Shown here: in pieces, positions 1-64,000 of the stretch
How positions within the stretch are numbered: the stretch's first letter is position 1
How the letters are laid out: each line of letters starts with the position of its first letter
Assembly (NCBI GenBank): GCA_009841075.1
Contig: VXMP01000090.1
Coordinates: 1-64,000 of the forward strand
From: Acidimicrobiia bacterium
GTDB taxonomy: Bacteria; Actinomycetota; Acidimicrobiia; Spongiisociales; Spongiisociaceae
Length of the DNA stretch: 64,000 nt
Direction of reading: 5' to 3'
Program-made: the position numbers and the translations under genes
The notes under the pieces: model-generated
Told to the model about the DNA's origin: nothing
Database searches by the model: none
What the model saw: the letters and a program-made list of their open reading frames with translations, nothing else

Positions 1-2
1 TG

Positions 3-536
3 TCGCGGGGGCTCGTAGAGTTTAATAAGAGACCGGTTCTGGTAGGTGCCGGGGTGGGGGCCTGGGTAGCCACCGGTATCTCGGCGGAGGGGATGCAGCG
101 GGTCTTTGCGGTGGTGTTGCTGGGGGTGGCGGCCTCGGCGATCATCAACACCAAGCAATGGCTGGAGGAGATACCGGCTCGGCTCGGCCCGGTGGGGCGG
201 ACGGTGGTGTTTTTCCTGATCGGCTTCTACGGAGGGTTCGCCCAGATCGGGGTGGGTATTCTGCTGCTCACCGCCCTGGTGCTCGGGTCCGGTTTCGACC
301 TGCTGAAAGGGAACGGTGCCAAGGTGGTGATCATCGCCGTCTATTCGCTGATCACCCTCCCCTTCTACTTCTGGGCAGGTCAGGTGAACCTGGGGCTGGG
401 GGTGGTGTTGGCATTCGGGTTCTCATCGGGGGCCTATCTGGCCTCCCGCATGGTGGTGCGCAAAGGGGCGGGCTGGGCGAAGTGGGTGCTGGTGGTGGCT
501 TCGGTGGTGGCGGCGATCAGAATGATGTTCGTTTAG
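3..536 (+). CDS. TauE/SafE-family membrane permease, C-terminal part (5' end outside window)
   Basis: Frame is open from the window edge through the 54..536 ORF; multi-TM protein with TauE/SafE-like GFYGGFAQIGVG motif. Confidence 0.75.
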   Translation, partial: SRGLVEFNKRPVLVGAGVGAWVATGISAEGMQRVFAVVLLGVAASAIINTKQWLEEIPARLGPVGRTVVFFLIGFYGGFAQIGVGILLLTALVLGSGFDLLKGNGAKVVIIAVYSLITLPFYFWAGQVNLGLGVVLAFGFSSGAYLASRMVVRKGAGWAKWVLVVASVVAAIRMMFV

Positions 537-550
537 GGAGCCGAGGCATA

Positions 551-817
551 CTACTTATAACGCCAGACGATCCTTCCCCGACTGGGATCGTAGGCCGACA
601 GCTCGACGTCCACCCGGTCGCCGGGCAGGATACGAATGAAGCGACCTCGCCGCATTTTGCCCGAGGCCCGGGCCAGTACCTCCAGGCCGCCGTCTATCTT
701 CACGTTGAACATGGCGTTGGGCAGGGTCTCCACCACCTGGCCTTGGACTCTCAGTACGTCATCTTTGGGCAAAAAGGGCTCCTTTTCTATCGCTTGAACC
801 TGGGTAAGCCTAACCAT
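551..817 (-). CDS. infA: Translation initiation factor IF-1, N-terminally extended form
   Basis: [65 protein letters not shown] matches the IF-1 S1/OB fold; start taken at internal Met (MVRLTQV). Confidence 0.85.
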
Positions 818-2249
818 CTTCGGAGGAGGTTGAAGTATCTTCGAGGGCTTGGCGGCCCCTTTCGGCCAGCACCGCCCTAACCCGGGCCAGGTCGTCACCG
901 CAGGTTCGGGAGGCCTTCCAGTAGCACAGGCCGGTCGGGATGAAAAAAACCTGGAACAGGGCCAGACCGATAGCGTAATTCAAGGGGGTGCCGAAGCCGG
1001 TTGCCAGGAGCCCCGCCACCGGCACGGTGAGCCCGTTACCCACCGCCCTGGAAAGGCCGTTGGAGAGGTTGGCGATCCCGTAGATCGTCCCCCGATGCTC
1101 CGGCAGGTTGACATCGGAGATAAGGGCGAACCAGTTGGGGGAGTCGGCCGAGGTGAGGACCACCGCCACCAGGCACAACAGGAAGGCCGCCCCGACATAG
1201 GGGTTGGTGAAAACGCTCCGCAGCGTGCCCAAAACGATGGCCAGGCTGCCCTGATCGGCGGGAATGTCCAGACCTCTGATCGGGATGAAGAAAAACGCCA
1301 CGAAGAACGGGATCGCCCCCAGAATCCCGGTGGACGAGATCAGCGCCCGGGCCCGGGGGGTGCGCAGCTGAAGCCGGTCGCCGAGATGACCCGACAGGAT
1401 GGAGGCCAGCCCGCCCAGCTGGAAAAGGGCACCGAAGACCGCCCCGACTGCCGTGGCGGTGGCCAGGTCATAGCCGTCGGCCTCCACCTTGCCCTGGAAC
1501 AGGAGCGGAACCCATATCAGCGATCCGTAGGCCAGCTGGGCGGTCAGCCCCTGCAGGATGAGCCAGGGATTGGTGCGGGTGCGGAACAGCATCGGAAGGT
1601 CGGATTTCTTGATCCGGAAGTTGTAGACGCCTCCGGAGGCCAGGGCTTCGGCCAGCTCGGGCTCGGATCGGCCCCGGGGTGCCTCGGCAGTGGTCAGATA
1701 CAGGAGGGCGAAGACGATGCCGACCAGGGCGATCCCTACGAACGGACGTCTCCAATCCGAAGCGCCCGCCACCCCGCCCACCAGGAGCCCCACAAAGCCT
1801 CCGATACCCTGAGACAGGCCCCAGAAGCTCATCGCCAGCCCCCGTCTTCGAGGAGAGATGAAGTCGGAAATAACCGAGAACCCCACCGAGGCGATAGCAC
1901 CCAGCCCGATGGCGAACAGGGCCGACCAGATGGCGAACTCGGTCAGCGAGCTCGAGCGGGAGGCGAGCAGCAGGCCCGCGCACCAGACCATGGTGGCCCA
2001 GAAAAGCAGCGGTTTTCTTGAAGACCGATCGCCGAAATATCCCCAGGCCACCGCCGTCAACGCCGCCACCAGTATGACCAGGGCGGTTACGGACGCCACC
2101 CGGGTGGTGTCGGCACCGAAGTCGTCGGCGATCACGTTGGTCAGAACCGGATAAAGGGCGGCTGCCGTGTTGTCGACCGATGCCAACACCACAAAAACGG
2201 TTACGGTGTAGAAAATGCGCCCTGAACGGGCCTTATGGGGTGCTATCAT
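810..2249 (-). CDS. MFS transporter
   Basis: 479 aa, about 12 TM segments, MFS-like [11 protein letters not shown] loop. Confidence 0.85.
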
Positions 2250-2312
2250 TCGGCTTCCCTAGGCTGTTTGTCCCTGATAGATCGCTTGATTTAAAAAAAC
2301 TCGTGGAAATGC

Positions 2313-2342
2313 TTGACACAAATCATAGAGTTACGCTAAAGT
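2313..2342 (+). promoter_or_regulatory. Candidate sigma70-type promoter for the HTH pair
   Basis: TTGACA (2313-2318), 18-bp spacer, TAAAGT (2337-2342); about 100 nt upstream of the 2442 start. Confidence 0.5.
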
Positions 2343-2441
2343 ACCCTAGTCAAGTTATGGCTAGAGGTCCGGTGGATCTTGTCATCCCGGGCTTTCCTGG
2401 CCGGACATTAGGAGTATCTCATCTAGAGAAAAGCAGGAAAT

Positions 2442-2672
2442 ATGCCCAAAAATGACAAAAATACCAATCCGACCAAGGGTATAAGTTATGATAATGTCAT
2501 GGCCCTAGGTCCGGTAATGGACGCTAAAGAAGTCGCCGAGCTTCTTGGGATGGATGTCCTGAAAGTCAGGAGGTATGCCAGAGAGGGACGACTTCCGGCG
2601 TATCGGCTGCCTGGTGCCCGCACCTTTATGTTTTTCCGTGAGGAAGTACTTAAGGCGGCGGGAGATCCGTAA
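2442..2672 (+). CDS. Small excisionase/BldC-like helix-turn-helix protein (copy 1)
   Basis: VMDAKEVAELLGMDVLKVRRYAREGRLPAYRLPGARTFMFFREEVL resembles the HTH_17 family. Confidence 0.75.
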   Translation: MPKNDKNTNPTKGISYDNVMALGPVMDAKEVAELLGMDVLKVRRYAREGRLPAYRLPGARTFMFFREEVLKAAGDP

Positions 2673-2734
2673 AAGCTCGCCGGTCTCCCATAACATAAGT
2701 TTCTATTTTCTAGAAAGGAAAGCAGAACAACGAA

Positions 2735-2953
2735 ATGAGCACAGACGACATGATGGAAGGGTTTGGTCGGATTATGGACGCCGGTGAAGTCGCCGAGATG
2801 ATGGGGATGGATGTCCAGATGATCCGGAAGTACGCCCGCGACGGACAAATCCCGGCTTATAGGCTGCCCGGCACCCGTACCTTCAAATTCTTCCAAAACG
2901 AAGTATTGGATACGATCCGGAATAACCCGGTTTCGGTCGAAGAAAACGTCTAA
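2735..2953 (+). CDS. Small excisionase/BldC-like helix-turn-helix protein (copy 2)
   Basis: IMDAGEVAEMMGMDVQMIRKYARDGQIPAYRLPGTRTFKFFQNEVL; close tandem paralog of the 2442 ORF. Confidence 0.75.
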   Translation: MSTDDMMEGFGRIMDAGEVAEMMGMDVQMIRKYARDGQIPAYRLPGTRTFKFFQNEVLDTIRNNPVSVEENV

Positions 2954-2990
2954 GACGAAGGTTATTTCCCGACCCGTACCTCTGGGCGAT

Positions 2991-3587
2991 TCAAAGGTAC
3001 GGGTCCGGTTGATTCGGAATCTTGGCCCGGTATTCGTGTTCGAGGAGGCTCCACAGAGAGTGATCCATCCAGCGGTTTCCCACCTGGATTTCTTCTCGTA
3101 GGATTCCTTCCCGCACGAATCCGAGCTTGGCGGCGACCCGTTCGCTGGCATCGTTGCCGATCGCTACCCGCAAAATAATCCGATGCATATTCAGGTATCG
3201 GAACCCGACCTTCAGGGTTTCCAGGGTGGCTTCGGTTGCGATCCCTTGGCCGGTGTGGTCCGTTCTAATCCAATAACCTATTTCACCGGATCGGGACGTT
3301 CTGGAAAGATGCCAGAGGCTGATGTTTCCGATGTGTTGTTCGGGTCGGTCGCGCAGCCTGATAGAGAAATCGTAGGCCCGGCCTTCCCGCCAGGAGCGCA
3401 TGCTCTCCTTGATGAAACGGCTCGCACCCGGCCTGGTGAAACGGGTGGTGGCCCAGGGCAGGTACTCGGCCAGCTCCTCACCGGAGGCAGCCACCGCTTG
3501 GTAGAGGGTCTCTAGGTCCCTTCGTCTAAAAGGCCGTAACAGCAGGCGCTCCGTGTAGCGCTCAATAGGAGGAAGCCGGCTTCGCAT
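2991..3587 (-). CDS. GNAT acetyltransferase, RimJ/RimL-like
   Basis: ERLLLRPFRRRDLETLY...GEIGYWIRTDHTGQGIATEAT...ASERVAAKLGFVREGILRE. Confidence 0.85.
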   Translation of the reverse strand: MRSRLPPIERYTERLLLRPFRRRDLETLYQAVAASGEELAEYLPWATTRFTRPGASRFIKESMRSWREGRAYDFSIRLRDRPEQHIGNISLWHLSRTSRSGEIGYWIRTDHTGQGIATEATLETLKVGFRYLNMHRIILRVAIGNDASERVAAKLGFVREGILREEIQVGNRWMDHSLWSLLEHEYRAKIPNQPDPYL

Positions 3588-3588
3588 A

Positions 3589-4161
3589 ATGTCATATGGA
3601 GACTATCGCCCTTCAAAGGGTGAGTTGGACGATTCCTGGCTGCCGGATGGACTTTTGGCCGTACCGTCTCCTCATTCGGGAGAAAGGCCGGCGGCGGTGC
3701 TGGTACCTATCTACCCGGATGGTGATGACTATCGGCTGGTGCTGATCCGTCGCCCGCTTCACATGCCCACCCATGGAGGGGATATCGCCTTTCCAGGGGG
3801 GAAACCTAAGGTCGGGGAGGGGCCGATCGAAACCGCTCTTCGAGAGGCGTATGAAGAGGTGGGGATCGCTCCGTCCGGTGTGGTGGTCCTCGGGTTTCTT
3901 CCTTCAGTGGACACGGTTACCTTTCCGCGCCCGGTGGTGCCGGTGGTGGGAAGGCTTCCGGGGGTTCCCGACCTACGTCCCGACCCTAACGAGGTGGACC
4001 GTATCCACACCCCACGAATACAGACTTTGATGGACGAAAGCCGATGGCGTACCCAACCCTGGAAGGGCTATGAGATATTTCTGTTCGAACTGGACGGAGA
4101 CGTCCTGTGGGGTGCCACCGCCCGGATGGTTCGCCGGTTGATAGGGTTGGAACCGTTCTGA
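3589..4161 (+). CDS. NUDIX hydrolase (CoA pyrophosphatase-like)
   Basis: Nudix box GGKPKVGEGPIETALREAYEEVGI. Confidence 0.85.
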   Translation: MSYGDYRPSKGELDDSWLPDGLLAVPSPHSGERPAAVLVPIYPDGDDYRLVLIRRPLHMPTHGGDIAFPGGKPKVGEGPIETALREAYEEVGIAPSGVVVLGFLPSVDTVTFPRPVVPVVGRLPGVPDLRPDPNEVDRIHTPRIQTLMDESRWRTQPWKGYEIFLFELDGDVLWGATARMVRRLIGLEPF

Positions 4162-4938
4162 TTATCCCCTGACCAGGGCCAAGATCGGTTCGTGGAGGGT
4201 GCCGTTGGTGGCCAGGCCGGTACCGGATCGGTAGTCGGGACGGCCGGAAAAATCGGTGAACACCCCGCCCGCTTCGGGGATGATCACCGCCATCGGAGCC
4301 ACATCCCAGGGGTTGACGATCGGGTCGAGCATGGCTTCAACCCGCCCCGAGGCCACCAGGCTATAGCCGTAGGCGTCTCCCCATCCTCGCAGGATCATCG
4401 GGCTCCTCAGCATCCGTTCGGCCTGGTCGGAGTCCATCAACTCAAAGCTGCTGGTACATAAAACGGCGTCATCGAGGTTGGTTTTGGGGCTCACCATCAC
4501 CCGTTTTCCGTTCAGGTAACAGCCCCGATCTCGGGCGGCGGCCACGGTTTCGCCCAGGGCGGGCAGGCTGACCACCCCCAGCGCCGCTCCGTGCTCATCC
4601 TCCAGAGCCAAAAGGGTGGCGAAGAGCGGTACGTTACGGATGAAAGACTGGGTGCCGTCGATGGGGTCGATGATCCAGTTGCGGCCGGATCGGCTCGGGG
4701 CGTCGGGGAACTCCTCTCCGATGATTCCGTCGGCGGGGTAGCGGCGGGTCAGCTCGGTGCGGAGAAAGCTTTCTGCGGCTCGGTCGGCCTCGGTAACCGG
4801 GCTCCCGTCTTTTTTGACCATTACCCGGGTCGATTTCTCGTACCAGTCCAGGGTGAGGCGTCCGGCCCGGTCGGCCAAACCAACCGCCTCCTCGAAGAGC
4901 GAATCCGAGATAGGAGGGGAGGGGTGGGCGGAGCTCAT
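4162..4938 (-). CDS. Inositol monophosphatase family protein (possible HisN-type phosphatase)
   Basis: GEEFPD...WIIDPIDGTQSFIRNVP and WDVAPMAVIIPEAGG motifs. Confidence 0.85.
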   Translation of the reverse strand: MSSAHPSPPISDSLFEEAVGLADRAGRLTLDWYEKSTRVMVKKDGSPVTEADRAAESFLRTELTRRYPADGIIGEEFPDAPSRSGRNWIIDPIDGTQSFIRNVPLFATLLALEDEHGAALGVVSLPALGETVAAARDRGCYLNGKRVMVSPKTNLDDAVLCTSSFELMDSDQAERMLRSPMILRGWGDAYGYSLVASGRVEAMLDPIVNPWDVAPMAVIIPEAGGVFTDFSGRPDYRSGTGLATNGTLHEPILALVRG

Positions 4939-6539
4939 TGTGGGTCGGATCGGTGCTCGGTTCGGAGCAGGCCGAGGACGATGCCGTCGGTGAGCGCTTC
5001 CCAGGAGGCTTCGATGACGTTCTCGTGCACCCCGATGGAGCCCCAGGTGGCCACTCCGTCGCTCATCTCGATGAAAACCCGCACCATCGCCGCGGTGGAG
5101 GCGGTCGAGTCGAGCACCCGGACGTTGTAGTTGGTGAGGCGAAGGAGGTTGAGCCGGGGGAAATGGGGGCGGAGCGCCTCCCGCATGGCGTGGTCGAGGG
5201 CGTTGACCGGCCCGTTACCCTCGCCGGTGCTGATCACCCTTTCCCCGCCGACCAGGATCTTGACGGTGGCCTCGGCCATGACCAGTCCATCGGAACGATG
5301 CTCGGTGGAGACCCGAAAAGACTCCAACTCGAAGTAGTGGTGGGACCAGCCGCCGGCCCGCCTCAGCATCAGCTCGAAGGAGCCGTCGGCGGCCTCGAAG
5401 TGGTATCCGAGGTTCTCCATGTGCTTGATGTCGTTTAGCACCTCGGCGGCCTGCGACCCCGACAGTTCCAGCCCCAGATCACCGGCCTTGGCGAGGATGG
5501 TCGACCGACCGGAAAGCTCGGACACCACGGTACGGGTCCGGTTTCCCACCCGGGTCGGGTCCTGATGTTCGTAGGCGTCGGGTCGTCTGGCCATGGCGGA
5601 GGTGTGCAATCCGGCCTTATGGGTGAAGGCGGAGGCACCCACGAAGGGGCGATGAGGGTCGAGGCTGATGTTGACGATCTCGGCGATGTGGTGGGCGATG
5701 GGCGACAGCCTCTCCAGGTTATCCGGTTCCAGCACCGGGATGCCCATCTTCAGGACCAGGGCGGGGAGGACGGTGGACAGGTCGGCGTTGCCGGTGCGTT
5801 CGCCGTATCCGTTGATGCATCCCTGCACCTGCCGGACCCCCATTTCTACTGCCATCAGGGAGGACGCCACCGCGCAGCCGGCGTCGTTGTGGAAATGGAC
5901 GCCCAGGTCCGCCTCGGGAAGCGCGGCCCGGACCTGTTCGATGGTGTGGGCGATTTCGGATTGGAGCCGGCCGCCGTTGGTGTCGCACAGGACCAGCCGT
6001 TCCGCCCCTTCCTCGAAGGCGGCCCGAAGCACGGCCAGGGCGAAATCGGGGTTGGAGAGGTAGCCGTCGAAGAAGTGCTCCGCGTCGAAGAAAACCCGCC
6101 GATCCCGTTCTTTTAGGTAGGCCACCGACTCCGCCACCATCGCAATGCCGTCGTCCAGGTCGGTGAGGAGCGCCTCCCGCACGTGATAGTCCCAGGCTTT
6201 CCCCACTATGCATACCGCCTCGGTTTCGGCTTCGAGCAGGTTGAGGAGCTGAGCATCTCCCTGGACCGAACGACGGGGACGACGGGTGGAACCGAAGGCG
6301 GTCAGGGTGGCGGTGCCGAGGTTGAGCTCGGATCGGGCCCGTTTGAAAAACTCGCTGTCCTTGGGGTTGGCGCCGGGCCATCCTCCTTCGATGTAGCCCA
6401 CGCCCAGGTCGTCGAGCAGGGAGGCGATCAGGAGCTTGTCGGAAACAGTCAGGGAGATGCCCTCCTGCTGGGCACCGTCTCGCAGGGTGGTGTCGTAGAT
6501 TTCGAGTTGAGAATGCGCCAAGTGGCTGCTTTCTCCCAC
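4935..6539 (-). CDS. cimA: Citramalate synthase
   Basis: IYDTTLRDGAQQEGISLTVSDKL...HFHNDAGCAVA...NGYGERTGNADL plus LeuA-type C-terminal regulatory domain; SD-like GGAGGT upstream of GTG. Confidence 0.9.
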   Translation of the reverse strand: MGESSHLAHSQLEIYDTTLRDGAQQEGISLTVSDKLLIASLLDDLGVGYIEGGWPGANPKDSEFFKRARSELNLGTATLTAFGSTRRPRRSVQGDAQLLNLLEAETEAVCIVGKAWDYHVREALLTDLDDGIAMVAESVAYLKERDRRVFFDAEHFFDGYLSNPDFALAVLRAAFEEGAERLVLCDTNGGRLQSEIAHTIEQVRAALPEADLGVHFHNDAGCAVASSLMAVEMGVRQVQGCINGYGERTGNADLSTVLPALVLKMGIPVLEPDNLERLSPIAHHIAEIVNISLDPHRPFVGASAFTHKAGLHTSAMARRPDAYEHQDPTRVGNRTRTVVSELSGRSTILAKAGDLGLELSGSQAAEVLNDIKHMENLGYHFEAADGSFELMLRRAGGWSHHYFELESFRVSTEHRSDGLVMAEATVKILVGGERVISTGEGNGPVNALDHAMREALRPHFPRLNLLRLTNYNVRVLDSTASTAAMVRVFIEMSDGVATWGSIGVHENVIEASWEALTDGIVLGLLRTEHRSDPQ

Positions 6540-6574
6540 TTTGACCTCCCAGGCCGCCGGCTCTTACAAAAAAT

Positions 6575-6599
6575 AAACCCTGCGGCGGGCGCAGGGTTT
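6575..6599 (-). terminator. Intrinsic terminator (candidate attenuator) in the cimA leader
   Basis: Minus strand AAACCCTGCG-CCCGC-CGCAGGGTTT followed by ATTTTTTG; 10-bp stem, 5-nt loop, U tract, about 35 nt upstream of the cimA start. Confidence 0.75.
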
Positions 6600-6600
6600 G

Positions 6601-6624
6601 GGGCACAGGCGTGAACCTATGCCC
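6601..6624 (-). other. Upstream hairpin of the cimA leader
   Basis: Minus strand GGGCATAGG-TTCACG-CCTGTGCCC, directly after the leader-peptide stop. Confidence 0.6.
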
Positions 6625-6656
6625 TATTCGATAATGATCCCGATTGAGATGTTCAT
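6624..6656 (-). CDS. Ile-rich leader peptide MNISIGIIIE
   Basis: ATG AAC ATC TCA ATC GGG ATC ATT ATC GAA TAG; 5 Ile in 10 residues, directly upstream of hairpin, terminator and an Ile-pathway gene. Confidence 0.7.
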   Translation of the reverse strand: MNISIGIIIE

Positions 6657-6664
6657 CAGGTCAG

Positions 6665-6693
6665 AGTGTGGTCGGTTCGGCCCGCTCTGTCAA
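6665..6693 (-). promoter_or_regulatory. Candidate promoter for the cimA leader transcript
   Basis: Minus strand TTGACA, 17 bp, CACACT; predicted TSS within about 2 nt of the leader-peptide ATG. The -10 match is weak. Confidence 0.45.
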
Positions 6694-6730
6694 TATACTT
6701 TTTTCGGGTATCTTGTAATCAGGAGAGAAG

Positions 6731-7711
6731 GTGAGCACCAAACGGGTTTTTTCCGGCATCCAACCCAGCGGGGATATTCACATCGGTAACTACATGGGTG
6801 CCCTTCGTAACTGGGTGGCCATGCAGGACGATTACGCCACCATCTACTGTGTGGTCGACCTGCATGCCCTCACCCTTCCGCAGGACCCCGCCCGGCTGCT
6901 GCAGGCCCGGCTACGTACCGCCAAGATCCTGTTGGCCGCCGGAATCGACCCGCACCACTCGATGCTTTACTTCCAGAGTCAGGTGCCCCAGCACTCCGAG
7001 CTGTCTTGGATTATGGGGACGCTGGCTTCCATGGGTCATCTGGGCCGGATGACCCAATACAAGGAGAAGGAGGACAAGGGGGGCCAGAACCTGGGCCTGT
7101 TTTCCTATCCGGTGCTGATGGCCGCCGACATTCTGATCCATCGGGTTCATGCCGTGCCGGTGGGTAACGACCAGACCCAGCATCTCGAATTCACCCGTGA
7201 CCTGGTGGGCCGGTTCAACGCCCGATACGGGGATTTCTTCCCGCTGCCGGAGCAGATCAGCCCGCCGGTGGGGGCCCGGGTGATGTCGTTGCAGGATCCC
7301 TCCTCAAAGATGTCGAAGTCCGACCCTGACCCCGGGTCACGGATCATCGTCACCGACGACGCCGACACCATTGTGTCCAAGCTGCGCCGGGCGGTTACCG
7401 ACTCCGGTAGGGAGGTGGCCTATGACCTGGAGGAAAAGCCCGGCATCAGCAACCTGTTGGACATTTTGGCGGCTTTCACCGGTAGAGGGGTTGCGCAGCT
7501 GGCCGAGGAATACGCCCAGGTCGGATATGGACGCTTCAAGGATGTGGTGGCCGAAGCGGTGATATTCGGGTTGCAACCCTTGCGACAGGCCTATCTGAAC
7601 CTGGAGGATTCGCAGGTTAAGCAGATCATGGACGAGGGTGCCCGCCAGGCCCGCACCAGGGCGGAGGAAACCATGACCGCGCTACGAAGCCTGATCGGAC
7701 TCTCAGACTGA
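6731..7711 (+). CDS. trpS: Tryptophanyl-tRNA synthetase
   Basis: FSGIQPSGDIHIGNYMGALRNW and KMSKS motif (SSKMSKSDPD). Confidence 0.95.
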   Translation: MSTKRVFSGIQPSGDIHIGNYMGALRNWVAMQDDYATIYCVVDLHALTLPQDPARLLQARLRTAKILLAAGIDPHHSMLYFQSQVPQHSELSWIMGTLASMGHLGRMTQYKEKEDKGGQNLGLFSYPVLMAADILIHRVHAVPVGNDQTQHLEFTRDLVGRFNARYGDFFPLPEQISPPVGARVMSLQDPSSKMSKSDPDPGSRIIVTDDADTIVSKLRRAVTDSGREVAYDLEEKPGISNLLDILAAFTGRGVAQLAEEYAQVGYGRFKDVVAEAVIFGLQPLRQAYLNLEDSQVKQIMDEGARQARTRAEETMTALRSLIGLSD

Positions 7712-7763
7712 TCCGGCAGTTTAAAGTGGGCGCACCCACCCCACCTCGGGCTAAGATTCAAGC

Positions 7764-7874
7764 ACTATTAGTGGCGTCCCGAGACTTGGGTTTGATAGGT
7801 CCTGAAAAAGACAGTGACGGCCTCTAGCGCCGCCGCAACTATCAGTGACCTTCCGAGACTTGGGTTTGATAGGT
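7764..7874. repeat. Two copies of a 37-bp direct repeat separated by 37 bp (CRISPR-like geometry)
   Basis: ACTATTAGTGGCGTCCCGAGACTTGGGTTTGATAGGT (7764-7800) and ACTATCAGTGACCTTCCGAGACTTGGGTTTGATAGGT (7838-7874); 33/37 identical. Confidence 0.8.
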
Positions 7875-8203
7875 GGTTTACCGGTGACGCTCTCAACCCA
7901 AGGTTCATAGAAACCGCCTTTCAACAGGTAAAATACCCACAGAAATCGCAAAAATTGCACACGCCGTCCAGCTTCGCTGGGTTCCCCGCCCCCGCCTCGC
8001 ACCACCTGATTTGGAGCGTGGTCAACCATGCCCGGACTGAAGCCGGGAGACTGCGGTTCGGCTGTTCGCTCCATACGATTATGTTCCCTCAATTGCCGGG
8101 GTTCCGATCGGGGTTCCATTCCTCTTGCCCGGCCTTCGGTGCTTGGCAACCCCCTACGTATCATGACTTTGGGACATTTTCAACCCCCTATTTTGAGAAC
8201 GCT

Positions 8204-8223
8204 AAAAAACTCCCTTGGGGGGT
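8204..8223 (-). terminator. Intrinsic terminator for the CPBP protease gene
   Basis: Minus strand ACCCCC-CAA-GGGAGT-TTTTT; 6-bp stem with one mismatch, just past the 8235 stop. Confidence 0.55.
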
Positions 8224-8234
8224 GGGTTTCGGGC

Positions 8235-9044
8235 TTAGACCGAGGTGGCGGATGGGAAGTAGTAGAGCACGATCAGGGTTAGCAGGTTGAAGCCGCTGTG
8301 GACGAAGATGGGGGCACCCAGGTCGCCGTTTGGATCTCTGATATATCCCAGGAAGATTCCGAAGACGAACAAAACCGCCAAGGTAACCGCTCCGGCCGGG
8401 TTGTAAAGCGAAGGGTCCATCAGATGGATCAGGCTGAAGACCAGGGCGGTGATCAGAATGGTTGACGTCCGGCCTTGGCCACGGTCTCGCAGATAGCGGA
8501 AGATCAGACCTCGATGGATCATCTCCTCGGCTACCGGACCCATCACCACCACCCCTAGCGCGACCGCCACCATGGTGGCCGTCCCTCTGGTGTCGATGAC
8601 CCTTTCCACGATCGCCTGGGACGACTCCTCCTCAATGCCCAGCAGGATGCGGAGGCCGCCCGACAGCCAGGCCAGCGGGATGGACAGTACCGCTCCCGCC
8701 AGGACCCATCGGATTTGTTTGGGATCCACCCGAAAGTCCAGGGCCACGGACAGGTTGGGGAATCCCCGGGTACGGGCGATAAAGGCCATGGCCCCGATAT
8801 GGATCAGGTTCTGGGCCGGGAGGAACACCCAGAAGACGAAGTCGGTGGTGGTGGTATCGATGTCCATCCCGAAGCCGATCAGGGCCCCGACAACTACCCC
8901 TCCCACGAGGCCGGCCAACAGTACCCGGAGGGCGTCATGCCATTTCCAGCCCGCTTTTAACACCGGGTAGATAGTACCGATCCGGTAACACTCCAAGACC
9001 GCCGAGACCGACCTCCTGATGCGGTACCCTGGTATTTGTGGCAT
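8235..9044 (-). CDS. CPBP-family intramembrane metalloprotease (CAAX-like)
   Basis: [18 protein letters not shown] and LVFSLIHL motifs, multi-TM; true start may lie downstream of 9044 because it overlaps the guaA start. Confidence 0.8.
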
Positions 9045-10591
9045 CCAGCGACCCCTACAGCCGTCATCGACCGGTTCTGGTGGTTGACCTGGGTGCTCAA
9101 TATGCCCAGCTGATCGCCCGCCGCATCCGAGAAGTAGGGGTCTTCTCCTTGATAGTCTCCCGGCATATAACTGTGGAGGAGGCGAAAAGGCATGACCCGC
9201 TCGGCCTGGTCCTGTCGGGTGGGCCGCTGTCGGTATATGCGGACGATGCCTATCTGATCGACTCCGGCCTGTTGGAAATGGGGGTGCCGGTACTGGGCAT
9301 CTGTTACGGCCATCAGCTGATCGCCCACCTGTTGGGAGGGAGGGTGGAGCGCACCGGAGAAGCCGAGTATGGGCGTACCGAACTCCGGTTGACCGAAAGC
9401 TCTCGGCTGTTGGACGGAACCCCCGACCGACAGGATGTGTGGATGAGCCATATGGATGGGGTTGTTGAATCCCCGGACGGGTTTGTGGACACCGCCTCTA
9501 CCTCCGGTTCGCCGGTGGCGGCGATGGAAAACCCCGACCGGGGGATATACGGGTTTCAGTTCCATCCCGAGGTGGCGCACACCGATCACGGGCGGGCGGT
9601 GATGGAAGGGTTCGTGAAGCGGGTATGCGGAGCGACTTCGGACTGGACCGGACGGTCGATCATCGCCGAGCAGATCGATTCGATACGGCAACGGGTGGGC
9701 GAGGCCGGTTTGGTGTGTGGGCTTTCGGGCGGGGTGGATTCGGCGGTGGCGGCGGCCTTGGCCCATCGGGCGGTGGGGGACCGGCTCACCTGCGTTTTCG
9801 TCGACCACGGGCTGTTGCGGGAGGGGGAGGCGGATCAGGTGGACCAGACCTTCCGCACCAACTTCGAGATCAACCTGGTTCGAGTGGACGCTGCCGACCG
9901 TTTTCTGGAGAAGCTGGCCGGGGTGGTCGATCCGGAACAGAAGCGGCGGATCATCGGCGACCTGTTCATACGGGTCTTCGAAGCGGCCGCCGCCGACCTG
10001 TCCGATGTTCGGTTCCTGGTGCAGGGCACCCTCTATCCGGATGTCATCGAGTCGGGAGGAGCGTCGGCCGCCACCATCAAAACCCATCACAACGTGGGCG
10101 GGTTGCCTGCCAACCTGGGGTTCGGGCTGATCGAGCCCTTGAGAGGCCTGTTCAAAGACGAGGTGCGGGCGGTGGGAGAGGAGTTGGGTCTTCCGGAGGA
10201 GATTGTGTGGCGTCAGCCTTTCCCGGGTCCCGGTCTGGCGGTGCGGATAATGGGTGAGGTCACCCGGGAACGGCTGGAGATCCTACGGGCGGCCGACGCC
10301 ATCGTCACCGAGGAGATCCGTCTGGCCGACCTGCATCGGGAGATATGGCAGTATTTCGCCGTGTTGCCGGATGTCAAAACGGTCGGGGTGCAGGGGGACG
10401 AACGCACCTACGCCCACGCCCTGGTGGTGCGGGCGGTCACCTCCGAAGACGCCATGACCGCCGACTTCGCCCGCATCCCCTATCCGGTTCTGGAACGCAT
10501 CTCCGGTCGGGTTATCAACGAGGTGCGGGGCATCAACCGGGTGGTGTACGACATTTCCTCCAAGCCCCCCGCCACCATCGAGTGGGAATGA
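9038..10591 (+). CDS. guaA: GMP synthase (glutamine-hydrolysing)
   Basis: GATase motif GICYGHQ, PP-loop [15 protein letters not shown]-terminal KPPATIEWE. Confidence 0.95.
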
Positions 10592-10597
10592 CATCTC

Positions 10598-10613
10598 TGT
10601 GATTTATGTCACA
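10598..10613. promoter_or_regulatory. CRP/GlxR-type palindrome
   Basis: TGTGATTTATGTCACA, exact match to TGTGA-N6-TCACA, extended to CTGTGA...TCACAG; 21 bp before the pcrA ATG. Confidence 0.65.
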
Positions 10614-10634
10614 GGTGCCGGTTAAGATGACCGG

Positions 10635-12848
10635 ATGGTCCAAATGATCGAAGCACCTCCCGTCGGGGCCGAGGAAGTTGCCACCTCCTCGCCGCTGTTC
10701 GCCGACCTGAATCCCGAGCAACGTCTGGCGGTGGCCACCACCGAGGGTCCGGTGCTGGTGGTGGCCGGGGCGGGATCGGGCAAAACCCGGGTGCTTACCT
10801 ATCGGGTGGCCCATCTGATCCGCGACCTCGGGGTGTCACCCTGGTCGGTTATGGCCATCACCTTCACCAACAAGGCGGCCGGAGAGATGAAGGAAAGGGT
10901 GCGTGGTCTGGTCGGTCCGGTAACCGACGGGATGTGGGTTTCCACCTTCCATGCCGCCTGTGTGCGGATCCTGAGAAGGGAAGCCCCTCGGTTCGGCTAT
11001 TCATCCCGGTTCACCATCTACGACGCCCAGGACACCTTGAGGGCCATCAAAGGGGTGATCAAGGACCTGAACCTCGACCCGCAACGGTTCCAACCCCGCA
11101 ACGTGCGGGCCCGGATCTCCAACGCCAAAAACGAGCTGATCGATTACGAAACCTTCCGACAGCAAGGCGAATCCTTCCATCAGGGGATAGTGGCCGACAT
11201 CTACCGTCTCTACCAGGAGCGGCTCCTCAAGAACTCGGCCATGGATTTCGACGACCTGCTGATGGTCACCGCCCAGCTGTTCAATGCCTTCCCCGACGTG
11301 CTGGAGTACTACCGCGACCGCCTCCGCTATATACATGTGGACGAGTTCCAGGACACCAACCATGCCCAGTATGTGCTGGTGCGCCGGCTGGCAGGGGATC
11401 AAGGGAACATCTGTGTGGTGGGCGACTCCGACCAGGCCATCTACGGGTTCCGAGGTGCCGACATCCGCAACATTCTCAACTTCGAGCAGGACTTCCCGGA
11501 CACCCGGGTGGTGGTGCTGAACCAGAACTACCGTTCCACCCAGACCATTCTCGACGCCGCCAACTCGGTGATCGACTACAACGGGCGGCGTCGGCCCAAG
11601 CATTTATGGAGTGACCTGGGCCAGGGAACCCGACTGGTCGTGTTCACCGCCGAAGACGAGGCCGATGAGGCCGGTTTCATCTCCGACCAGGTCGACCGGT
11701 TGTCGGCGGAGGGTTTCGACCTGTCGTCCATGGCGGTGTTCTATCGGGTCAACGCCCAGAGTCGGTCCTTGGAGGAGGGTCTGGTCCGTAGCGGCGTCCC
11801 CTACAAGGTGATCGGTTCGTTGCGTTTCTACGAACGCCGCGAGATCAAGGACGTGCTCGCCTATCTGAGGGTGGTGGTCAACCCGGCCGATGAGGTGTCG
11901 GTGCGCCGGATCATCAACCTGCCCAGGCGGGGTTTGGGGGAGGTGTCGGTCGGCTGGGTGAGCGGGTTTGCCGAACAGGAGGAAATCACCTTCTTCGATG
12001 CTTTGCAGCTGCACGAGGAGATCCCTCAGCTCACCCCTCGGGCACACCAGGCGATCGCCTCGTTCCTGAAAGACGTCGACCAGATTGCCGAGCGGGCCCG
12101 GTCGGGTCCGGCGGCGGCGGTTCGGTACGTGCTGGAGGAGGTGGGCTATCTGGGGATGGTGGAGTCCGAAAAAACCATCGAAGCCCAGGGAAGGGCGGAG
12201 AACCTGCGGGAGCTTCTGTCCGGCACCGAGGAGGCGGAGGACGACCCGTTGGTCGGGGAGGAGCAGGACGGGATCGGCCGGGTGGAGCAGTTCCTGGAGT
12301 CGGTCAGCCTGATCAGCGACACCGATGCCCTCGACGAGGATAGCGGGTCGGTGAAGCTGATGACCTTGCACAACGCCAAAGGCCTGGAGTATCCGGTGGT
12401 GTTCATGGTGGGGATGGAGGACGGCGTGTTCCCCCATTCACGGGCCTTGACCGAGCCCGACGAGCTGGAGGAGGAGAGAAGGCTCTGCTATGTGGGTCTC
12501 ACCCGGGCTCGGCAACGACTGTATCTGTCGGCCGCCCGATCTCGCCTGCTGTATGGGTCTTCGTCCTACAACCCGCCTTCCCGTTTTCTGCGGGAGATAC
12601 CCCCCGATCTGGTCGAAAGGGCCGGGCGGCGGTTGAGGAATCCCGGCCGGGAGACGATAGGGCCCCGGCGTAACACCCCGATCGGGGAGCCGCTACAGGT
12701 GGGCGAGATGGTCAAACATCGCGACTGGGGGCCGGGGCGGGTGGTGTCGGTTTTCGGAGACGGATCGGGTGCCCAGGTGGAGGTGGTGTTCCCCGACCGA
12801 GGGAAGAAGAGGCTGCTGGTCCACTGGGCTCCTCTGGAGAAGATGTAG
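10635..12848 (+). CDS. pcrA: ATP-dependent DNA helicase UvrD/PcrA
   Basis: GAGSGKTRVLTYRVAHLI, VDEFQDTNHAQY, QNYRST and PVVFMVGMEDGVFPH motifs. Confidence 0.93.
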   Translation: MVQMIEAPPVGAEEVATSSPLFADLNPEQRLAVATTEGPVLVVAGAGSGKTRVLTYRVAHLIRDLGVSPWSVMAITFTNKAAGEMKERVRGLVGPVTDGMWVSTFHAACVRILRREAPRFGYSSRFTIYDAQDTLRAIKGVIKDLNLDPQRFQPRNVRARISNAKNELIDYETFRQQGESFHQGIVADIYRLYQERLLKNSAMDFDDLLMVTAQLFNAFPDVLEYYRDRLRYIHVDEFQDTNHAQYVLVRRLAGDQGNICVVGDSDQAIYGFRGADIRNILNFEQDFPDTRVVVLNQNYRSTQTILDAANSVIDYNGRRRPKHLWSDLGQGTRLVVFTAEDEADEAGFISDQVDRLSAEGFDLSSMAVFYRVNAQSRSLEEGLVRSGVPYKVIGSLRFYERREIKDVLAYLRVVVNPADEVSVRRIINLPRRGLGEVSVGWVSGFAEQEEITFFDALQLHEEIPQLTPRAHQAIASFLKDVDQIAERARSGPAAAVRYVLEEVGYLGMVESEKTIEAQGRAENLRELLSGTEEAEDDPLVGEEQDGIGRVEQFLESVSLISDTDALDEDSGSVKLMTLHNAKGLEYPVVFMVGMEDGVFPHSRALTEPDELEEERRLCYVGLTRARQRLYLSAARSRLLYGSSSYNPPSRFLREIPPDLVERAGRRLRNPGRETIGPRRNTPIGEPLQVGEMVKHRDWGPGRVVSVFGDGSGAQVEVVFPDRGKKRLLVHWAPLEKM

Positions 12849-12915
12849 GGTTTCGGGTCGGAGGCGGGTTCGGACTACCGTTCTGGGGTAGGCGATAAGA
12901 AGAGGGTGGAAAACC

Positions 12916-14046
12916 ATGTTCGGCGGACAAAAATCGAAGCTGCATAACCTCGGATCGGCCGGACAATCGGTCTGGCTCGACTCCATTTCCAGGGAGATGC
13001 TGCAATCCGGCGACCTGCAGCGTTATGTGGAGGCCGGAATCCGAGGGCTGACCTCCAATCCCACCATCTTTGCCAAGGCGATGCGGGCTGGGGATTCCTA
13101 TGATGCCCAGATTCGGGAGCTGGCCGACCGCTCGGCGGACGTGGACGAAATCTATGCGGCGGTCGTCACCCGCGACATACAGCAGGCCTGCGATGTTATG
13201 GAGCCGGTCTACACCGGATCGGGCGGAACGGACGGCTTCGTATCGGTGGAGGTTTCTCCCGAGTTGGCGCACGAGGCGGACGGAACCCTGGCCGAAGCCC
13301 GCGACTGGGTTAAGCGGGTTAACCGACCCAATCTGCTGATCAAGATTCCGGCCACCAGGGAGGGAATCGGGGCGATCGGGTCGGCCATCGCCGAGGGCAT
13401 CTCGGTGAACGTAACCCTGATCTTTTCCTTGGAACGATATATGGCCGTCATGGACGCCTATCTGGACGGGCTGGAGCGGTATCAGCAGGCGGGGGGTAAC
13501 CCGAGCGGGGTCAACTCGGTGGCCTCCTTTTTCGTTTCCCGCTTCGACACCGAGGTAGACGCCCGGCTGTCTCGGGTCGGTACGTCCGCCGCGGCGGCGC
13601 TGGCCGGACGGGCGGCGGTAGCCAACGCCCGGGTGGCCTATCTCCGGTTCCTGCAGACCTTCTCCTCCGACCGATGGGCCCGTCTCCGCCGGCAGGGTGC
13701 CAACCTCCAGAAGCCCCTTTGGGCGTCCACCTCCACCAAGAATCCGGCCTATTCGGACACCCTCTACATCGACACGCTGGTAGCTCCTGAGACGGTCAAC
13801 ACCCTGCCCGAATCGGCTATCCAGGCCTATCAGGAGCAGGGACGCTCCCGTCCCGAGATGATGGGCATCAACCAGATGGTGGACGGGGTGATAGTGCTGG
13901 AGAACCTGGCCTCGGTGGGGATCGAATACGATGACGTGGCCGCCCTATTGGAGAAAAAAGGTGTGGACAGCTTCGCCGCCTCCTTTCGGGAGATGATTTC
14001 CGACATCGAGCAGAAACGGGCCGCCATTATGCCCGGGCCCTCTTAG
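12916..14046 (+). CDS. tal: Transaldolase
   Basis: GLTSNPTIFAKAM...LLIKIPATREGI...SVNVTLIFSLERY. Confidence 0.92.
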   Translation: MFGGQKSKLHNLGSAGQSVWLDSISREMLQSGDLQRYVEAGIRGLTSNPTIFAKAMRAGDSYDAQIRELADRSADVDEIYAAVVTRDIQQACDVMEPVYTGSGGTDGFVSVEVSPELAHEADGTLAEARDWVKRVNRPNLLIKIPATREGIGAIGSAIAEGISVNVTLIFSLERYMAVMDAYLDGLERYQQAGGNPSGVNSVASFFVSRFDTEVDARLSRVGTSAAAALAGRAAVANARVAYLRFLQTFSSDRWARLRRQGANLQKPLWASTSTKNPAYSDTLYIDTLVAPETVNTLPESAIQAYQEQGRSRPEMMGINQMVDGVIVLENLASVGIEYDDVAALLEKKGVDSFAASFREMISDIEQKRAAIMPGPS

Positions 14047-14061
14047 AGAGCGAGAGTCGGG

Positions 14062-14454
14062 TTGCCGCGCCGAATCCTTATCGCCAAGCCGGGTCTGGAC
14101 GGCCATGATCGGGGGGCCAAGGTGGTGGCCCGAGCGTTGCGGGACGCCGGAAACGAGGTGATCTACACGGGACTACATCAGACCCCGGCCCAGATCGTGG
14201 AGGCCGCCATCCAGGAGGACGTGGACGCCATCGGCCTTTCTGCCCTATCCGGTGCCCACATGACCCTGTTCCCGGCGGTGATAAGCGGTTTGGCCGATCG
14301 GAACGCCTCCGATATCAAGGTGTTCGGCGGGGGGATTGTCCCCGAGTCGGACGCCGCCGGTCTCATGGAGATGGGGTTGGCTGCCGTTTTCACTCCTGGA
14401 ACCCGGCTAGGGGAGATCGCCGAATGGGTCGACCGTAATGTCCGAGAAAGATAG
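14062..14454 (+). CDS. Stand-alone cobalamin-binding subunit, methylmalonyl-CoA mutase C-terminal type
   Basis: KPGLDGHDRGAKVVARALRDAGNEVIYTGLHQTPAQIVEAA (DxHxxG B12 motif). Confidence 0.88.
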   Translation: MPRRILIAKPGLDGHDRGAKVVARALRDAGNEVIYTGLHQTPAQIVEAAIQEDVDAIGLSALSGAHMTLFPAVISGLADRNASDIKVFGGGIVPESDAAGLMEMGLAAVFTPGTRLGEIAEWVDRNVRER

Positions 14455-14465
14455 GATCCACCCTC

Positions 14466-15611
14466 GTGGACTTGCTGGAGTATCAAGGTAAACGGTTTCT
14501 GGCCGATTACGGCGTCCCCGTGCCGAAGGGGGGCGTGGCCGAGTCGGCGCAAGAGGCGGTGGCGTGGGCCGAGGGGATCGGCTATCCGGTGGCGGTCAAG
14601 GCCCAGGTTCACATCGGCGGGCGGGGGAAGGCGGGCGGAATCGTGGTGGCCGCCAACCCGACCGAGGTGCGCTCGGCGGCCGAACGAATCCTCGGGATGG
14701 ATATCCGCGGACAGGTGGTCAAGTGCCTGCTGATCGAAAAAGGGTCCGAAATCGAGGCGGAATATTACGCCGGTTTTACCCTGGATCGCTCCGCCGGAGG
14801 GTATCTGGGGATGCTGTCTGCCCAGGGCGGGGTGGACATTGAAGCGGTGGCCGAAACCGCCCCCGAAGCCATCTCCCGAATCCTCGTCAACCCGGTGGAA
14901 GGGCTAACCGAGGCCACCATCGCCTCCTGGGTTCGGTTCGCCCGTATCGATGACCGAGCCACGCACCCTACGATACGTATTCTGTCCGACCTGTATGCCG
15001 CCTTCGTGCACGGCGACGCCGACCTGATCGAGATCAACCCGTTGGTGCTGACCTCCGCCGGAGAGGTGTTGGCTTTGGACGCCAAGGTCACCCTCGACTC
15101 CAACTCGGTTTTCCGCCACCCCAACTATCAGGACTTCGACGCTACCCAACCTCGGGACGATCGGGAGGCGGCCGCCCATAGCCGAGGCCTGCAGTATGTG
15201 GGCCTGGACGGAACGGTGGGTGTAATCGCCAACGGGGCGGGGCTGGCGATGAGCACGGTCGATGTGATAGCCCAGGCCGGTGGGGCGGCGGCCAACTTCC
15301 TGGACATCGGGGGGGCCGCCGAGGTCGAAACCATGGCCTCGGCGCTGGAGGTGATCAACAACGACCCCCGGGTCAAGGTGATCTTCATCAACATCTTCGG
15401 CGGGATAGTGCAGGGCGATGTGGTCGCCCGGGGCATTCTGGCGGCCTTGGATCGGGTGAAGCTCAGGTCACCGATCGTTTTGCGGCTGGACGGGACCAAC
15501 GCCGCCAAGGGGCGGGCCATGATCGGCAACCGCCTTTCGGAGCGGCTGGTGATGGCCGACTCGATGCCGGACGGGGCGATGCGGGCGGTGGAGATAGCGG
15601 GTCGAACATGA
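14466..15611 (+). CDS. sucC: Succinyl-CoA synthetase beta subunit
   Basis: ATP-grasp fold, QGKRFLADYGVPVPKG...NIFGGIVQGDVVARGI. Confidence 0.94.
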   Translation: MDLLEYQGKRFLADYGVPVPKGGVAESAQEAVAWAEGIGYPVAVKAQVHIGGRGKAGGIVVAANPTEVRSAAERILGMDIRGQVVKCLLIEKGSEIEAEYYAGFTLDRSAGGYLGMLSAQGGVDIEAVAETAPEAISRILVNPVEGLTEATIASWVRFARIDDRATHPTIRILSDLYAAFVHGDADLIEINPLVLTSAGEVLALDAKVTLDSNSVFRHPNYQDFDATQPRDDREAAAHSRGLQYVGLDGTVGVIANGAGLAMSTVDVIAQAGGAAANFLDIGGAAEVETMASALEVINNDPRVKVIFINIFGGIVQGDVVARGILAALDRVKLRSPIVLRLDGTNAAKGRAMIGNRLSERLVMADSMPDGAMRAVEIAGRT

Positions 15612-16498
15612 GCATCTGGTTGGACGAGAACAGTCGGGTGGTCTATCAAGGCCTGACCGGTCGGGCGGGGCGGTTCCATGCCCTCCGCAACCGGGCCTAC
15701 GGGACGCAGGTGGTAGCCGGCACCAACCCGTCCAAGGCGGGAACCTCCGTGGAGGGGATTCCGGTTTACGCCACGGTCGGTGATGCGGTGGAAGCTACCG
15801 GTGCCGACGTGTCCTGCCTGTTCGTTCCCGCACCCTACGTAAAGGGGGCGGTGATGGAGGCCGTTACCGGAGGGGTCTCGCTGGTGGTGGTGATCACCGA
15901 GGGGGTGCCCGCCAAGGACGAGGCCTGGCTGGTCGCCAAACTGGAGCGGGATCATCCCGAAGTCCGCATGATCGGACCCAACTGTCCGGGGATTATCAGC
16001 CCGCAGAAGGCCAACGTCGGTATTACCGCCCCCGACATCGCCCGGCCTGGAGGCCCGGTGGGGTTGGTCAGTCGGTCCGGGACCCTCACCTATCAGGCCT
16101 TATACGAGTTGAAGCAGTCCGACATCGGGGTGACCACCTGTGTGGGGATAGGGGGCGATCCTTTCCCCGGCACCTCGTTCAAGGATTGCCTGGCCGCCTT
16201 CGAAGCCGATCCCGACACCCGGGCGGTGATGATGATCGGGGAAATCGGCGGCTCGGCCGAAGAGGAAGCAGCTGTCTTCATCGCCGAACATATGACCAAG
16301 CCGGTAGTGGCCTACATAGCCGGGATAACCGCCCCTCCGGGCAAGAAGATGGGCCATGCCGGGGCGATCGTTTCCGGCGGAAAGGGGACCGCCGCCGCCA
16401 AGATCGAAGCCCTAAGCGCCGCCGGAGTGCGGGTGGGGGAGAGCCCGTCGGAGGCCGGTCGGCTGATGGTGGAGGTAGTGTCGGAACCAGGAGGCTGA
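15608..16498 (+). CDS. sucD: Succinyl-CoA synthetase alpha subunit
   Basis: GLTGRAGRFHALRNRAYGTQVVAGTNPSKAG...GPNCPGIISP...GHAGAIVSGGKGTAAAKI. Confidence 0.94.
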   Translation: MSIWLDENSRVVYQGLTGRAGRFHALRNRAYGTQVVAGTNPSKAGTSVEGIPVYATVGDAVEATGADVSCLFVPAPYVKGAVMEAVTGGVSLVVVITEGVPAKDEAWLVAKLERDHPEVRMIGPNCPGIISPQKANVGITAPDIARPGGPVGLVSRSGTLTYQALYELKQSDIGVTTCVGIGGDPFPGTSFKDCLAAFEADPDTRAVMMIGEIGGSAEEEAAVFIAEHMTKPVVAYIAGITAPPGKKMGHAGAIVSGGKGTAAAKIEALSAAGVRVGESPSEAGRLMVEVVSEPGG

Positions 16499-16503
16499 AC
16501 CGG

Positions 16504-18045
16504 ATGGTCTCTTCGACCCCTCGGGCGCTGCTTTCGGTGTATGACAAGGCCGGGATCGTCGAGTTCGCCACCGGGTTGTCCCGGGCCGGATGGCAGCTGC
16601 TGGCCAGTGGAGGGACCGCCGCCGCACTGAAATCGGCCGGTCTGTCGGTGACCGATCTGGCCGACTACACGGGCTATCCCGCCCTGTTGGGACACCAGGT
16701 GGTGACGCTCCACCCCCGGGTGCACGGTGGCATCCTGGCCGACCGATCCGATCCCGGTCATCGAGCCGAGATGGAACAACACGGGATAGAACCGATCGAC
16801 CTGGTGGTGGTAGATCTTTATCCGTTCGAGCGCCGACCCGGCACAGAAAACATCGACATCGGAGGTACTGCCCTGATCCGGGCGGCGGCCAAAAACCATC
16901 GCAACGTGGGGGTGGTAACCGATCGGACGGATTACCAGACGGTGCTCCAGGAGATCGAACAGCAGGGAGGGTTAGGCGCCTCCACCCGGCGGACTTTGGC
17001 GAGAAAGGCCTTCGCCCGTACCGCCACCTACGACGGAACGATTGTTGGTTGGCTCGACGAGGGCGACGAAACCCTCCACCCTCCCACCCTGCATCTGTCC
17101 TTGGAGCGGGCCGAGGAGCTGCGCTACGGGGAGAACCCGCATCAGGCGTCCGCCCGTTATCGCCGGATCGGAACCCTCGCCGGCGGTTCCGAAGATCAAG
17201 CGGAATGGTGGGATGGCGTGGTACGGCTCGGAGGAATGGAACCCGGTTATCTCAACCTGTTGGACGCCGGAGCGGCCTGGGCGCTGGTGCACGACCTCGG
17301 CGACCTTCCGGCGGTGGCCGTCATCAAGCACGCCGGGCCGTGCGGGGTGGCCGCCGGGAAGAATCTCGCCGACACCTATACGAGGGCGCTGGCCTGCGAT
17401 CCTCAAGCGGCCTTTGGCGGGGTAGTGGCCTTCAACCGTCGGTTGGATTCGGAAACGGTCCGGCTCATGACCGAGGCCCCCCAAGCCGATGTGGTCATCG
17501 CCCCCGACTATGAGGAAGGTACCGTTTCCGAGCTGCTGAGGCGAAGGGCCAACACCCGCATCCTCCAGGCCCCGACACCTACCGATTCCGGTCGGGAGCT
17601 GCGGCAGATCGAAGGGGGATGGCTGGCGCAATCCGCTCCTTCCTGGGCGGAAACCGACCGGAGGGCCTGGAGGGTGGTCAGCCGTCGCCCCCCGGGGTGG
17701 CTGCTGGAGGAGGCCGGGTTTGCTTGGGCGGTGGTCGCCCACGTGGCCTCCAACGGAGTGGTTCTGGCCAAGGACCGAACCGCCTGGGGAGTCGGGGCAG
17801 GCCAACCGGATCGGGTGGGGGCGGTGGCCTTGGCGGTGGACAAGGCCGGAGGTCGAGCGGAAGGCGGGGTGTGCGCCTCGGATGGGTTCTTCCCCTATCC
17901 GGACGGGGTGGAGGCGGCCGCCGGGGCCGGTATAAAGTTGGTGATCCAGCCGGGCGGCTCGGTCAACGATCAGGCCGTGATCGAGGCGGCCGACCGGTTG
18001 GGGCTGTCGATGATCTTCACCGGGCAGCGACGATTCCGGCATTGA
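16504..18045 (+). CDS. purH: Bifunctional AICAR transformylase/IMP cyclohydrolase
   Basis: RALLSVYDKAGIVEFA...TLHPRVHGGILADR...LRYGENPHQ...HAGPCGVAAG; start set at 16504 rather than the extended ORF start. Confidence 0.93.
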   Translation: MVSSTPRALLSVYDKAGIVEFATGLSRAGWQLLASGGTAAALKSAGLSVTDLADYTGYPALLGHQVVTLHPRVHGGILADRSDPGHRAEMEQHGIEPIDLVVVDLYPFERRPGTENIDIGGTALIRAAAKNHRNVGVVTDRTDYQTVLQEIEQQGGLGASTRRTLARKAFARTATYDGTIVGWLDEGDETLHPPTLHLSLERAEELRYGENPHQASARYRRIGTLAGGSEDQAEWWDGVVRLGGMEPGYLNLLDAGAAWALVHDLGDLPAVAVIKHAGPCGVAAGKNLADTYTRALACDPQAAFGGVVAFNRRLDSETVRLMTEAPQADVVIAPDYEEGTVSELLRRRANTRILQAPTPTDSGRELRQIEGGWLAQSAPSWAETDRRAWRVVSRRPPGWLLEEAGFAWAVVAHVASNGVVLAKDRTAWGVGAGQPDRVGAVALAVDKAGGRAEGGVCASDGFFPYPDGVEAAAGAGIKLVIQPGGSVNDQAVIEAADRLGLSMIFTGQRRFRH

Positions 18046-18061
18046 CGAAGGGTTTTGATAA

Positions 18062-18916
18062 ATGAGCGCACAGGTTCTGGACGGTAAGGCGGTAGCGGCC
18101 CAGGTTCTGCAAGAAACCAGGGAGCGGGTGGCGGCGCTGAACGACTCCGGCAAGACCACCACCTTGGCCACGGTTCTGGTGGGGGACGATCCGGCCTCGG
18201 CCGCCTATGTGCGGTCCAAACGCAGAAGAGCCGCCGAGGTGGGGATTCGATCCGTCCATCACCAGCTTGGTGCCGACTCCTCCCAGGAGCAGGTGGTCGG
18301 GCTGATCGGCGAGATCAATGAGGATTCGGGCGTAGACGGCATCCTGTTACAGCTTCCCCTGCCGAAGGGCCTGGACGACCAGGGGGCCACCTTGACTATC
18401 GACCCCTCGAAGGACGTGGACGGTCTTCACCCTTTCAACCTGGGCATGATCGTCCTGGATCGTCCGGGTTTCGCTCCCTGCACCCCGAGCGGCTGCCTGC
18501 GCATTTTGGAGCACTATCAGGTGCCGCTGTCGGGAGCGAACGTGGTAGTGGTGGGGAGGTCGTTCCTGGTGGGGCGTCCTTTGGCCTTGTTGATGGCCTC
18601 CCGAGGGATCGACGCCACCGTTACGATCGCCCACTCGCGTACCGCCGATCTGGCCGAGGTGACCCGTCGGGCCGACGTGCTGGTGGTGGCGGTGGGCCGC
18701 CCGGAAATGGTTACCGACCAACACGTTCGAGCCGGGGCGGTGGTAATAGACGTGGGCATCAACCGGACCGAATCGGGGTCGCTGGTGGGAGACGTACACT
18801 ACGAATCGGTGTCAAAGGTGGCCCAAGCCATCACGCCGGTGCCGGGTGGGGTAGGGCCGATGACGGTAGCCATGCTGATGAGCAACACGGCCCGGGCCTC
18901 CGAGATCCCCCTTTAG
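18062..18916 (+). CDS. folD: Methylenetetrahydrofolate dehydrogenase/cyclohydrolase
   Basis: DGILLQLPLPKGL, VVVVGRSFLVGRPLALLM, TPVPGGVGPMTVAMLM. Confidence 0.94.
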   Translation: MSAQVLDGKAVAAQVLQETRERVAALNDSGKTTTLATVLVGDDPASAAYVRSKRRRAAEVGIRSVHHQLGADSSQEQVVGLIGEINEDSGVDGILLQLPLPKGLDDQGATLTIDPSKDVDGLHPFNLGMIVLDRPGFAPCTPSGCLRILEHYQVPLSGANVVVVGRSFLVGRPLALLMASRGIDATVTIAHSRTADLAEVTRRADVLVVAVGRPEMVTDQHVRAGAVVIDVGINRTESGSLVGDVHYESVSKVAQAITPVPGGVGPMTVAMLMSNTARASEIPL

Positions 18917-19977
18917 TAAACGAAAGAGGCGGTTCGGATTACGTAGCCGTTGATCGGTGGGCGGTCCGGATCCACTTCCATCCCTTCCAGGCCGAAAGGA
19001 GCAAGCAGCCCGTCGGTTAACTCCCATCGGTTGGGGGAGGGGTCGGCGGACAGCAACCAGGTGGGTGGTACCAGGTCGGTGCGGGAAACCTGCGGACGGG
19101 AGGCGATCGCCAGGCTGTGGGAGCGTCCCACCGAGGTCTCTACCAGCCCCCCGATCTTGACCTCCAAACCCGATTCGACGAGCATCTCGATGGCAGAGAG
19201 GGTGGAGGCGATCCCCAGGATGGCAGGCTTGAGGCTCACCAGGTCGGCGGCCTGGGAGTCGATGATCCGCCCGACCGATTCGATGGTCGGGGCCGATTCG
19301 TCCAGGCAGATCGGGGTGGCTAGCCGTCTCCGCAGCTCGGCATGGTCGTCTATCGCCCCGGCCGGTAGCGGCTGCTCGATATAGGCCAGGCCCAGCTCGT
19401 CCAGGGCGGCCAGGGCGGGGTTTTCGATCCGGTAGCTTCCGTTGGCGTCCGCCGCTATCGACAGGGCAGGGTGTTTCCTTAGGGTCTCTTCCAGCCAATG
19501 TGTATCCCGACCGGGTTCGATTTTGATCTTCACCTGCCGGACCCCGGCGTAGACCATCCGATCTACCCGGGCGACCAGGCGGCTCGGGGTTTCCTGTAAT
19601 CCGATGGCGGCGCAGGCCGGTACCGCTTGACCCGATCCTCCTAGATGAGACCAAAGCGGAACCCCCTTCCGGCGGGCGGCCAGGTCGAAACCGGCCTGCT
19701 CCAGCGCTACCCGGGCGGTGGTGGGCAGGTCTTCCCTTCTAGTGGATAGCGCTTCCCATACCTCCTCTACGGTTTCGGTAGCCAAACCGGGATAAGGGGC
19801 CGCTTCCCCCCATCCGGTCAGGCCGTCCTCGGTCAACCCCACCAGGACGACCGTCCGTTCCGATAAGGTCGCATAGGAGTTGGAGAACCGGTTGTTGAAC
19901 GGGATGCGCAGCTCGACCAGACGCAAGGAACCGGACATATCCTGAAACCCTACCGGCCCAATGGGGATATTTTTCAT
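18913..19977 (-). CDS. menC: o-Succinylbenzoate synthase (enolase superfamily)
   Basis: GWGEAAPYPGLATETVEE...QVKIKIEPG...ADANGSY...LDESAPTIESV. Confidence 0.8.
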   Translation of the reverse strand: MKNIPIGPVGFQDMSGSLRLVELRIPFNNRFSNSYATLSERTVVLVGLTEDGLTGWGEAAPYPGLATETVEEVWEALSTRREDLPTTARVALEQAGFDLAARRKGVPLWSHLGGSGQAVPACAAIGLQETPSRLVARVDRMVYAGVRQVKIKIEPGRDTHWLEETLRKHPALSIAADANGSYRIENPALAALDELGLAYIEQPLPAGAIDDHAELRRRLATPICLDESAPTIESVGRIIDSQAADLVSLKPAILGIASTLSAIEMLVESGLEVKIGGLVETSVGRSHSLAIASRPQVSRTDLVPPTWLLSADPSPNRWELTDGLLAPFGLEGMEVDPDRPPINGYVIRTASFVY

Positions 19978-20047
19978 TACCCTCCTAAAATCGGGCCTGG
20001 ATGAAAGGGAGTTTTATGAGCGAGCCGGCCGGAGTGAGGAGTAGCTG

Positions 20048-21319
20048 ATGCCCGAGGGCATAACGATGGGAGAAAACGGGCTTAAAGTCCCCGACGAGCC
20101 CATTCTGCCTTTCATCGAAGGAGATGGGATTGGGCCGGATATATGGCGGGCTGCCCAGGCGGTGTTCGACGCAGCGGTCGAAATCGTCTACGGAGGGGGA
20201 CGCCGGATCGCCTGGCACGAGTTGTACGCCGGGGAGACCGCCTTCAAGAAGACCGGGGAATGGCTTCCTCAGGAGACCATCAAAGGGTTTGAAGAATATC
20301 TGGTGGGGATCAAAGGGCCTTTGACCACGCCGGTAGGGGGCGGTATCCGTTCGCTCAACGTCACCATCCGACAAACCCTTGATCTGTTCGCCTGTCTACG
20401 TCCGGTGCGCTGGTATCGAGGGATTCCCTCTCCGATCCGTACCCCCCACCTGGTCGATATGGTGATTTTCCGAGAAAATACCGAGGATGTCTACGCCGGA
20501 TTCGAGGTAGAGGAGGGGAGTGACGAGGCGGCCCGGTTGAGGGGCTTTCTCGGCCAGGAATACGGGTGGCACCTCCGGCCCGACTCGGGGATCGGAATCA
20601 AGCCCATCTCGGTGGAAGGTTCCAAGCGGCTGGTTCGATCCGCAATTCAATACGCGGTCACCTTCGGGAGGAGGTCGGTCACCATAGTCCACAAGGGCAA
20701 CATCATGAAGTTCACCGAAGGCGCCTTCCGTAACTGGGGATATGAGGTGGCTCGGGAGGAGTTTCCCCAGCAGACCGTCACCTGGGATGAATGCGGAGGT
20801 GAGCCGGGTGATCGGATTCTCATCCAGGACGTCATCGCCGACGCCATGTTGCAGCAGGTCTTGACCCGTCCCGCCAATTACGACGTGATCGCCACCACCA
20901 ACCTGAACGGGGATTATCTATCGGACGCCCTGGCCGCCCAGGTAGGGGGTATCGGCCTGGCCCCGGGGGGCAACATCAACTACGTGACCGGCCATGCCGT
21001 GTTCGAAGCCACCCACGGAACCGCCCCCAAGTACGCCGGCCTGGACAAGGTCAACCCCGGATCGGTGATCCTGTCGGGTGCCAACATGCTCCGCTACCTG
21101 GGGTGGAGGGGGGCGGCCGATCTGATCGAAGCCGCTTTGGAGGCGGTGATCGCCGACCGGATCGTTACCTACGACCTGGCCCGGTTGATGAGGTATTCGA
21201 CCGAGGTGAAAACCTCCGAGTTCGGAGAGGCCCTGGTGGAGAAGATGCCCATCATCGAGCGGTACGCAGCCATGAGCGGAACCCGTCGGGCACCGAGCCA
21301 TATCCGAGCCTATATGTAG
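20048..21319 (+). CDS. icd: Isocitrate dehydrogenase (NADP+)
   Basis: [14 protein letters not shown]...[11 protein letters not shown]...[25 protein letters not shown]. Confidence 0.94.
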
Positions 21320-21331
21320 GGGGCTCTCTTG

Positions 21332-22300
21332 ATGAGTAGTCGTAAACCTAAGAAGGTCACCATCGTCGGGGCCGGCAAGTACGGGTCCACCACTGCCCAG
21401 CGCCTGGCCGCCCAAGACATCGTGGACGAGGTGGTGTTGACCGACATCGTGGAAGGTCTACCCCAGGGGTTGGCGCTGGATATGAACCAGTCCCGTCCGG
21501 TGGAGGGATACCGCACCCGGGTGGTCGGGACCAACGGCTACGCAGAGACCGCGGGCAGCGAAGTGGGCATTATCACCGCCGGGTTGGCCCGCAGGCCGGG
21601 CATGTCCAGGATGGATTTGCTGGCGGTGAACGCCCGGATCGTCCGGACGGTAACCCGGGAGCTGGTGGAGCGCTCTCCGGACATAACCCTGATCGTGGTC
21701 ACCAACCCGTTGGACCAAATGACGGTTCTGGCCGCCCAGGTGAGCGGGCTGCCCAAGACTCGGGTGATGGGCCAGGCCGGGATACTGGATTCGTCCCGGT
21801 TTGCCCATTTCATCGCCGAGCGTCTGGGCACCGACATTCTGGAGGTTAAGGCCATGACCTTGGGGAGTCACGGCGAAACCATGGTTCCCGCGCCCTCCCA
21901 ATGTTCGGTAGGCGGGGTTCCGCTGACCGATCTTCTCTCTGCCGAAGAGATCGACGATCTGGTGGAGCAAACCAGAAACGGAGGTGCCGAAATCGTGGCC
22001 TTCCTCAAGACGGGCAGCGCCTACTTCGCGCCCTCCTCGGCGGCGGCGATCATGGCCCGCTCGATCCTAAACGATGAGAGCATGGTGGTGCCGGTGTGCG
22101 CCTGGTTGTCCGGCGAATACGGGCTGTCGGACGTATATCTCGGGGTTCCCGCCCGTCTGGGAGCTTCCGGCGTCGAGAAGATAGTCGAGCTCGACCTGAC
22201 CGAATCGGAGCGAGCCGGCCTACACGCCGCCGCCGCCAAGGTGGTCGAAAAGGTCGAAGAAATGGAGCAAATCCTGGAGGGGGTGGAGTACCCGGCCTAA
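21332..22300 (+). CDS. mdh: Malate dehydrogenase
   Basis: KVTIVGAGKYGSTTAQRLA...VTNPLDQMT...TLGSHGETMVPAPS. Confidence 0.93.
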   Translation: MSSRKPKKVTIVGAGKYGSTTAQRLAAQDIVDEVVLTDIVEGLPQGLALDMNQSRPVEGYRTRVVGTNGYAETAGSEVGIITAGLARRPGMSRMDLLAVNARIVRTVTRELVERSPDITLIVVTNPLDQMTVLAAQVSGLPKTRVMGQAGILDSSRFAHFIAERLGTDILEVKAMTLGSHGETMVPAPSQCSVGGVPLTDLLSAEEIDDLVEQTRNGGAEIVAFLKTGSAYFAPSSAAAIMARSILNDESMVVPVCAWLSGEYGLSDVYLGVPARLGASGVEKIVELDLTESERAGLHAAAAKVVEKVEEMEQILEGVEYPA

Positions 22301-22683
22301 TACTCCACGTCTAGTTCGGCGAGGGATTTGGCCAATTCGCCCAGGGTTCGCTGGTGCTTCAGCAGCTTGGCCACGTTGCCGGAGATGGTCAGTCTCCCCT
22401 TAAAGAAGGCGGCCTGGATGTCCAGGGTTCCCTGGGAGAGGGCGGAGGCGGTTTCATAGTCGATGGTCAAGGTCAGATCAGGGTCGTCAACGGTCCCCAG
22501 CTGTAGGGTCGGCGCACCGGTGGAAAGACCGAAGTAATAGCGGGAAACCCGCCCTTCCGGTACGTCATCGATTTGGAACTGGACCAGCAAGGGAGAGTCG
22601 ATCGCCGCAGCCATATCAGGATGCTCTCGGAGGGTTAGGGTGACCTGTTCCGCCCATTCGGGGCTTAGAAACTTATAGGCCAT
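22297..22683 (-). CDS. SCP2 sterol-binding domain protein
   Basis: LTIDYETASALSQGTLDIQAAFFKGRLTISGNVAKLLKH. Confidence 0.8.
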   Translation of the reverse strand: MAYKFLSPEWAEQVTLTLREHPDMAAAIDSPLLVQFQIDDVPEGRVSRYYFGLSTGAPTLQLGTVDDPDLTLTIDYETASALSQGTLDIQAAFFKGRLTISGNVAKLLKHQRTLGELAKSLAELDVEY

Positions 22684-22722
22684 CTTCTCTCACCTCCAAA
22701 TCTGCCCGCCCAAAAGCACGGT

Positions 22723-23466
22723 TCAACGACTACGGATTTTAGAAAGGAGATACTCGCGGTTCATCAGGGCGATGTTGTCGAGCGATATCCCTTTGGGACA
22801 GGCGCTTTCGCATTCCCCATGATTGGTGCAGGACCCGAAGTACTCCTCCATGGTTTCCACCATCCGCTCTACCCGGCTCCGGCGCTCCGGCCCACCCTGA
22901 GGAAGCAGGTTGAGATGGGCTACCTTGGCGGCGGTAAAGAGCTGAGCCGCCCCGTTGGGACAGGCCGCTACGCAGGCACCGCATCCGATGCAGGCGGCCG
23001 CATCCATAGCCGCATCCGAGGTTTCCTTGGGGACGGGTATCAGGTTGGCCTCCGGTGCCGAGCCGGTGGGGGCGCTTATGTAGCCGCCGGCCGTGATAAT
23101 CCGGTCGAAGGGGCTGCGGTCCACCACCAGGTCTCTGATGATGGGGAAGTTGGTGGCTCGCCACGGCTCGATGACCAGGGTGTCGCCGTCGGAGAACTCT
23201 CTCATATGAAGCTGGCAGGTAGCGGTGTTGCGCTGCGGTCCGTGGGCTTGGCCGTTGATCATCACCCCGCACGAACCGCAGATGCCCTCTCGGCAGTCGT
23301 GGTCGAAGGCGATGGGTTCGAAACCCGAGGTGAGGAGCTTTTCGTTCAGGATGTCGAGCATCTCCAGAAAAGACATATCCGGCTGGACGTCGACGGCCCG
23401 GTAGGTCTCGAAGCGACCCTCCGCCTCGGGGCTTTCCTGTCGCCAAACCCGTAAGGTCAAATCCAT
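22723..23466 (-). CDS. sdhB: Succinate dehydrogenase iron-sulfur subunit
   Basis: [30 protein letters not shown] and [15 protein letters not shown] clusters. Confidence 0.94.
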
Positions 23467-23476
23467 CCTCGTCTCC

Positions 23477-25402
<1,926 letters not shown>

Positions 25403-25406
25403 CGTC

Positions 25407-26180
25407 TTAAGCCACGATCCCGAGGGCGATGGCGACGGGCACGGCCAGAAACCCACCGGTCACCACCACCGCAAACGTGTGGGCGAAGAGGGGACGGAAC
25501 TGATTGAACCGGGGATGGTTGAGGCCGAGACTCTGGAAAAGGCTCCACGCCCCGTGCCAGACATGGAAGGCCAGGGCCAGCTGGGCGGCCACATAAAGTA
25601 CCCAAACCGGCCAACGGCTCAGGCTGGAGACCAGGTTGTGATAGACGGAGCCCCGGACGAAATCGGGGTTGACGGCTTCTACCCCTATAGTCAGATCGGC
25701 CAGATGCCAGGCCAGGAACAGCAGGACGATGATTCCACTCCAACGCATGGTTCTGCTTGCGTAATCGGCGGCCAGATAGTTTCGAGGTGACTGGTATCGG
25801 GTTTGTCGAGCGGCCCGGTTGCTTCTGGTGAGGGAGTAGGCGGAGTGGATGTGGATGAGGAAGGCGACCGCCAAGGGGATTCTGATGAAGGCCCATAACA
25901 CCAGCGTGCGGGGGAAAAATTGTATGCCCAGCTCTCGTAGTTCCTCGCCGTACTCGTCGATACGGTACTCCCCACCGTGGGCGCCCTCGAAGACGTGGAG
26001 GTTCCCGATCATGTGGCCCAGGATGAACCCCAGCAGCACCACCCCGCTGATGGCCATGGCATACTTTTTGCCCGTATCGGTGCGATAAACCGACAGGATC
26101 GGTATTCGCATCAGCGGGTTGCGAGCCGGACCACGGTTTTTCAGCACACCCTTTACCTTAACCGGATTCCCTCTCCTCAA
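25407..26180 (-). CDS. sdhC: Succinate dehydrogenase cytochrome b membrane subunit (single-subunit type B)
   Basis: About 5 [13 protein letters not shown] and [21 protein letters not shown]; internal Met (MRIPILS) is an alternative start. Confidence 0.85.
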
Positions 26181-26294
26181 TGAACGAACACATCAGGGTC
26201 TGGATGACTGGGGGTTTGGAGTTGATTTGATGCTTTGACTATCCTAGACTAAACTTACACCAATGTAATTGCGGCCTTGTAAGTAGGAGGCAGG

Positions 26295-26576
26295 TTGCAG
26301 CGCGAAATCATTGAGGCCTTGGCGGTGGAGCCGGTCGGTTGGCGGGAGTTCGCCAACTGCTTGGGGGCCAACGAGGATCTCTTCTTTCCCGATCGGGGCG
26401 CATCAACGCGGGCGGCCAAACAGATCTGTGCCGAATGTCAGGTGCGGGTGGATTGTCTTGAGTATGCGGTGACCCAGGGAGAGAAGTTCGGCATCTGGGG
26501 CGGCCTATCCGAGCGGGAGCGAAGGAAAATCCGAAAACGAAGAGCTATGGAGGCTCAGAAAAGAGCCGTTTCCTAG
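26295..26576 (+). CDS. whiB: WhiB-family transcriptional regulator
   Basis: Cys quartet and GIWGGLSERERRKIRKRR motif. Confidence 0.92.
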   Translation: MQREIIEALAVEPVGWREFANCLGANEDLFFPDRGASTRAAKQICAECQVRVDCLEYAVTQGEKFGIWGGLSERERRKIRKRRAMEAQKRAVS

Positions 26577-26621
26577 CCCTCCACCTTGTATCCTGGATGG
26601 TCAATGTACAGTAGGAGCCTC

Positions 26622-27980
26622 ATGACAACTTTTTTCACCGTATTTAAGAAGCGATTTAAGAAGCGCTTCGGGCTGTGGGTTCTGGTGGGTTTCCTGGTTG
26701 TTGCGGGTGCCTGTACCTCCGATAGCGAAGAGCCTCCGGCCGAAGAAGAGTCCACCACTTCCTCTACGGTTACGCCGGCTACGACTATAGACACCACCTC
26801 CACCGTCGGCACTACCTCCCCCACCACCACAACCACCCTCCCCGAACCTGTGGAAGAGTTCCCCGGACCTGAGGTTCTGGCCTACTTGGAAGACCTTCGC
26901 TCAATAGCGGTGGACATAGGCCAAATGGCTTTGGACATGCGGGCGGCCAACAACGACTGGGATAACCGTTCCGTAACCGACGTTTCCTATGGCGAAACCG
27001 AGGAGGCCTTGGTTGAAATCAGAAACCGGGCCCAGCTGCTGCGGGATTTGATCGGGTCCGTCCAGCCTCCGGAGGGTTACGGGCTTCCGATCGAGCACCA
27101 GACCGCTTGGGCTGCTTCCGGAGAGATGGCCGATGCCGCCACGGAAGCTCTGGCCGGGCTGAGGTCGCCGGACACCGGCGAGCGCCGCCGGGCGGGACTT
27201 AACGACTTCATAATCGCCTTTGAACGGTTCAACGGTGCCATCAACCGGATAGTGGACATCATCGGAGTGGGAGAGTTCACCGATCTTCCGGTTATCACGG
27301 TTGCTACTACGGAAGCCACCACCACCACGAGCACCACCCCGGCTGCCCAAACCACGACCACTACCACAGCAGCAGCCGAAACGACCACCACCAGCTCGAG
27401 CTCTACCACGACCACCACCACGGAGATAGAACCCACGGACTCCACGCTGATTCCAGGTCCGACCACCACTGCCGACCCGGCAGAGGTGGGGTTTACGTTG
27501 ATTGATAGTGGAGCGGATAATGACGGGGCTCGAATTTGGAAGATCGTCCAGGTGGATACCCTTACCACCAAGGCGCAGTTGTCCGGGCTGGCCGCCCGGC
27601 TTTCGGCCGAATATCGACTGTTAGACCAATACCAAGCCCTGACCATCTACTTTTCCCACTTTCCGGAAGGTACCTCCACCCTGGGTTGGTGGGTAGACGC
27701 CCCATATGGCGATTGGACGCGGGCGGGAGAGGTAGACAAAGGCGATTATTCCCTTCACCAGGTGGTGGATATGACCGTCGAAAAGGACTGGTCGCTCCTG
27801 CCGACACCACAGCAAATGAACCTGTTTCGGGCTTTGCGGAACTTTAGGGAAACCTACGCGGCGCAAAACAACGTCAGCCTCCCTCTGGCCGACCTCATCC
27901 CCACCGCCGCCACCGCCCTGGGTTATAGCGAAGCCGAGCTGCGGGGAGCCTTAGACGCCTGGACCGCCTGGACCGCCTAG
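26622..27980 (+). CDS. Secreted lipoprotein with Thr-rich linkers, function unknown
   Basis: Signal/lipobox FLVVAGACTSD; low-complexity TTT tracts near residues 30-70 and 230-270. Confidence 0.7.
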   Translation: MTTFFTVFKKRFKKRFGLWVLVGFLVVAGACTSDSEEPPAEEESTTSSTVTPATTIDTTSTVGTTSPTTTTTLPEPVEEFPGPEVLAYLEDLRSIAVDIGQMALDMRAANNDWDNRSVTDVSYGETEEALVEIRNRAQLLRDLIGSVQPPEGYGLPIEHQTAWAASGEMADAATEALAGLRSPDTGERRRAGLNDFIIAFERFNGAINRIVDIIGVGEFTDLPVITVATTEATTTTSTTPAAQTTTTTTAAAETTTTSSSSTTTTTTEIEPTDSTLIPGPTTTADPAEVGFTLIDSGADNDGARIWKIVQVDTLTTKAQLSGLAARLSAEYRLLDQYQALTIYFSHFPEGTSTLGWWVDAPYGDWTRAGEVDKGDYSLHQVVDMTVEKDWSLLPTPQQMNLFRALRNFRETYAAQNNVSLPLADLIPTAATALGYSEAELRGALDAWTAWTA

Positions 27981-28052
27981 GAATTATTGGCGGGTACGCA
28001 ACCGGCGGATCCTGTTAACATCAAGGGAACCTTTTAGGAAGGGAGAGACGAG

Positions 28053-28286
28053 TTGATTCCTAAGATCGCCGGTGGCGAGGTAATCGTAATCCTCATCGTG
28101 GTTCTTCTTCTGTTCGGTGCCAGGAAGCTTCCGGAGTTGGCTCGATCTTTGGGTAGCTCCGCCCGTGAGTTTCGCAAGGGAATCGAAGAAGGACGTTCGG
28201 AAGACGGGACTGGGGATGAGTCCGCTTCAGGCCAGACCATGTCGACCACCGAGCCCAACAACACCACTACCACCACCGAAACCTAG
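28053..28286 (+). CDS. tatA: Sec-independent translocase TatA
   Basis: GEVIVILIVVLLLFGARKLPELARSLGSSAREFRKGI; unusual Thr-rich tail TTEPNNTTTTTET. Confidence 0.88.
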   Translation: MIPKIAGGEVIVILIVVLLLFGARKLPELARSLGSSAREFRKGIEEGRSEDGTGDESASGQTMSTTEPNNTTTTTET

Positions 28287-28307
28287 CTGAACGAGACCGT
28301 CAGCCTC

Positions 28308-28763
28308 CTAGTTGGACAAGGCGGACAGATAGTCTTCGATGTGGCGGGCCTCGGCCAGCTCCTCCGATTTGATTATGTCTGTTACCGTCCCCTTGGCGTC
28401 AAGCACGAAGGTGGTGCGAACCGCCGCCCCTAAAGACGAGTTGAACACGCCGTACACCTTGGAAACCTCTCCGTGTGGCCAAAAGTCGCTGAGTACCGGA
28501 TACTCGATTTCCTCCTGTTCTGCCCAGGCCCCGTTGCTGAAACGGGTGTCGCAGGTGATGGCCACCACGTTGGCCCCCAGGTCGGTTAGCTTGCCCAGGT
28601 TTTCCTGTAGCTCGCACAGCTCGCCGGTGCATACCCCGGTGAAGGGGAAGGGGATGAAGACCAGCAGGGTCTTGTTTCCTCGCAGGCTTTCCAACGTCAC
28701 CTGATCGTTGTTGGAGTTCGGCAAGGAGAAGTCCGGTGCCGCCTGTCCGATTTCTATAGCCAT
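28308..28763 (-). CDS. Peroxiredoxin (AhpE/Prx-like)
   Basis: APDFSLPNSNNDQVTLESLRGNKTLLVFIPFPFTGVCTGELC. Confidence 0.9.
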   Translation of the reverse strand: MAIEIGQAAPDFSLPNSNNDQVTLESLRGNKTLLVFIPFPFTGVCTGELCELQENLGKLTDLGANVVAITCDTRFSNGAWAEQEEIEYPVLSDFWPHGEVSKVYGVFNSSLGAAVRTTFVLDAKGTVTDIIKSEELAEARHIEDYLSALSN

Positions 28764-28835
28764 TTTGCTTTACCTCTATCTAGATGGATACCGTCTGTTG
28801 GGCTACGGTATTCTATTCACCCCGAGTAGGTATAC

Positions 28836-29939
28836 CTATTCGGTGAAGGAATCGTCCAGTAGAACCCGGGCCGCCCATCCGGTGACGTCCTCGATCTCCT
28901 GAACGGTGGGTAGGTTCTTGCTGCTCAGCCAGACTTTCCCGACCGCTTCCGACCCCCATCGCTCCCGAACCTCATAGTAGAAATCGGTGCCTCCGCCGGT
29001 GGCGGCAGTGGTCTTCGGAAAAGCCCCGGCGCTCTCCAACTCCTCGTATCGGGCGGACAGATGTTCGATCCAGGCCGAGGTTATCTCTTCTCGGTCGGGG
29101 AGATAGCCCTCGCTTGCCTCTCCTACCAGATAGGTTACGTATCCCTCCAACATGCTCATGGCGGCTTGCAGCTTTTCGTGCCGATCTTCGTCGATCTCGC
29201 CCGAAAAAAGAGTTGGCCCGAAATCGAAATTGCCTACTGGTAGTTGAGGGTCGGTGAGGGCGTCCTGCCACTCGGGAAGCAGGTTGAGGTCAAACTCGAG
29301 GTCCGGGGTCAGGTCACCGAGCAGGTCGATAAGGTAGGGGCGCACCCAGGGCAAACCCAGCAGGGCTTCGTGTGCCACTTCGTGCAAAGCCACCCACATT
29401 CTTACCTGGAGCGGGTCGAGGTCGTATTCGGAGGCGAAACGTTCGATAGCCGGGATGTGAAAGGTGAAGCCCAGCGGCCGGGCGGTGGGGAGACCGGTAT
29501 CAAAGGATCCGAAGGCGCAGGAGAGGCTACCGGCCAGAAGACCGGCGTGGAGCCCGGCCATTATCGCCCCCAAAGGTTGGAGCAGGGAATCGAGCGGGCC
29601 CTCGCCTCCGCCCTTAAGGTCTGCCAAGGATTCAACCATATAACCGAAGGAGCGCAGATGCAGCCGGGCCCAGCCCTTCCGGTCGACCAGAACCGGTTGC
29701 AGAGTGTGGTCGACTCTTAAATCGGTGGCGTCGGTAAACCTCATCCGGGCTGTCTGGGCAATCTCCAGATATTCGTCGGCCAACCAGGGATCGATGGCTT
29801 CGGACGGCCCGGACAGGTGGTCGGCCAGCTGATCGGCCAATGCCCAGTTGATCCGCCCCGGTTCTTGTAGGAGCTCCATGAGTTCCTCTAGGAGGTTGCG
29901 TTCGGCCACCTTTGAGACCTCCGGATGTGGTTTGTCCAA
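28836..29939 (-). CDS. Zincin-like metalloprotease family protein (DUF2342-type)
   Basis: RMWVALHEVAHEALLGLPWVRPYL; actinobacterial family recognised from translation. Confidence 0.75.
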   Translation of the reverse strand: MDKPHPEVSKVAERNLLEELMELLQEPGRINWALADQLADHLSGPSEAIDPWLADEYLEIAQTARMRFTDATDLRVDHTLQPVLVDRKGWARLHLRSFGYMVESLADLKGGGEGPLDSLLQPLGAIMAGLHAGLLAGSLSCAFGSFDTGLPTARPLGFTFHIPAIERFASEYDLDPLQVRMWVALHEVAHEALLGLPWVRPYLIDLLGDLTPDLEFDLNLLPEWQDALTDPQLPVGNFDFGPTLFSGEIDEDRHEKLQAAMSMLEGYVTYLVGEASEGYLPDREEITSAWIEHLSARYEELESAGAFPKTTAATGGGTDFYYEVRERWGSEAVGKVWLSSKNLPTVQEIEDVTGWAARVLLDDSFTE

Positions 29940-29983
29940 GTTTCGACAATTCTAATGGCCGGTAGGTGCGTAAACTCCCTCGC

Positions 29984-30430
29984 ATGTCCTCACCTCTTGA
30001 GAATGGCACGACCGGACGAAGGGTTCGGGTTTCACCTCGACCGATCGACCCGGGGGCCCTGATAACCGAGGTAACCGGTGCCGAGAGCGGGGCAATCGCT
30101 CTTTTCCTGGGAACGGTTCGGGACCATTCGCCGGATCGGGAGGGAATCACCCATCTGGAGTACGAGGCCTACCAAACCCAGGTGGAGGCCAAGATAGAAG
30201 AGGTAGTCAAGGAAGCCGATTCCCGTTGGCAGATCAACCGGATGGTGGTGGAACATCGGGTGGGTCGGGTGGATCTAACCGAGATCTCGGTAGCGGTGGC
30301 CGTGGCCTGCGGTCACAGAGAGGAGGCCTTTGCCGCCGCCCGCTATCTGATCGACGAGCTCAAGGCCCGGGCCCCCATCTGGAAAAAGGAGGTCTGGCCG
30401 GAAGGTGAAGCCTGGTCACCGGGTGCTTGA
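29984..30430 (+). CDS. moaE: Molybdopterin synthase catalytic subunit
   Basis: GAIALFLGTVRDHS...HLEYEAYQTQVEAKI...HRVGRVDLTEISVAVAVACGHREEAFAAARYLIDELKARAPIWKKE. Confidence 0.92.
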   Translation: MSSPLENGTTGRRVRVSPRPIDPGALITEVTGAESGAIALFLGTVRDHSPDREGITHLEYEAYQTQVEAKIEEVVKEADSRWQINRMVVEHRVGRVDLTEISVAVAVACGHREEAFAAARYLIDELKARAPIWKKEVWPEGEAWSPGA

Positions 30431-30456
30431 AGCCGGGTTCTTCAACTACTTTTTTT
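30427..30456 (+). terminator. Intrinsic terminator after moaE
   Basis: TTGAAG-CCGGGTT-CTTCAA followed by CTACTTTTTTT. Confidence 0.6.
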
Positions 30457-30463
30457 GAACCGG

Positions 30464-31063
30464 TCAGTTGTCGGGGTGGGATGGTTTCGACAGGTTCCAG
30501 ACGGTGGGGGTGAGACCGGCGGCCAGGAAGATCTTTATGGCGTCGCCGATCAGAAACGGTTCCATGCCCTTGTCGAAAGCGGTTAGAAAGTCCCAGGAGA
30601 AGTAGCTCATCAGCCAGGCAACGCCGAGGGTGTAGATGATCAGGTTACCGAACAGAAAGGTGAACACCGAGGTACCGAAGCGGCGGTCGTAGCGTCTTTC
30701 GGCCAGGTAACCCGTGACATAGGCCGCCACTATGAATCCGGCCAGATAGCCGGCGGTCGATCCGGTCAAGGTTTCCCAGCCTCCGGTTCCTCCGGCATAG
30801 AAGGGGAGTCCCACCCCACCCAGGGCCACATAAAGGAGCTGGCTTGCGGCCCCGGCCCGGGATCCGAGCACCGCCCCGGTCAGCAACACCGCGAAGGTCT
30901 GGCCGGTGATGGGAACGGGGGTAAAACCCAGAGGGATGGAAATCTGGGCGCAGGCCGCGGTCAGAAGGGCGAAACCAAGCACCCGAACCGCGGTTGCGAT
31001 CCGGGCGTCTAGCTTTCCGAGCGGCAGGATACGGGTGGATAGAACCTCAGGCTGGTAGGTCAT
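30464..31063 (-). CDS. bioY: BioY-type biotin transporter substrate-binding component
   Basis: QISIPLGFTPVPITGQTFAVLLTGAVLGSRAGAASQLLYVALGGVGLPFYAGG. Confidence 0.92.
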   Translation of the reverse strand: MTYQPEVLSTRILPLGKLDARIATAVRVLGFALLTAACAQISIPLGFTPVPITGQTFAVLLTGAVLGSRAGAASQLLYVALGGVGLPFYAGGTGGWETLTGSTAGYLAGFIVAAYVTGYLAERRYDRRFGTSVFTFLFGNLIIYTLGVAWLMSYFSWDFLTAFDKGMEPFLIGDAIKIFLAAGLTPTVWNLSKPSHPDN

Positions 31064-31198
31064 ATGGCAATTCTCTTCCTTTATTCGGCGGGGTCATCTA
31101 CTTTAGGTTTACTTTTCTTTGACTCGGTGGGTTTGGATCGCGTTTCAGCCTCAAAATTGATGCGGGAAGGTTGTCCTCCCCGGTGATTATTCTCGGGG

Positions 31199-32311
31199 TT
31201 GAGTACCCAAGTTATCTCGGGCTTCAGGCAGGAAAAAACTTTTCAGATGCAAGGCCAATCCGATGCTTCCCCTTCTATGCCGAGCGGGCAGGCCAAAACC
31301 AGATCGTTTTTCTGGCCGGTATTTGTTGCAGTGGTGGTGTTGTGTGCGGCGGTGCCATTGGGTCTCTGGTTCGTAACCGTCCCCTATTACGCCACCTGGC
31401 CGGGCCCGGTCAAAGAGGTGGTGGACTACATCAGCATAGAAGAAGGCCCGACTGTTCATCCCCTGAACGGAGACCTCTATTTGCTTACCGTCAGCCTGCA
31501 GGAAGTGAACGTCTACGGGGTGGTGGAGGGTTGGCTTGATCCCGACGTGGATCTGGTAGGCCGTTGGAACATACGTCCCGAAGGGGTTACGCCGGAGGAG
31601 TATCGGCAGGCCAACCTGACCGCGATGGAAAGGTCCATGGATAACGCGGTGGTGGCGGCTCTTGATTATCTGGAAATACCCATCGAACGGGGTGTAGGTG
31701 GGGTGCGGGTGGCATCGGTGTTGCCGGACGGCCCGGCCGCAGGGATTGTCGAAGTGGGTGACGTGGTGGTAGCGGTGGGAGGCACCCCGGTAACCAGTCG
31801 AGCCGAGGCGATCGAGACGATCTCTTCCCGGGCGGTCGACGACCTGGTGGTTCTGGATGTCTTGCGGGAAGAGGAGCGGGTCAACCTCAACGTGACCTTG
31901 GGGGAGCACGTCGACTTTCCGGGCCAACCCATGGTCGGGGTAGGTTTGGAGGTTTATCCCCCCCCGGCGGAAATACCTTTCGAAATCGAAATCGACCGGG
32001 CTACTTCGGGTGGAGGCCCGTCGGCGGGGATGATGTACAGCCTGGGGCTGATCGATCTTCTCACCGAAGAGGACCTGGTGGGAGGCAAGATCGTGGCCGG
32101 GACCGGCACCATTTCGCCGGACGGGGTGGTCGGTCCGATCGGCGGTATCCGCCAGAAGGTGATCGCCGCCCAAGACGCCGGGGCCGGATTCATCCTGGTA
32201 CCAGAGGATAATTATGCGGACGCCCTGACCGTTAAAGGAGATGCGGTGGAAATCTTTTCGATTTCGACCATAGACGAGGCGGTTGAAGCCCTAAGGGAAG
32301 CGGGCGGTTAG
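31199..32311 (+). CDS. PDZ/Lon-like S16 protease (YlbL-type)
   Basis: N-terminal TM, PDZ-like region, TSGGGPSAGMMYSLGLIDLL (Ser) and GVVGPIGGIRQKVIAA (Lys) dyad motifs. Confidence 0.88.
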   Translation: MSTQVISGFRQEKTFQMQGQSDASPSMPSGQAKTRSFFWPVFVAVVVLCAAVPLGLWFVTVPYYATWPGPVKEVVDYISIEEGPTVHPLNGDLYLLTVSLQEVNVYGVVEGWLDPDVDLVGRWNIRPEGVTPEEYRQANLTAMERSMDNAVVAALDYLEIPIERGVGGVRVASVLPDGPAAGIVEVGDVVVAVGGTPVTSRAEAIETISSRAVDDLVVLDVLREEERVNLNVTLGEHVDFPGQPMVGVGLEVYPPPAEIPFEIEIDRATSGGGPSAGMMYSLGLIDLLTEEDLVGGKIVAGTGTISPDGVVGPIGGIRQKVIAAQDAGAGFILVPEDNYADALTVKGDAVEIFSISTIDEAVEALREAGG

Positions 32312-32335
32312 GCCCATCGCCGATTGATAGTCGAT

Positions 32336-32367
32336 TTATCCAGAATCTTATTCCCTATTTATCCACA
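32336..32367 (+). promoter_or_regulatory. Two DnaA-box-like 9-mers
   Basis: TTATCCAGA (32336-32344) and TTATCCACA (32359-32367), same orientation, 23 bp apart. Confidence 0.5.
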
Positions 32368-32387
32368 ATCCGGTAGGCTTACTCACA

Positions 32388-33416
32388 ATGAGTCGGGATG
32401 TTCCTAGCACAGATTTTGAACAGGTGACCTTCGGAAGAACCCTGTTCGGATACGATCCGGAGGAGGTACGCGCCTTCGTAGAAGAGGCCGGAAAGCGCAT
32501 CGCCGAGCTGTCGGAGTTGGTACATGGCGGCCCCTCCCAACCCCAGGCTGTAGACGATTACCACCTCTCTCAGGCCAAAGAGGAAGCGATGGCGCTAAGG
32601 AAAGCGGCCTGGGAGGCGGCCTTGGCGATGTTGGAGTCGGCCGGCGCCGAGGTGGCTTCCATGCGGAGCCAGGCGGAACAGGAAGCCTTGGAGATAATCG
32701 ACGAAGCCGAGCGTCGGGCGGTGCGAAATCGGGTAGCGGCCCGAAGGGACAGCAAAAACACCCTGGCCAACGCTCGGGCCGAGCACGATCGCCTGGTTGA
32801 CATGGCGAAACGTCTCAGCCAGGAAATAATGGCCGGAAAGGTGACCGATGAGAGGCCGGACGGAGAGGAGTGGGCGCAGATGATGGCGGGAACCACCCGG
32901 TATCCGGTGGTATCCATTCCGTCTATTCCCCCAAGCGAAGCGGATGAAAACGCCACGATACGTATTATCCATCCGGTGGAGGCCGAAGAAGCGGAGCTAA
33001 AGGATGTACCCCGACCTGCCCAAGAAAACGGGGGTGCCTATTCCCCGGTACCTAATCCGGATTGGGCGGATGGTTCCCGAACCATCCGCGTGGTAGAAAC
33101 GTCTCCCCCTCCATCGAAGGACGAGGTAGACGGGGTGGAGATGGCTCGGGAAGTGGCTTCCCTCAAAGCGGTCCAAGCCGAGCAGGAAAGCAAAGAACCC
33201 GAAGCCCACCCGGATTATCCGCCTCAGAAGCCGGCCGTCTCGACTAATGGCCACCGGCGCAGGAGCCGGGAAACCCGGCCGGTAGCTCCTCCTAACCGGG
33301 AGAACCGTGAGAACGGGCGGGCAAATGAGAACGGGCAGGCACTTGAAAAGGATTCATCGGTGCACGATGAATTGACCCGGCTGTTCACCCGTTTACGTGA
33401 ACTCGCCCCCCGCTAG
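32388..33416 (+). CDS. DivIVA-domain-like coiled-coil protein
   Basis: DFEQVTFGRTLFGYDPEEVRAFVEEAGKRIAEL, then coiled coil and disordered tail. Confidence 0.65.
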   Translation: MSRDVPSTDFEQVTFGRTLFGYDPEEVRAFVEEAGKRIAELSELVHGGPSQPQAVDDYHLSQAKEEAMALRKAAWEAALAMLESAGAEVASMRSQAEQEALEIIDEAERRAVRNRVAARRDSKNTLANARAEHDRLVDMAKRLSQEIMAGKVTDERPDGEEWAQMMAGTTRYPVVSIPSIPPSEADENATIRIIHPVEAEEAELKDVPRPAQENGGAYSPVPNPDWADGSRTIRVVETSPPPSKDEVDGVEMAREVASLKAVQAEQESKEPEAHPDYPPQKPAVSTNGHRRRSRETRPVAPPNRENRENGRANENGQALEKDSSVHDELTRLFTRLRELAPR

Positions 33417-34404
33417 AGGAGACAACCCCCCTCCCCGGGTCACCGTGCTGACCGGTTACCTAGGTGCCGGCAAGACTACCCTGGTCAACCATCTGCTCTC
33501 CGCCGACCACGGCTATCGCATCGCGGTGATCGTCAACGAGGCAGGTGACATCGGCATCGACGGCGACCTGGTGGTGTCGTCGGACGAGGAAGTGATCGAG
33601 ATGGCGAACGGCTGCGTATGCTGCACCCTTTCGGTTCGACAAGACCTGACCGCCACCCTCAAAAAGCTACTGGAGCGACCGGATTCGCCTCGATATTTTC
33701 TGATAGAGGCCAGCGGCTTGGCCGACCCGGTACCCCTCACCCAGGCCTTGTTCGTGGACGGTTTGGCCGACCAACTGGTCTTGGACGGAGTGATCACCAT
33801 GGTCGATTCCCAGCACATTGAGCACCATTTGGACCGGTTCGACTCCAACCCGACCGACAGCCGGGCGGCCGATCAGATCCTGTGCGCCGATCGCATAGTT
33901 CTTAACAAGACCGATCTGGTAGGTACGTCCGACTGCGATCGGATCGAGGGACGTATCCGCACCCTCAACAGCACCGCTCCACTGATCAGAACCAGATACG
34001 CTCGGGTCGATCCGGGCCTGCTCCTCGGGATCGGAGCCTTTGATCCGGCCCGCCAAGCCGTTGAATCAGGTCGCTTCGGAATCGAATCCGAACCGGCGGA
34101 CCACACCCTACAGGCCACCAGTCTGGAGGTATTCGACGAGCTGGACCGGACGCGTCTGTTGGCCTGGTTGCAGGCCCTGGTCGATGACCGGGCGGAGGAT
34201 ATCCACCGGATCAAGGGCATACTGGCCCTGGCCGGAGAGACCCAACCCATTGTCTTGCAGGGTATTCGTTCCGTGTTCGAGTTGTATCCAGGAGGATCAT
34301 GGTCGGAGGGTCGTTCCAGCCGCCTGGTGGTGATCGGACGGGACCTGGACGAGGAGATGTTGCGGGAGGGTCTGGCCGGATGTCGGGCGGAGCAAACGCA
34401 CTAA
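33397..34404 (+). CDS. CobW/G3E-family GTPase (metal chaperone-like)
   Basis: VLTGYLGAGKTTLVNHLL, NEAGDIGIDGDLV, ANGCVCCTL (CxCC); the 20-nt overlap with the upstream gene leaves the start uncertain. Confidence 0.88.
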   Translation: MNSPPARGDNPPPRVTVLTGYLGAGKTTLVNHLLSADHGYRIAVIVNEAGDIGIDGDLVVSSDEEVIEMANGCVCCTLSVRQDLTATLKKLLERPDSPRYFLIEASGLADPVPLTQALFVDGLADQLVLDGVITMVDSQHIEHHLDRFDSNPTDSRAADQILCADRIVLNKTDLVGTSDCDRIEGRIRTLNSTAPLIRTRYARVDPGLLLGIGAFDPARQAVESGRFGIESEPADHTLQATSLEVFDELDRTRLLAWLQALVDDRAEDIHRIKGILALAGETQPIVLQGIRSVFELYPGGSWSEGRSSRLVVIGRDLDEEMLREGLAGCRAEQTH

Positions 34405-35567
34405 TGCCGGAAAATGAGGCGACCCGACTTCTGGTCTGGACCGAGTCGAACATGGGGCTTCTGGCTGAAATAGGGGAGGAGTTCGAGCGGAACAGGCCCT
34501 TTGCCGACATCAGAATCGGAGTGTCCCTTCATTTGGAGGTTAAGACCGCCGCCCTGTTGCTGATGCTCCGAAAAGGAGGGGCGGAGGTGGTGGCGGTGGG
34601 GAACTACGGCACCACCCAGGACCACATAGTCGAATTGCTACAAGATCGGGGGATAGATGCCCGGGGTAGCGGCGCCGACAGCCGCGAGCGGCATCTTGAT
34701 CTGGTCAGGTCGGTGGTGGAATCCTCGCCCCACCTTCTGTTGGACAACGGGGCGGACCTGATCAGGTTGGCGTGCGACCTGGGGCAGGAGGTGATCGGCG
34801 CAACCGAGGAAACCACCTCCGGCCACATGCGGTTGGAGACCGAGTTGGCCGGTCGGGTGCCGTTCCCGGTGATAGTGGTCAACGACTCGCCGCTTAAGGC
34901 GATAGTCGAGAACCGGCATGCGGTGGGCCAGTCGGTGTACGAATCCTTCTGTCGACTGACCAACCTGATGCCCCAATCCAAGACCCTGTTGGTGGTGGGA
35001 TACGGATGGTGCGGGAGGGGTATCGCCCACTACGCCCGGTCGAACGGGATGCAGGTTCGGGTGGCCGAGGCGGATGAGATCAAGGCGCTGGAGGCGGCGG
35101 TGGACGGCTTTCCGGTCGGGTCGGTGCACGAGATGATCGGAGTCGCCAACCTGGTTATCACCGCTACCGGTGCCCCCCGAGTAGTGGACGAAGCCGCCCT
35201 AAGCCTCCTTCAAGACGGTGCTTTGCTCGCCAATGCGGGACATTTCGACCGGGAAATCGACCTGGAGGCCCTGGACGGTATGACGGCCAAAACCATTTCG
35301 CTCGGCAACACCATAGAACGACATGTGTTGCGGGACGGCAGAACGGTGGATCTGATCGCCCGGGGGCGCATGATCAACCTGGCCGGAGAGGGAGCGAAGG
35401 GGAACAGCATCCATTCCATGGACCTGGGCCTCGCCCTCCAGGCCCGATCCCTGGAGCGGATCCTATCGGGGCATGAGGGCTTGGCGGCCGGACCACAACC
35501 CGTTCCCGACGATATCAATCGGGGTCTGGCCCGCCGGTTTATAGCCACTTTGGGGAAGTCCGGCTAG
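34404..35567 (+). CDS. ahcY: S-adenosylhomocysteine hydrolase-like
   Basis: GATEETTSGHMRL, VVGYGWCGRGIAHYARSNG, NAGHFDREIDLEAL; start overlaps the CobW stop as TAATG. Confidence 0.85.
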   Translation: MPENEATRLLVWTESNMGLLAEIGEEFERNRPFADIRIGVSLHLEVKTAALLLMLRKGGAEVVAVGNYGTTQDHIVELLQDRGIDARGSGADSRERHLDLVRSVVESSPHLLLDNGADLIRLACDLGQEVIGATEETTSGHMRLETELAGRVPFPVIVVNDSPLKAIVENRHAVGQSVYESFCRLTNLMPQSKTLLVVGYGWCGRGIAHYARSNGMQVRVAEADEIKALEAAVDGFPVGSVHEMIGVANLVITATGAPRVVDEAALSLLQDGALLANAGHFDREIDLEALDGMTAKTISLGNTIERHVLRDGRTVDLIARGRMINLAGEGAKGNSIHSMDLGLALQARSLERILSGHEGLAAGPQPVPDDINRGLARRFIATLGKSG

Positions 35568-35653
35568 GTGGGGATACAGGCCACGTTTTGGTTGTCTATT
35601 CTTAGGGTCAGGGTAAAACCGAAATTGTCGAGACCGGAGGAGGAGATCCGCAA

Positions 35654-36658
35654 GTGATAAAAACAATCCAAACCCTAACCCGAAAAAGTTGGTTGGCCGG
35701 GTTGGTCGTGCTGGCCCTGGTAGCGGCGGCCTGCGGCGATGACGACGAAGGACGTGATCCCGATGCCCCGATTCGGATCGCCATGGTCGGGCCGAGCGCT
35801 TCCAACGACCTGGCCTTCACCCAGAGCATGGTCGATTCTTTGGACCGTCTGGGGCAGGAACACGACATCGAGGTGGACATCACCGACGGCACCTTTGTCA
35901 TCGAAGACGCGGCGGTGGCGATCCGCGGCTACGCCGAGGACGGATTCGACATCGTTCTCGCCCACGGGTCCCAGTTCGGTGGCTCACTCTCAGAGATAGC
36001 TCCCGACTATCCCGACACCTACTTCGCCTGGGGTACCAGCGCCGACACCTTCGGCCTGGAAAACGTCTACTCCTACAGCGTTAAGGCGGATCAGGGGGGC
36101 TACATAAACGGTGTGATGGCCGGTCACCTAACCGAGTCGAATATCGTGGGAGTGGTCGGACCGATCGAAGTGGGGGACATCAAGGCCTATATAGACGGGT
36201 TTGCCAACGGGGTGAAATCGGTGGACTCCGCGATCACGGTCAACATCAACTACATCGACTCCTTCAGCGACGTGGCCCTGGCCGCCGAGGCCGCCCAAGC
36301 CCATGTCGATGCCGGTGCCGACGTGCTGACCGGGGTTTCGCAGATGACGGTGGGAGCCACCGGAGTAGCCAACGATCACGGCGTCATCTGGTTCGGCTCG
36401 CAGTCGGATCAGACCCCGCTCGGTGAGGACATCGTGGTGGCGTCCCAGATCTATAACTGGGATTACCAGCTAGGCGAGATCGTCGATGATCTGCTGGCCG
36501 GCGTAAAGAACGGGCGGGTTATCACCGCCGACTTCAACAACGGCGGGTTGTCGATGGCCTACAACCCCGGTTTCGCCCTTCCGTCCGCAGTGAGGGCCGC
36601 CGCCGACGAAACCGAGGCAGGCATTCGGGACGGTTCCATTTCCACCGGCTACGAATAA
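35654..36658 (+). CDS. BMP-family ABC transporter substrate-binding lipoprotein
   Basis: Lipobox LVAAACGDD; BMP-type motifs DLAFTQSMVDSL, AGHLTESNIVGVVGPI. Confidence 0.85.
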   Translation: MIKTIQTLTRKSWLAGLVVLALVAAACGDDDEGRDPDAPIRIAMVGPSASNDLAFTQSMVDSLDRLGQEHDIEVDITDGTFVIEDAAVAIRGYAEDGFDIVLAHGSQFGGSLSEIAPDYPDTYFAWGTSADTFGLENVYSYSVKADQGGYINGVMAGHLTESNIVGVVGPIEVGDIKAYIDGFANGVKSVDSAITVNINYIDSFSDVALAAEAAQAHVDAGADVLTGVSQMTVGATGVANDHGVIWFGSQSDQTPLGEDIVVASQIYNWDYQLGEIVDDLLAGVKNGRVITADFNNGGLSMAYNPGFALPSAVRAAADETEAGIRDGSISTGYE

Positions 36659-36688
36659 GAGGACAGACTTTCTTAGAAAAGATTTGAG

Positions 36689-36741
36689 TTAGGTCGGGTG
36701 CGCCGCCCTTCCGGCAAAGCCGGACGGTGTGCCCGCCCTAA
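36689..36741 (+). other. Long imperfect intergenic hairpin between the BMP and permease genes
   Basis: TTAGGTCGGGTGCGCCGCCCTTCCGGCAAAGCCGGACGGTGTGCCCGCCCTAA; outer TTAGG/CCTAA, middle GGGTGCGCCG/CGGTGTGCCC (with G-U), inner CCGG/CCGG. Confidence 0.7.
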
Positions 36742-36812
36742 CCTCTTGATGTTCGGAGTTTGATCTGATCTCGAAGCGCAGAATCTTTCTGGCGCGTATC
36801 GCCGGACCGGGC

Positions 36813-37925
36813 GTGCTGATCGGGGCGGTGCTGGCCGCCGGACTGATCGGCGCGGTCATGCTGCTCGTTCTGGGGGCTAATCCGCTGACCGGCTACGCCG
36901 CCCTGATCGACGGGGCCTTCGGAGGTACCAAGAACCTGGCCAACAGCGCCCTGAAAGCCATGCCTCTGCTGCTGGTGGGGGCCGGTATAACCGTGGCCTT
37001 CCGGACCGGGGTGATCAACATCGGTGGGGAGGGTCAGATCATCGCCGGGGCCATCCTCTCCACCCTGCTGGTTCTGGCCCTGCCCGACGTACCACGCCTG
37101 ATCCTGTTGCCGTCCGCCTTTCTGTTCGGGGCTATCGGGGGTGCCATCTGGGGTGGTATGGCCGGTGCGCTCAAGTCCTATGCCGGGGTCAACGAGATCC
37201 TCAGCACCATCATGCTCAACATCATCGCCGTCCAGATTCTCAACCTGCTGCTGAGGGGGCCGTTGATGGATCCCGGCGAGATCGAACGAGGCTCGCGTAT
37301 CCCCCATACGGAGCGGCTGAGCGGCAACGCCGACCTTCCCATACTGCCCGGCGGCACCCGACTGCATTTCGGGGTGATAGTGGCGGTGGTCATGGCGGTG
37401 GTCTGCTACGTCCTGCTGTTCCGCACCACCCAAGGTCTCCGCCTGCGGGCCTCCGGCCACAACCCCTTCGCCTCCCTTTATGCGGGGATGTCGGTGAAGC
37501 GCAACGTGGTGCTGGCCTTCATGTACAGCGGGGCCATGTGCGGGCTGGCCGGGGTGACCCTGGTGTTCGGCAGCGAAGGGCATCGGCTGGCAACCGACGG
37601 CGGAGCGACTACTTTTACCGGCGCGGCCGGGTTCAATGGCATCGTGGCCGCCCTGTTCGGCGGGCTCCATCCGTTGTGGACCATTCCGGCCTCCTTCCTG
37701 TTCGGTGCCCTGCTGGTGGGGGCCAACGCCATGCAACGAGAGGTACAGGTTCCGGCCGCCCTGATCCTCGGGCTGAACGGGCTGGTGGTGGTCTTCGTGG
37801 TAGCCAGCCTTCAGACCAGGGTGAGGCTGGCCCAGATCGCCTCCCGACTTCGCGGCGAGGAACAAGCGGATCTCTCCCTATCAGACGAGGCGAGCTCAGC
37901 CGAGGCCGGGGCGGATACCTCGTGA
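36813..37925 (+). CDS. ABC transporter permease (BMP-type nucleoside transporter)
   Basis: GAGITVAFRTGVINIGGEGQIIAGAI; true start may lie upstream (CTG 36765). Confidence 0.85.
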   Translation: MLIGAVLAAGLIGAVMLLVLGANPLTGYAALIDGAFGGTKNLANSALKAMPLLLVGAGITVAFRTGVINIGGEGQIIAGAILSTLLVLALPDVPRLILLPSAFLFGAIGGAIWGGMAGALKSYAGVNEILSTIMLNIIAVQILNLLLRGPLMDPGEIERGSRIPHTERLSGNADLPILPGGTRLHFGVIVAVVMAVVCYVLLFRTTQGLRLRASGHNPFASLYAGMSVKRNVVLAFMYSGAMCGLAGVTLVFGSEGHRLATDGGATTFTGAAGFNGIVAALFGGLHPLWTIPASFLFGALLVGANAMQREVQVPAALILGLNGLVVVFVVASLQTRVRLAQIASRLRGEEQADLSLSDEASSAEAGADTS

Positions 37926-38854
37926 GCGACTTCTTCACCGCCACGGTTTTGTTGGCCACCTTGGCTTCGGGTATCCGGCTGGCCACGCCGTTCCTGCTGG
38001 CGGCGCTGGGCGAAACGCTCGGGCAGAAAAGCGGGGTGCTGAACCTGGGGGTGGAGGGGGTGATGCTGTTAGGGGCCTACGGTGCCTACTACGCCACCCT
38101 CCGCACCGACAGCGTTCTGATCGGCATCGGGGTGGGGGTACTGGTAGGAGCGTTCATGGGGGTGGTCTACGGCGTGGTAACCCTGGCGCTCAAGGCGGAG
38201 CAGGGCATCAGCGGGATCGGTATCTTCATCTTTGGCCTGGGCATCAGCGACCTGCTCTTCCAGAAGCAGGTGGGAACCCCCACCCCCATCGACGGCCTGG
38301 GCCACTTCTCGATTCCGGTTCTCGGCGACCTGCCCCTGATAGGGGAGGCGCTTTTCCAGCAGAACGTGCTGGTGTATGTGGCCTTTCTGCTGGTTCCTGC
38401 CCTGTGGTTCGTGATCAACCGCACCACCTTCGGGCTGAACGTCAAGGCGGTGGGCGAAACCCCGGAAGCGGCCGACAGCCTGGGCGTGAGCGTGGACCGT
38501 ACCCGCTACATCACCATCATCGTCGGAAACGCCATGGCCGGACTGGCCGGGGCCGCCCTGGCGCTGGAGCTGGCGATCTTCCAGCAGAACCTGACCAACG
38601 GGCACGGGTTCATTGCCATCGCCCTGGTCTACTTCGGGGCGTGGCGTCCCTCCGGCGTGATGGCCGGAGCCTTGGTGTTCGGCCTGATCCAGGCGATGGT
38701 CCTGCAGTGGAAGACGCTGGGGATCGTGGTAGGCACCACTGCCAGCATCGTCGGTATGTTCCCGGCGGTGCTGACCATCCTGGTATTGGTGGTGGTTTCC
38801 CGAGGTACGGGAGCGCCGGCCGCCCTGACCCGACCCTTCGAGCGAGGGCACTAG
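37922..38854 (+). CDS. ABC transporter permease (BMP-type nucleoside transporter)
   Basis: LAALGETLGQKSGVLNLGVEGVMLLGAYGAYYA; GTG start overlaps upstream stop (GTGA). Confidence 0.88.
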   Translation: MSDFFTATVLLATLASGIRLATPFLLAALGETLGQKSGVLNLGVEGVMLLGAYGAYYATLRTDSVLIGIGVGVLVGAFMGVVYGVVTLALKAEQGISGIGIFIFGLGISDLLFQKQVGTPTPIDGLGHFSIPVLGDLPLIGEALFQQNVLVYVAFLLVPALWFVINRTTFGLNVKAVGETPEAADSLGVSVDRTRYITIIVGNAMAGLAGAALALELAIFQQNLTNGHGFIAIALVYFGAWRPSGVMAGALVFGLIQAMVLQWKTLGIVVGTTASIVGMFPAVLTILVLVVVSRGTGAPAALTRPFERGH

Positions 38855-38857
38855 CTG

Positions 38858-40399
38858 ATGACCGACACCACCAACGGCGAGGTTCTGCTTGAGCTGGACG
38901 GCATAACCAAGCAGTTTCCGGGTGTGCTGGCCAACGACCGGGTGGACTTCGACGTGAAGAGCGGAGAGGTACACACCCTGTTGGGCGAGAACGGTGCGGG
39001 CAAGAGCACCTTGATGAAAATCCTCTACGGCCTCTACAACGCCGACGAGGGCGAGATCCGTCTGCGGGGCAATCCGGTCACGATCAGCTCCCCCTCCGAC
39101 GCCATAGAGCAGGGCATTGGGATGATCCATCAGCACTTTATGCTGGTACCCACCCTCACCGTCGCCGAGAACGTGGCGCTGGGCCTGCCCTCCTCCAAGC
39201 GAATGTTGATGGACCTCACACCGGTTCGGCAACGGATTCGGGAGCTCTCCGACACCTACGGCCTGGCGGTCGACCCCGACTCTTATATCTGGCAGCTGGC
39301 GGTGGGGGAACGCCAACGGGTAGAGATTCTCAAGGCGATCTACCGGGACGTGTCCCTGCTCATCCTGGACGAGCCCACCTCGGTGCTCACCCCCGCCGAG
39401 GTAGATGACCTCTTCGAGACCCTGCGCCAGATGACCCGAGGGGGACGGGGTCTGGTTTTCATCTCCCACAAGCTCCACGAGGTTATGGCGTTGTCCGACC
39501 GCATCACCGTGCTGAGATTGGGGCGGGTCACCGGACGGACCACTCCGGCGGAGACCAGTCGGGAGGACCTGGCGCACATGATGGTGGGCAGGCAGGTGAA
39601 GCTGGCCCCCACCCGAACCGATTCCACCGTCGGGGAGGCCCGGCTGACAGTTCGAGGGCTGAACGTGATCGGAGACCGGGGAACACCGGCGGTGACCGAT
39701 CTGGATATAGAGGTTCGAAGCGGCGAGGTGGTGGGTATAGCCGGTGTGTCCGGCAACGGTCAGCGGGAGCTGGCGGAGGCTTTATCGGGCCTGCGCCCGG
39801 TCGCCTCCGGGGAGGTGATTATCAACGGGACCGACACCACCAACCGAAGTCCCAAGGAGATCAGACGACTGTCGGTGTCCTACATACCGGAGGAGCGGAT
39901 GAGAGACGGCACGGTGGCCGAGTTCAGCGTGGCCGAGAACCTGATCCTCACCGACCATGACCTTCCGCCGATCAGCCGCCGGGGGTTCTTGGATTTCAAC
40001 CAGATCAAGCAGGTGGGTTCGGCGCTGGTCAAACGCTTCACCGTCAAAACGCCCACCCTGGAGACGCCCACCTCCAGCCTTTCCGGGGGGAACATCCAGA
40101 AGCTAATCATCGCCCGCGAGCTATCGGGCGACCCCGAGCTGCTGATCGCCGCCCAACCCACCCGTGGGGTGGACATCGGTGCCGCAGAGTACATCCATTC
40201 GGTCCTGATGGGACAGCGCGCCCAGGGCACCGCCATCCTGCTCATCTCCGAGGACCTGGACGAGGTGATGGGCCTGGCCGACCGGATCGCGGTCATGTTC
40301 GAGGGAAGGATCATGGGGGTTCTCGACCGAGCCGAGGCCACCATCTCCCGTCTCGGCCTACTGATGGCAGGCGTAGAGGAACCCAACGACTCGGAGTAG
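38858..40399 (+). CDS. ABC transporter ATP-binding protein (tandem NBDs, sugar/nucleoside type)
   Basis: GENGAGKSTLMKILYGLY, ILDEPTSVLTPAEV, SLSGGNIQKLIIAREL. Confidence 0.92.
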   Translation: MTDTTNGEVLLELDGITKQFPGVLANDRVDFDVKSGEVHTLLGENGAGKSTLMKILYGLYNADEGEIRLRGNPVTISSPSDAIEQGIGMIHQHFMLVPTLTVAENVALGLPSSKRMLMDLTPVRQRIRELSDTYGLAVDPDSYIWQLAVGERQRVEILKAIYRDVSLLILDEPTSVLTPAEVDDLFETLRQMTRGGRGLVFISHKLHEVMALSDRITVLRLGRVTGRTTPAETSREDLAHMMVGRQVKLAPTRTDSTVGEARLTVRGLNVIGDRGTPAVTDLDIEVRSGEVVGIAGVSGNGQRELAEALSGLRPVASGEVIINGTDTTNRSPKEIRRLSVSYIPEERMRDGTVAEFSVAENLILTDHDLPPISRRGFLDFNQIKQVGSALVKRFTVKTPTLETPTSSLSGGNIQKLIIARELSGDPELLIAAQPTRGVDIGAAEYIHSVLMGQRAQGTAILLISEDLDEVMGLADRIAVMFEGRIMGVLDRAEATISRLGLLMAGVEEPNDSE

Positions 40400-40559
40400 G
40401 GGGAGGACAGAGGTCACCCGAACCTTATGGGTGTCGGTGGTTTCCGATATAATTCCACCTGAACAGGCTGAGGACCGCCGGGTTACCGAGGCACCCTTTG
40501 GTTAGGGTTTACCGAGTTAAACGAACCGTGGATCTCTGTCCGCACCGAAGGGAGCCGTC

Positions 40560-41909
40560 ATGTCCCGAATCGCGACCGTAGTAGCGATGATGCTGATGTT
40601 GGTTGGGTGTGGCAGCGAACCCCCATCGGCATTGCCTACTCAGACGGTAACGGTCGTTAATGAACCCTCTACGACCACGACCGTTCCGGCTACGACGGTT
40701 GTTACAGAGCCGTCTACGACTACGACCGCGCCTGCTGTTACGGAGGCGTCTACGACTACCTCGGCACCCGTTGAGACGGTTATTACGGAGGCCTCTACGA
40801 CTACGTCCGCTCCAACCGAAAGCACCTCCACCACCGCCGGCACTACCACCACCACAACGACGGAACCAAGGTGCGAGCTAGGTAACGCGTTGGATGCGGT
40901 GTGGTTGGTCGAGTCCGACTATGGATACGGCACGGCCTTCCACATAGGGGATGGCGAGTGGATCACCGCGGCCCACGTTCTGGGTGACGTCGAGACGCTC
41001 TTGCTTCGCCATGGATCCGAGGAGATCGAAGCCACCGTAGTGGGCATCGACCATGACACCGACGTGGCGTTGCTGAATACCGACACCGAAGCGCCCCCGG
41101 TGCTATTGGCACAGGATGCGCTGGCAGTCGGTTCGGAGGTACTGGCCGCGGGCTATCCGCTCTATGACGAGTCCGAACCTTCGGTGACCCGCGGCATCAT
41201 TTCACGCCTTGAGCGCGACCCCTTCCTAGGAGAATTGCTGCTGACCGACGCGGCCATGAACTCCGGCAATAGCGGCGGACCGTTGCTCACCGAGTGCGGC
41301 ACCGTAGCCGGGATGGTGGTAGTGAAGATCGTCGATTTGGATGTGGAAGGCATCGGCTACGCCGTCACCGCCGCTGAACTGACATCGCAGCTGCCGAGAC
41401 TACGAAGCGGACATCGCACAGAGTTCGAAGAATACCCATCTCTAAGCGACATTCCTACAGACACAGATCTGGTTCAGAGCTGGTACATCGACTACTTCGA
41501 AGGCGTCCCTTTGGCGGTAGTCGAAGCCACCCTCTGGGAAGGGCCCCAGACCTTTCCTGAACAGTCTCCTGAGATGGTGGTTAGCTGCCTCATGCCTCGG
41601 GAATGGTGGTTGTGGTGGCCCTTTGCCTACGTCTATCCACAGCCAGGCACAGGCCTGGTCGACACGGACTGGCTCTTCGATGATGGAACTTATGGATTCG
41701 GGTCTTGGTATTTTGATGGCGAAGACCTGCTGAGCGCAGCCGGATGGACCGAAGACCTGGATGCCGCCGCCCTCGACCCGAACACCTCCGCCGTCTTAAT
41801 CGAGACATGGGACAGCTACTGGGAAGACGAGATTCCCACAGGCACCGCCCTGTTCTCGCTAGATGGCTACGCCGAAGCAATGGCCGCCTTAGACAGAGAA
41901 TGCCCCTAG
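40560..41909 (+). CDS. Secreted trypsin-like serine protease lipoprotein with Thr-rich repeat linker
   Basis: Lipobox LMLVGCGS; catalytic TAAHVL (His), DHDTDVALL (Asp), MNSGNSGGPL (Ser). Confidence 0.82.
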   Translation: MSRIATVVAMMLMLVGCGSEPPSALPTQTVTVVNEPSTTTTVPATTVVTEPSTTTTAPAVTEASTTTSAPVETVITEASTTTSAPTESTSTTAGTTTTTTTEPRCELGNALDAVWLVESDYGYGTAFHIGDGEWITAAHVLGDVETLLLRHGSEEIEATVVGIDHDTDVALLNTDTEAPPVLLAQDALAVGSEVLAAGYPLYDESEPSVTRGIISRLERDPFLGELLLTDAAMNSGNSGGPLLTECGTVAGMVVVKIVDLDVEGIGYAVTAAELTSQLPRLRSGHRTEFEEYPSLSDIPTDTDLVQSWYIDYFEGVPLAVVEATLWEGPQTFPEQSPEMVVSCLMPREWWLWWPFAYVYPQPGTGLVDTDWLFDDGTYGFGSWYFDGEDLLSAAGWTEDLDAAALDPNTSAVLIETWDSYWEDEIPTGTALFSLDGYAEAMAALDRECP

Positions 41910-41934
41910 CCGTACCTCCGGATAACCAGGGCCA

Positions 41935-44763
41935 TCAGGTTCGATCCTGACATCGGGCCTGTCGTATTTCGGCTTGGGACATGGTCCCGGGCCTTTGGTC
42001 GCGTTCGGAGAGCATGGCTTTACCGATGCAATGCACCACCTGTTCCCGGAGCGTTGCTGCCTCGGGTTTGAAGTCTTTCTGATCGACTCTTAGGTATTTC
42101 CAGGGAACGGTGCTTGTTCTGCTCACCGACTCGCACCAGCTCTGCATGGCGTGGTCTTTTTGTACGGTGCCTTCCCAAACCCTCCCCTTGGTCTCGATGA
42201 TCCAGTTGGTTTCGCCCGATTCGGTCTGCTGCACCACCGCCCAATCGGGGTAGTAGAAGCCGATGGCACCGTTGGGTTTCAGGTAGTCAACCCGGAAGGC
42301 GGTACCCGAAGCCCCCTGCTCGGTAGTGCCCAGTGCGGCAAAACGCAGCACGTCATCGGCATTGTCCAGGAACTTGGCGAATTGACGCTCAAATGAGTTA
42401 TAGGTGGCCACGAGGTTGAAGACGGTCTTGTCCGCCTCTAGAGGCGGTAGATCTCTTCTCCAGGCGAACGGACGGGTCTGAGAGAGCCGGAAATCGGCCT
42501 TTTCGTGCTCAAAGGGACGCTGCTCTACGGTGAGAGTGCCGATTTCTGTCGCCAGATATTTGGCGATCCCCTCCTTCAGCTCCGGACGGCCCAGATGGGA
42601 GCGCACCGCCGCATCGTCAGGCACCACCCGGCGGCCGAAACAGCGATTCAGTACGTAGGACTCCACGGAGGGGTAAAGCTCGGCAAAGCGGTTGGTAAGC
42701 CCGGCTTGGCTGACGACCCGATTGGTTATATCGGCCAGGATGTCTTTGGTTGGAGGAATATTTTTGATGGCAATGTCGGCCTGAGAGACCTGGGTTTCGG
42801 TGGTCAAAAAGTCCGTTTTGATACGTATCCGATATTGCTCGCTCAGGTCTTCCTGGTCATAAATGGCCTGCAGCGCATCCACCTCCAAGTCGGACAGTCT
42901 GCGGATGTTATGGGTGAGGCTCAGCTTGGGGATGGGGATGGCTATGTCGTATTCCATCCGTTCCCGAACCGGTTGGATGGTGACCGGCGGCTGCAAGGGT
43001 CGGGGGGTGGTCACCACGCTGACGCCCTCGGTTTCGAGCTGGTTGCGAAGGGTGTCCAACAGCCCGGGCGTACCCAGCACCTCCAGGGTCTGGGTGCGGT
43101 CGGGGCTCACCTGGGTCATCAGGCGCAGCCCACGTCCGATCACCTGCTCTGGGAGGATTTCGGCCTTAGCGGTGAATGGACGCAGCCCGAGCACCACCGA
43201 AACGTTGCGGACGTCCCAGCCCTCCCGCAGCATCAGCACGCTGACGATTACCTTGATCCTGCTCTCGACACGGTCTATGTCACGGGCCTCTTGCCGAGCC
43301 CGTTCAATGTCTCCCTTTCTGACCTCGCCCGTGTTATCGGTGTGGATTACCAGGATTTCCGACTCATCGAAGCCGAACCCCTCGGACAGGTATTCCCCTA
43401 TCCTGTCCGCCCATACGTTCTTCTCCGTCATGATGAACAGCACCGGCTTCACCGAGAGGGACTGGAAGACCTTATGGTGTTCTTTCCAACGTTCCACCGC
43501 CGCCCGTAGCCAGAAGCCGTATTTTTCTATAACATTTTTGTTTTTGACATCCTTCGGATCATCGGCCGGCCGGGTGGGCTGGTCCTCGTTGGTGACGATC
43601 AGGGGTGCCTTCACGATCCGGTCCTCCACCGCCTGGGCGAGCGGATAATCACAAACCGTCCAGGGGAAGTACATGCCGTTCTGGTCCTTGGGGGTGGCCG
43701 AGAAGTCCAGCCAGGCGTTTAGGCCCTGGGGCAGGTGCCGATGAATGGAGAGCAGGGATTTGGTCCAGGCCAGCTCGTCGTCGTGGACGTGGTGGGCCTC
43801 GTCGTTCATCACTACGAGATCGGGCAGCGACCTGACCCGTTCCAGCATGGAGCGTTGTGAGGAAGCGGCCAGGTCCTGGGCCGGTTTTTCCCCCAGCAGG
43901 GCGTCCACGGCGTTGGCCGGCGTCCAGGGCTGGTCACGGGACTCGTAGAGCTGGTGGATGTTGGTGAGGAACAGGTTGGAGGAAGGGTCGGGCTCGGTGG
44001 CTTCTCCGCGCAGGATCACCTTCAGAGAGAAACGGCCCTTCCACTCCGGTGGGATCAAGGGGAGATCGTGGAAAATCTGGTTATTGGCGAAGTCTTTTTC
44101 CAACCTCTGGTAGACGATCACGTTGGGGGCCACGATCAGGAAGTTGGTGGAAAGGCCCGAACCAGGAACCTTGAGCCGGTGGAAGAAGCACCACACCACC
44201 GCCATGGCCATCACCCAGGTTTTCCCGGAGCCGGTGGCCATCTTGAAGGCCAGACGGAGCAGGTCCGGAGGGGGTAGGTACTGCACCACCTCCGATTGGG
44301 ACTCGGGCAGATGGCGGCGCAGCTGTCTGCCCCCGTCCATGGTGGTCTGGAACGAAAAGCCTTCGGGAGGTTTTTCACCGTAGGTAGCGATCAGCTCCTG
44401 GAGGTCATGTTGCTCCGCTATCTCGACCAGCCAGGCCAGCGTTTCGATCGCCTCGCGTTGGCAGAAGTAGTAGCGAAACGGCGAATCAAACCCCTGGACT
44501 TCGTGGTCCTGGTCGAACCAATATTGGAACAGGCGGCGGGTGACCTCGGAGCAGCCTTGGTAATCGTTGGCCCGCCAATCGTCTACCGCGGCCCGTATCT
44601 TCGGGACCACCAGCAGCGGGCTGGGACGCCGTCCGGATTCGTCAACGCTCCATCCGATCGGCGTGTCTTCGTCCTTGACCAGATAGGAGGTGGGGGGTTC
44701 CCACGGGACGCGACTTGAGATCTCCGGTAAAACTTTGTCATAGTCTATTACAGGTTTAGTCAT
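41935..44763 (-). CDS. Type III-like restriction enzyme helicase/nuclease subunit
   Basis: Walker A ATGSGKTWVMAM, DEAH-type VVMNDEAHHVH, C-terminal PD-(D/E)xK-like YYPDWAVVQ...NWIIETKGR. Confidence 0.88.
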   Translation of the reverse strand: MTKPVIDYDKVLPEISSRVPWEPPTSYLVKDEDTPIGWSVDESGRRPSPLLVVPKIRAAVDDWRANDYQGCSEVTRRLFQYWFDQDHEVQGFDSPFRYYFCQREAIETLAWLVEIAEQHDLQELIATYGEKPPEGFSFQTTMDGGRQLRRHLPESQSEVVQYLPPPDLLRLAFKMATGSGKTWVMAMAVVWCFFHRLKVPGSGLSTNFLIVAPNVIVYQRLEKDFANNQIFHDLPLIPPEWKGRFSLKVILRGEATEPDPSSNLFLTNIHQLYESRDQPWTPANAVDALLGEKPAQDLAASSQRSMLERVRSLPDLVVMNDEAHHVHDDELAWTKSLLSIHRHLPQGLNAWLDFSATPKDQNGMYFPWTVCDYPLAQAVEDRIVKAPLIVTNEDQPTRPADDPKDVKNKNVIEKYGFWLRAAVERWKEHHKVFQSLSVKPVLFIMTEKNVWADRIGEYLSEGFGFDESEILVIHTDNTGEVRKGDIERARQEARDIDRVESRIKVIVSVLMLREGWDVRNVSVVLGLRPFTAKAEILPEQVIGRGLRLMTQVSPDRTQTLEVLGTPGLLDTLRNQLETEGVSVVTTPRPLQPPVTIQPVRERMEYDIAIPIPKLSLTHNIRRLSDLEVDALQAIYDQEDLSEQYRIRIKTDFLTTETQVSQADIAIKNIPPTKDILADITNRVVSQAGLTNRFAELYPSVESYVLNRCFGRRVVPDDAAVRSHLGRPELKEGIAKYLATEIGTLTVEQRPFEHEKADFRLSQTRPFAWRRDLPPLEADKTVFNLVATYNSFERQFAKFLDNADDVLRFAALGTTEQGASGTAFRVDYLKPNGAIGFYYPDWAVVQQTESGETNWIIETKGRVWEGTVQKDHAMQSWCESVSRTSTVPWKYLRVDQKDFKPEAATLREQVVHCIGKAMLSERDQRPGTMSQAEIRQARCQDRT

Positions 44764-44766
44764 GAT

Positions 44767-46725
44767 TCATTCACCATTAACATTAACATCGAAGGCTTGG
44801 GAGGTGTCGTTGCCGAAGATGTCGATCACCTTGATCAGAACACGGTATTGGCCGGGCTGCTCATAGGTGTGCGGGTCGGAGGTGAGCCTGAGCGTCCGAT
44901 CCCGGCGTGTGCGGTAGGTGACCCATCCTTGCATGAAGGTGTCGTTGCGGAAATCCCAGTCGGCCGCCCAGTAGTCGATGTAGTCCGACCATTGCTCGAT
45001 CTTGTCTCGCACCTCTTCGGAGATCAGGTCGGTGTTGGGGATGACAAAATCCTCCAGGGTTAGACAAACGGCCAGTCCCTCTGTTTTGACCTCCGCCTTG
45101 AGGTAGGCCAGCTCAAAGAAGTTGACGCTGCCTTCCTGGGCGTCGGTTTGTTCCATTACCTCACGTGGGATCTGCTTGAGCAGAAGTTTGACTCCCCTCT
45201 GTCGGGCCAGATCGTGCATCAAGCTCCCCTGGCTGGAATCGGGGTTCGGTCCGACCAAGCCCATCTCCCACTCCCATCCCAACACGTGTAGCTCCGGTTG
45301 TTGGAGATTGGCGCACTCCCCTACGGCCTGGTTGATCTCGTGGATGGTGACGGGTGCATCCACCGCGCCGATGTAAACCAGTGCCTTACCCTTCTTGCCG
45401 TGCAGGTGGGCGGTGCCCGGAATTGGCTCGGCACCGTACACCTTGAGGATGAACGCCAGGTATTCGTACATGGCCCGCTCCGAATCCCCCTGCTCCTTCC
45501 GGTCTCCGAAGGCCATGCCCTGCCAGTAGCGGCGTTCGTACTTGCCGAGATTCAGAAGCTCGAACGGACGGCAGTTGTCGATGTCGAGCAGCCGCTTGCG
45601 GGTTACGTGAACGCTCCAACGCCCCAGGTCGCACCCTATCCAACGGCGATTGAGTTCTTCGCTGGCGGCCAGGGTTGTGCCTGATCCGCAGAAAAAATCA
45701 GCGATTAAATCTCCTTCGTGGGAGGAAGATTTGATGATGCGCTCCAGCAAGGCCAATGGTTTCTGGGTAGGGTATCCAAGGTTTTCTTTACTATTTCCCT
45801 TAATTATTGATATGTCCCTAAACACGTCGTCTTGAACCTTGAACTCAAGGTCGAAGTCGAAGAGAACATCGTCTTCATGTAGGAGCCTGCTTAGTCGCTT
45901 TTCTACTATGGCTATCCTGCGCGTGATGAGTTTGTCCTTGCTTTTCTTAACAGTCTTGTACAGAACTTGATTGCCTGTGAGATATCGGATAAATCGATTT
46001 CGGTATTCACTGTCTGTCTCTTTGATAGGATTAAATTTAAAATTACTACTTTTGGTATAGCGTAAAATAGTGTCATGATTAGAAGGAAATTTCTGCTTAG
46101 TGTTTGACATTTTTCCGTACCGCCAAACGACTTCATTTCGAAAATTTTCTTTTCCAAAAATCTCATCTAGACAGGATCTGAGCAGATAGTTAACAGTTGG
46201 GTCACAGTGAACGTATAAAGTCCCATCAGTAGCAAGCAGGGCGCGGATCAGCTTCATCCGGTGGTAGATCATTGTGAGATATGAGCTGGTGCCTTCTCGC
46301 CAGGTATCGCGGTAGGCCTTTTCTTCTATGACGGACTGCTCTTTGGTGAGGCTTTCGTCCGTCTCTCCAACTTGGGCCTGGAAGGTGAAGTCGGCACCGG
46401 TGGCGAAGGGTGGGTCTATGTAGATCAGGTCTATCTTGCCGGCGAACTTTTCGAGCAGTGATCCCATCACCACCAGGTTGTCGCCCCAGATCAGTTTGTT
46501 CTTCCAACCCTCCTCGAAGGTGTCGCCTTCATCACCTTCATATACCTCAAATAACGTTACCCCCCCCCTGGGCGTATTTTTAGCATCTTGCGTGGCGCGG
46601 CTTTCGTTGACCGTCTCTATAACCTGGAAGGGGAGATTGACCCGAGGCGTCTCCCGGAGGGTGCCGTCAGGGTTGTATTTGCCGGGCCAGACCAGCTCGG
46701 TCTTGGTGATGTCGATCTTGGCCAT
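44767..46725 (-). CDS. Type III-like DNA adenine methyltransferase (beta class)
   Basis: IDLIYIDPPFATGADF (motif IV), then TRD, then GYPTQKPLALLERII...DLIADFFCGSGTTLAASEEL (motif I). Confidence 0.9.
   Translation of the reverse strand: MAKIDITKTELVWPGKYNPDGTLRETPRVNLPFQVIETVNESRATQDAKNTPRGGVTLFEVYEGDEGDTFEEGWKNKLIWGDNLVVMGSLLEKFAGKIDLIYIDPPFATGADFTFQAQVGETDESLTKEQSVIEEKAYRDTWREGTSSYLTMIYHRMKLIRALLATDGTLYVHCDPTVNYLLRSCLDEIFGKENFRNEVVWRYGKMSNTKQKFPSNHDTILRYTKSSNFKFNPIKETDSEYRNRFIRYLTGNQVLYKTVKKSKDKLITRRIAIVEKRLSRLLHEDDVLFDFDLEFKVQDDVFRDISIIKGNSKENLGYPTQKPLALLERIIKSSSHEGDLIADFFCGSGTTLAASEELNRRWIGCDLGRWSVHVTRKRLLDIDNCRPFELLNLGKYERRYWQGMAFGDRKEQGDSERAMYEYLAFILKVYGAEPIPGTAHLHGKKGKALVYIGAVDAPVTIHEINQAVGECANLQQPELHVLGWEWEMGLVGPNPDSSQGSLMHDLARQRGVKLLLKQIPREVMEQTDAQEGSVNFFELAYLKAEVKTEGLAVCLTLEDFVIPNTDLISEEVRDKIEQWSDYIDYWAADWDFRNDTFMQGWVTYRTRRDRTLRLTSDPHTYEQPGQYRVLIKVIDIFGNDTSQAFDVNVNGE
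45700..46220. other. Low-GC segment inside the methylase gene (target-recognition region)
   Basis: Visibly AT-rich compared with flanks; encodes the TRD between motif IV and motif I. Confidence 0.7.
46560..46568 (-). repeat. G9 homopolymer tract in the methylase coding strand
   Basis: Nine C on the plus strand; codons AGG GGG GGG GTA (R53 G54 G55 V56). Confidence 0.85.
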
Positions 46726-46762
46726 TGTCTCCCTCGCGCCCTGGGATGTAATAGGGGAGATA

Positions 46763-47449
46763 TTACAGAAGTCCTACCTGCCTGAAGCTATAGGTCTGAT
46801 CTGGCGACACAATGAGGTGATCGACCACTCGCAGGTTGATAGTGTCGGCGGCCAGGACAATGGCCCGGATAATTATCTGGTCGTGCTCGGTGGGTTCGAC
46901 CTGTCCATTCGGATGGTTGTGGGCCAGAACCAGGGCGGCGGCCTGGCGATGAAGCGCCGCCTCCACCACCCGACGGGGATACACGGCGGCCCGGTCGATA
47001 GTCCCCTCCTGAAGCAGCTCCACCCCGTTTCTAAGCAGCCGGTAGCCGGAGTCGAGATAGGCCACGGCGAACACCTCGTGTTTGAGCGCCCCGATCCGCA
47101 TCCGCCAGAAATCGCTCAACCGGTCGGCCTCGAGCAGAACCTCGGCTCCTTCGGTGGATTCCTGCAGGTAGCGGGTGGCCGACTCCCGGATTATGTGAAT
47201 CGAGATGGCGCTCACCTCGCCGATCCCTTCCACCGCTTGCAGATCGGAAAGCGGCGCGTCCAACACCCCTCGTAGACTGCCGAACCGCTCCAGAAGTGCT
47301 TTGGCGGGGACCTTCACGTCCGACCTTGGAATGGCCAGGGTGAGGATGATCTCGATGACCTCGTGGTCGGCCAGGCCTTTGAAGCCGCTTCTCAGGAAAC
47401 GTTGGCGGAGGCGTTGGCGGTGGCCGTGGTAGTGCGGGCTGGATGGCAT
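46763..47449 (-). CDS. radC: RadC-family JAB/MPN domain protein
   Basis: HhH-like LQAVEGIGEVSA and JAMM motif LVLAHNHPNGQVEPTEHD. Confidence 0.93.
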   Translation of the reverse strand: MPSSPHYHGHRQRLRQRFLRSGFKGLADHEVIEIILTLAIPRSDVKVPAKALLERFGSLRGVLDAPLSDLQAVEGIGEVSAISIHIIRESATRYLQESTEGAEVLLEADRLSDFWRMRIGALKHEVFAVAYLDSGYRLLRNGVELLQEGTIDRAAVYPRRVVEAALHRQAAALVLAHNHPNGQVEPTEHDQIIIRAIVLAADTINLRVVDHLIVSPDQTYSFRQVGLL

Positions 47450-47582
47450 TCCGCAACCTTAGGCCTGGTTCTCTTAGGGTGTCGGATCAAGCTAACCTTG
47501 ATTAGATGCTTCTTGGTCACCTTGTTGGGCTACCTAAATCGCCGGGCTTTCGGGCCTGGTTTGTGTCATCGGTGGGTGGGGC

Positions 47583-50483
47583 GTGATCAGGACCGGGGAG
47601 GGTTCGGCCGGAAGGTCCGGTAGGTCGGTTCTTCGCTCCCGTCTGGGGTTGGTCCTGGTGACGGTCTTCATCGTGGGGCTGTTGGTGGTGCGGTTGGGGG
47701 CGGTGGCCTGGACCGACTACCTCTGGTACAGATCGGTTGACGCCACCTCGGTCTGGACCACCATCCTGATATCACGGGTGATCCTGGGGGCGATCGGGGT
47801 TTTGGTGGCCGCCCTGGTCATCTGGGTGAACCTGGAGGTGGTACAGCGGGTCAAGAACAACATCCTGCTGGTCGGAGGCCCCGACGACGAGGTGGTGCGG
47901 CGGCTGCGGGCATTGATCAGTGAAAACCGGAGGCTCGCCCATATCGGGGTGTCGATAATCCTCGGCCTGCTACTGGGGTTGGCGGCCTCTTCCTGGTGGC
48001 AGGATGTCCTGCTTTGGCGTAACGGGGTGTCCTTCGACAAGGCCGATCCGATCTTCGGTTCGGATGCCTCCTTCTATGTGTTCGCCCTGCCGGTCTACCG
48101 GAGCGTCCTCAGCTGGTTCATCCAGCTGGTGGTGGTGGCCGGTCTGGTTTCGGTGGCCTATCACTATCTGAACGGGGGCATCCAGCGCATCCCCAACCGA
48201 TTCCCGGTCTTCTCCGGCGGGGTCAAGTCGCACGTGTCGGTTCTGCTGGCGGCCCTGGCCATCCTGAAGGCGGTCGCCTATCGGCTGGACGCCTACGACC
48301 TGCTCTACTCCACCCGGGGTGCCATCTACGGTGCCTCCTACACGGACGTCACCGCCCATCGGCCCGCCCTTTTCCTGCTGATGGCGATCTCGATCTTGGC
48401 GGCCGGTTTGTTGCTTTGGAATATCCGTCAGGCGGGCTGGCTGCTGGTGGGGGTGGCGGCCGGGCTCTGGCTGATCGTTTCGGTGGTGGTCGGAGGGGTA
48501 ATCCCCGCCGCCATCGAGCGCTTCCGGGTTCAGCCCAACCAGTTCAACCTGGAGCGCCCCTACATCGAACACCACATCGAGTTCACGCTGGATGCCTACG
48601 GGATGGGGGAGGGACAGGTGGAGGTGCGCGACTTCGCCGCCTCCCGTGATCTGACCGCCCAGGACATCGTCGACAATCAGGCCACCATCAGCAACGTCAA
48701 GTTGTGGGATCCGGGCGTGCTGGCCCCGGCCTATTCCCAGCTGCAGGCCATCCGCCCCTACTACCAGATCTCCAATGTGGATACCGACCGCTATGTGATC
48801 GACGGGGAGCTGACCCAGGTCATGGTTGCCGCCCGGGAGCTGGACTCCGATGATCTGCCCGCCGAAGGATGGGTGAACGAGAAGCTGGTCTACACCCACG
48901 GGTTCGGCGAGGTGGTGTCGCGGGCCAACGACGTCAACCCCACCACCGGAGAACCCGATTTCCTGGTGCGGGATGTTCCGCCCAGGTCGATCGTTCCCGA
49001 ATTGCAGACAGCCCAGCCTCGCATCTATTACGGCGAGGCCGCCGAGACCGGCGACTATGTGATAGCCCGGACCAACCAGATGGAGGTGGACTACCCATCC
49101 GGCGAGGACGATTCGGTGGTGCGCAACACCTATGAGGGGGAAGGCGGGGTGGAGTTGTCCAATCTGACCACCCGGGCCGCCATGGCCTTCCGGTTCGGCG
49201 ATCTCAACATCCTCATCTCCCCGGAGCTCACCCCGGAGTCTCGGATGCTGATGGTGCGCAACGTGGTAGACCGTTTGGCGCTTGTGGCCCCGTTCCTGGT
49301 CGCCGACAACGATCCCTACCTGGCCCTGATCGAGGGCCGGACGGTGTGGATAGTCGACCTGTACTCCACCACCGACCGCTACCCGTATTCGGCACCGGTG
49401 ATCGACGATCGTCTCGGCCTTACCTCGGGGCTGGGCGACAGCTTCAACTACATCCGCAATTCGGTCAAGGCGGTGGTTGACGCCGAGGACGGCACCATGA
49501 AGCTGTACGTATTAGAGCCCACCGACCCACTCACCCAGGCCTATCGGAACGTGTTCCCCGAAGTGTTCAGCGACGCCTCGGAGATCAGCGAGGAACTCCA
49601 CAACCATCTGCGCTATCCCGAGGATATGTTCCGGGTGCAGTCGGAGATTTATGCCACCTATCACCAGCAGGACCCGCAGGATTTCTTCCAGGAAGAGGAC
49701 AAGTGGCAGATACCGGGAGAGCCCGCCACCTCCGATCGGGAGCTATTACGGGGCGACTTTTTCGACCAGACCGGCCGGGTGAGGTTGGACCTCCGCCAGA
49801 GCCTTCCCTACTACCTGCTGATGAAGCTGCCCGGCGAAGCCGACTTGTCCTATCTGATCCTGCAGAGCTTTAACCCGGCCAGCCGAGAGAACATGACCGC
49901 CTTCCTGGTGGGCAAGAGCGGCCCGGAAGACTACGGGGCGATCATCGACTACCGACTGCCCAGAGGAGAGCTGATCAACGGTCTGCAACAGGTCTCGGCC
50001 CGCATCGACCAGGACCCGATCATTTCCCAGCAGTTCACCCTGTTGGGACAGCAGGGTTCCGAGATTATCCGAGGCAACATGCTGGTGGTGCCGGTGGAGG
50101 AGTCCCTACTGTTCATCCAGCCCATCTACCTCCGGGCCGAAGGAGTGCTGCTCCCTGAGTTCAAGCGGGTGGTGGTGGTGTACGGCGAGCAGAATCCGCC
50201 CATCATGAGCAACTCGCTCGACGAGGCCCTGGTAGAGATTTTCGGTCCGGCGGCGGCGGTAGCCGAAACCTCCGAAGAGCCAATTTCCACCCCGGGGTCC
50301 GATGATCCGCTTCCGAGCGGGGAGGGGGATGTTCAGACCACCGTCCTCCAGATCGATCAGCTGCTCAACGAGGCGGATCAGGCCTTGCGTTCCGGCGACC
50401 TGGGCCTGTATCAGACCAAGGTGGACGAAGCCGCCCGACTAACCGATCGCCTGGTTCGGCTCATAGGAGAATCCGCTTCCTGA
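47583..50483 (+). CDS. UPF0182 family large membrane protein
   Basis: N-terminal TM bundle, WTDYLWYRSV, RPYIEHHIEFTLDAYG...GDYVIARTNQMEVDYP. Confidence 0.9.
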   Translation: MIRTGEGSAGRSGRSVLRSRLGLVLVTVFIVGLLVVRLGAVAWTDYLWYRSVDATSVWTTILISRVILGAIGVLVAALVIWVNLEVVQRVKNNILLVGGPDDEVVRRLRALISENRRLAHIGVSIILGLLLGLAASSWWQDVLLWRNGVSFDKADPIFGSDASFYVFALPVYRSVLSWFIQLVVVAGLVSVAYHYLNGGIQRIPNRFPVFSGGVKSHVSVLLAALAILKAVAYRLDAYDLLYSTRGAIYGASYTDVTAHRPALFLLMAISILAAGLLLWNIRQAGWLLVGVAAGLWLIVSVVVGGVIPAAIERFRVQPNQFNLERPYIEHHIEFTLDAYGMGEGQVEVRDFAASRDLTAQDIVDNQATISNVKLWDPGVLAPAYSQLQAIRPYYQISNVDTDRYVIDGELTQVMVAARELDSDDLPAEGWVNEKLVYTHGFGEVVSRANDVNPTTGEPDFLVRDVPPRSIVPELQTAQPRIYYGEAAETGDYVIARTNQMEVDYPSGEDDSVVRNTYEGEGGVELSNLTTRAAMAFRFGDLNILISPELTPESRMLMVRNVVDRLALVAPFLVADNDPYLALIEGRTVWIVDLYSTTDRYPYSAPVIDDRLGLTSGLGDSFNYIRNSVKAVVDAEDGTMKLYVLEPTDPLTQAYRNVFPEVFSDASEISEELHNHLRYPEDMFRVQSEIYATYHQQDPQDFFQEEDKWQIPGEPATSDRELLRGDFFDQTGRVRLDLRQSLPYYLLMKLPGEADLSYLILQSFNPASRENMTAFLVGKSGPEDYGAIIDYRLPRGELINGLQQVSARIDQDPIISQQFTLLGQQGSEIIRGNMLVVPVEESLLFIQPIYLRAEGVLLPEFKRVVVVYGEQNPPIMSNSLDEALVEIFGPAAAVAETSEEPISTPGSDDPLPSGEGDVQTTVLQIDQLLNEADQALRSGDLGLYQTKVDEAARLTDRLVRLIGESAS

Positions 50484-50541
50484 CCCACCTGCCCCTTCCA
50501 TCTCTATGATGATGGGCAACCGCCGAAGAAGGGGAGGGTAG

Positions 50542-52899
50542 GTGGCCGAGCTGATCAGATGGTTTAACGAGGTGTCTCTGAAAGACATCGGGGTGGTGGG
50601 CGGTAAGAACGCCTCCCTCGGGGAAATGTACTCCAATCTGGGGTCTTTGGGGGTGGTGGTTCCCAACGGGTTCGCTACCACCGTGGACGCCTACCGGTTG
50701 TTCATGGCCGAGTCGGGTTTGGACGATCGGGTGGGCCGGTTGATCGATTCGACTGATAGGCAGGATCATGAGGTGTTGGAGAAAGTCGGTCGGGATATCC
50801 GCCGTTGGGTGGCCGGAGCACCGGTACCGGAGCGGCTGGTCGATGAGATTGGGGCGGCCTATCAGGAATTGACCAGCCAGGCGGGCGAGGCCATGGTGGC
50901 GGTTCGTTCCTCCGCCACAGCCGAGGACCTGCCGGATGCTTCCTTCGCCGGTCTGCAGGACACCTATCTGGGGCTGAAAGGTGCCGACCGGGTAGTCCGG
51001 GCGGTGCGGGACGTATTCGCCTCCCTGTACAGCCATCGCGCCCTTGACTACCGCATCCGCACCGGCCATCACGAACAGCAGGTTTCTATATCGGCCGGGG
51101 TGCAGCAGATGGTGCACAGCCAGGCCTCGGGGGTGGTGTTCACCATCGACACGGAGAGCGGGTTCGAGGGGGTGGTGTTCATAACCGGCACCTACGGTCT
51201 GGGGGAGCTGCTGGTGCAGGGGAGTGTCAACCCGGATGAGTTTTACGTGGCCAAGCGCAATCTGGCGGCGGGTCGGCCGGCGGTCATATCCCGAACCTTG
51301 GGGACCAAAACCCAGCAGATGGTGTTCGGCGAGCTGATCGGCTCGGAGGTGGTCATAGAGGACGTGCCGCTCGCCGCCCAACGCCGCTTCTGTCTGAGCG
51401 ACCAGGAAATCGAGGAGCTGGCCCGTCAGGCGGTGGTCATCGAGGACTACTACGGCCGTCCAATGGACATCGAATGGGCCAAGGATGCCCTGGACGGACG
51501 CATCTATATCGTTCAGGCTCGTCCCGAGACCGCCCGGAGCAAAGATGACCGAGGGACACTGACCAGGTTCAGCCTCGACGAGGGGGGTACGCCGGTGGTC
51601 ACCGGACGGAGTGTCGGCCAGCGGATCGGGGCGGGAACCGTCCGCATCGTCCACTCCCCTCGGGAGATGAGTCGGGTGGCGGAAGGCGACGTCCTGGTGG
51701 CGGATATGACCGACCCCGACTGGGAGCCGGTGATGCAAAGGGCGTCGGCCATTGTCACCAACCGGGGAGGACGTACCTGCCATGCCGCCATCATCGCCCG
51801 TGAGCTGGGGGTTCCGGCGGTGGTGGGGTCGGGGAACGCCACCCGACTTCTCGCAGACGGGCAAAAGGTGACGGTTTCGTGCGCCGAAGGTGAGACCGGA
51901 AGGGTCTACGAGGGAATACTCCCTTTCCGCACCAAGGTGGTGCGGCTCGACCATATGCCGGAGCCGCCGACCAAGATAATGATGAATGTGGGCAACCCCT
52001 CCCGGGCGTTCGGGTTCAGCCGCATACCCAACCACGGGGTGGGGCTGGCCCGGATGGAGTTCATCATCAACAACGCCATCGGCGTCCACCCCAAGGCCCT
52101 GCTCGACTACCCCGAGGTGCCGGATAAGGTCAAGGCGGGGATCGAGGAAAGGATGGCGGGCTATACAAACCCGAAGAACTTTTTCATTACCAAACTGGTC
52201 GAAGGGATCGCCACGCTGGCGCTGGGCTTCTATCCCAAGCCGGTGATCGTGCGTCTGTCCGACTTCAAATCCAACGAGTACGCCCATTTGCTGGGAGGGA
52301 CCGTCTACGAACCGACCGAGGAAAACCCCATGCTCGGTTTCCGAGGTGCCTCCCGCTACCGATCCTCCGACTTCTCGGACGTCTTCTCCCTGGAATGCGA
52401 GGCCCTCAGGAGGGTGAGGGGAGATCTGGGGCTGGACAACATCGAGGTAATGGTTCCCTTCGTCAGGACCCTGGAGGAAGCGGAAAGCGTGCTGGAGGTG
52501 ATGGCCGGAAACGGTCTCTGCCGAGGAGAGGACGGTCTGCGGGTCATCATGATGTGCGAGATACCTTCCAACGCCCTGCTCGCTCCACGATTTCTGGAGT
52601 ATTTCGACGGTTTTTCCATCGGTTCCAACGACCTGGCCCAGCTGACCTTGGCCCTGGATCGTGACTCGGAGCTGGTAGCCGACCTGTTCGACGAGCGAAA
52701 CCAGGCGGTAAAGGAGCTGATCCGCCTGGCTGTGGAGGCCTGCCGAGAGGCGGGCAAATACATCGGGATTTGCGGTCAAGGCCCTTCCGACTATCCCGAT
52801 TTGGCGGCCTGGCTGGTAGAGGCGGGTTTGGAAAGCCTTTCCCTTAACCCCGATACGGTGGTGGAAACCTGGCTACATCTGTCCGGTAAGAAGGAATAG
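50542..52899 (+). CDS. ppsA: Phosphoenolpyruvate synthase
   Basis: [63 protein letters not shown]. Confidence 0.94.
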
Positions 52900-52903
52900 G
52901 CGA

Positions 52904-54127
52904 ATGCCTGGACCTGGTTCCGAGCTGATAGGTGATGCGGAGCTGGCCGAAATCAAGGAGGTGCTTGCCGGTGGCTATTTGGCTCGCTACGGCCCGCCCG
53001 ATGGCTTCCCGGCCAAGGTGCTGGCTTTCGAACAGGAGGTAATCAGGAGGTCCGGGGTAAGGCATGCGCTGGCGGTCAATTCGGGAACCAGCGCCCTGTG
53101 GCTGGCCTTGGCGGGGCTGGGGGTGGGTCCCGGTGACGAGGTGATCGTTCCGGGCTTTACCTTCGTGGCTTCGATCTCTTCGATCGTCTACAGCGGTGCC
53201 TTACCGGTCCTGGCCGAAGTCGATCAGAGCTTCAACCTCGACCCGGACGATGTGGAAACCCGGATCACCCCGTCTACAAAAGCCGTTCTGGTGGTCCATA
53301 TGCTCGGTTCCCCGGCTCGCCTGAAGGAGCTACGGGAGGTGGCGGATCGGCATGGGGTGTCCCTCATAGAAGACGCCGCCCAGGCGTTCGGAGGTACCTA
53401 TGAGGGTGCCTGGCTGGGAGCTCACGGCGACGCCGGGGTGTTCAGCTTCAACATCTACAAGACCATCACCAGCGGGGATGGGGGCATGCTGGTGACCGAT
53501 GACCCCGACCTATATCGGCGGTGTTTCGCCCTGCACGACCAAGGGCACAGCCCCAACCGCACCGGCGTGGAGGTGGGGAAGCGACCCATGCTGGGGCTTA
53601 ATTTCCGCATGGTTGAGCTCCAGGGAGCGGTGCTGCTGGCCCAGCTGGGAAGGCTCGATCGGATCCGCTCCCACCTGCGGCGAAATCATCGGATTGTGTA
53701 TGAGGCGTTGGCGGACCTGCCGGGGATCGGGTTCCGCGATTGCCCGGATACCGACGGCGACCTGGCCACCCATCTGGTGGTGGTGTTTCCCACTCCGGAG
53801 ATAGCTCAAAGAGTGGCAGCCGAGCTCGGTTCTATCACCTTGTCCGAGTCGGGCTGGCACGTCTACTCCAAGATGGAACACCTGCTGGAAGGACGCATCG
53901 CCGGTGGGCACGGCTTCCCGTTCGGCCGCGGGCGTGGTCGAGGAGAGTCCGAATACAATGCGGGGATGCTGCCGGATACCGATGCCCTGCTGGCCCGTTC
54001 GATGAGCATCGGTATCGGAGTAGTCGATCCCAACCTGGCCCCGCTGGGTTTGGGTATGTCGGCCGGGCCGGAGCAGGCCGAGCAGCTGGCCGGTCGGATC
54101 CGCACCGTTATGACCCGACACCTCTGA
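52904..54127 (+). CDS. DegT/DnrJ/EryC1/StrS-family aminotransferase
   Basis: VNSGTSALWLALAGLGVGPGDEVIVPGFTFVAS...IEDAAQAFGGTY...FSFNIYKTIT. Confidence 0.92.
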   Translation: MPGPGSELIGDAELAEIKEVLAGGYLARYGPPDGFPAKVLAFEQEVIRRSGVRHALAVNSGTSALWLALAGLGVGPGDEVIVPGFTFVASISSIVYSGALPVLAEVDQSFNLDPDDVETRITPSTKAVLVVHMLGSPARLKELREVADRHGVSLIEDAAQAFGGTYEGAWLGAHGDAGVFSFNIYKTITSGDGGMLVTDDPDLYRRCFALHDQGHSPNRTGVEVGKRPMLGLNFRMVELQGAVLLAQLGRLDRIRSHLRRNHRIVYEALADLPGIGFRDCPDTDGDLATHLVVVFPTPEIAQRVAAELGSITLSESGWHVYSKMEHLLEGRIAGGHGFPFGRGRGRGESEYNAGMLPDTDALLARSMSIGIGVVDPNLAPLGLGMSAGPEQAEQLAGRIRTVMTRHL

Positions 54128-54135
54128 TCCTTCGG

Positions 54136-55026
54136 GTGTCGGTATTTTTTGCGCTTGCTGCGGCGGCCTGTTTCTCCGCCTTGGCCATAACCGTTACCAG
54201 AGGGTTCCGCACCAACAGCCTGATGACCGGGTTACTGGTGTCGCTACCGGTGGGTGCCCTGGTAACCGGGGCTTTTACCCTGATCAATCCGCCCACCGAC
54301 CTGACCCTTCGGGCGATTCTCTTCTTCTTGGCGGGAGGAATAGTCGGGGAGGGGGTGGGTCGCACCTCTTTCATCTTCGGGGTGAGGCTGATCGGACCCT
54401 CCACCGCCACCCCCCTCCAGACCGCCACCTATCCGACCCTGGCCCTGTTGGGAGGATGGATACTGTTCTCCGAGCCGGTGACCTGGGAGCGGATCCTCGG
54501 GGCACTGGCGATAGTGGGTGGGATCTCGGTGCTGGTCAAAGGGCAGCCCGATTCGGGGTCGTCGGCGGCCGGGCACCATACCAGGGTCGGAAAATGGGCC
54601 TACCTGCTGCCGGTTCTGGGCGGGCTGTCGTTTGCGGCCTCGGATCTGCTTCGTAAGCTGGGTTTGGAGGAAACCCCTCATCCGGCCTTCGGGGCGGTCT
54701 CGGGCACGGTGACCATCCTGATCCTGTGGGCGATCATCCTGGCGCTGACCCCACGGTTACGAGCCACCGTCACCCTGGAGCCGGGCTGGCAATGGTTCAT
54801 CCCGACCGGTCTGCTGGCCGGTTTCGGGGTGCTGGCGGTGTTTGCGGCCCTGGAGGCGGGCGAGGTTTCGGTGGTGGGGCCGATCATCATGTCCCAACCT
54901 CTCATGGTGGTGGCGTTTTCCGTGGCCTTCCTAAGGGACCTGGAAAGGGTGACCGGGCAGGTAGCGGCGGGTGCCCTGCTGACCGTGGTCGGGGTGGTAA
55001 CCCTCAGCTTCAGCTCAGCCGGCTAG
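54136..55026 (+). CDS. EamA/DMT-family transporter
   Basis: About 10 TM, two EamA repeats; GTG start chosen within a larger ORF. Confidence 0.8.
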   Translation: MSVFFALAAAACFSALAITVTRGFRTNSLMTGLLVSLPVGALVTGAFTLINPPTDLTLRAILFFLAGGIVGEGVGRTSFIFGVRLIGPSTATPLQTATYPTLALLGGWILFSEPVTWERILGALAIVGGISVLVKGQPDSGSSAAGHHTRVGKWAYLLPVLGGLSFAASDLLRKLGLEETPHPAFGAVSGTVTILILWAIILALTPRLRATVTLEPGWQWFIPTGLLAGFGVLAVFAALEAGEVSVVGPIIMSQPLMVVAFSVAFLRDLERVTGQVAAGALLTVVGVVTLSFSSAG

Positions 55027-56280
55027 ACGGGCAGCGGTTTCGTCCAGGGCGGCCCGGAGCCGATCTGACAGCTCCTTGACCTCCTCACCGGTCATCACGA
55101 AGGGGGGAGAAACCTGGATGGAGTTGCCGAACAGCACCCGGGACAGTATTCCGTGTTGGCGCAGCATGGCACCGATCAGGACGGGTAGATTCGGGTTGCG
55201 GGCGGAGGCCTCGGCGGTCAGCTGGACGGCGGTCAGGGCACCCACCCCGCAGCGCACCTCCTCTACCAGGTCGTGATCGGCCAGAGGCCCTAGCTCCGTG
55301 GCCAGCTCGGTTTCGAGGCGATCAGCCTCGGCTATCAGGTTCTCGCGTTGGATGATGTCCAGGTTTACGTTGGCGGCGGCGACCGCCGTGGTATGGCCCG
55401 AGTAGGTGTAGCCGTGACGCCACATCGGGGCCTCGCCTTCGAACCAGGGTTCGGCGATGTGGGGAGCGGCGATCACCGCCCCCAAGGGTAGGTAGCCGGA
55501 AGTGATGCCTTTGGCGGTGGTCATAAGGTCGGGTTCCAGGTTCCATCGTCCGCTGGCGAACCAGGCGCCGGTTCGTCCGAAACCGGTGATCACCTCGTCG
55601 GCGATGAAGAGAATGCCGGTATCACGGCAGATGCTCCGCACCTTCTCCAGATATCCGGGCGGGGGCGGGAAGATACCTCCGGCCCCGATGATCGGCTCGC
55701 AGATGAAGGCCGCAATCCGTTCGGCCCCGATCCCCTCGATAACGTCCAGCAGGGAGTTGAAAGAGTCCCATTCCACCAGGGCGGTGTCGGTCAACAGCCG
55801 GCCATAGCCGTCGTGGTTGGGGGCTATGCCGGCCAGGCTGGTTCCGGCGGTGTGCATGCCGTGGTAGGCGCGGGATCGGCTAAGGATGAAGGTTCGGTCG
55901 GGGTTCCCGGTCACCGTGTGATAGAGCCGAGCCAGCTTGATGGCCGTGTCCACCGAGTCGGATCCTCCGCTGGTCAGGAAGCTGACGCTGCCCTGGATGG
56001 GGGCTATTTGGGCCAGGCGATCGGTCAGCTCGATCACCGGAGGAGTCGTAAAGTCACCGAAGGTGTGGTAGGCCTCCAGCTTTCGGATCTGGTCGGCGAC
56101 CGCTTCGGCTATTTCGGCGCGCCCGTGTCCGATGTTGCAGTACCAGAGGCTGGCAGAGGCGTCCAGGTAGCGCCTGCCGGCCTCGTCCCATACCCATGAT
56201 CCTTCCCCTCGGGTCAAGACCAGCTCGTTATGCGCCACCACTCGCATATCTGCGAACGGATGCCAGAATTTGGAAGCCAT
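55015..56280 (-). CDS. Class III PLP aminotransferase
   Basis: RYLDASASLWYCNIGHGRAEIAEA...FIADEVITGFGRTGAWFA...TTAKGITSGYLPLGAVI. Confidence 0.92.
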   Translation of the reverse strand: MASKFWHPFADMRVVAHNELVLTRGEGSWVWDEAGRRYLDASASLWYCNIGHGRAEIAEAVADQIRKLEAYHTFGDFTTPPVIELTDRLAQIAPIQGSVSFLTSGGSDSVDTAIKLARLYHTVTGNPDRTFILSRSRAYHGMHTAGTSLAGIAPNHDGYGRLLTDTALVEWDSFNSLLDVIEGIGAERIAAFICEPIIGAGGIFPPPPGYLEKVRSICRDTGILFIADEVITGFGRTGAWFASGRWNLEPDLMTTAKGITSGYLPLGAVIAAPHIAEPWFEGEAPMWRHGYTYSGHTTAVAAANVNLDIIQRENLIAEADRLETELATELGPLADHDLVEEVRCGVGALTAVQLTAEASARNPNLPVLIGAMLRQHGILSRVLFGNSIQVSPPFVMTGEEVKELSDRLRAALDETAARLAG

Positions 56281-56466
56281 AGGGAACCCTTCGCCGCTTT
56301 CCGCACTCGACTTAAGAATCTGTCCAAACCAGAGGATACCTTGCCGAAAACCCCGGGTTGGACAAAGGCGGGAACCCGAACCGACGAGATCAACCGGATT
56401 ATCGTTTATATGGCCTAGCCTTTGGGTCGATTAAGGCCAACGGTAAGTAGTTCAGGGAGGAATCGG

Positions 56467-57543
56467 ATGTCCCGAGCGGCGGTTTTGTTCGGCGGGCCCT
56501 CGCCTGAGCACGATATAAGCGTGCTGACCGGACTCCAGGCGGTCCGCCTCCTGGCCGAGGCCGGTAGGGAGCCGGTGGTGATTTACTGGTCGAAAAAGGG
56601 CGACTGGTATCAGGTAGGGGCCGACGGAGAGGCGCAGGATTACGCCGACGGCCCGCCCGCCAAGGCCCGCGAGCTGCGTTTTGTCGCCCAGCCGCAGGGC
56701 GGATGGTTTATGAAGAGACGCCGGTTGGAGGTGGGGGCGGTTCTGGTCTGCTGTCATGGCGGACCGGGCGAGGACGGAACCCTCCAAGGGGCCTTGGATC
56801 TGGCCGGAATCCGCTACACGGGTCCCAACGCCGCCGACTCCGCCTTGCTAATGGACAAGCTGGCTTTCGGCGGATTGATGGATTCCTCCGGTTTCCGCAC
56901 CCTACCGAGGGTTCCGGTCGCCGAAGGCGGGCCCCCGGATTTCCCGCCGCCCTACATTGTCAAACCCCGCTTCGGCGGCTCCTCCATCGGTATAGAGGTG
57001 GTCGACGATTTTGAGACCGCCCAGGCTCTGGCCCGATCCTCCCCCCATCTGGTGAGAGGGGCTTTGATGGAGCCTTACCTGGAGGGGAGCCGAGACCTTA
57101 ATGTGGCGGTGCGTACCTATCCGGAGCTACAGCTGTCCGCCATCGAAGCGCCGCAGAGTTACCGGTTCTACGACTATCAACAGAAGTATTTATCCGGAGG
57201 GGGCATCGAGGGGTCGCCCCGGGAGCTTCCCGCCTGGCTACCCGAGGAGATGGAGACCGAGCTTCGTGGGGTGGCACGGCGGGTGAGCGGGCTGGTCGGG
57301 ATCAGGTCGATAGCCCGCATCGACTTTCTGGAGCGGGAGGGCCGGCTCTGGATCAACGAGGTCAACACCATCCCCGGGAGCCTGTCCCTTTATCTGTGGG
57401 TGGACCCGCCCATCGCCCGCTCTGAGCTGGTAGCCGATTTGATCGCCGAGGCGGAGGGATCACCCCCCCGACGGTTCTCGGTGGCCGGATCCGACGGGGC
57501 CGCCCTCCGCAGCGCAGCCACTATCTCATCAAAGCTGGGCTAG
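56467..57543 (+). CDS. ddl: D-alanine--D-alanine ligase
   Basis: VLFGGPSPEHDISVLTG, HGGPGEDGTLQGALDLAGIRYTG, INEVNTIPGSLSLYLW. Confidence 0.92.
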   Translation: MSRAAVLFGGPSPEHDISVLTGLQAVRLLAEAGREPVVIYWSKKGDWYQVGADGEAQDYADGPPAKARELRFVAQPQGGWFMKRRRLEVGAVLVCCHGGPGEDGTLQGALDLAGIRYTGPNAADSALLMDKLAFGGLMDSSGFRTLPRVPVAEGGPPDFPPPYIVKPRFGGSSIGIEVVDDFETAQALARSSPHLVRGALMEPYLEGSRDLNVAVRTYPELQLSAIEAPQSYRFYDYQQKYLSGGGIEGSPRELPAWLPEEMETELRGVARRVSGLVGIRSIARIDFLEREGRLWINEVNTIPGSLSLYLWVDPPIARSELVADLIAEAEGSPPRRFSVAGSDGAALRSAATISSKLG

Positions 57544-57556
57544 GTTTCGGCGCTTC

Positions 57557-57790
57557 CTAAAGGTTGATGACCGGGCAGGTCAGGGTGCGGGTGATACCGT
57601 CTATCGACTGGAGCTCGGTCACGACCAGGCCGCCTAGGCGATCTACATTTTCGGCACCTACTCTCACCACAATGTCGTAAGGCCCGGTCACGTCGTCGGC
57701 CTGGGTAACCCCCTTGATCAGGCGGACTTCCTCCAGCACCTGCTTGGACTTGCCGACTTCGGTCTGAATGAGGACATATGCCTCAACCAC
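57557..57790 (-). CDS. Stand-alone Lrp/AsnC RAM (effector-binding) domain protein
   Basis: VEAYVLIQTEVGKSKQVLEEVRLIKGVTQADDVTGPYDIVVRVGAENVDRLGGLVV. Confidence 0.85.
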   Translation of the reverse strand: MVEAYVLIQTEVGKSKQVLEEVRLIKGVTQADDVTGPYDIVVRVGAENVDRLGGLVVTELQSIDGITRTLTCPVINL

Positions 57791-57893
57791 GTTTCTCCTC
57801 TCGATTTAGGAATATGTGACTATACAAGGAGTTGCCTCGTTCTGAAGAGTCGAGCGGAGAAAAGGGAGAAAGGGAAATATTTGGGGGTGCTCG

Positions 57894-58106
57894 CTAGCGA
57901 CCGTCCGACCCCATCCGAACGGAATGGATGAAGCGCAGGCCGTCCGATTCCTCGACTTCGAACACGATCCGCTGCCCCTGCCTCAGCAACCGAAACACGC
58001 TGCCCGCCAACGACCCGGCCCGGATGTAAACCTCGCTGCGGTCTTCATCGAGAACTACCACGCCGACGCCGGTGTTGGGGTCGTAGAGTTTGACCACTCC
58101 TTGCAT
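57894..58106 (-). CDS. Cold-shock-domain-like small protein with degenerate RNP motifs
   Basis: MQGVVKLYDPNTGVGVVVLDEDRSEVYIRAGSLAGSVFRLLRQGQRIVFEVEESDG; start at internal Met. Confidence 0.6.
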   Translation of the reverse strand: MQGVVKLYDPNTGVGVVVLDEDRSEVYIRAGSLAGSVFRLLRQGQRIVFEVEESDGLRFIHSVRMGSDGR

Positions 58107-58186
58107 GGCCCGGCATTCTACTATTTTTCCCGGACTTCTCACGCCCCCGGTTTGAGAGATCGAAAGCCGCCTGTCGTATCCTAAGG

Positions 58187-60403
58187 GTGATGGTTACCGC
58201 ACCCGTTCCACCCGACCAGGAATCGGATTCCCGTAGCCTCGCCTATCTGAACGGCATCGACGTGGGACAGGTCAAATGGGTGAAGGGCAAACGGGCCGCC
58301 CTGCTGAAGGAAAAGGGTGTTCGGACGGTGACCGATCTTCTCCTCTACATACCGCGCCGACACATCGATCGATCCCGTCGTCTTCCGGTCAACGCCTTGG
58401 AGGTGGGGGAGGAGGCCACCGTTATCGGGGAGGTGCGCAAGGTGACCGTCAAGCGTCCTCGCCCCAACATGGCCATCATCGAAGCGACCGTGGCCGACGA
58501 TTACGGAACCCTTCTGGCGGTTTGGTTCAACCAGGGGTACCTGACCAAGCGGCTCGAAATCGGCAAAGAGGTGGCCTTGTCGGGGAAGGTGGTTCGTTAT
58601 CGGGGGAGACTGCAGATGGCCTCCCCTGCCCTGGATCTCTTGGATTACGGTCTCGACAGTCTGGCGGTAGGTAGGGTGGTGCCCATCTACCGATCGGTCG
58701 GCTCGATGGGGTCGGGAGTAATCCGCCTGGCCGTCCACAACGCCTTGCAACGTTCCCGCCCCATCCACGATCCCCTGCCCGAATCCATGCTGGATCGCCA
58801 TGACCTGGTACCCAGAGAACAGGCCCTCCACTCGATCCATTTCCCCGAGTCCCTATCGGAGGTGAAAACCGCTCGCCGTAGGCTGGTCTTCGACGAATTT
58901 TTCCGTCATCTGGTGGCGTTGGCGATGACCAAACAGCGAAGGAACGACCAGTCGGTGGGTATCGAACACGAGGTCAATCCGACCGACAACCTGGTGGAAC
59001 GGTTTATAGCAGGCCTTCCCTTCCGGCCGACCGGTGCCCAGGAGCGGGTGATAGAGGAAATCATGGCCGACATGGGCAGCTCGGTCCCCATGCATCGACT
59101 GCTGCACGGAGAGGTGGGTTCGGGCAAGACGGTGGTGGCGGTTGCCGCCCTCCTGGTGGGGGTTCAAGGCCGATACCAGTCCGCCATCATGGCCCCGACC
59201 GAGGTGTTGGCCGAACAGCATTACCAAGGGGTTACCGACTTGCTGGCGGCGGCCCGGATGGCCCCGTCCGGCAACCGCTTACCGTCTCTGCTCGATCCGA
59301 TAGAAGACGATCAGGATCGGCGTCCGGTGAACGTGGCCCTGCTCACCGGAAGTCGGGCCGAAACCAACTACCGATCCGATTTGAGCCGTTCGGAGATGAT
59401 CGAGGAAATCGCTTCCGGATGGGTGGACATCGTCATCGGAACCCACGCCCTGATCCAGGAGGGGGTGGCCTTTTCCCGACTGGGGGCGGCGGTGGTCGAC
59501 GAACAACACCGATTCGGGGTTCATCAGCGGGTGAAGTTGAAGGAGAAGGCGGAGTGGGTGGACCCCGACCTGTTGATCATGACCGCCACCCCCATACCCA
59601 GGACCCTCTCGATGACCTTGTACGGCTCGCTGGATGTTTCCACGCTGGACGAGATGCCGGTCGGGAGAAAACCGGTCAAAACCTGGTCCGCCTCAATGGA
59701 CCAGGCCGGCCTCCGCAAGGTCCACGACGCGGTTCGGGAAGAGGTAGCCAAAGGGAGGCAGGTGTTCGTGGTTTGTCCGCTGGTGGACGACTCCGAACGG
59801 GTGGAGGCGGCCTCCGCCATAACCGAGCACCGCCGGATGCAGCAGATTTTTCCGGATCTAGGGATCGGGCTGCTGCACGGTCAGGTGAAGCCGGAGGAAA
59901 AACGGACGGTGATGAACCAATTCCGATCCGGCGAGCTGGACATCCTGGTGTCCACCACCGTCATAGAGGTGGGCGTGGATGTCCCTAACGCCACCCTCAT
60001 GGTGATCCGTAACGCCGATCGGTTCGGCCTCAGCCAGCTTCACCAGCTCCGGGGACGGGTGGGCCGAGGGGATCAACCCTCTCAGTGTGTGTTGCTGGCC
60101 GATCCGGCCACCGAGGACGGGGAGGCCCGTATCAAGGCCATGGAGCGCACCTCGGACGGCTATCGGCTGGCGGAGGAAGACCTGCGCCTCCGCGGTCATG
60201 GGACGGTGTTCGGTGCCCGACAGTCGGGCTTCTCCGACCTGCGGATCGCCCATATCCTGCGCAATATAGAAGAACTTAAGGCCGCTCGCACCGAAGCCTT
60301 CGGGTTGGTGGGGGAGGATCCGAACCTGGACGGCCACCCGGCGATCAAGGAAGAAGTGAGGAACTTGCTGGGCGATCAGGTGGAATGGTTGTTCAGGTCG
60401 TGA
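58187..60403 (+). CDS. recG: ATP-dependent DNA helicase RecG
   Basis: LLHGEVGSGKTVVAVAALL, VVDEQHRFGVHQR, ATPIPRTL, LHQLRGRVGRG. Confidence 0.95.
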   Translation: MMVTAPVPPDQESDSRSLAYLNGIDVGQVKWVKGKRAALLKEKGVRTVTDLLLYIPRRHIDRSRRLPVNALEVGEEATVIGEVRKVTVKRPRPNMAIIEATVADDYGTLLAVWFNQGYLTKRLEIGKEVALSGKVVRYRGRLQMASPALDLLDYGLDSLAVGRVVPIYRSVGSMGSGVIRLAVHNALQRSRPIHDPLPESMLDRHDLVPREQALHSIHFPESLSEVKTARRRLVFDEFFRHLVALAMTKQRRNDQSVGIEHEVNPTDNLVERFIAGLPFRPTGAQERVIEEIMADMGSSVPMHRLLHGEVGSGKTVVAVAALLVGVQGRYQSAIMAPTEVLAEQHYQGVTDLLAAARMAPSGNRLPSLLDPIEDDQDRRPVNVALLTGSRAETNYRSDLSRSEMIEEIASGWVDIVIGTHALIQEGVAFSRLGAAVVDEQHRFGVHQRVKLKEKAEWVDPDLLIMTATPIPRTLSMTLYGSLDVSTLDEMPVGRKPVKTWSASMDQAGLRKVHDAVREEVAKGRQVFVVCPLVDDSERVEAASAITEHRRMQQIFPDLGIGLLHGQVKPEEKRTVMNQFRSGELDILVSTTVIEVGVDVPNATLMVIRNADRFGLSQLHQLRGRVGRGDQPSQCVLLADPATEDGEARIKAMERTSDGYRLAEEDLRLRGHGTVFGARQSGFSDLRIAHILRNIEELKAARTEAFGLVGEDPNLDGHPAIKEEVRNLLGDQVEWLFRS

Positions 60404-60416
60404 TCGTCCATCTGCT

Positions 60417-60968
60417 ATGAGGATTATCGCCGGCCTGGCCGGGGGACGAACCCTCCGCGCTCCTTCCGGTCTGCGCACCCGACCCATGACCGACCGAGCC
60501 CGCCAAGCCCTGTTCTCTTCGATGGGGTCCGATTTCCGTGGAGTACGGGTCTTGGATCTGTACGCCGGGACCGGTTCGCTCGGTTTGGAGGCCCTCAGCC
60601 GAGGCGCGGCCGGGGCGGTGTTCGTGGAACAGGATTCCGCCGCCCTCGAAGCCTTGCGACACAACATAACGGCGCTGGGCATCGGCGGCGAGGTATGGGC
60701 CGGTGAGGTAGCCGAGTATCTGGTCTCGGCCCGTAAGAAGAATCCCGATCTGCGGTTCGAGCTGATATTTGTCGACCCTCCCTACGAGATGGAGATCGAA
60801 TCGGTGTGCAAAAACCTGGCCGCGGCGTCCGATCTGCTCACCTCTGACGGACGGCTGGTACTGCATCGCCGGCTAGGTGAATCCCCTCCCCGCGTCGAAG
60901 GGCTGAAGTCGGACCGGACACAAACCATCGGAACTGCCCGGATTCGCCGGTATCGCAAAGTAGAATAG
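60417..60968 (+). CDS. rsmD: 16S rRNA (guanine(966)-N(2))-methyltransferase
   Basis: IAGLAGGRTLRAPSGLRTRPMTDRARQALFS...VLDLYAGTGSLGLEALSRGA...FVDPPYEM. Confidence 0.92.
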   Translation: MRIIAGLAGGRTLRAPSGLRTRPMTDRARQALFSSMGSDFRGVRVLDLYAGTGSLGLEALSRGAAGAVFVEQDSAALEALRHNITALGIGGEVWAGEVAEYLVSARKKNPDLRFELIFVDPPYEMEIESVCKNLAAASDLLTSDGRLVLHRRLGESPPRVEGLKSDRTQTIGTARIRRYRKVE

Positions 60969-61012
60969 GACCGGTTCGGTTATACCCAACCCCCATGAAA
61001 AGGAGATAAGGG

Positions 61013-61489
61013 GTGGCCAAGGCGGTTTGCCCAGGCAGTTTCGATCCACCCACCAACGGCCATATGGACGTGATCCGGCGTAGCCTGTCGCTGTTCGATA
61101 CGGTAGTGGTGGCGGTTATCCGTAACCTGTCGAAGCAGCCCATGTTCACATCCGAGCAGCGGGTGGAGATGCTGAAGGAGCTGCTGGCCGATCAGCCGCA
61201 CGCGCAGGTCATGTCCTTTGACGGGCTGTTGGTCGACTTTGCCAAGGAACACGGAGCAGGCGTGATCGTCAAGGGTTTAAGGGCGGTATCGGATTTTGAC
61301 TATGAGCTTCAGATGGCACAGATGAACCACGGGCTGGCCGGAATCGATACCGTATTTGTTCCCACCAGCCCCGAACACGCCTACCTTTCCTCCTCCTTGG
61401 TGAAGGAAGTGGGACGTTTGGGAGGGTCCGTATCCCACCTGGTGCCCGGGCGGGTAGCCGATTTGTTGAAAGAACGGTGGTCAGAATGA
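61013..61489 (+). CDS. coaD: Phosphopantetheine adenylyltransferase
   Basis: VCPGSFDPPTNGHMDVIRRSL...YLSSSLVKEVGRLGG. Confidence 0.95.
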   Translation: MAKAVCPGSFDPPTNGHMDVIRRSLSLFDTVVVAVIRNLSKQPMFTSEQRVEMLKELLADQPHAQVMSFDGLLVDFAKEHGAGVIVKGLRAVSDFDYELQMAQMNHGLAGIDTVFVPTSPEHAYLSSSLVKEVGRLGGSVSHLVPGRVADLLKERWSE

Positions 61490-62019
61490 TCGATGAACGG
61501 GATCAAGAGTTCGATAAGCCTTCCCCTCCTCCCGAACCTTCGTCCTCCGCTCCGGTGGGTGATATCCATAACCTGATCGCGGAGCTGGTTTTGGCGCTGA
61601 ACGAGGCCAAGACCATTCCCGGGGCGAACCGGGTGCTGATCGATCGGGACCAGATGATGGGCGTTATCGAGCTGTTGCAGGAACGGTTACCCGAGGAGAT
61701 GCGGACCGCCCGCTGGATGGTGCGGGAACGGGAAATATTCATCGACCGCACCAACGAAAAAGCCCGGGAGATTATCAGCCGAGCCCGCAGCGAGGCCGCC
61801 GAAATGGTGGCCAACACCCAAATCATCGCCGAAGCAACCGAAGAGGCCAACATTCTGGTCCGCCGGGCGGAAGACCGATCCCGTCGTATCAGACTGGAGG
61901 CCGAGGACTACGCCGAGGATCGTCTTTCTCGGCTCGAAGACGGGCTGATCCGGGTGCTTGACCAGGTTAGGGCGATGCGGACCGAGCTTCATCAGTCCAC
62001 CCGCCCGCCGGGCCGCTAG
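61486..62019 (+). CDS. Conserved coiled-coil protein between coaD and DUF177 gene
   Basis: ATGA overlap with coaD; ATP-synthase-b-like coiled coil EKAREIISRARSEAAEMVANTQIIAEATEEANILVRRAEDRS. Confidence 0.65.
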   Translation: MIDERDQEFDKPSPPPEPSSSAPVGDIHNLIAELVLALNEAKTIPGANRVLIDRDQMMGVIELLQERLPEEMRTARWMVREREIFIDRTNEKAREIISRARSEAAEMVANTQIIAEATEEANILVRRAEDRSRRIRLEAEDYAEDRLSRLEDGLIRVLDQVRAMRTELHQSTRPPGR

Positions 62020-62044
62020 AGCCTCCCTCTCTACCTGGTTGACC

Positions 62045-62590
62045 ATGCGTTCCTCCAACCCTTTTGTAATCGGCGTCAACGGCCTGCTCGGACGAACCGG
62101 GGTGACCCGTTCGGTTACGGTTATCGGGCCGATGGAGGTGGATCTGGCCCGGGTGGAGGGCTGCGGACCGGTCACGGCGGATCTGATCATCGAGGCCACG
62201 GTGGGGGGACTGTTGGTGCGGGGAGAGGCCCGGGCCGATCTGATACTAAAATGCAACCGATGCCTCCGAGCGGTTGATTTTCGTTCGGCTTCCCCGGTCA
62301 GCCAGGTTTACGGAGACCGGCCGGACGACCAGATAGGAGGCATAGATGACGAGGGAAATATCGACCTTTCCTTGGTCATCCATGATGAGTTGTGCCTGTC
62401 GGTTCCGCTGCTAACGCTATGCTCTGAGTTCTGCCGGGGAATATGCCCGATGTGCGGGGTTGACCTCAACGAAGGTACCTGCCCGGGGCATGCGGAGACC
62501 ACCGAGTCTCCGTTCGCCGCGTTGGAAGCCTGGTTAGGAGCTTCCCTGGACCTGGCGGAATCAACCGAAATCGGATCTTCTTCAAGCTAA
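62045..62590 (+). CDS. DUF177/YceD family protein
   Basis: LKCNRCLRAVDF...LCSEFCRGICPMCGVDLNEGTC, directly upstream of rpmF. Confidence 0.88.
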   Translation: MRSSNPFVIGVNGLLGRTGVTRSVTVIGPMEVDLARVEGCGPVTADLIIEATVGGLLVRGEARADLILKCNRCLRAVDFRSASPVSQVYGDRPDDQIGGIDDEGNIDLSLVIHDELCLSVPLLTLCSEFCRGICPMCGVDLNEGTCPGHAETTESPFAALEAWLGASLDLAESTEIGSSSS

Positions 62591-62605
62591 TAAAAGGGGT
62601 TTGTC

Positions 62606-62797
62606 ATGGCCGTACCCAAAAAGAGAATGTCGCGTTCCCGTACCCGCCGTAGAAAGGCGGAGGCGATGAAGATGCGCCCGGTACGTACCGGTCGGTGTAG
62701 TCGGTGCGGAGGCCCCAAGCTTCCCCATCGCGCCTGCACCGGACCGGGGGGTTGCGGTACCTATCGCAACCGCCAGGTGGTCGAGACCGTTTCTTGA
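62606..62797 (+). CDS. rpmF: 50S ribosomal protein L32 (zinc-binding form)
   Basis: AVPKKRMSRSRTRRRKAEAM...CSRCGGPKLPHRACTGPGGCGTY. Confidence 0.93.
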   Translation: MAVPKKRMSRSRTRRRKAEAMKMRPVRTGRCSRCGGPKLPHRACTGPGGCGTYRNRQVVETVS

Positions 62798-62843
62798 TCC
62801 TGACGCCGGATAGGTTGGCGGACTACCGCCTGAGGAGTGGGGT

Positions 62844-63824
62844 TTGGCGCGGGTAGCCCTCGATGTGATGGGAACGGACCGTGGCCCCTCCGAAATAGTG
62901 GCCGGGGCGATCATGGCGGCCCAGGCCGGACACGAGCTGGTGTTGGTGGGGGATCAGGAGGTGATCGGGCCGGAGTTGGCCAAGGCCGGATCCGACCTGG
63001 AGATCGTCCATGCCCCGGATGTGGTGGAGATGGGAGATGATCCGGGCCGGGCCGTGCGGGACAAACCCGACTCCTCCATCATGGTGGGTGCCCGATTGGT
63101 GGCTTCCGGCCAGGCCGATTCGCTGGTATCGGCCGGGTCCACCGGTGCGGTGATGACGGCCGGATCAATCATCATCGGGCGCATCGAGGGGATACAGCGG
63201 CCCGCCATCGCCACCCCGATACCCAGGCCGACCGGTATTCCCACCCTGATCCTGGATGCGGGTGCCAACCTGGAGGTAAAACCGGATCATCTGGTCCGGT
63301 TCGCAGTGATGGGGTCGCTGGTGGCCGAGATTGTCTACGGAATGGACTGTCCCCGGGTGGGGCTGCTCAATATCGGTACCGAATCGTCCAAGGGAAGGGA
63401 GGTGGAGCGAACCGCCTACACCCTCTTGCAGGAGGCACCGGTCAAATTTGTCGGCAATGTCGAGGGCGGCGACATCCCGGGCGATGTGGTGGACGTGGTG
63501 GTTACCGACGGCTTCACCGGCAATGTGGTGCTGAAATCGATGGAGGGAACCGCCGGTCTGGTGCTGACCCTGGCCGGAGAGGCCTTCAGTCGTCGACTGC
63601 CCGACCACAGCCGTGAGGTGGTCCAGGCCATAGAGGAGGTTCGCATGACCATCGACCCCGATCTGTGCGCCGGAGGTGCCCACCTCCTCGGCACCAGGGC
63701 GGGGGTGGTGATCGGGCACGGATCCTCGTCCCGCCACGCGGTTTTCAATGCGGTTCAGCTGGCTACCGAGGGCGTTAAGGGGGGGCTTATCGAGCGCATG
63801 GAACGGGGACTGGCCCGTTCATGA
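62844..63824 (+). CDS. plsX: Phosphate acyltransferase PlsX
   Basis: VALDVMGTDRGPSEIV...SAGSTGAVM...VVTDGFTGNVVLKSMEG. Confidence 0.94.
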   Translation: MARVALDVMGTDRGPSEIVAGAIMAAQAGHELVLVGDQEVIGPELAKAGSDLEIVHAPDVVEMGDDPGRAVRDKPDSSIMVGARLVASGQADSLVSAGSTGAVMTAGSIIIGRIEGIQRPAIATPIPRPTGIPTLILDAGANLEVKPDHLVRFAVMGSLVAEIVYGMDCPRVGLLNIGTESSKGREVERTAYTLLQEAPVKFVGNVEGGDIPGDVVDVVVTDGFTGNVVLKSMEGTAGLVLTLAGEAFSRRLPDHSREVVQAIEEVRMTIDPDLCAGGAHLLGTRAGVVIGHGSSSRHAVFNAVQLATEGVKGGLIERMERGLARS

Positions 63825-64000
63825 TCCGGTTGGGGGATCTCGAGTCGGCCCTTGGATATCGGTTCCGACAACCAGGCCACCTTATCGAGGCGCTATGCCA
63901 TCGGTCCTGGGCGGCCGATTACGGGGGAGCATCCAACGAACGCCTGGAGTTCCTGGGCGACACCATTCTGCAGATGGTGGTGACCAATTTCATCTACGAA
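63821..64000 (+). CDS. rnc: Ribonuclease III, N-terminal part (truncated by window end)
   Basis: MIRLGDLESALGYRFRQPGHLIEALCHRSWAADYGGASNERLEFLGDTILQMVVTNFIYE; ATGA overlap with plsX. Confidence 0.92.
   Translation, partial: MIRLGDLESALGYRFRQPGHLIEALCHRSWAADYGGASNERLEFLGDTILQMVVTNFIYE

Follow-up and report, generated by a model that had tools for sequence, protein, structure and literature searches.

In E. coli pyrBI attenuation, the proximity of a ribosome blocks the terminator directly (see the discussion in PMC4824070). Among the Actinobacteria, ilvB leaders followed by terminators have been reported in which the other parts of an attenuator are absent, and their regulation was called unclear (Seliverstov 2005, PMC1262725). 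In Mycobacterium ilvB1, a swap of LVVI to AAAA in the leader gave low, uninducible expression, which supports codon dependence within the phylum; the authors nonetheless draw an antiterminator (PMC13236596). Leaderless leader peptides are known for ilvL, leuL and trpL of Streptomyces lividans (PMC8079986), and are ascribed to Corynebacterium ilvB (Morbach 2000, as cited in PMC10272879) and to the mycobacterial poly-Cys ORFs (Canestrari 2020, as cited in PMC13236596). For cimA, we found no description of a leader peptide in the open-licence literature searched.

Here we analyzed the region upstream of cimA in the window, that is, the whole 64,000-nt stretch of DNA from an Acidimicrobiia bacterium, and compared it with related loci in the class and the phylum.

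Results

The leader region of cimA in the window

The product of cimA in the window scored 647.5 bits against its NCBIfam model, for which the cut-off is 450. Upstream of the gene, the promoter, leader ORF, hairpins and terminator that the preliminary description had listed were all recovered in place on the minus strand (Table 1). The −35 and −10 elements are 17 nt apart, and 8 nt separate the −10 element from the ATG (6656-6654); from the position of this promoter, we predicted a transcription start at about 6658-6656. The leader ORF reads ATG AAC ATC TCA ATC GGG ATC ATT ATC GAA TAG, with Ile at 5 of its 10 codons, and its TAG stop (6626-6624) provides, with its last base, the first base of hairpin 1. 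Hairpin 1 is separated from the terminator stem by 1 nt. In the following, helix 1:2 denotes that of hairpin 1 and helix 3:4 that of the terminator.

Table 1. Predicted features of the cimA leader region in the window
Feature	Position	Strand	Basis or remark
cimA, (R)-citramalate synthase, 534 aa, GTG start at 6539	4935..6539	-	TIGR00977
−35 element TTGACA	6688..6693	-	Sequence; TTGAC and equal spacing kept in relatives
−10 element CACACT	6665..6670	-	Sequence; CATACT in most relatives
Leader ORF, MNISIGIIIE-stop	6624..6656	-	Sequence; apparently leaderless; orthologous Ile-run leaders in relatives
Control codons ATC ATT ATC	6630..6638	-	Single codon (GAA) between run and stop
Hairpin 1, 10 bp	6601..6624 (arms 6624-6615 and 6610-6601)	-	Covariation in relatives
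Terminator stem, 10 bp	6575..6599 (arms 6599-6590 and 6584-6575)	-	Covariation
U-tract ATTTTTTG of intrinsic terminator	6567..6574	-	Sequence
Shine-Dalgarno GGGAGG of cimA	6545..6550	-	Sequence

The gene at 4162-4938 on the minus strand overlaps the cimA stop (ATGA, 4938-4935). It resembles the histidinol-phosphatase gene hisN, scoring 243.5 bits against TIGR02067, which is under the cut-off of 275. The arrangement suggests a cimA-hisN operon that may be governed by one attenuator. On the other side, trpS (6731-7711, plus strand; TIGR00233, 330.9 bits) is divergent from the cimA leader, and a trpS-like ORF likewise adjoins the element at two further loci (L094 and L107).

The promoter is similarly placed in relatives. 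A TTGA[CGT]..NANNNT pair precedes the start codon in 52 of 58 cimA leaders. In 51 of those 52 the −10 element lies 5-11 nt (most often 9) from the start codon, and an SD-like motif was present in only 2 of the 58. These counts support a start codon that lies too near the promoter for a Shine-Dalgarno sequence, and the cimA leader transcript would be expected to start 0-5 nt before the ATG. The same promoter rule performed fairly for leuB leaders (38/61) and fitted 1 of 11 ilvB leaders. The leaderless peptide had also been put forward as a distinctive variant; that does not stand, as leaderless attenuator peptides have already been described in Streptomyces (PMC8079986) and Corynebacterium (PMC10272879).

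Conservation of the leader across cimA loci and the class

We collected 80 relatives by protein search with cimA, mostly labelled Acidimicrobiia, giving 81 loci together with the window. Since they were picked by protein alone, the set carries no bias toward leader-bearing loci. Within 320 nt upstream of the gene, 20 of the 81 loci have an ORF of 5-30 codons with III within its last six codons; in 100 dinucleotide shuffles of the 81 loci, the mean number of such leader ORFs was 0.08 and the maximum was 1. An Ile-run leader upstream of cimA is not explained by chance. Similar leaders in relatives include MTTNPTWTIIIIE, MSTATIIIITD and MRPYDLGIIIG, and the cimA leader of a low-GC Actinomarina reads MKKIIIII.

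A first covariance model, R1, was built on the unedited MAFFT alignment; its consensus structure was poor, and R2 and R3 superseded it. R2 spans the final leader codons, Ile codons included. It matched 51 of the 81 cimA loci and found the element in 251 of the 395 genomes of the class, and 142 distinct leaders were gathered. Many of the loci that it did not match have an operon-internal cimA, with the element well upstream, before leuB or, once, before ilvE; some of the 51 matching loci likewise carry it ahead of an operon of the leuB-ilvE-cimA type. In the genome of the window itself, a second predicted attenuator of this kind lies before ilvB (L085, 1501-1573 on contig C36), with the leader MKGIRLVLILM, and leuA follows about 3.5 kb beyond it on the same contig.

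Because R2 held Ile codons, we built R3 from the stop codon onward, without sense codons. With a loose cut-off of E 0.5, R3 matched 34 of 35 genomes of the order. We examined 20 further matches, all with E no higher than 7e-5. In 18 of them ilvB or leuA is the gene downstream and the leader ends in a branched-chain run (e.g., ...ILVLM, ...LVLVLM and ...LLLLM); another precedes a cimA for which the parser read no leader, and one is unrelated. Many matches with E above 1e-4 were unrelated terminators and were left out. Outside the class, R3 found an ilvB leader ending ...NLVLIT and, in a genome of 7 Mb, the cimA leader VTSSARIIGS. The predicted branched-chain attenuator family occurs throughout the class and in parts of the phylum Actinomycetota. 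Neither the window nor six related loci matched an Rfam covariance model at the gathering score, riboswitch and T-box models included.

Several loci deserve mention in their own right. Five leuA loci (L293, L280, L235, L184 and L192) have Leu-run leaders (ALLLL, GLLLR, LLLLM) and share the stop-codon hairpin and the terminator. In four loci from other classes (L274, L275, L283 and L287), the ilvB leaders end in ...LVLIP/T, hairpin 1 is longer and contains an additional stem, and one has to go about 450-530 nt downstream to reach the start of the ilvB ORF, with a long untranslated stretch between. Six records titled Bifidobacterium breve, Armatimonadetes or Acidobacteria (L083, L021, L025, L031, L034 and L058) carry the element and a cimA close to those of Acidimicrobiia, and these labels look doubtful.

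Control codons and the downstream gene

We compared the last six leader residues between groups. Downstream genes were named by motifs near the N-terminus of the protein that the next ORF encodes, eight of these genes by eye, and an NCBIfam test covered only the cimA of the window and the ilvB and leuA of its genome. In cimA leaders, these residues are 55% Ile, 1% Leu and 1% Val; leuB leaders have 39% Ile and 21% Val, ilvB leaders have 35% Leu, 24% Val and 21% Ile, and the two leuA leaders have 58% Leu. The codon-blind R3 gave the same gene-matched runs as R2.

Two defining parts of an attenuator are present, namely a short leader ORF whose control codons match what the gene downstream produces and an intrinsic terminator between this ORF and that gene. 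Judging from the sequence, the element in the window is very probably an Ile attenuator of cimA. The preliminary description had proposed an Ile-sensing cimA attenuator that works through an antiterminator; the matching codons in relatives uphold its first part, and the antiterminator did not hold up, as described below.

Structure and geometry of the element

Both hairpins covary. In the alignment, 98.8% of cells were paired and 14 of 19 pairs had changed on both sides, a covariation equalled by 0 of 500 shuffles. Mutual information recovered helices 1:2 and 3:4, and none besides. Aligning the regions upstream of cimA, as had been proposed earlier, yielded the anticipated short Ile-rich ORF and terminator covariation, and no antiterminator covariation.

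The spacing is nearly fixed. In 95 of 133 leaders, the first base of hairpin 1 is nt 3 of the stop codon, and in all of them it falls at nt 1-5; the spacer from hairpin 1 to the terminator is 0-5 nt in every leader but one (7 nt). In 116 of 130 leaders, exactly one non-control codon stands between the last control codon and the stop, and the distance from the last control codon to hairpin 1 is 5 nt in 84 of the 130. From the stop codon to the terminator stem there are 20-35 nt (medians 26-28; 24 in the window). The free RNA before the terminator amounts to 11-26 nt with the ribosome at the stop and to 0-7 nt with hairpin 1 folded.

The 5' arm of the terminator is unusually conserved in sequence, reading ACCGTCCAC before leuB and ACCCTCYGC before cimA. 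It frequently holds a U-G pair at a fixed place, and its conservation goes beyond what base pairing alone explains.

Search for an antiterminator

The plan of leader peptide and terminator is that of a classical attenuator, in which a ribosome stalled on the Ile codons would mask region 1 and so let 2:3, or the 1:3 pairing of the preliminary description, form as the antiterminator. The latter, GGGCATAGGTT with AACCCTGCGCCC, is strong only in the genus and family of the window, where region 1 and region 3 are complementary at −12.8 kcal/mol (window) to −17.2 kcal/mol (L004), in favor of a classical switch; across the cimA family, it falls to the non-cognate level. As equilibrium estimates with kinetics left out, the cognate pairings of cimA leaders gave −5.70 kcal/mol for 1:3 against −5.85 kcal/mol with the region of another leader, and −3.66 for 2:3 against −3.91, with no gain in either case. 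The 2:3 covariation score was 0.132, compared with 0.161 in shuffles.

When a ribosome was set at the control codons, the energy of sequestering region 3 averaged −0.5 to −0.8 kcal/mol (cimA and leuB). For the positive controls ilvL, thrL and leuL of E. coli, it reached −8 to −14 kcal/mol at the control codons and was near 0 with the ribosome at the stop, and such clear controls indicate that the test is able to see an antiterminator. Once at least 6 nt past the stop were covered by the ribosome, region 3 paired with the upstream RNA less than its own letter shuffles did, by 1.4-1.8 kcal/mol for cimA and ilvB together and by 1.4-1.7 kcal/mol for cimA. The leuB group gave a mean of −3.6 kcal/mol for 2:3 with region 1 masked, 44% of its leaders being at or below −4, and these values were no better than shuffled ones; a weak classical switch may exist in this group.

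The order of events also speaks against a classical switch. Helix 1:2 of the window (−16.9 kcal/mol) is more stable than its 1:3 and is transcribed before 1:3 could form. A ribosome stalled on the Ile codons is located upstream of region 1, which stays free to pair with region 2. In keeping with the 5-nt gap found in 84/130 leaders, the ribosome does not mask the 5' arm of hairpin 1 as it would in a classical attenuator, and we detected no antiterminator mutually exclusive with the terminator. The energies with swapped partners, the folding with a masked ribosome, mutual information and the counts of pairs led us to reject both 1:3 and 2:3 as family-wide antiterminators. Taken together, we regard the classical mechanism as rather unlikely here.

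Discussion

The element is best explained, in our judgment quite probably, as an Ile-responsive, ribosome-mediated attenuator of cimA and one of a branched-chain family in the Actinomycetota. With charged Ile-tRNA, the ribosome would get to the stop codon and transcription would end at the terminator; when Ile-tRNA is scarce, the ribosome would stall on the Ile run and the polymerase would read on into cimA.

How would the position of the ribosome be read? The only structure that changes with this position is hairpin 1, and we therefore took its state as the signal. We tentatively suggest that the readout could be crowding by the stop-codon hairpin. When the last Ile codon occupies the A site, hairpin 1 would be intact at the mRNA entry of the ribosome, leaving 0-7 nt free (1 nt in the window), and the last pairs of the terminator stem would be unable to close within the polymerase. 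A ribosome on the stop codon would melt hairpin 1 and free about 11-26 nt, and the terminator would close. Ribosomes near a terminator are known to repress termination, for which the last 2-3 bp must close (Li et al., PMC4824070). Three points speak against this idea. An intact hairpin adjoining the terminator may fail to block it. If hairpin 1 alone were sufficient, untranslated transcripts would read through, which would be unusual among attenuators. Finally, hairpin 1 could re-form after ribosome release before the terminator is made, so that the timing must be assumed.

Alternatively, hairpin 1 might be a polymerase pause signal only, giving the ribosome time to catch up, the switch itself being a transient fold that equilibrium models miss. 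Hairpin-stabilized pauses occur in the trp and his leaders, and the stable hairpin just upstream together with the conserved sequence of region 3 would fit such a pause. A pause alone, however, leaves the block of termination under starvation unexplained, and a conserved alternative pairing was not found; we consider this reading unlikely. Less credible still is a fast switch at the boundary, as proposed for Corynebacterium ilvBNC, in which hairpin 1 and the terminator trade shared bases. The hairpins do abut, with 0-5 nt between them in nearly all leaders, and in 5 of 11 ilvB leaders they could have 1 nt in common, but base sharing, the mark of the Corynebacterium ilvB-II/fast attenuator, is possible in only 2% of the leaders before cimA and 3% of those before leuB, and the shared-boundary switch was rejected. 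Hungry-codon frameshifting at the Ile run, which would let the ribosome bypass the stop and continue across the terminator, is very improbable, for although the other two frames frequently stay open as far as the terminator extends, this openness is modestly above the shuffled expectation and inconsistent between genes, and frameshifting or readthrough past the stop was discarded for want of a consistent excess of open frames.

Returning to the Ile-responsive attenuator, the element very probably acts through the ribosome, yet it shows no sign of the antiterminator by which a classical attenuator is recognized. Perhaps, and we advance this with reserve, much of the Actinomycetota uses one device without an antiterminator for genes of four kinds, controlled by Ile, Ile/Val, Leu/Val/Ile or Leu. 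The analysis defines a widely conserved RNA element for branched-chain control that includes cimA among its targets, and it sharpens the old puzzle of actinobacterial leaders without the other attenuator parts (Seliverstov 2005). If the antiterminator is truly absent, termination would be controlled otherwise than by competing pairing, and the fixed geometry suggests where such control might be sought.

Like ilvL, leuL and thrL of E. coli, the cimA family combines control codons matched to the product with an intrinsic terminator before a biosynthetic gene. Unlike them, its leaders have no detectable antiterminator and an apparently leaderless start, and their control codons end 5 nt before hairpin 1, whereas those of E. 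coli lie in the masked region whose occupation frees the antiterminator. With the actinobacterial ilvB leaders (PMC1262725, PMC10272879, PMC11857589), the family shares branched-chain codons and a terminator; its stem begins on the stop codon, whereas theirs spans the ORF. In contrast to the Corynebacterium fast attenuator, the two hairpins here have almost no bases to share. The readout we propose resembles that of E. coli pyrBI in being steric, without competing pairing, but it would use a stop-codon hairpin as a folding spacer and tRNA charging as the signal. As in the leaderless leaders described in Actinobacteria, the cimA leader would start at or near the transcription start and has its control run near the stop; what sets it apart from them is cimA as the target, which did not appear in the papers searched, and a two-hairpin architecture common to cimA, leuB, ilvB and leuA.
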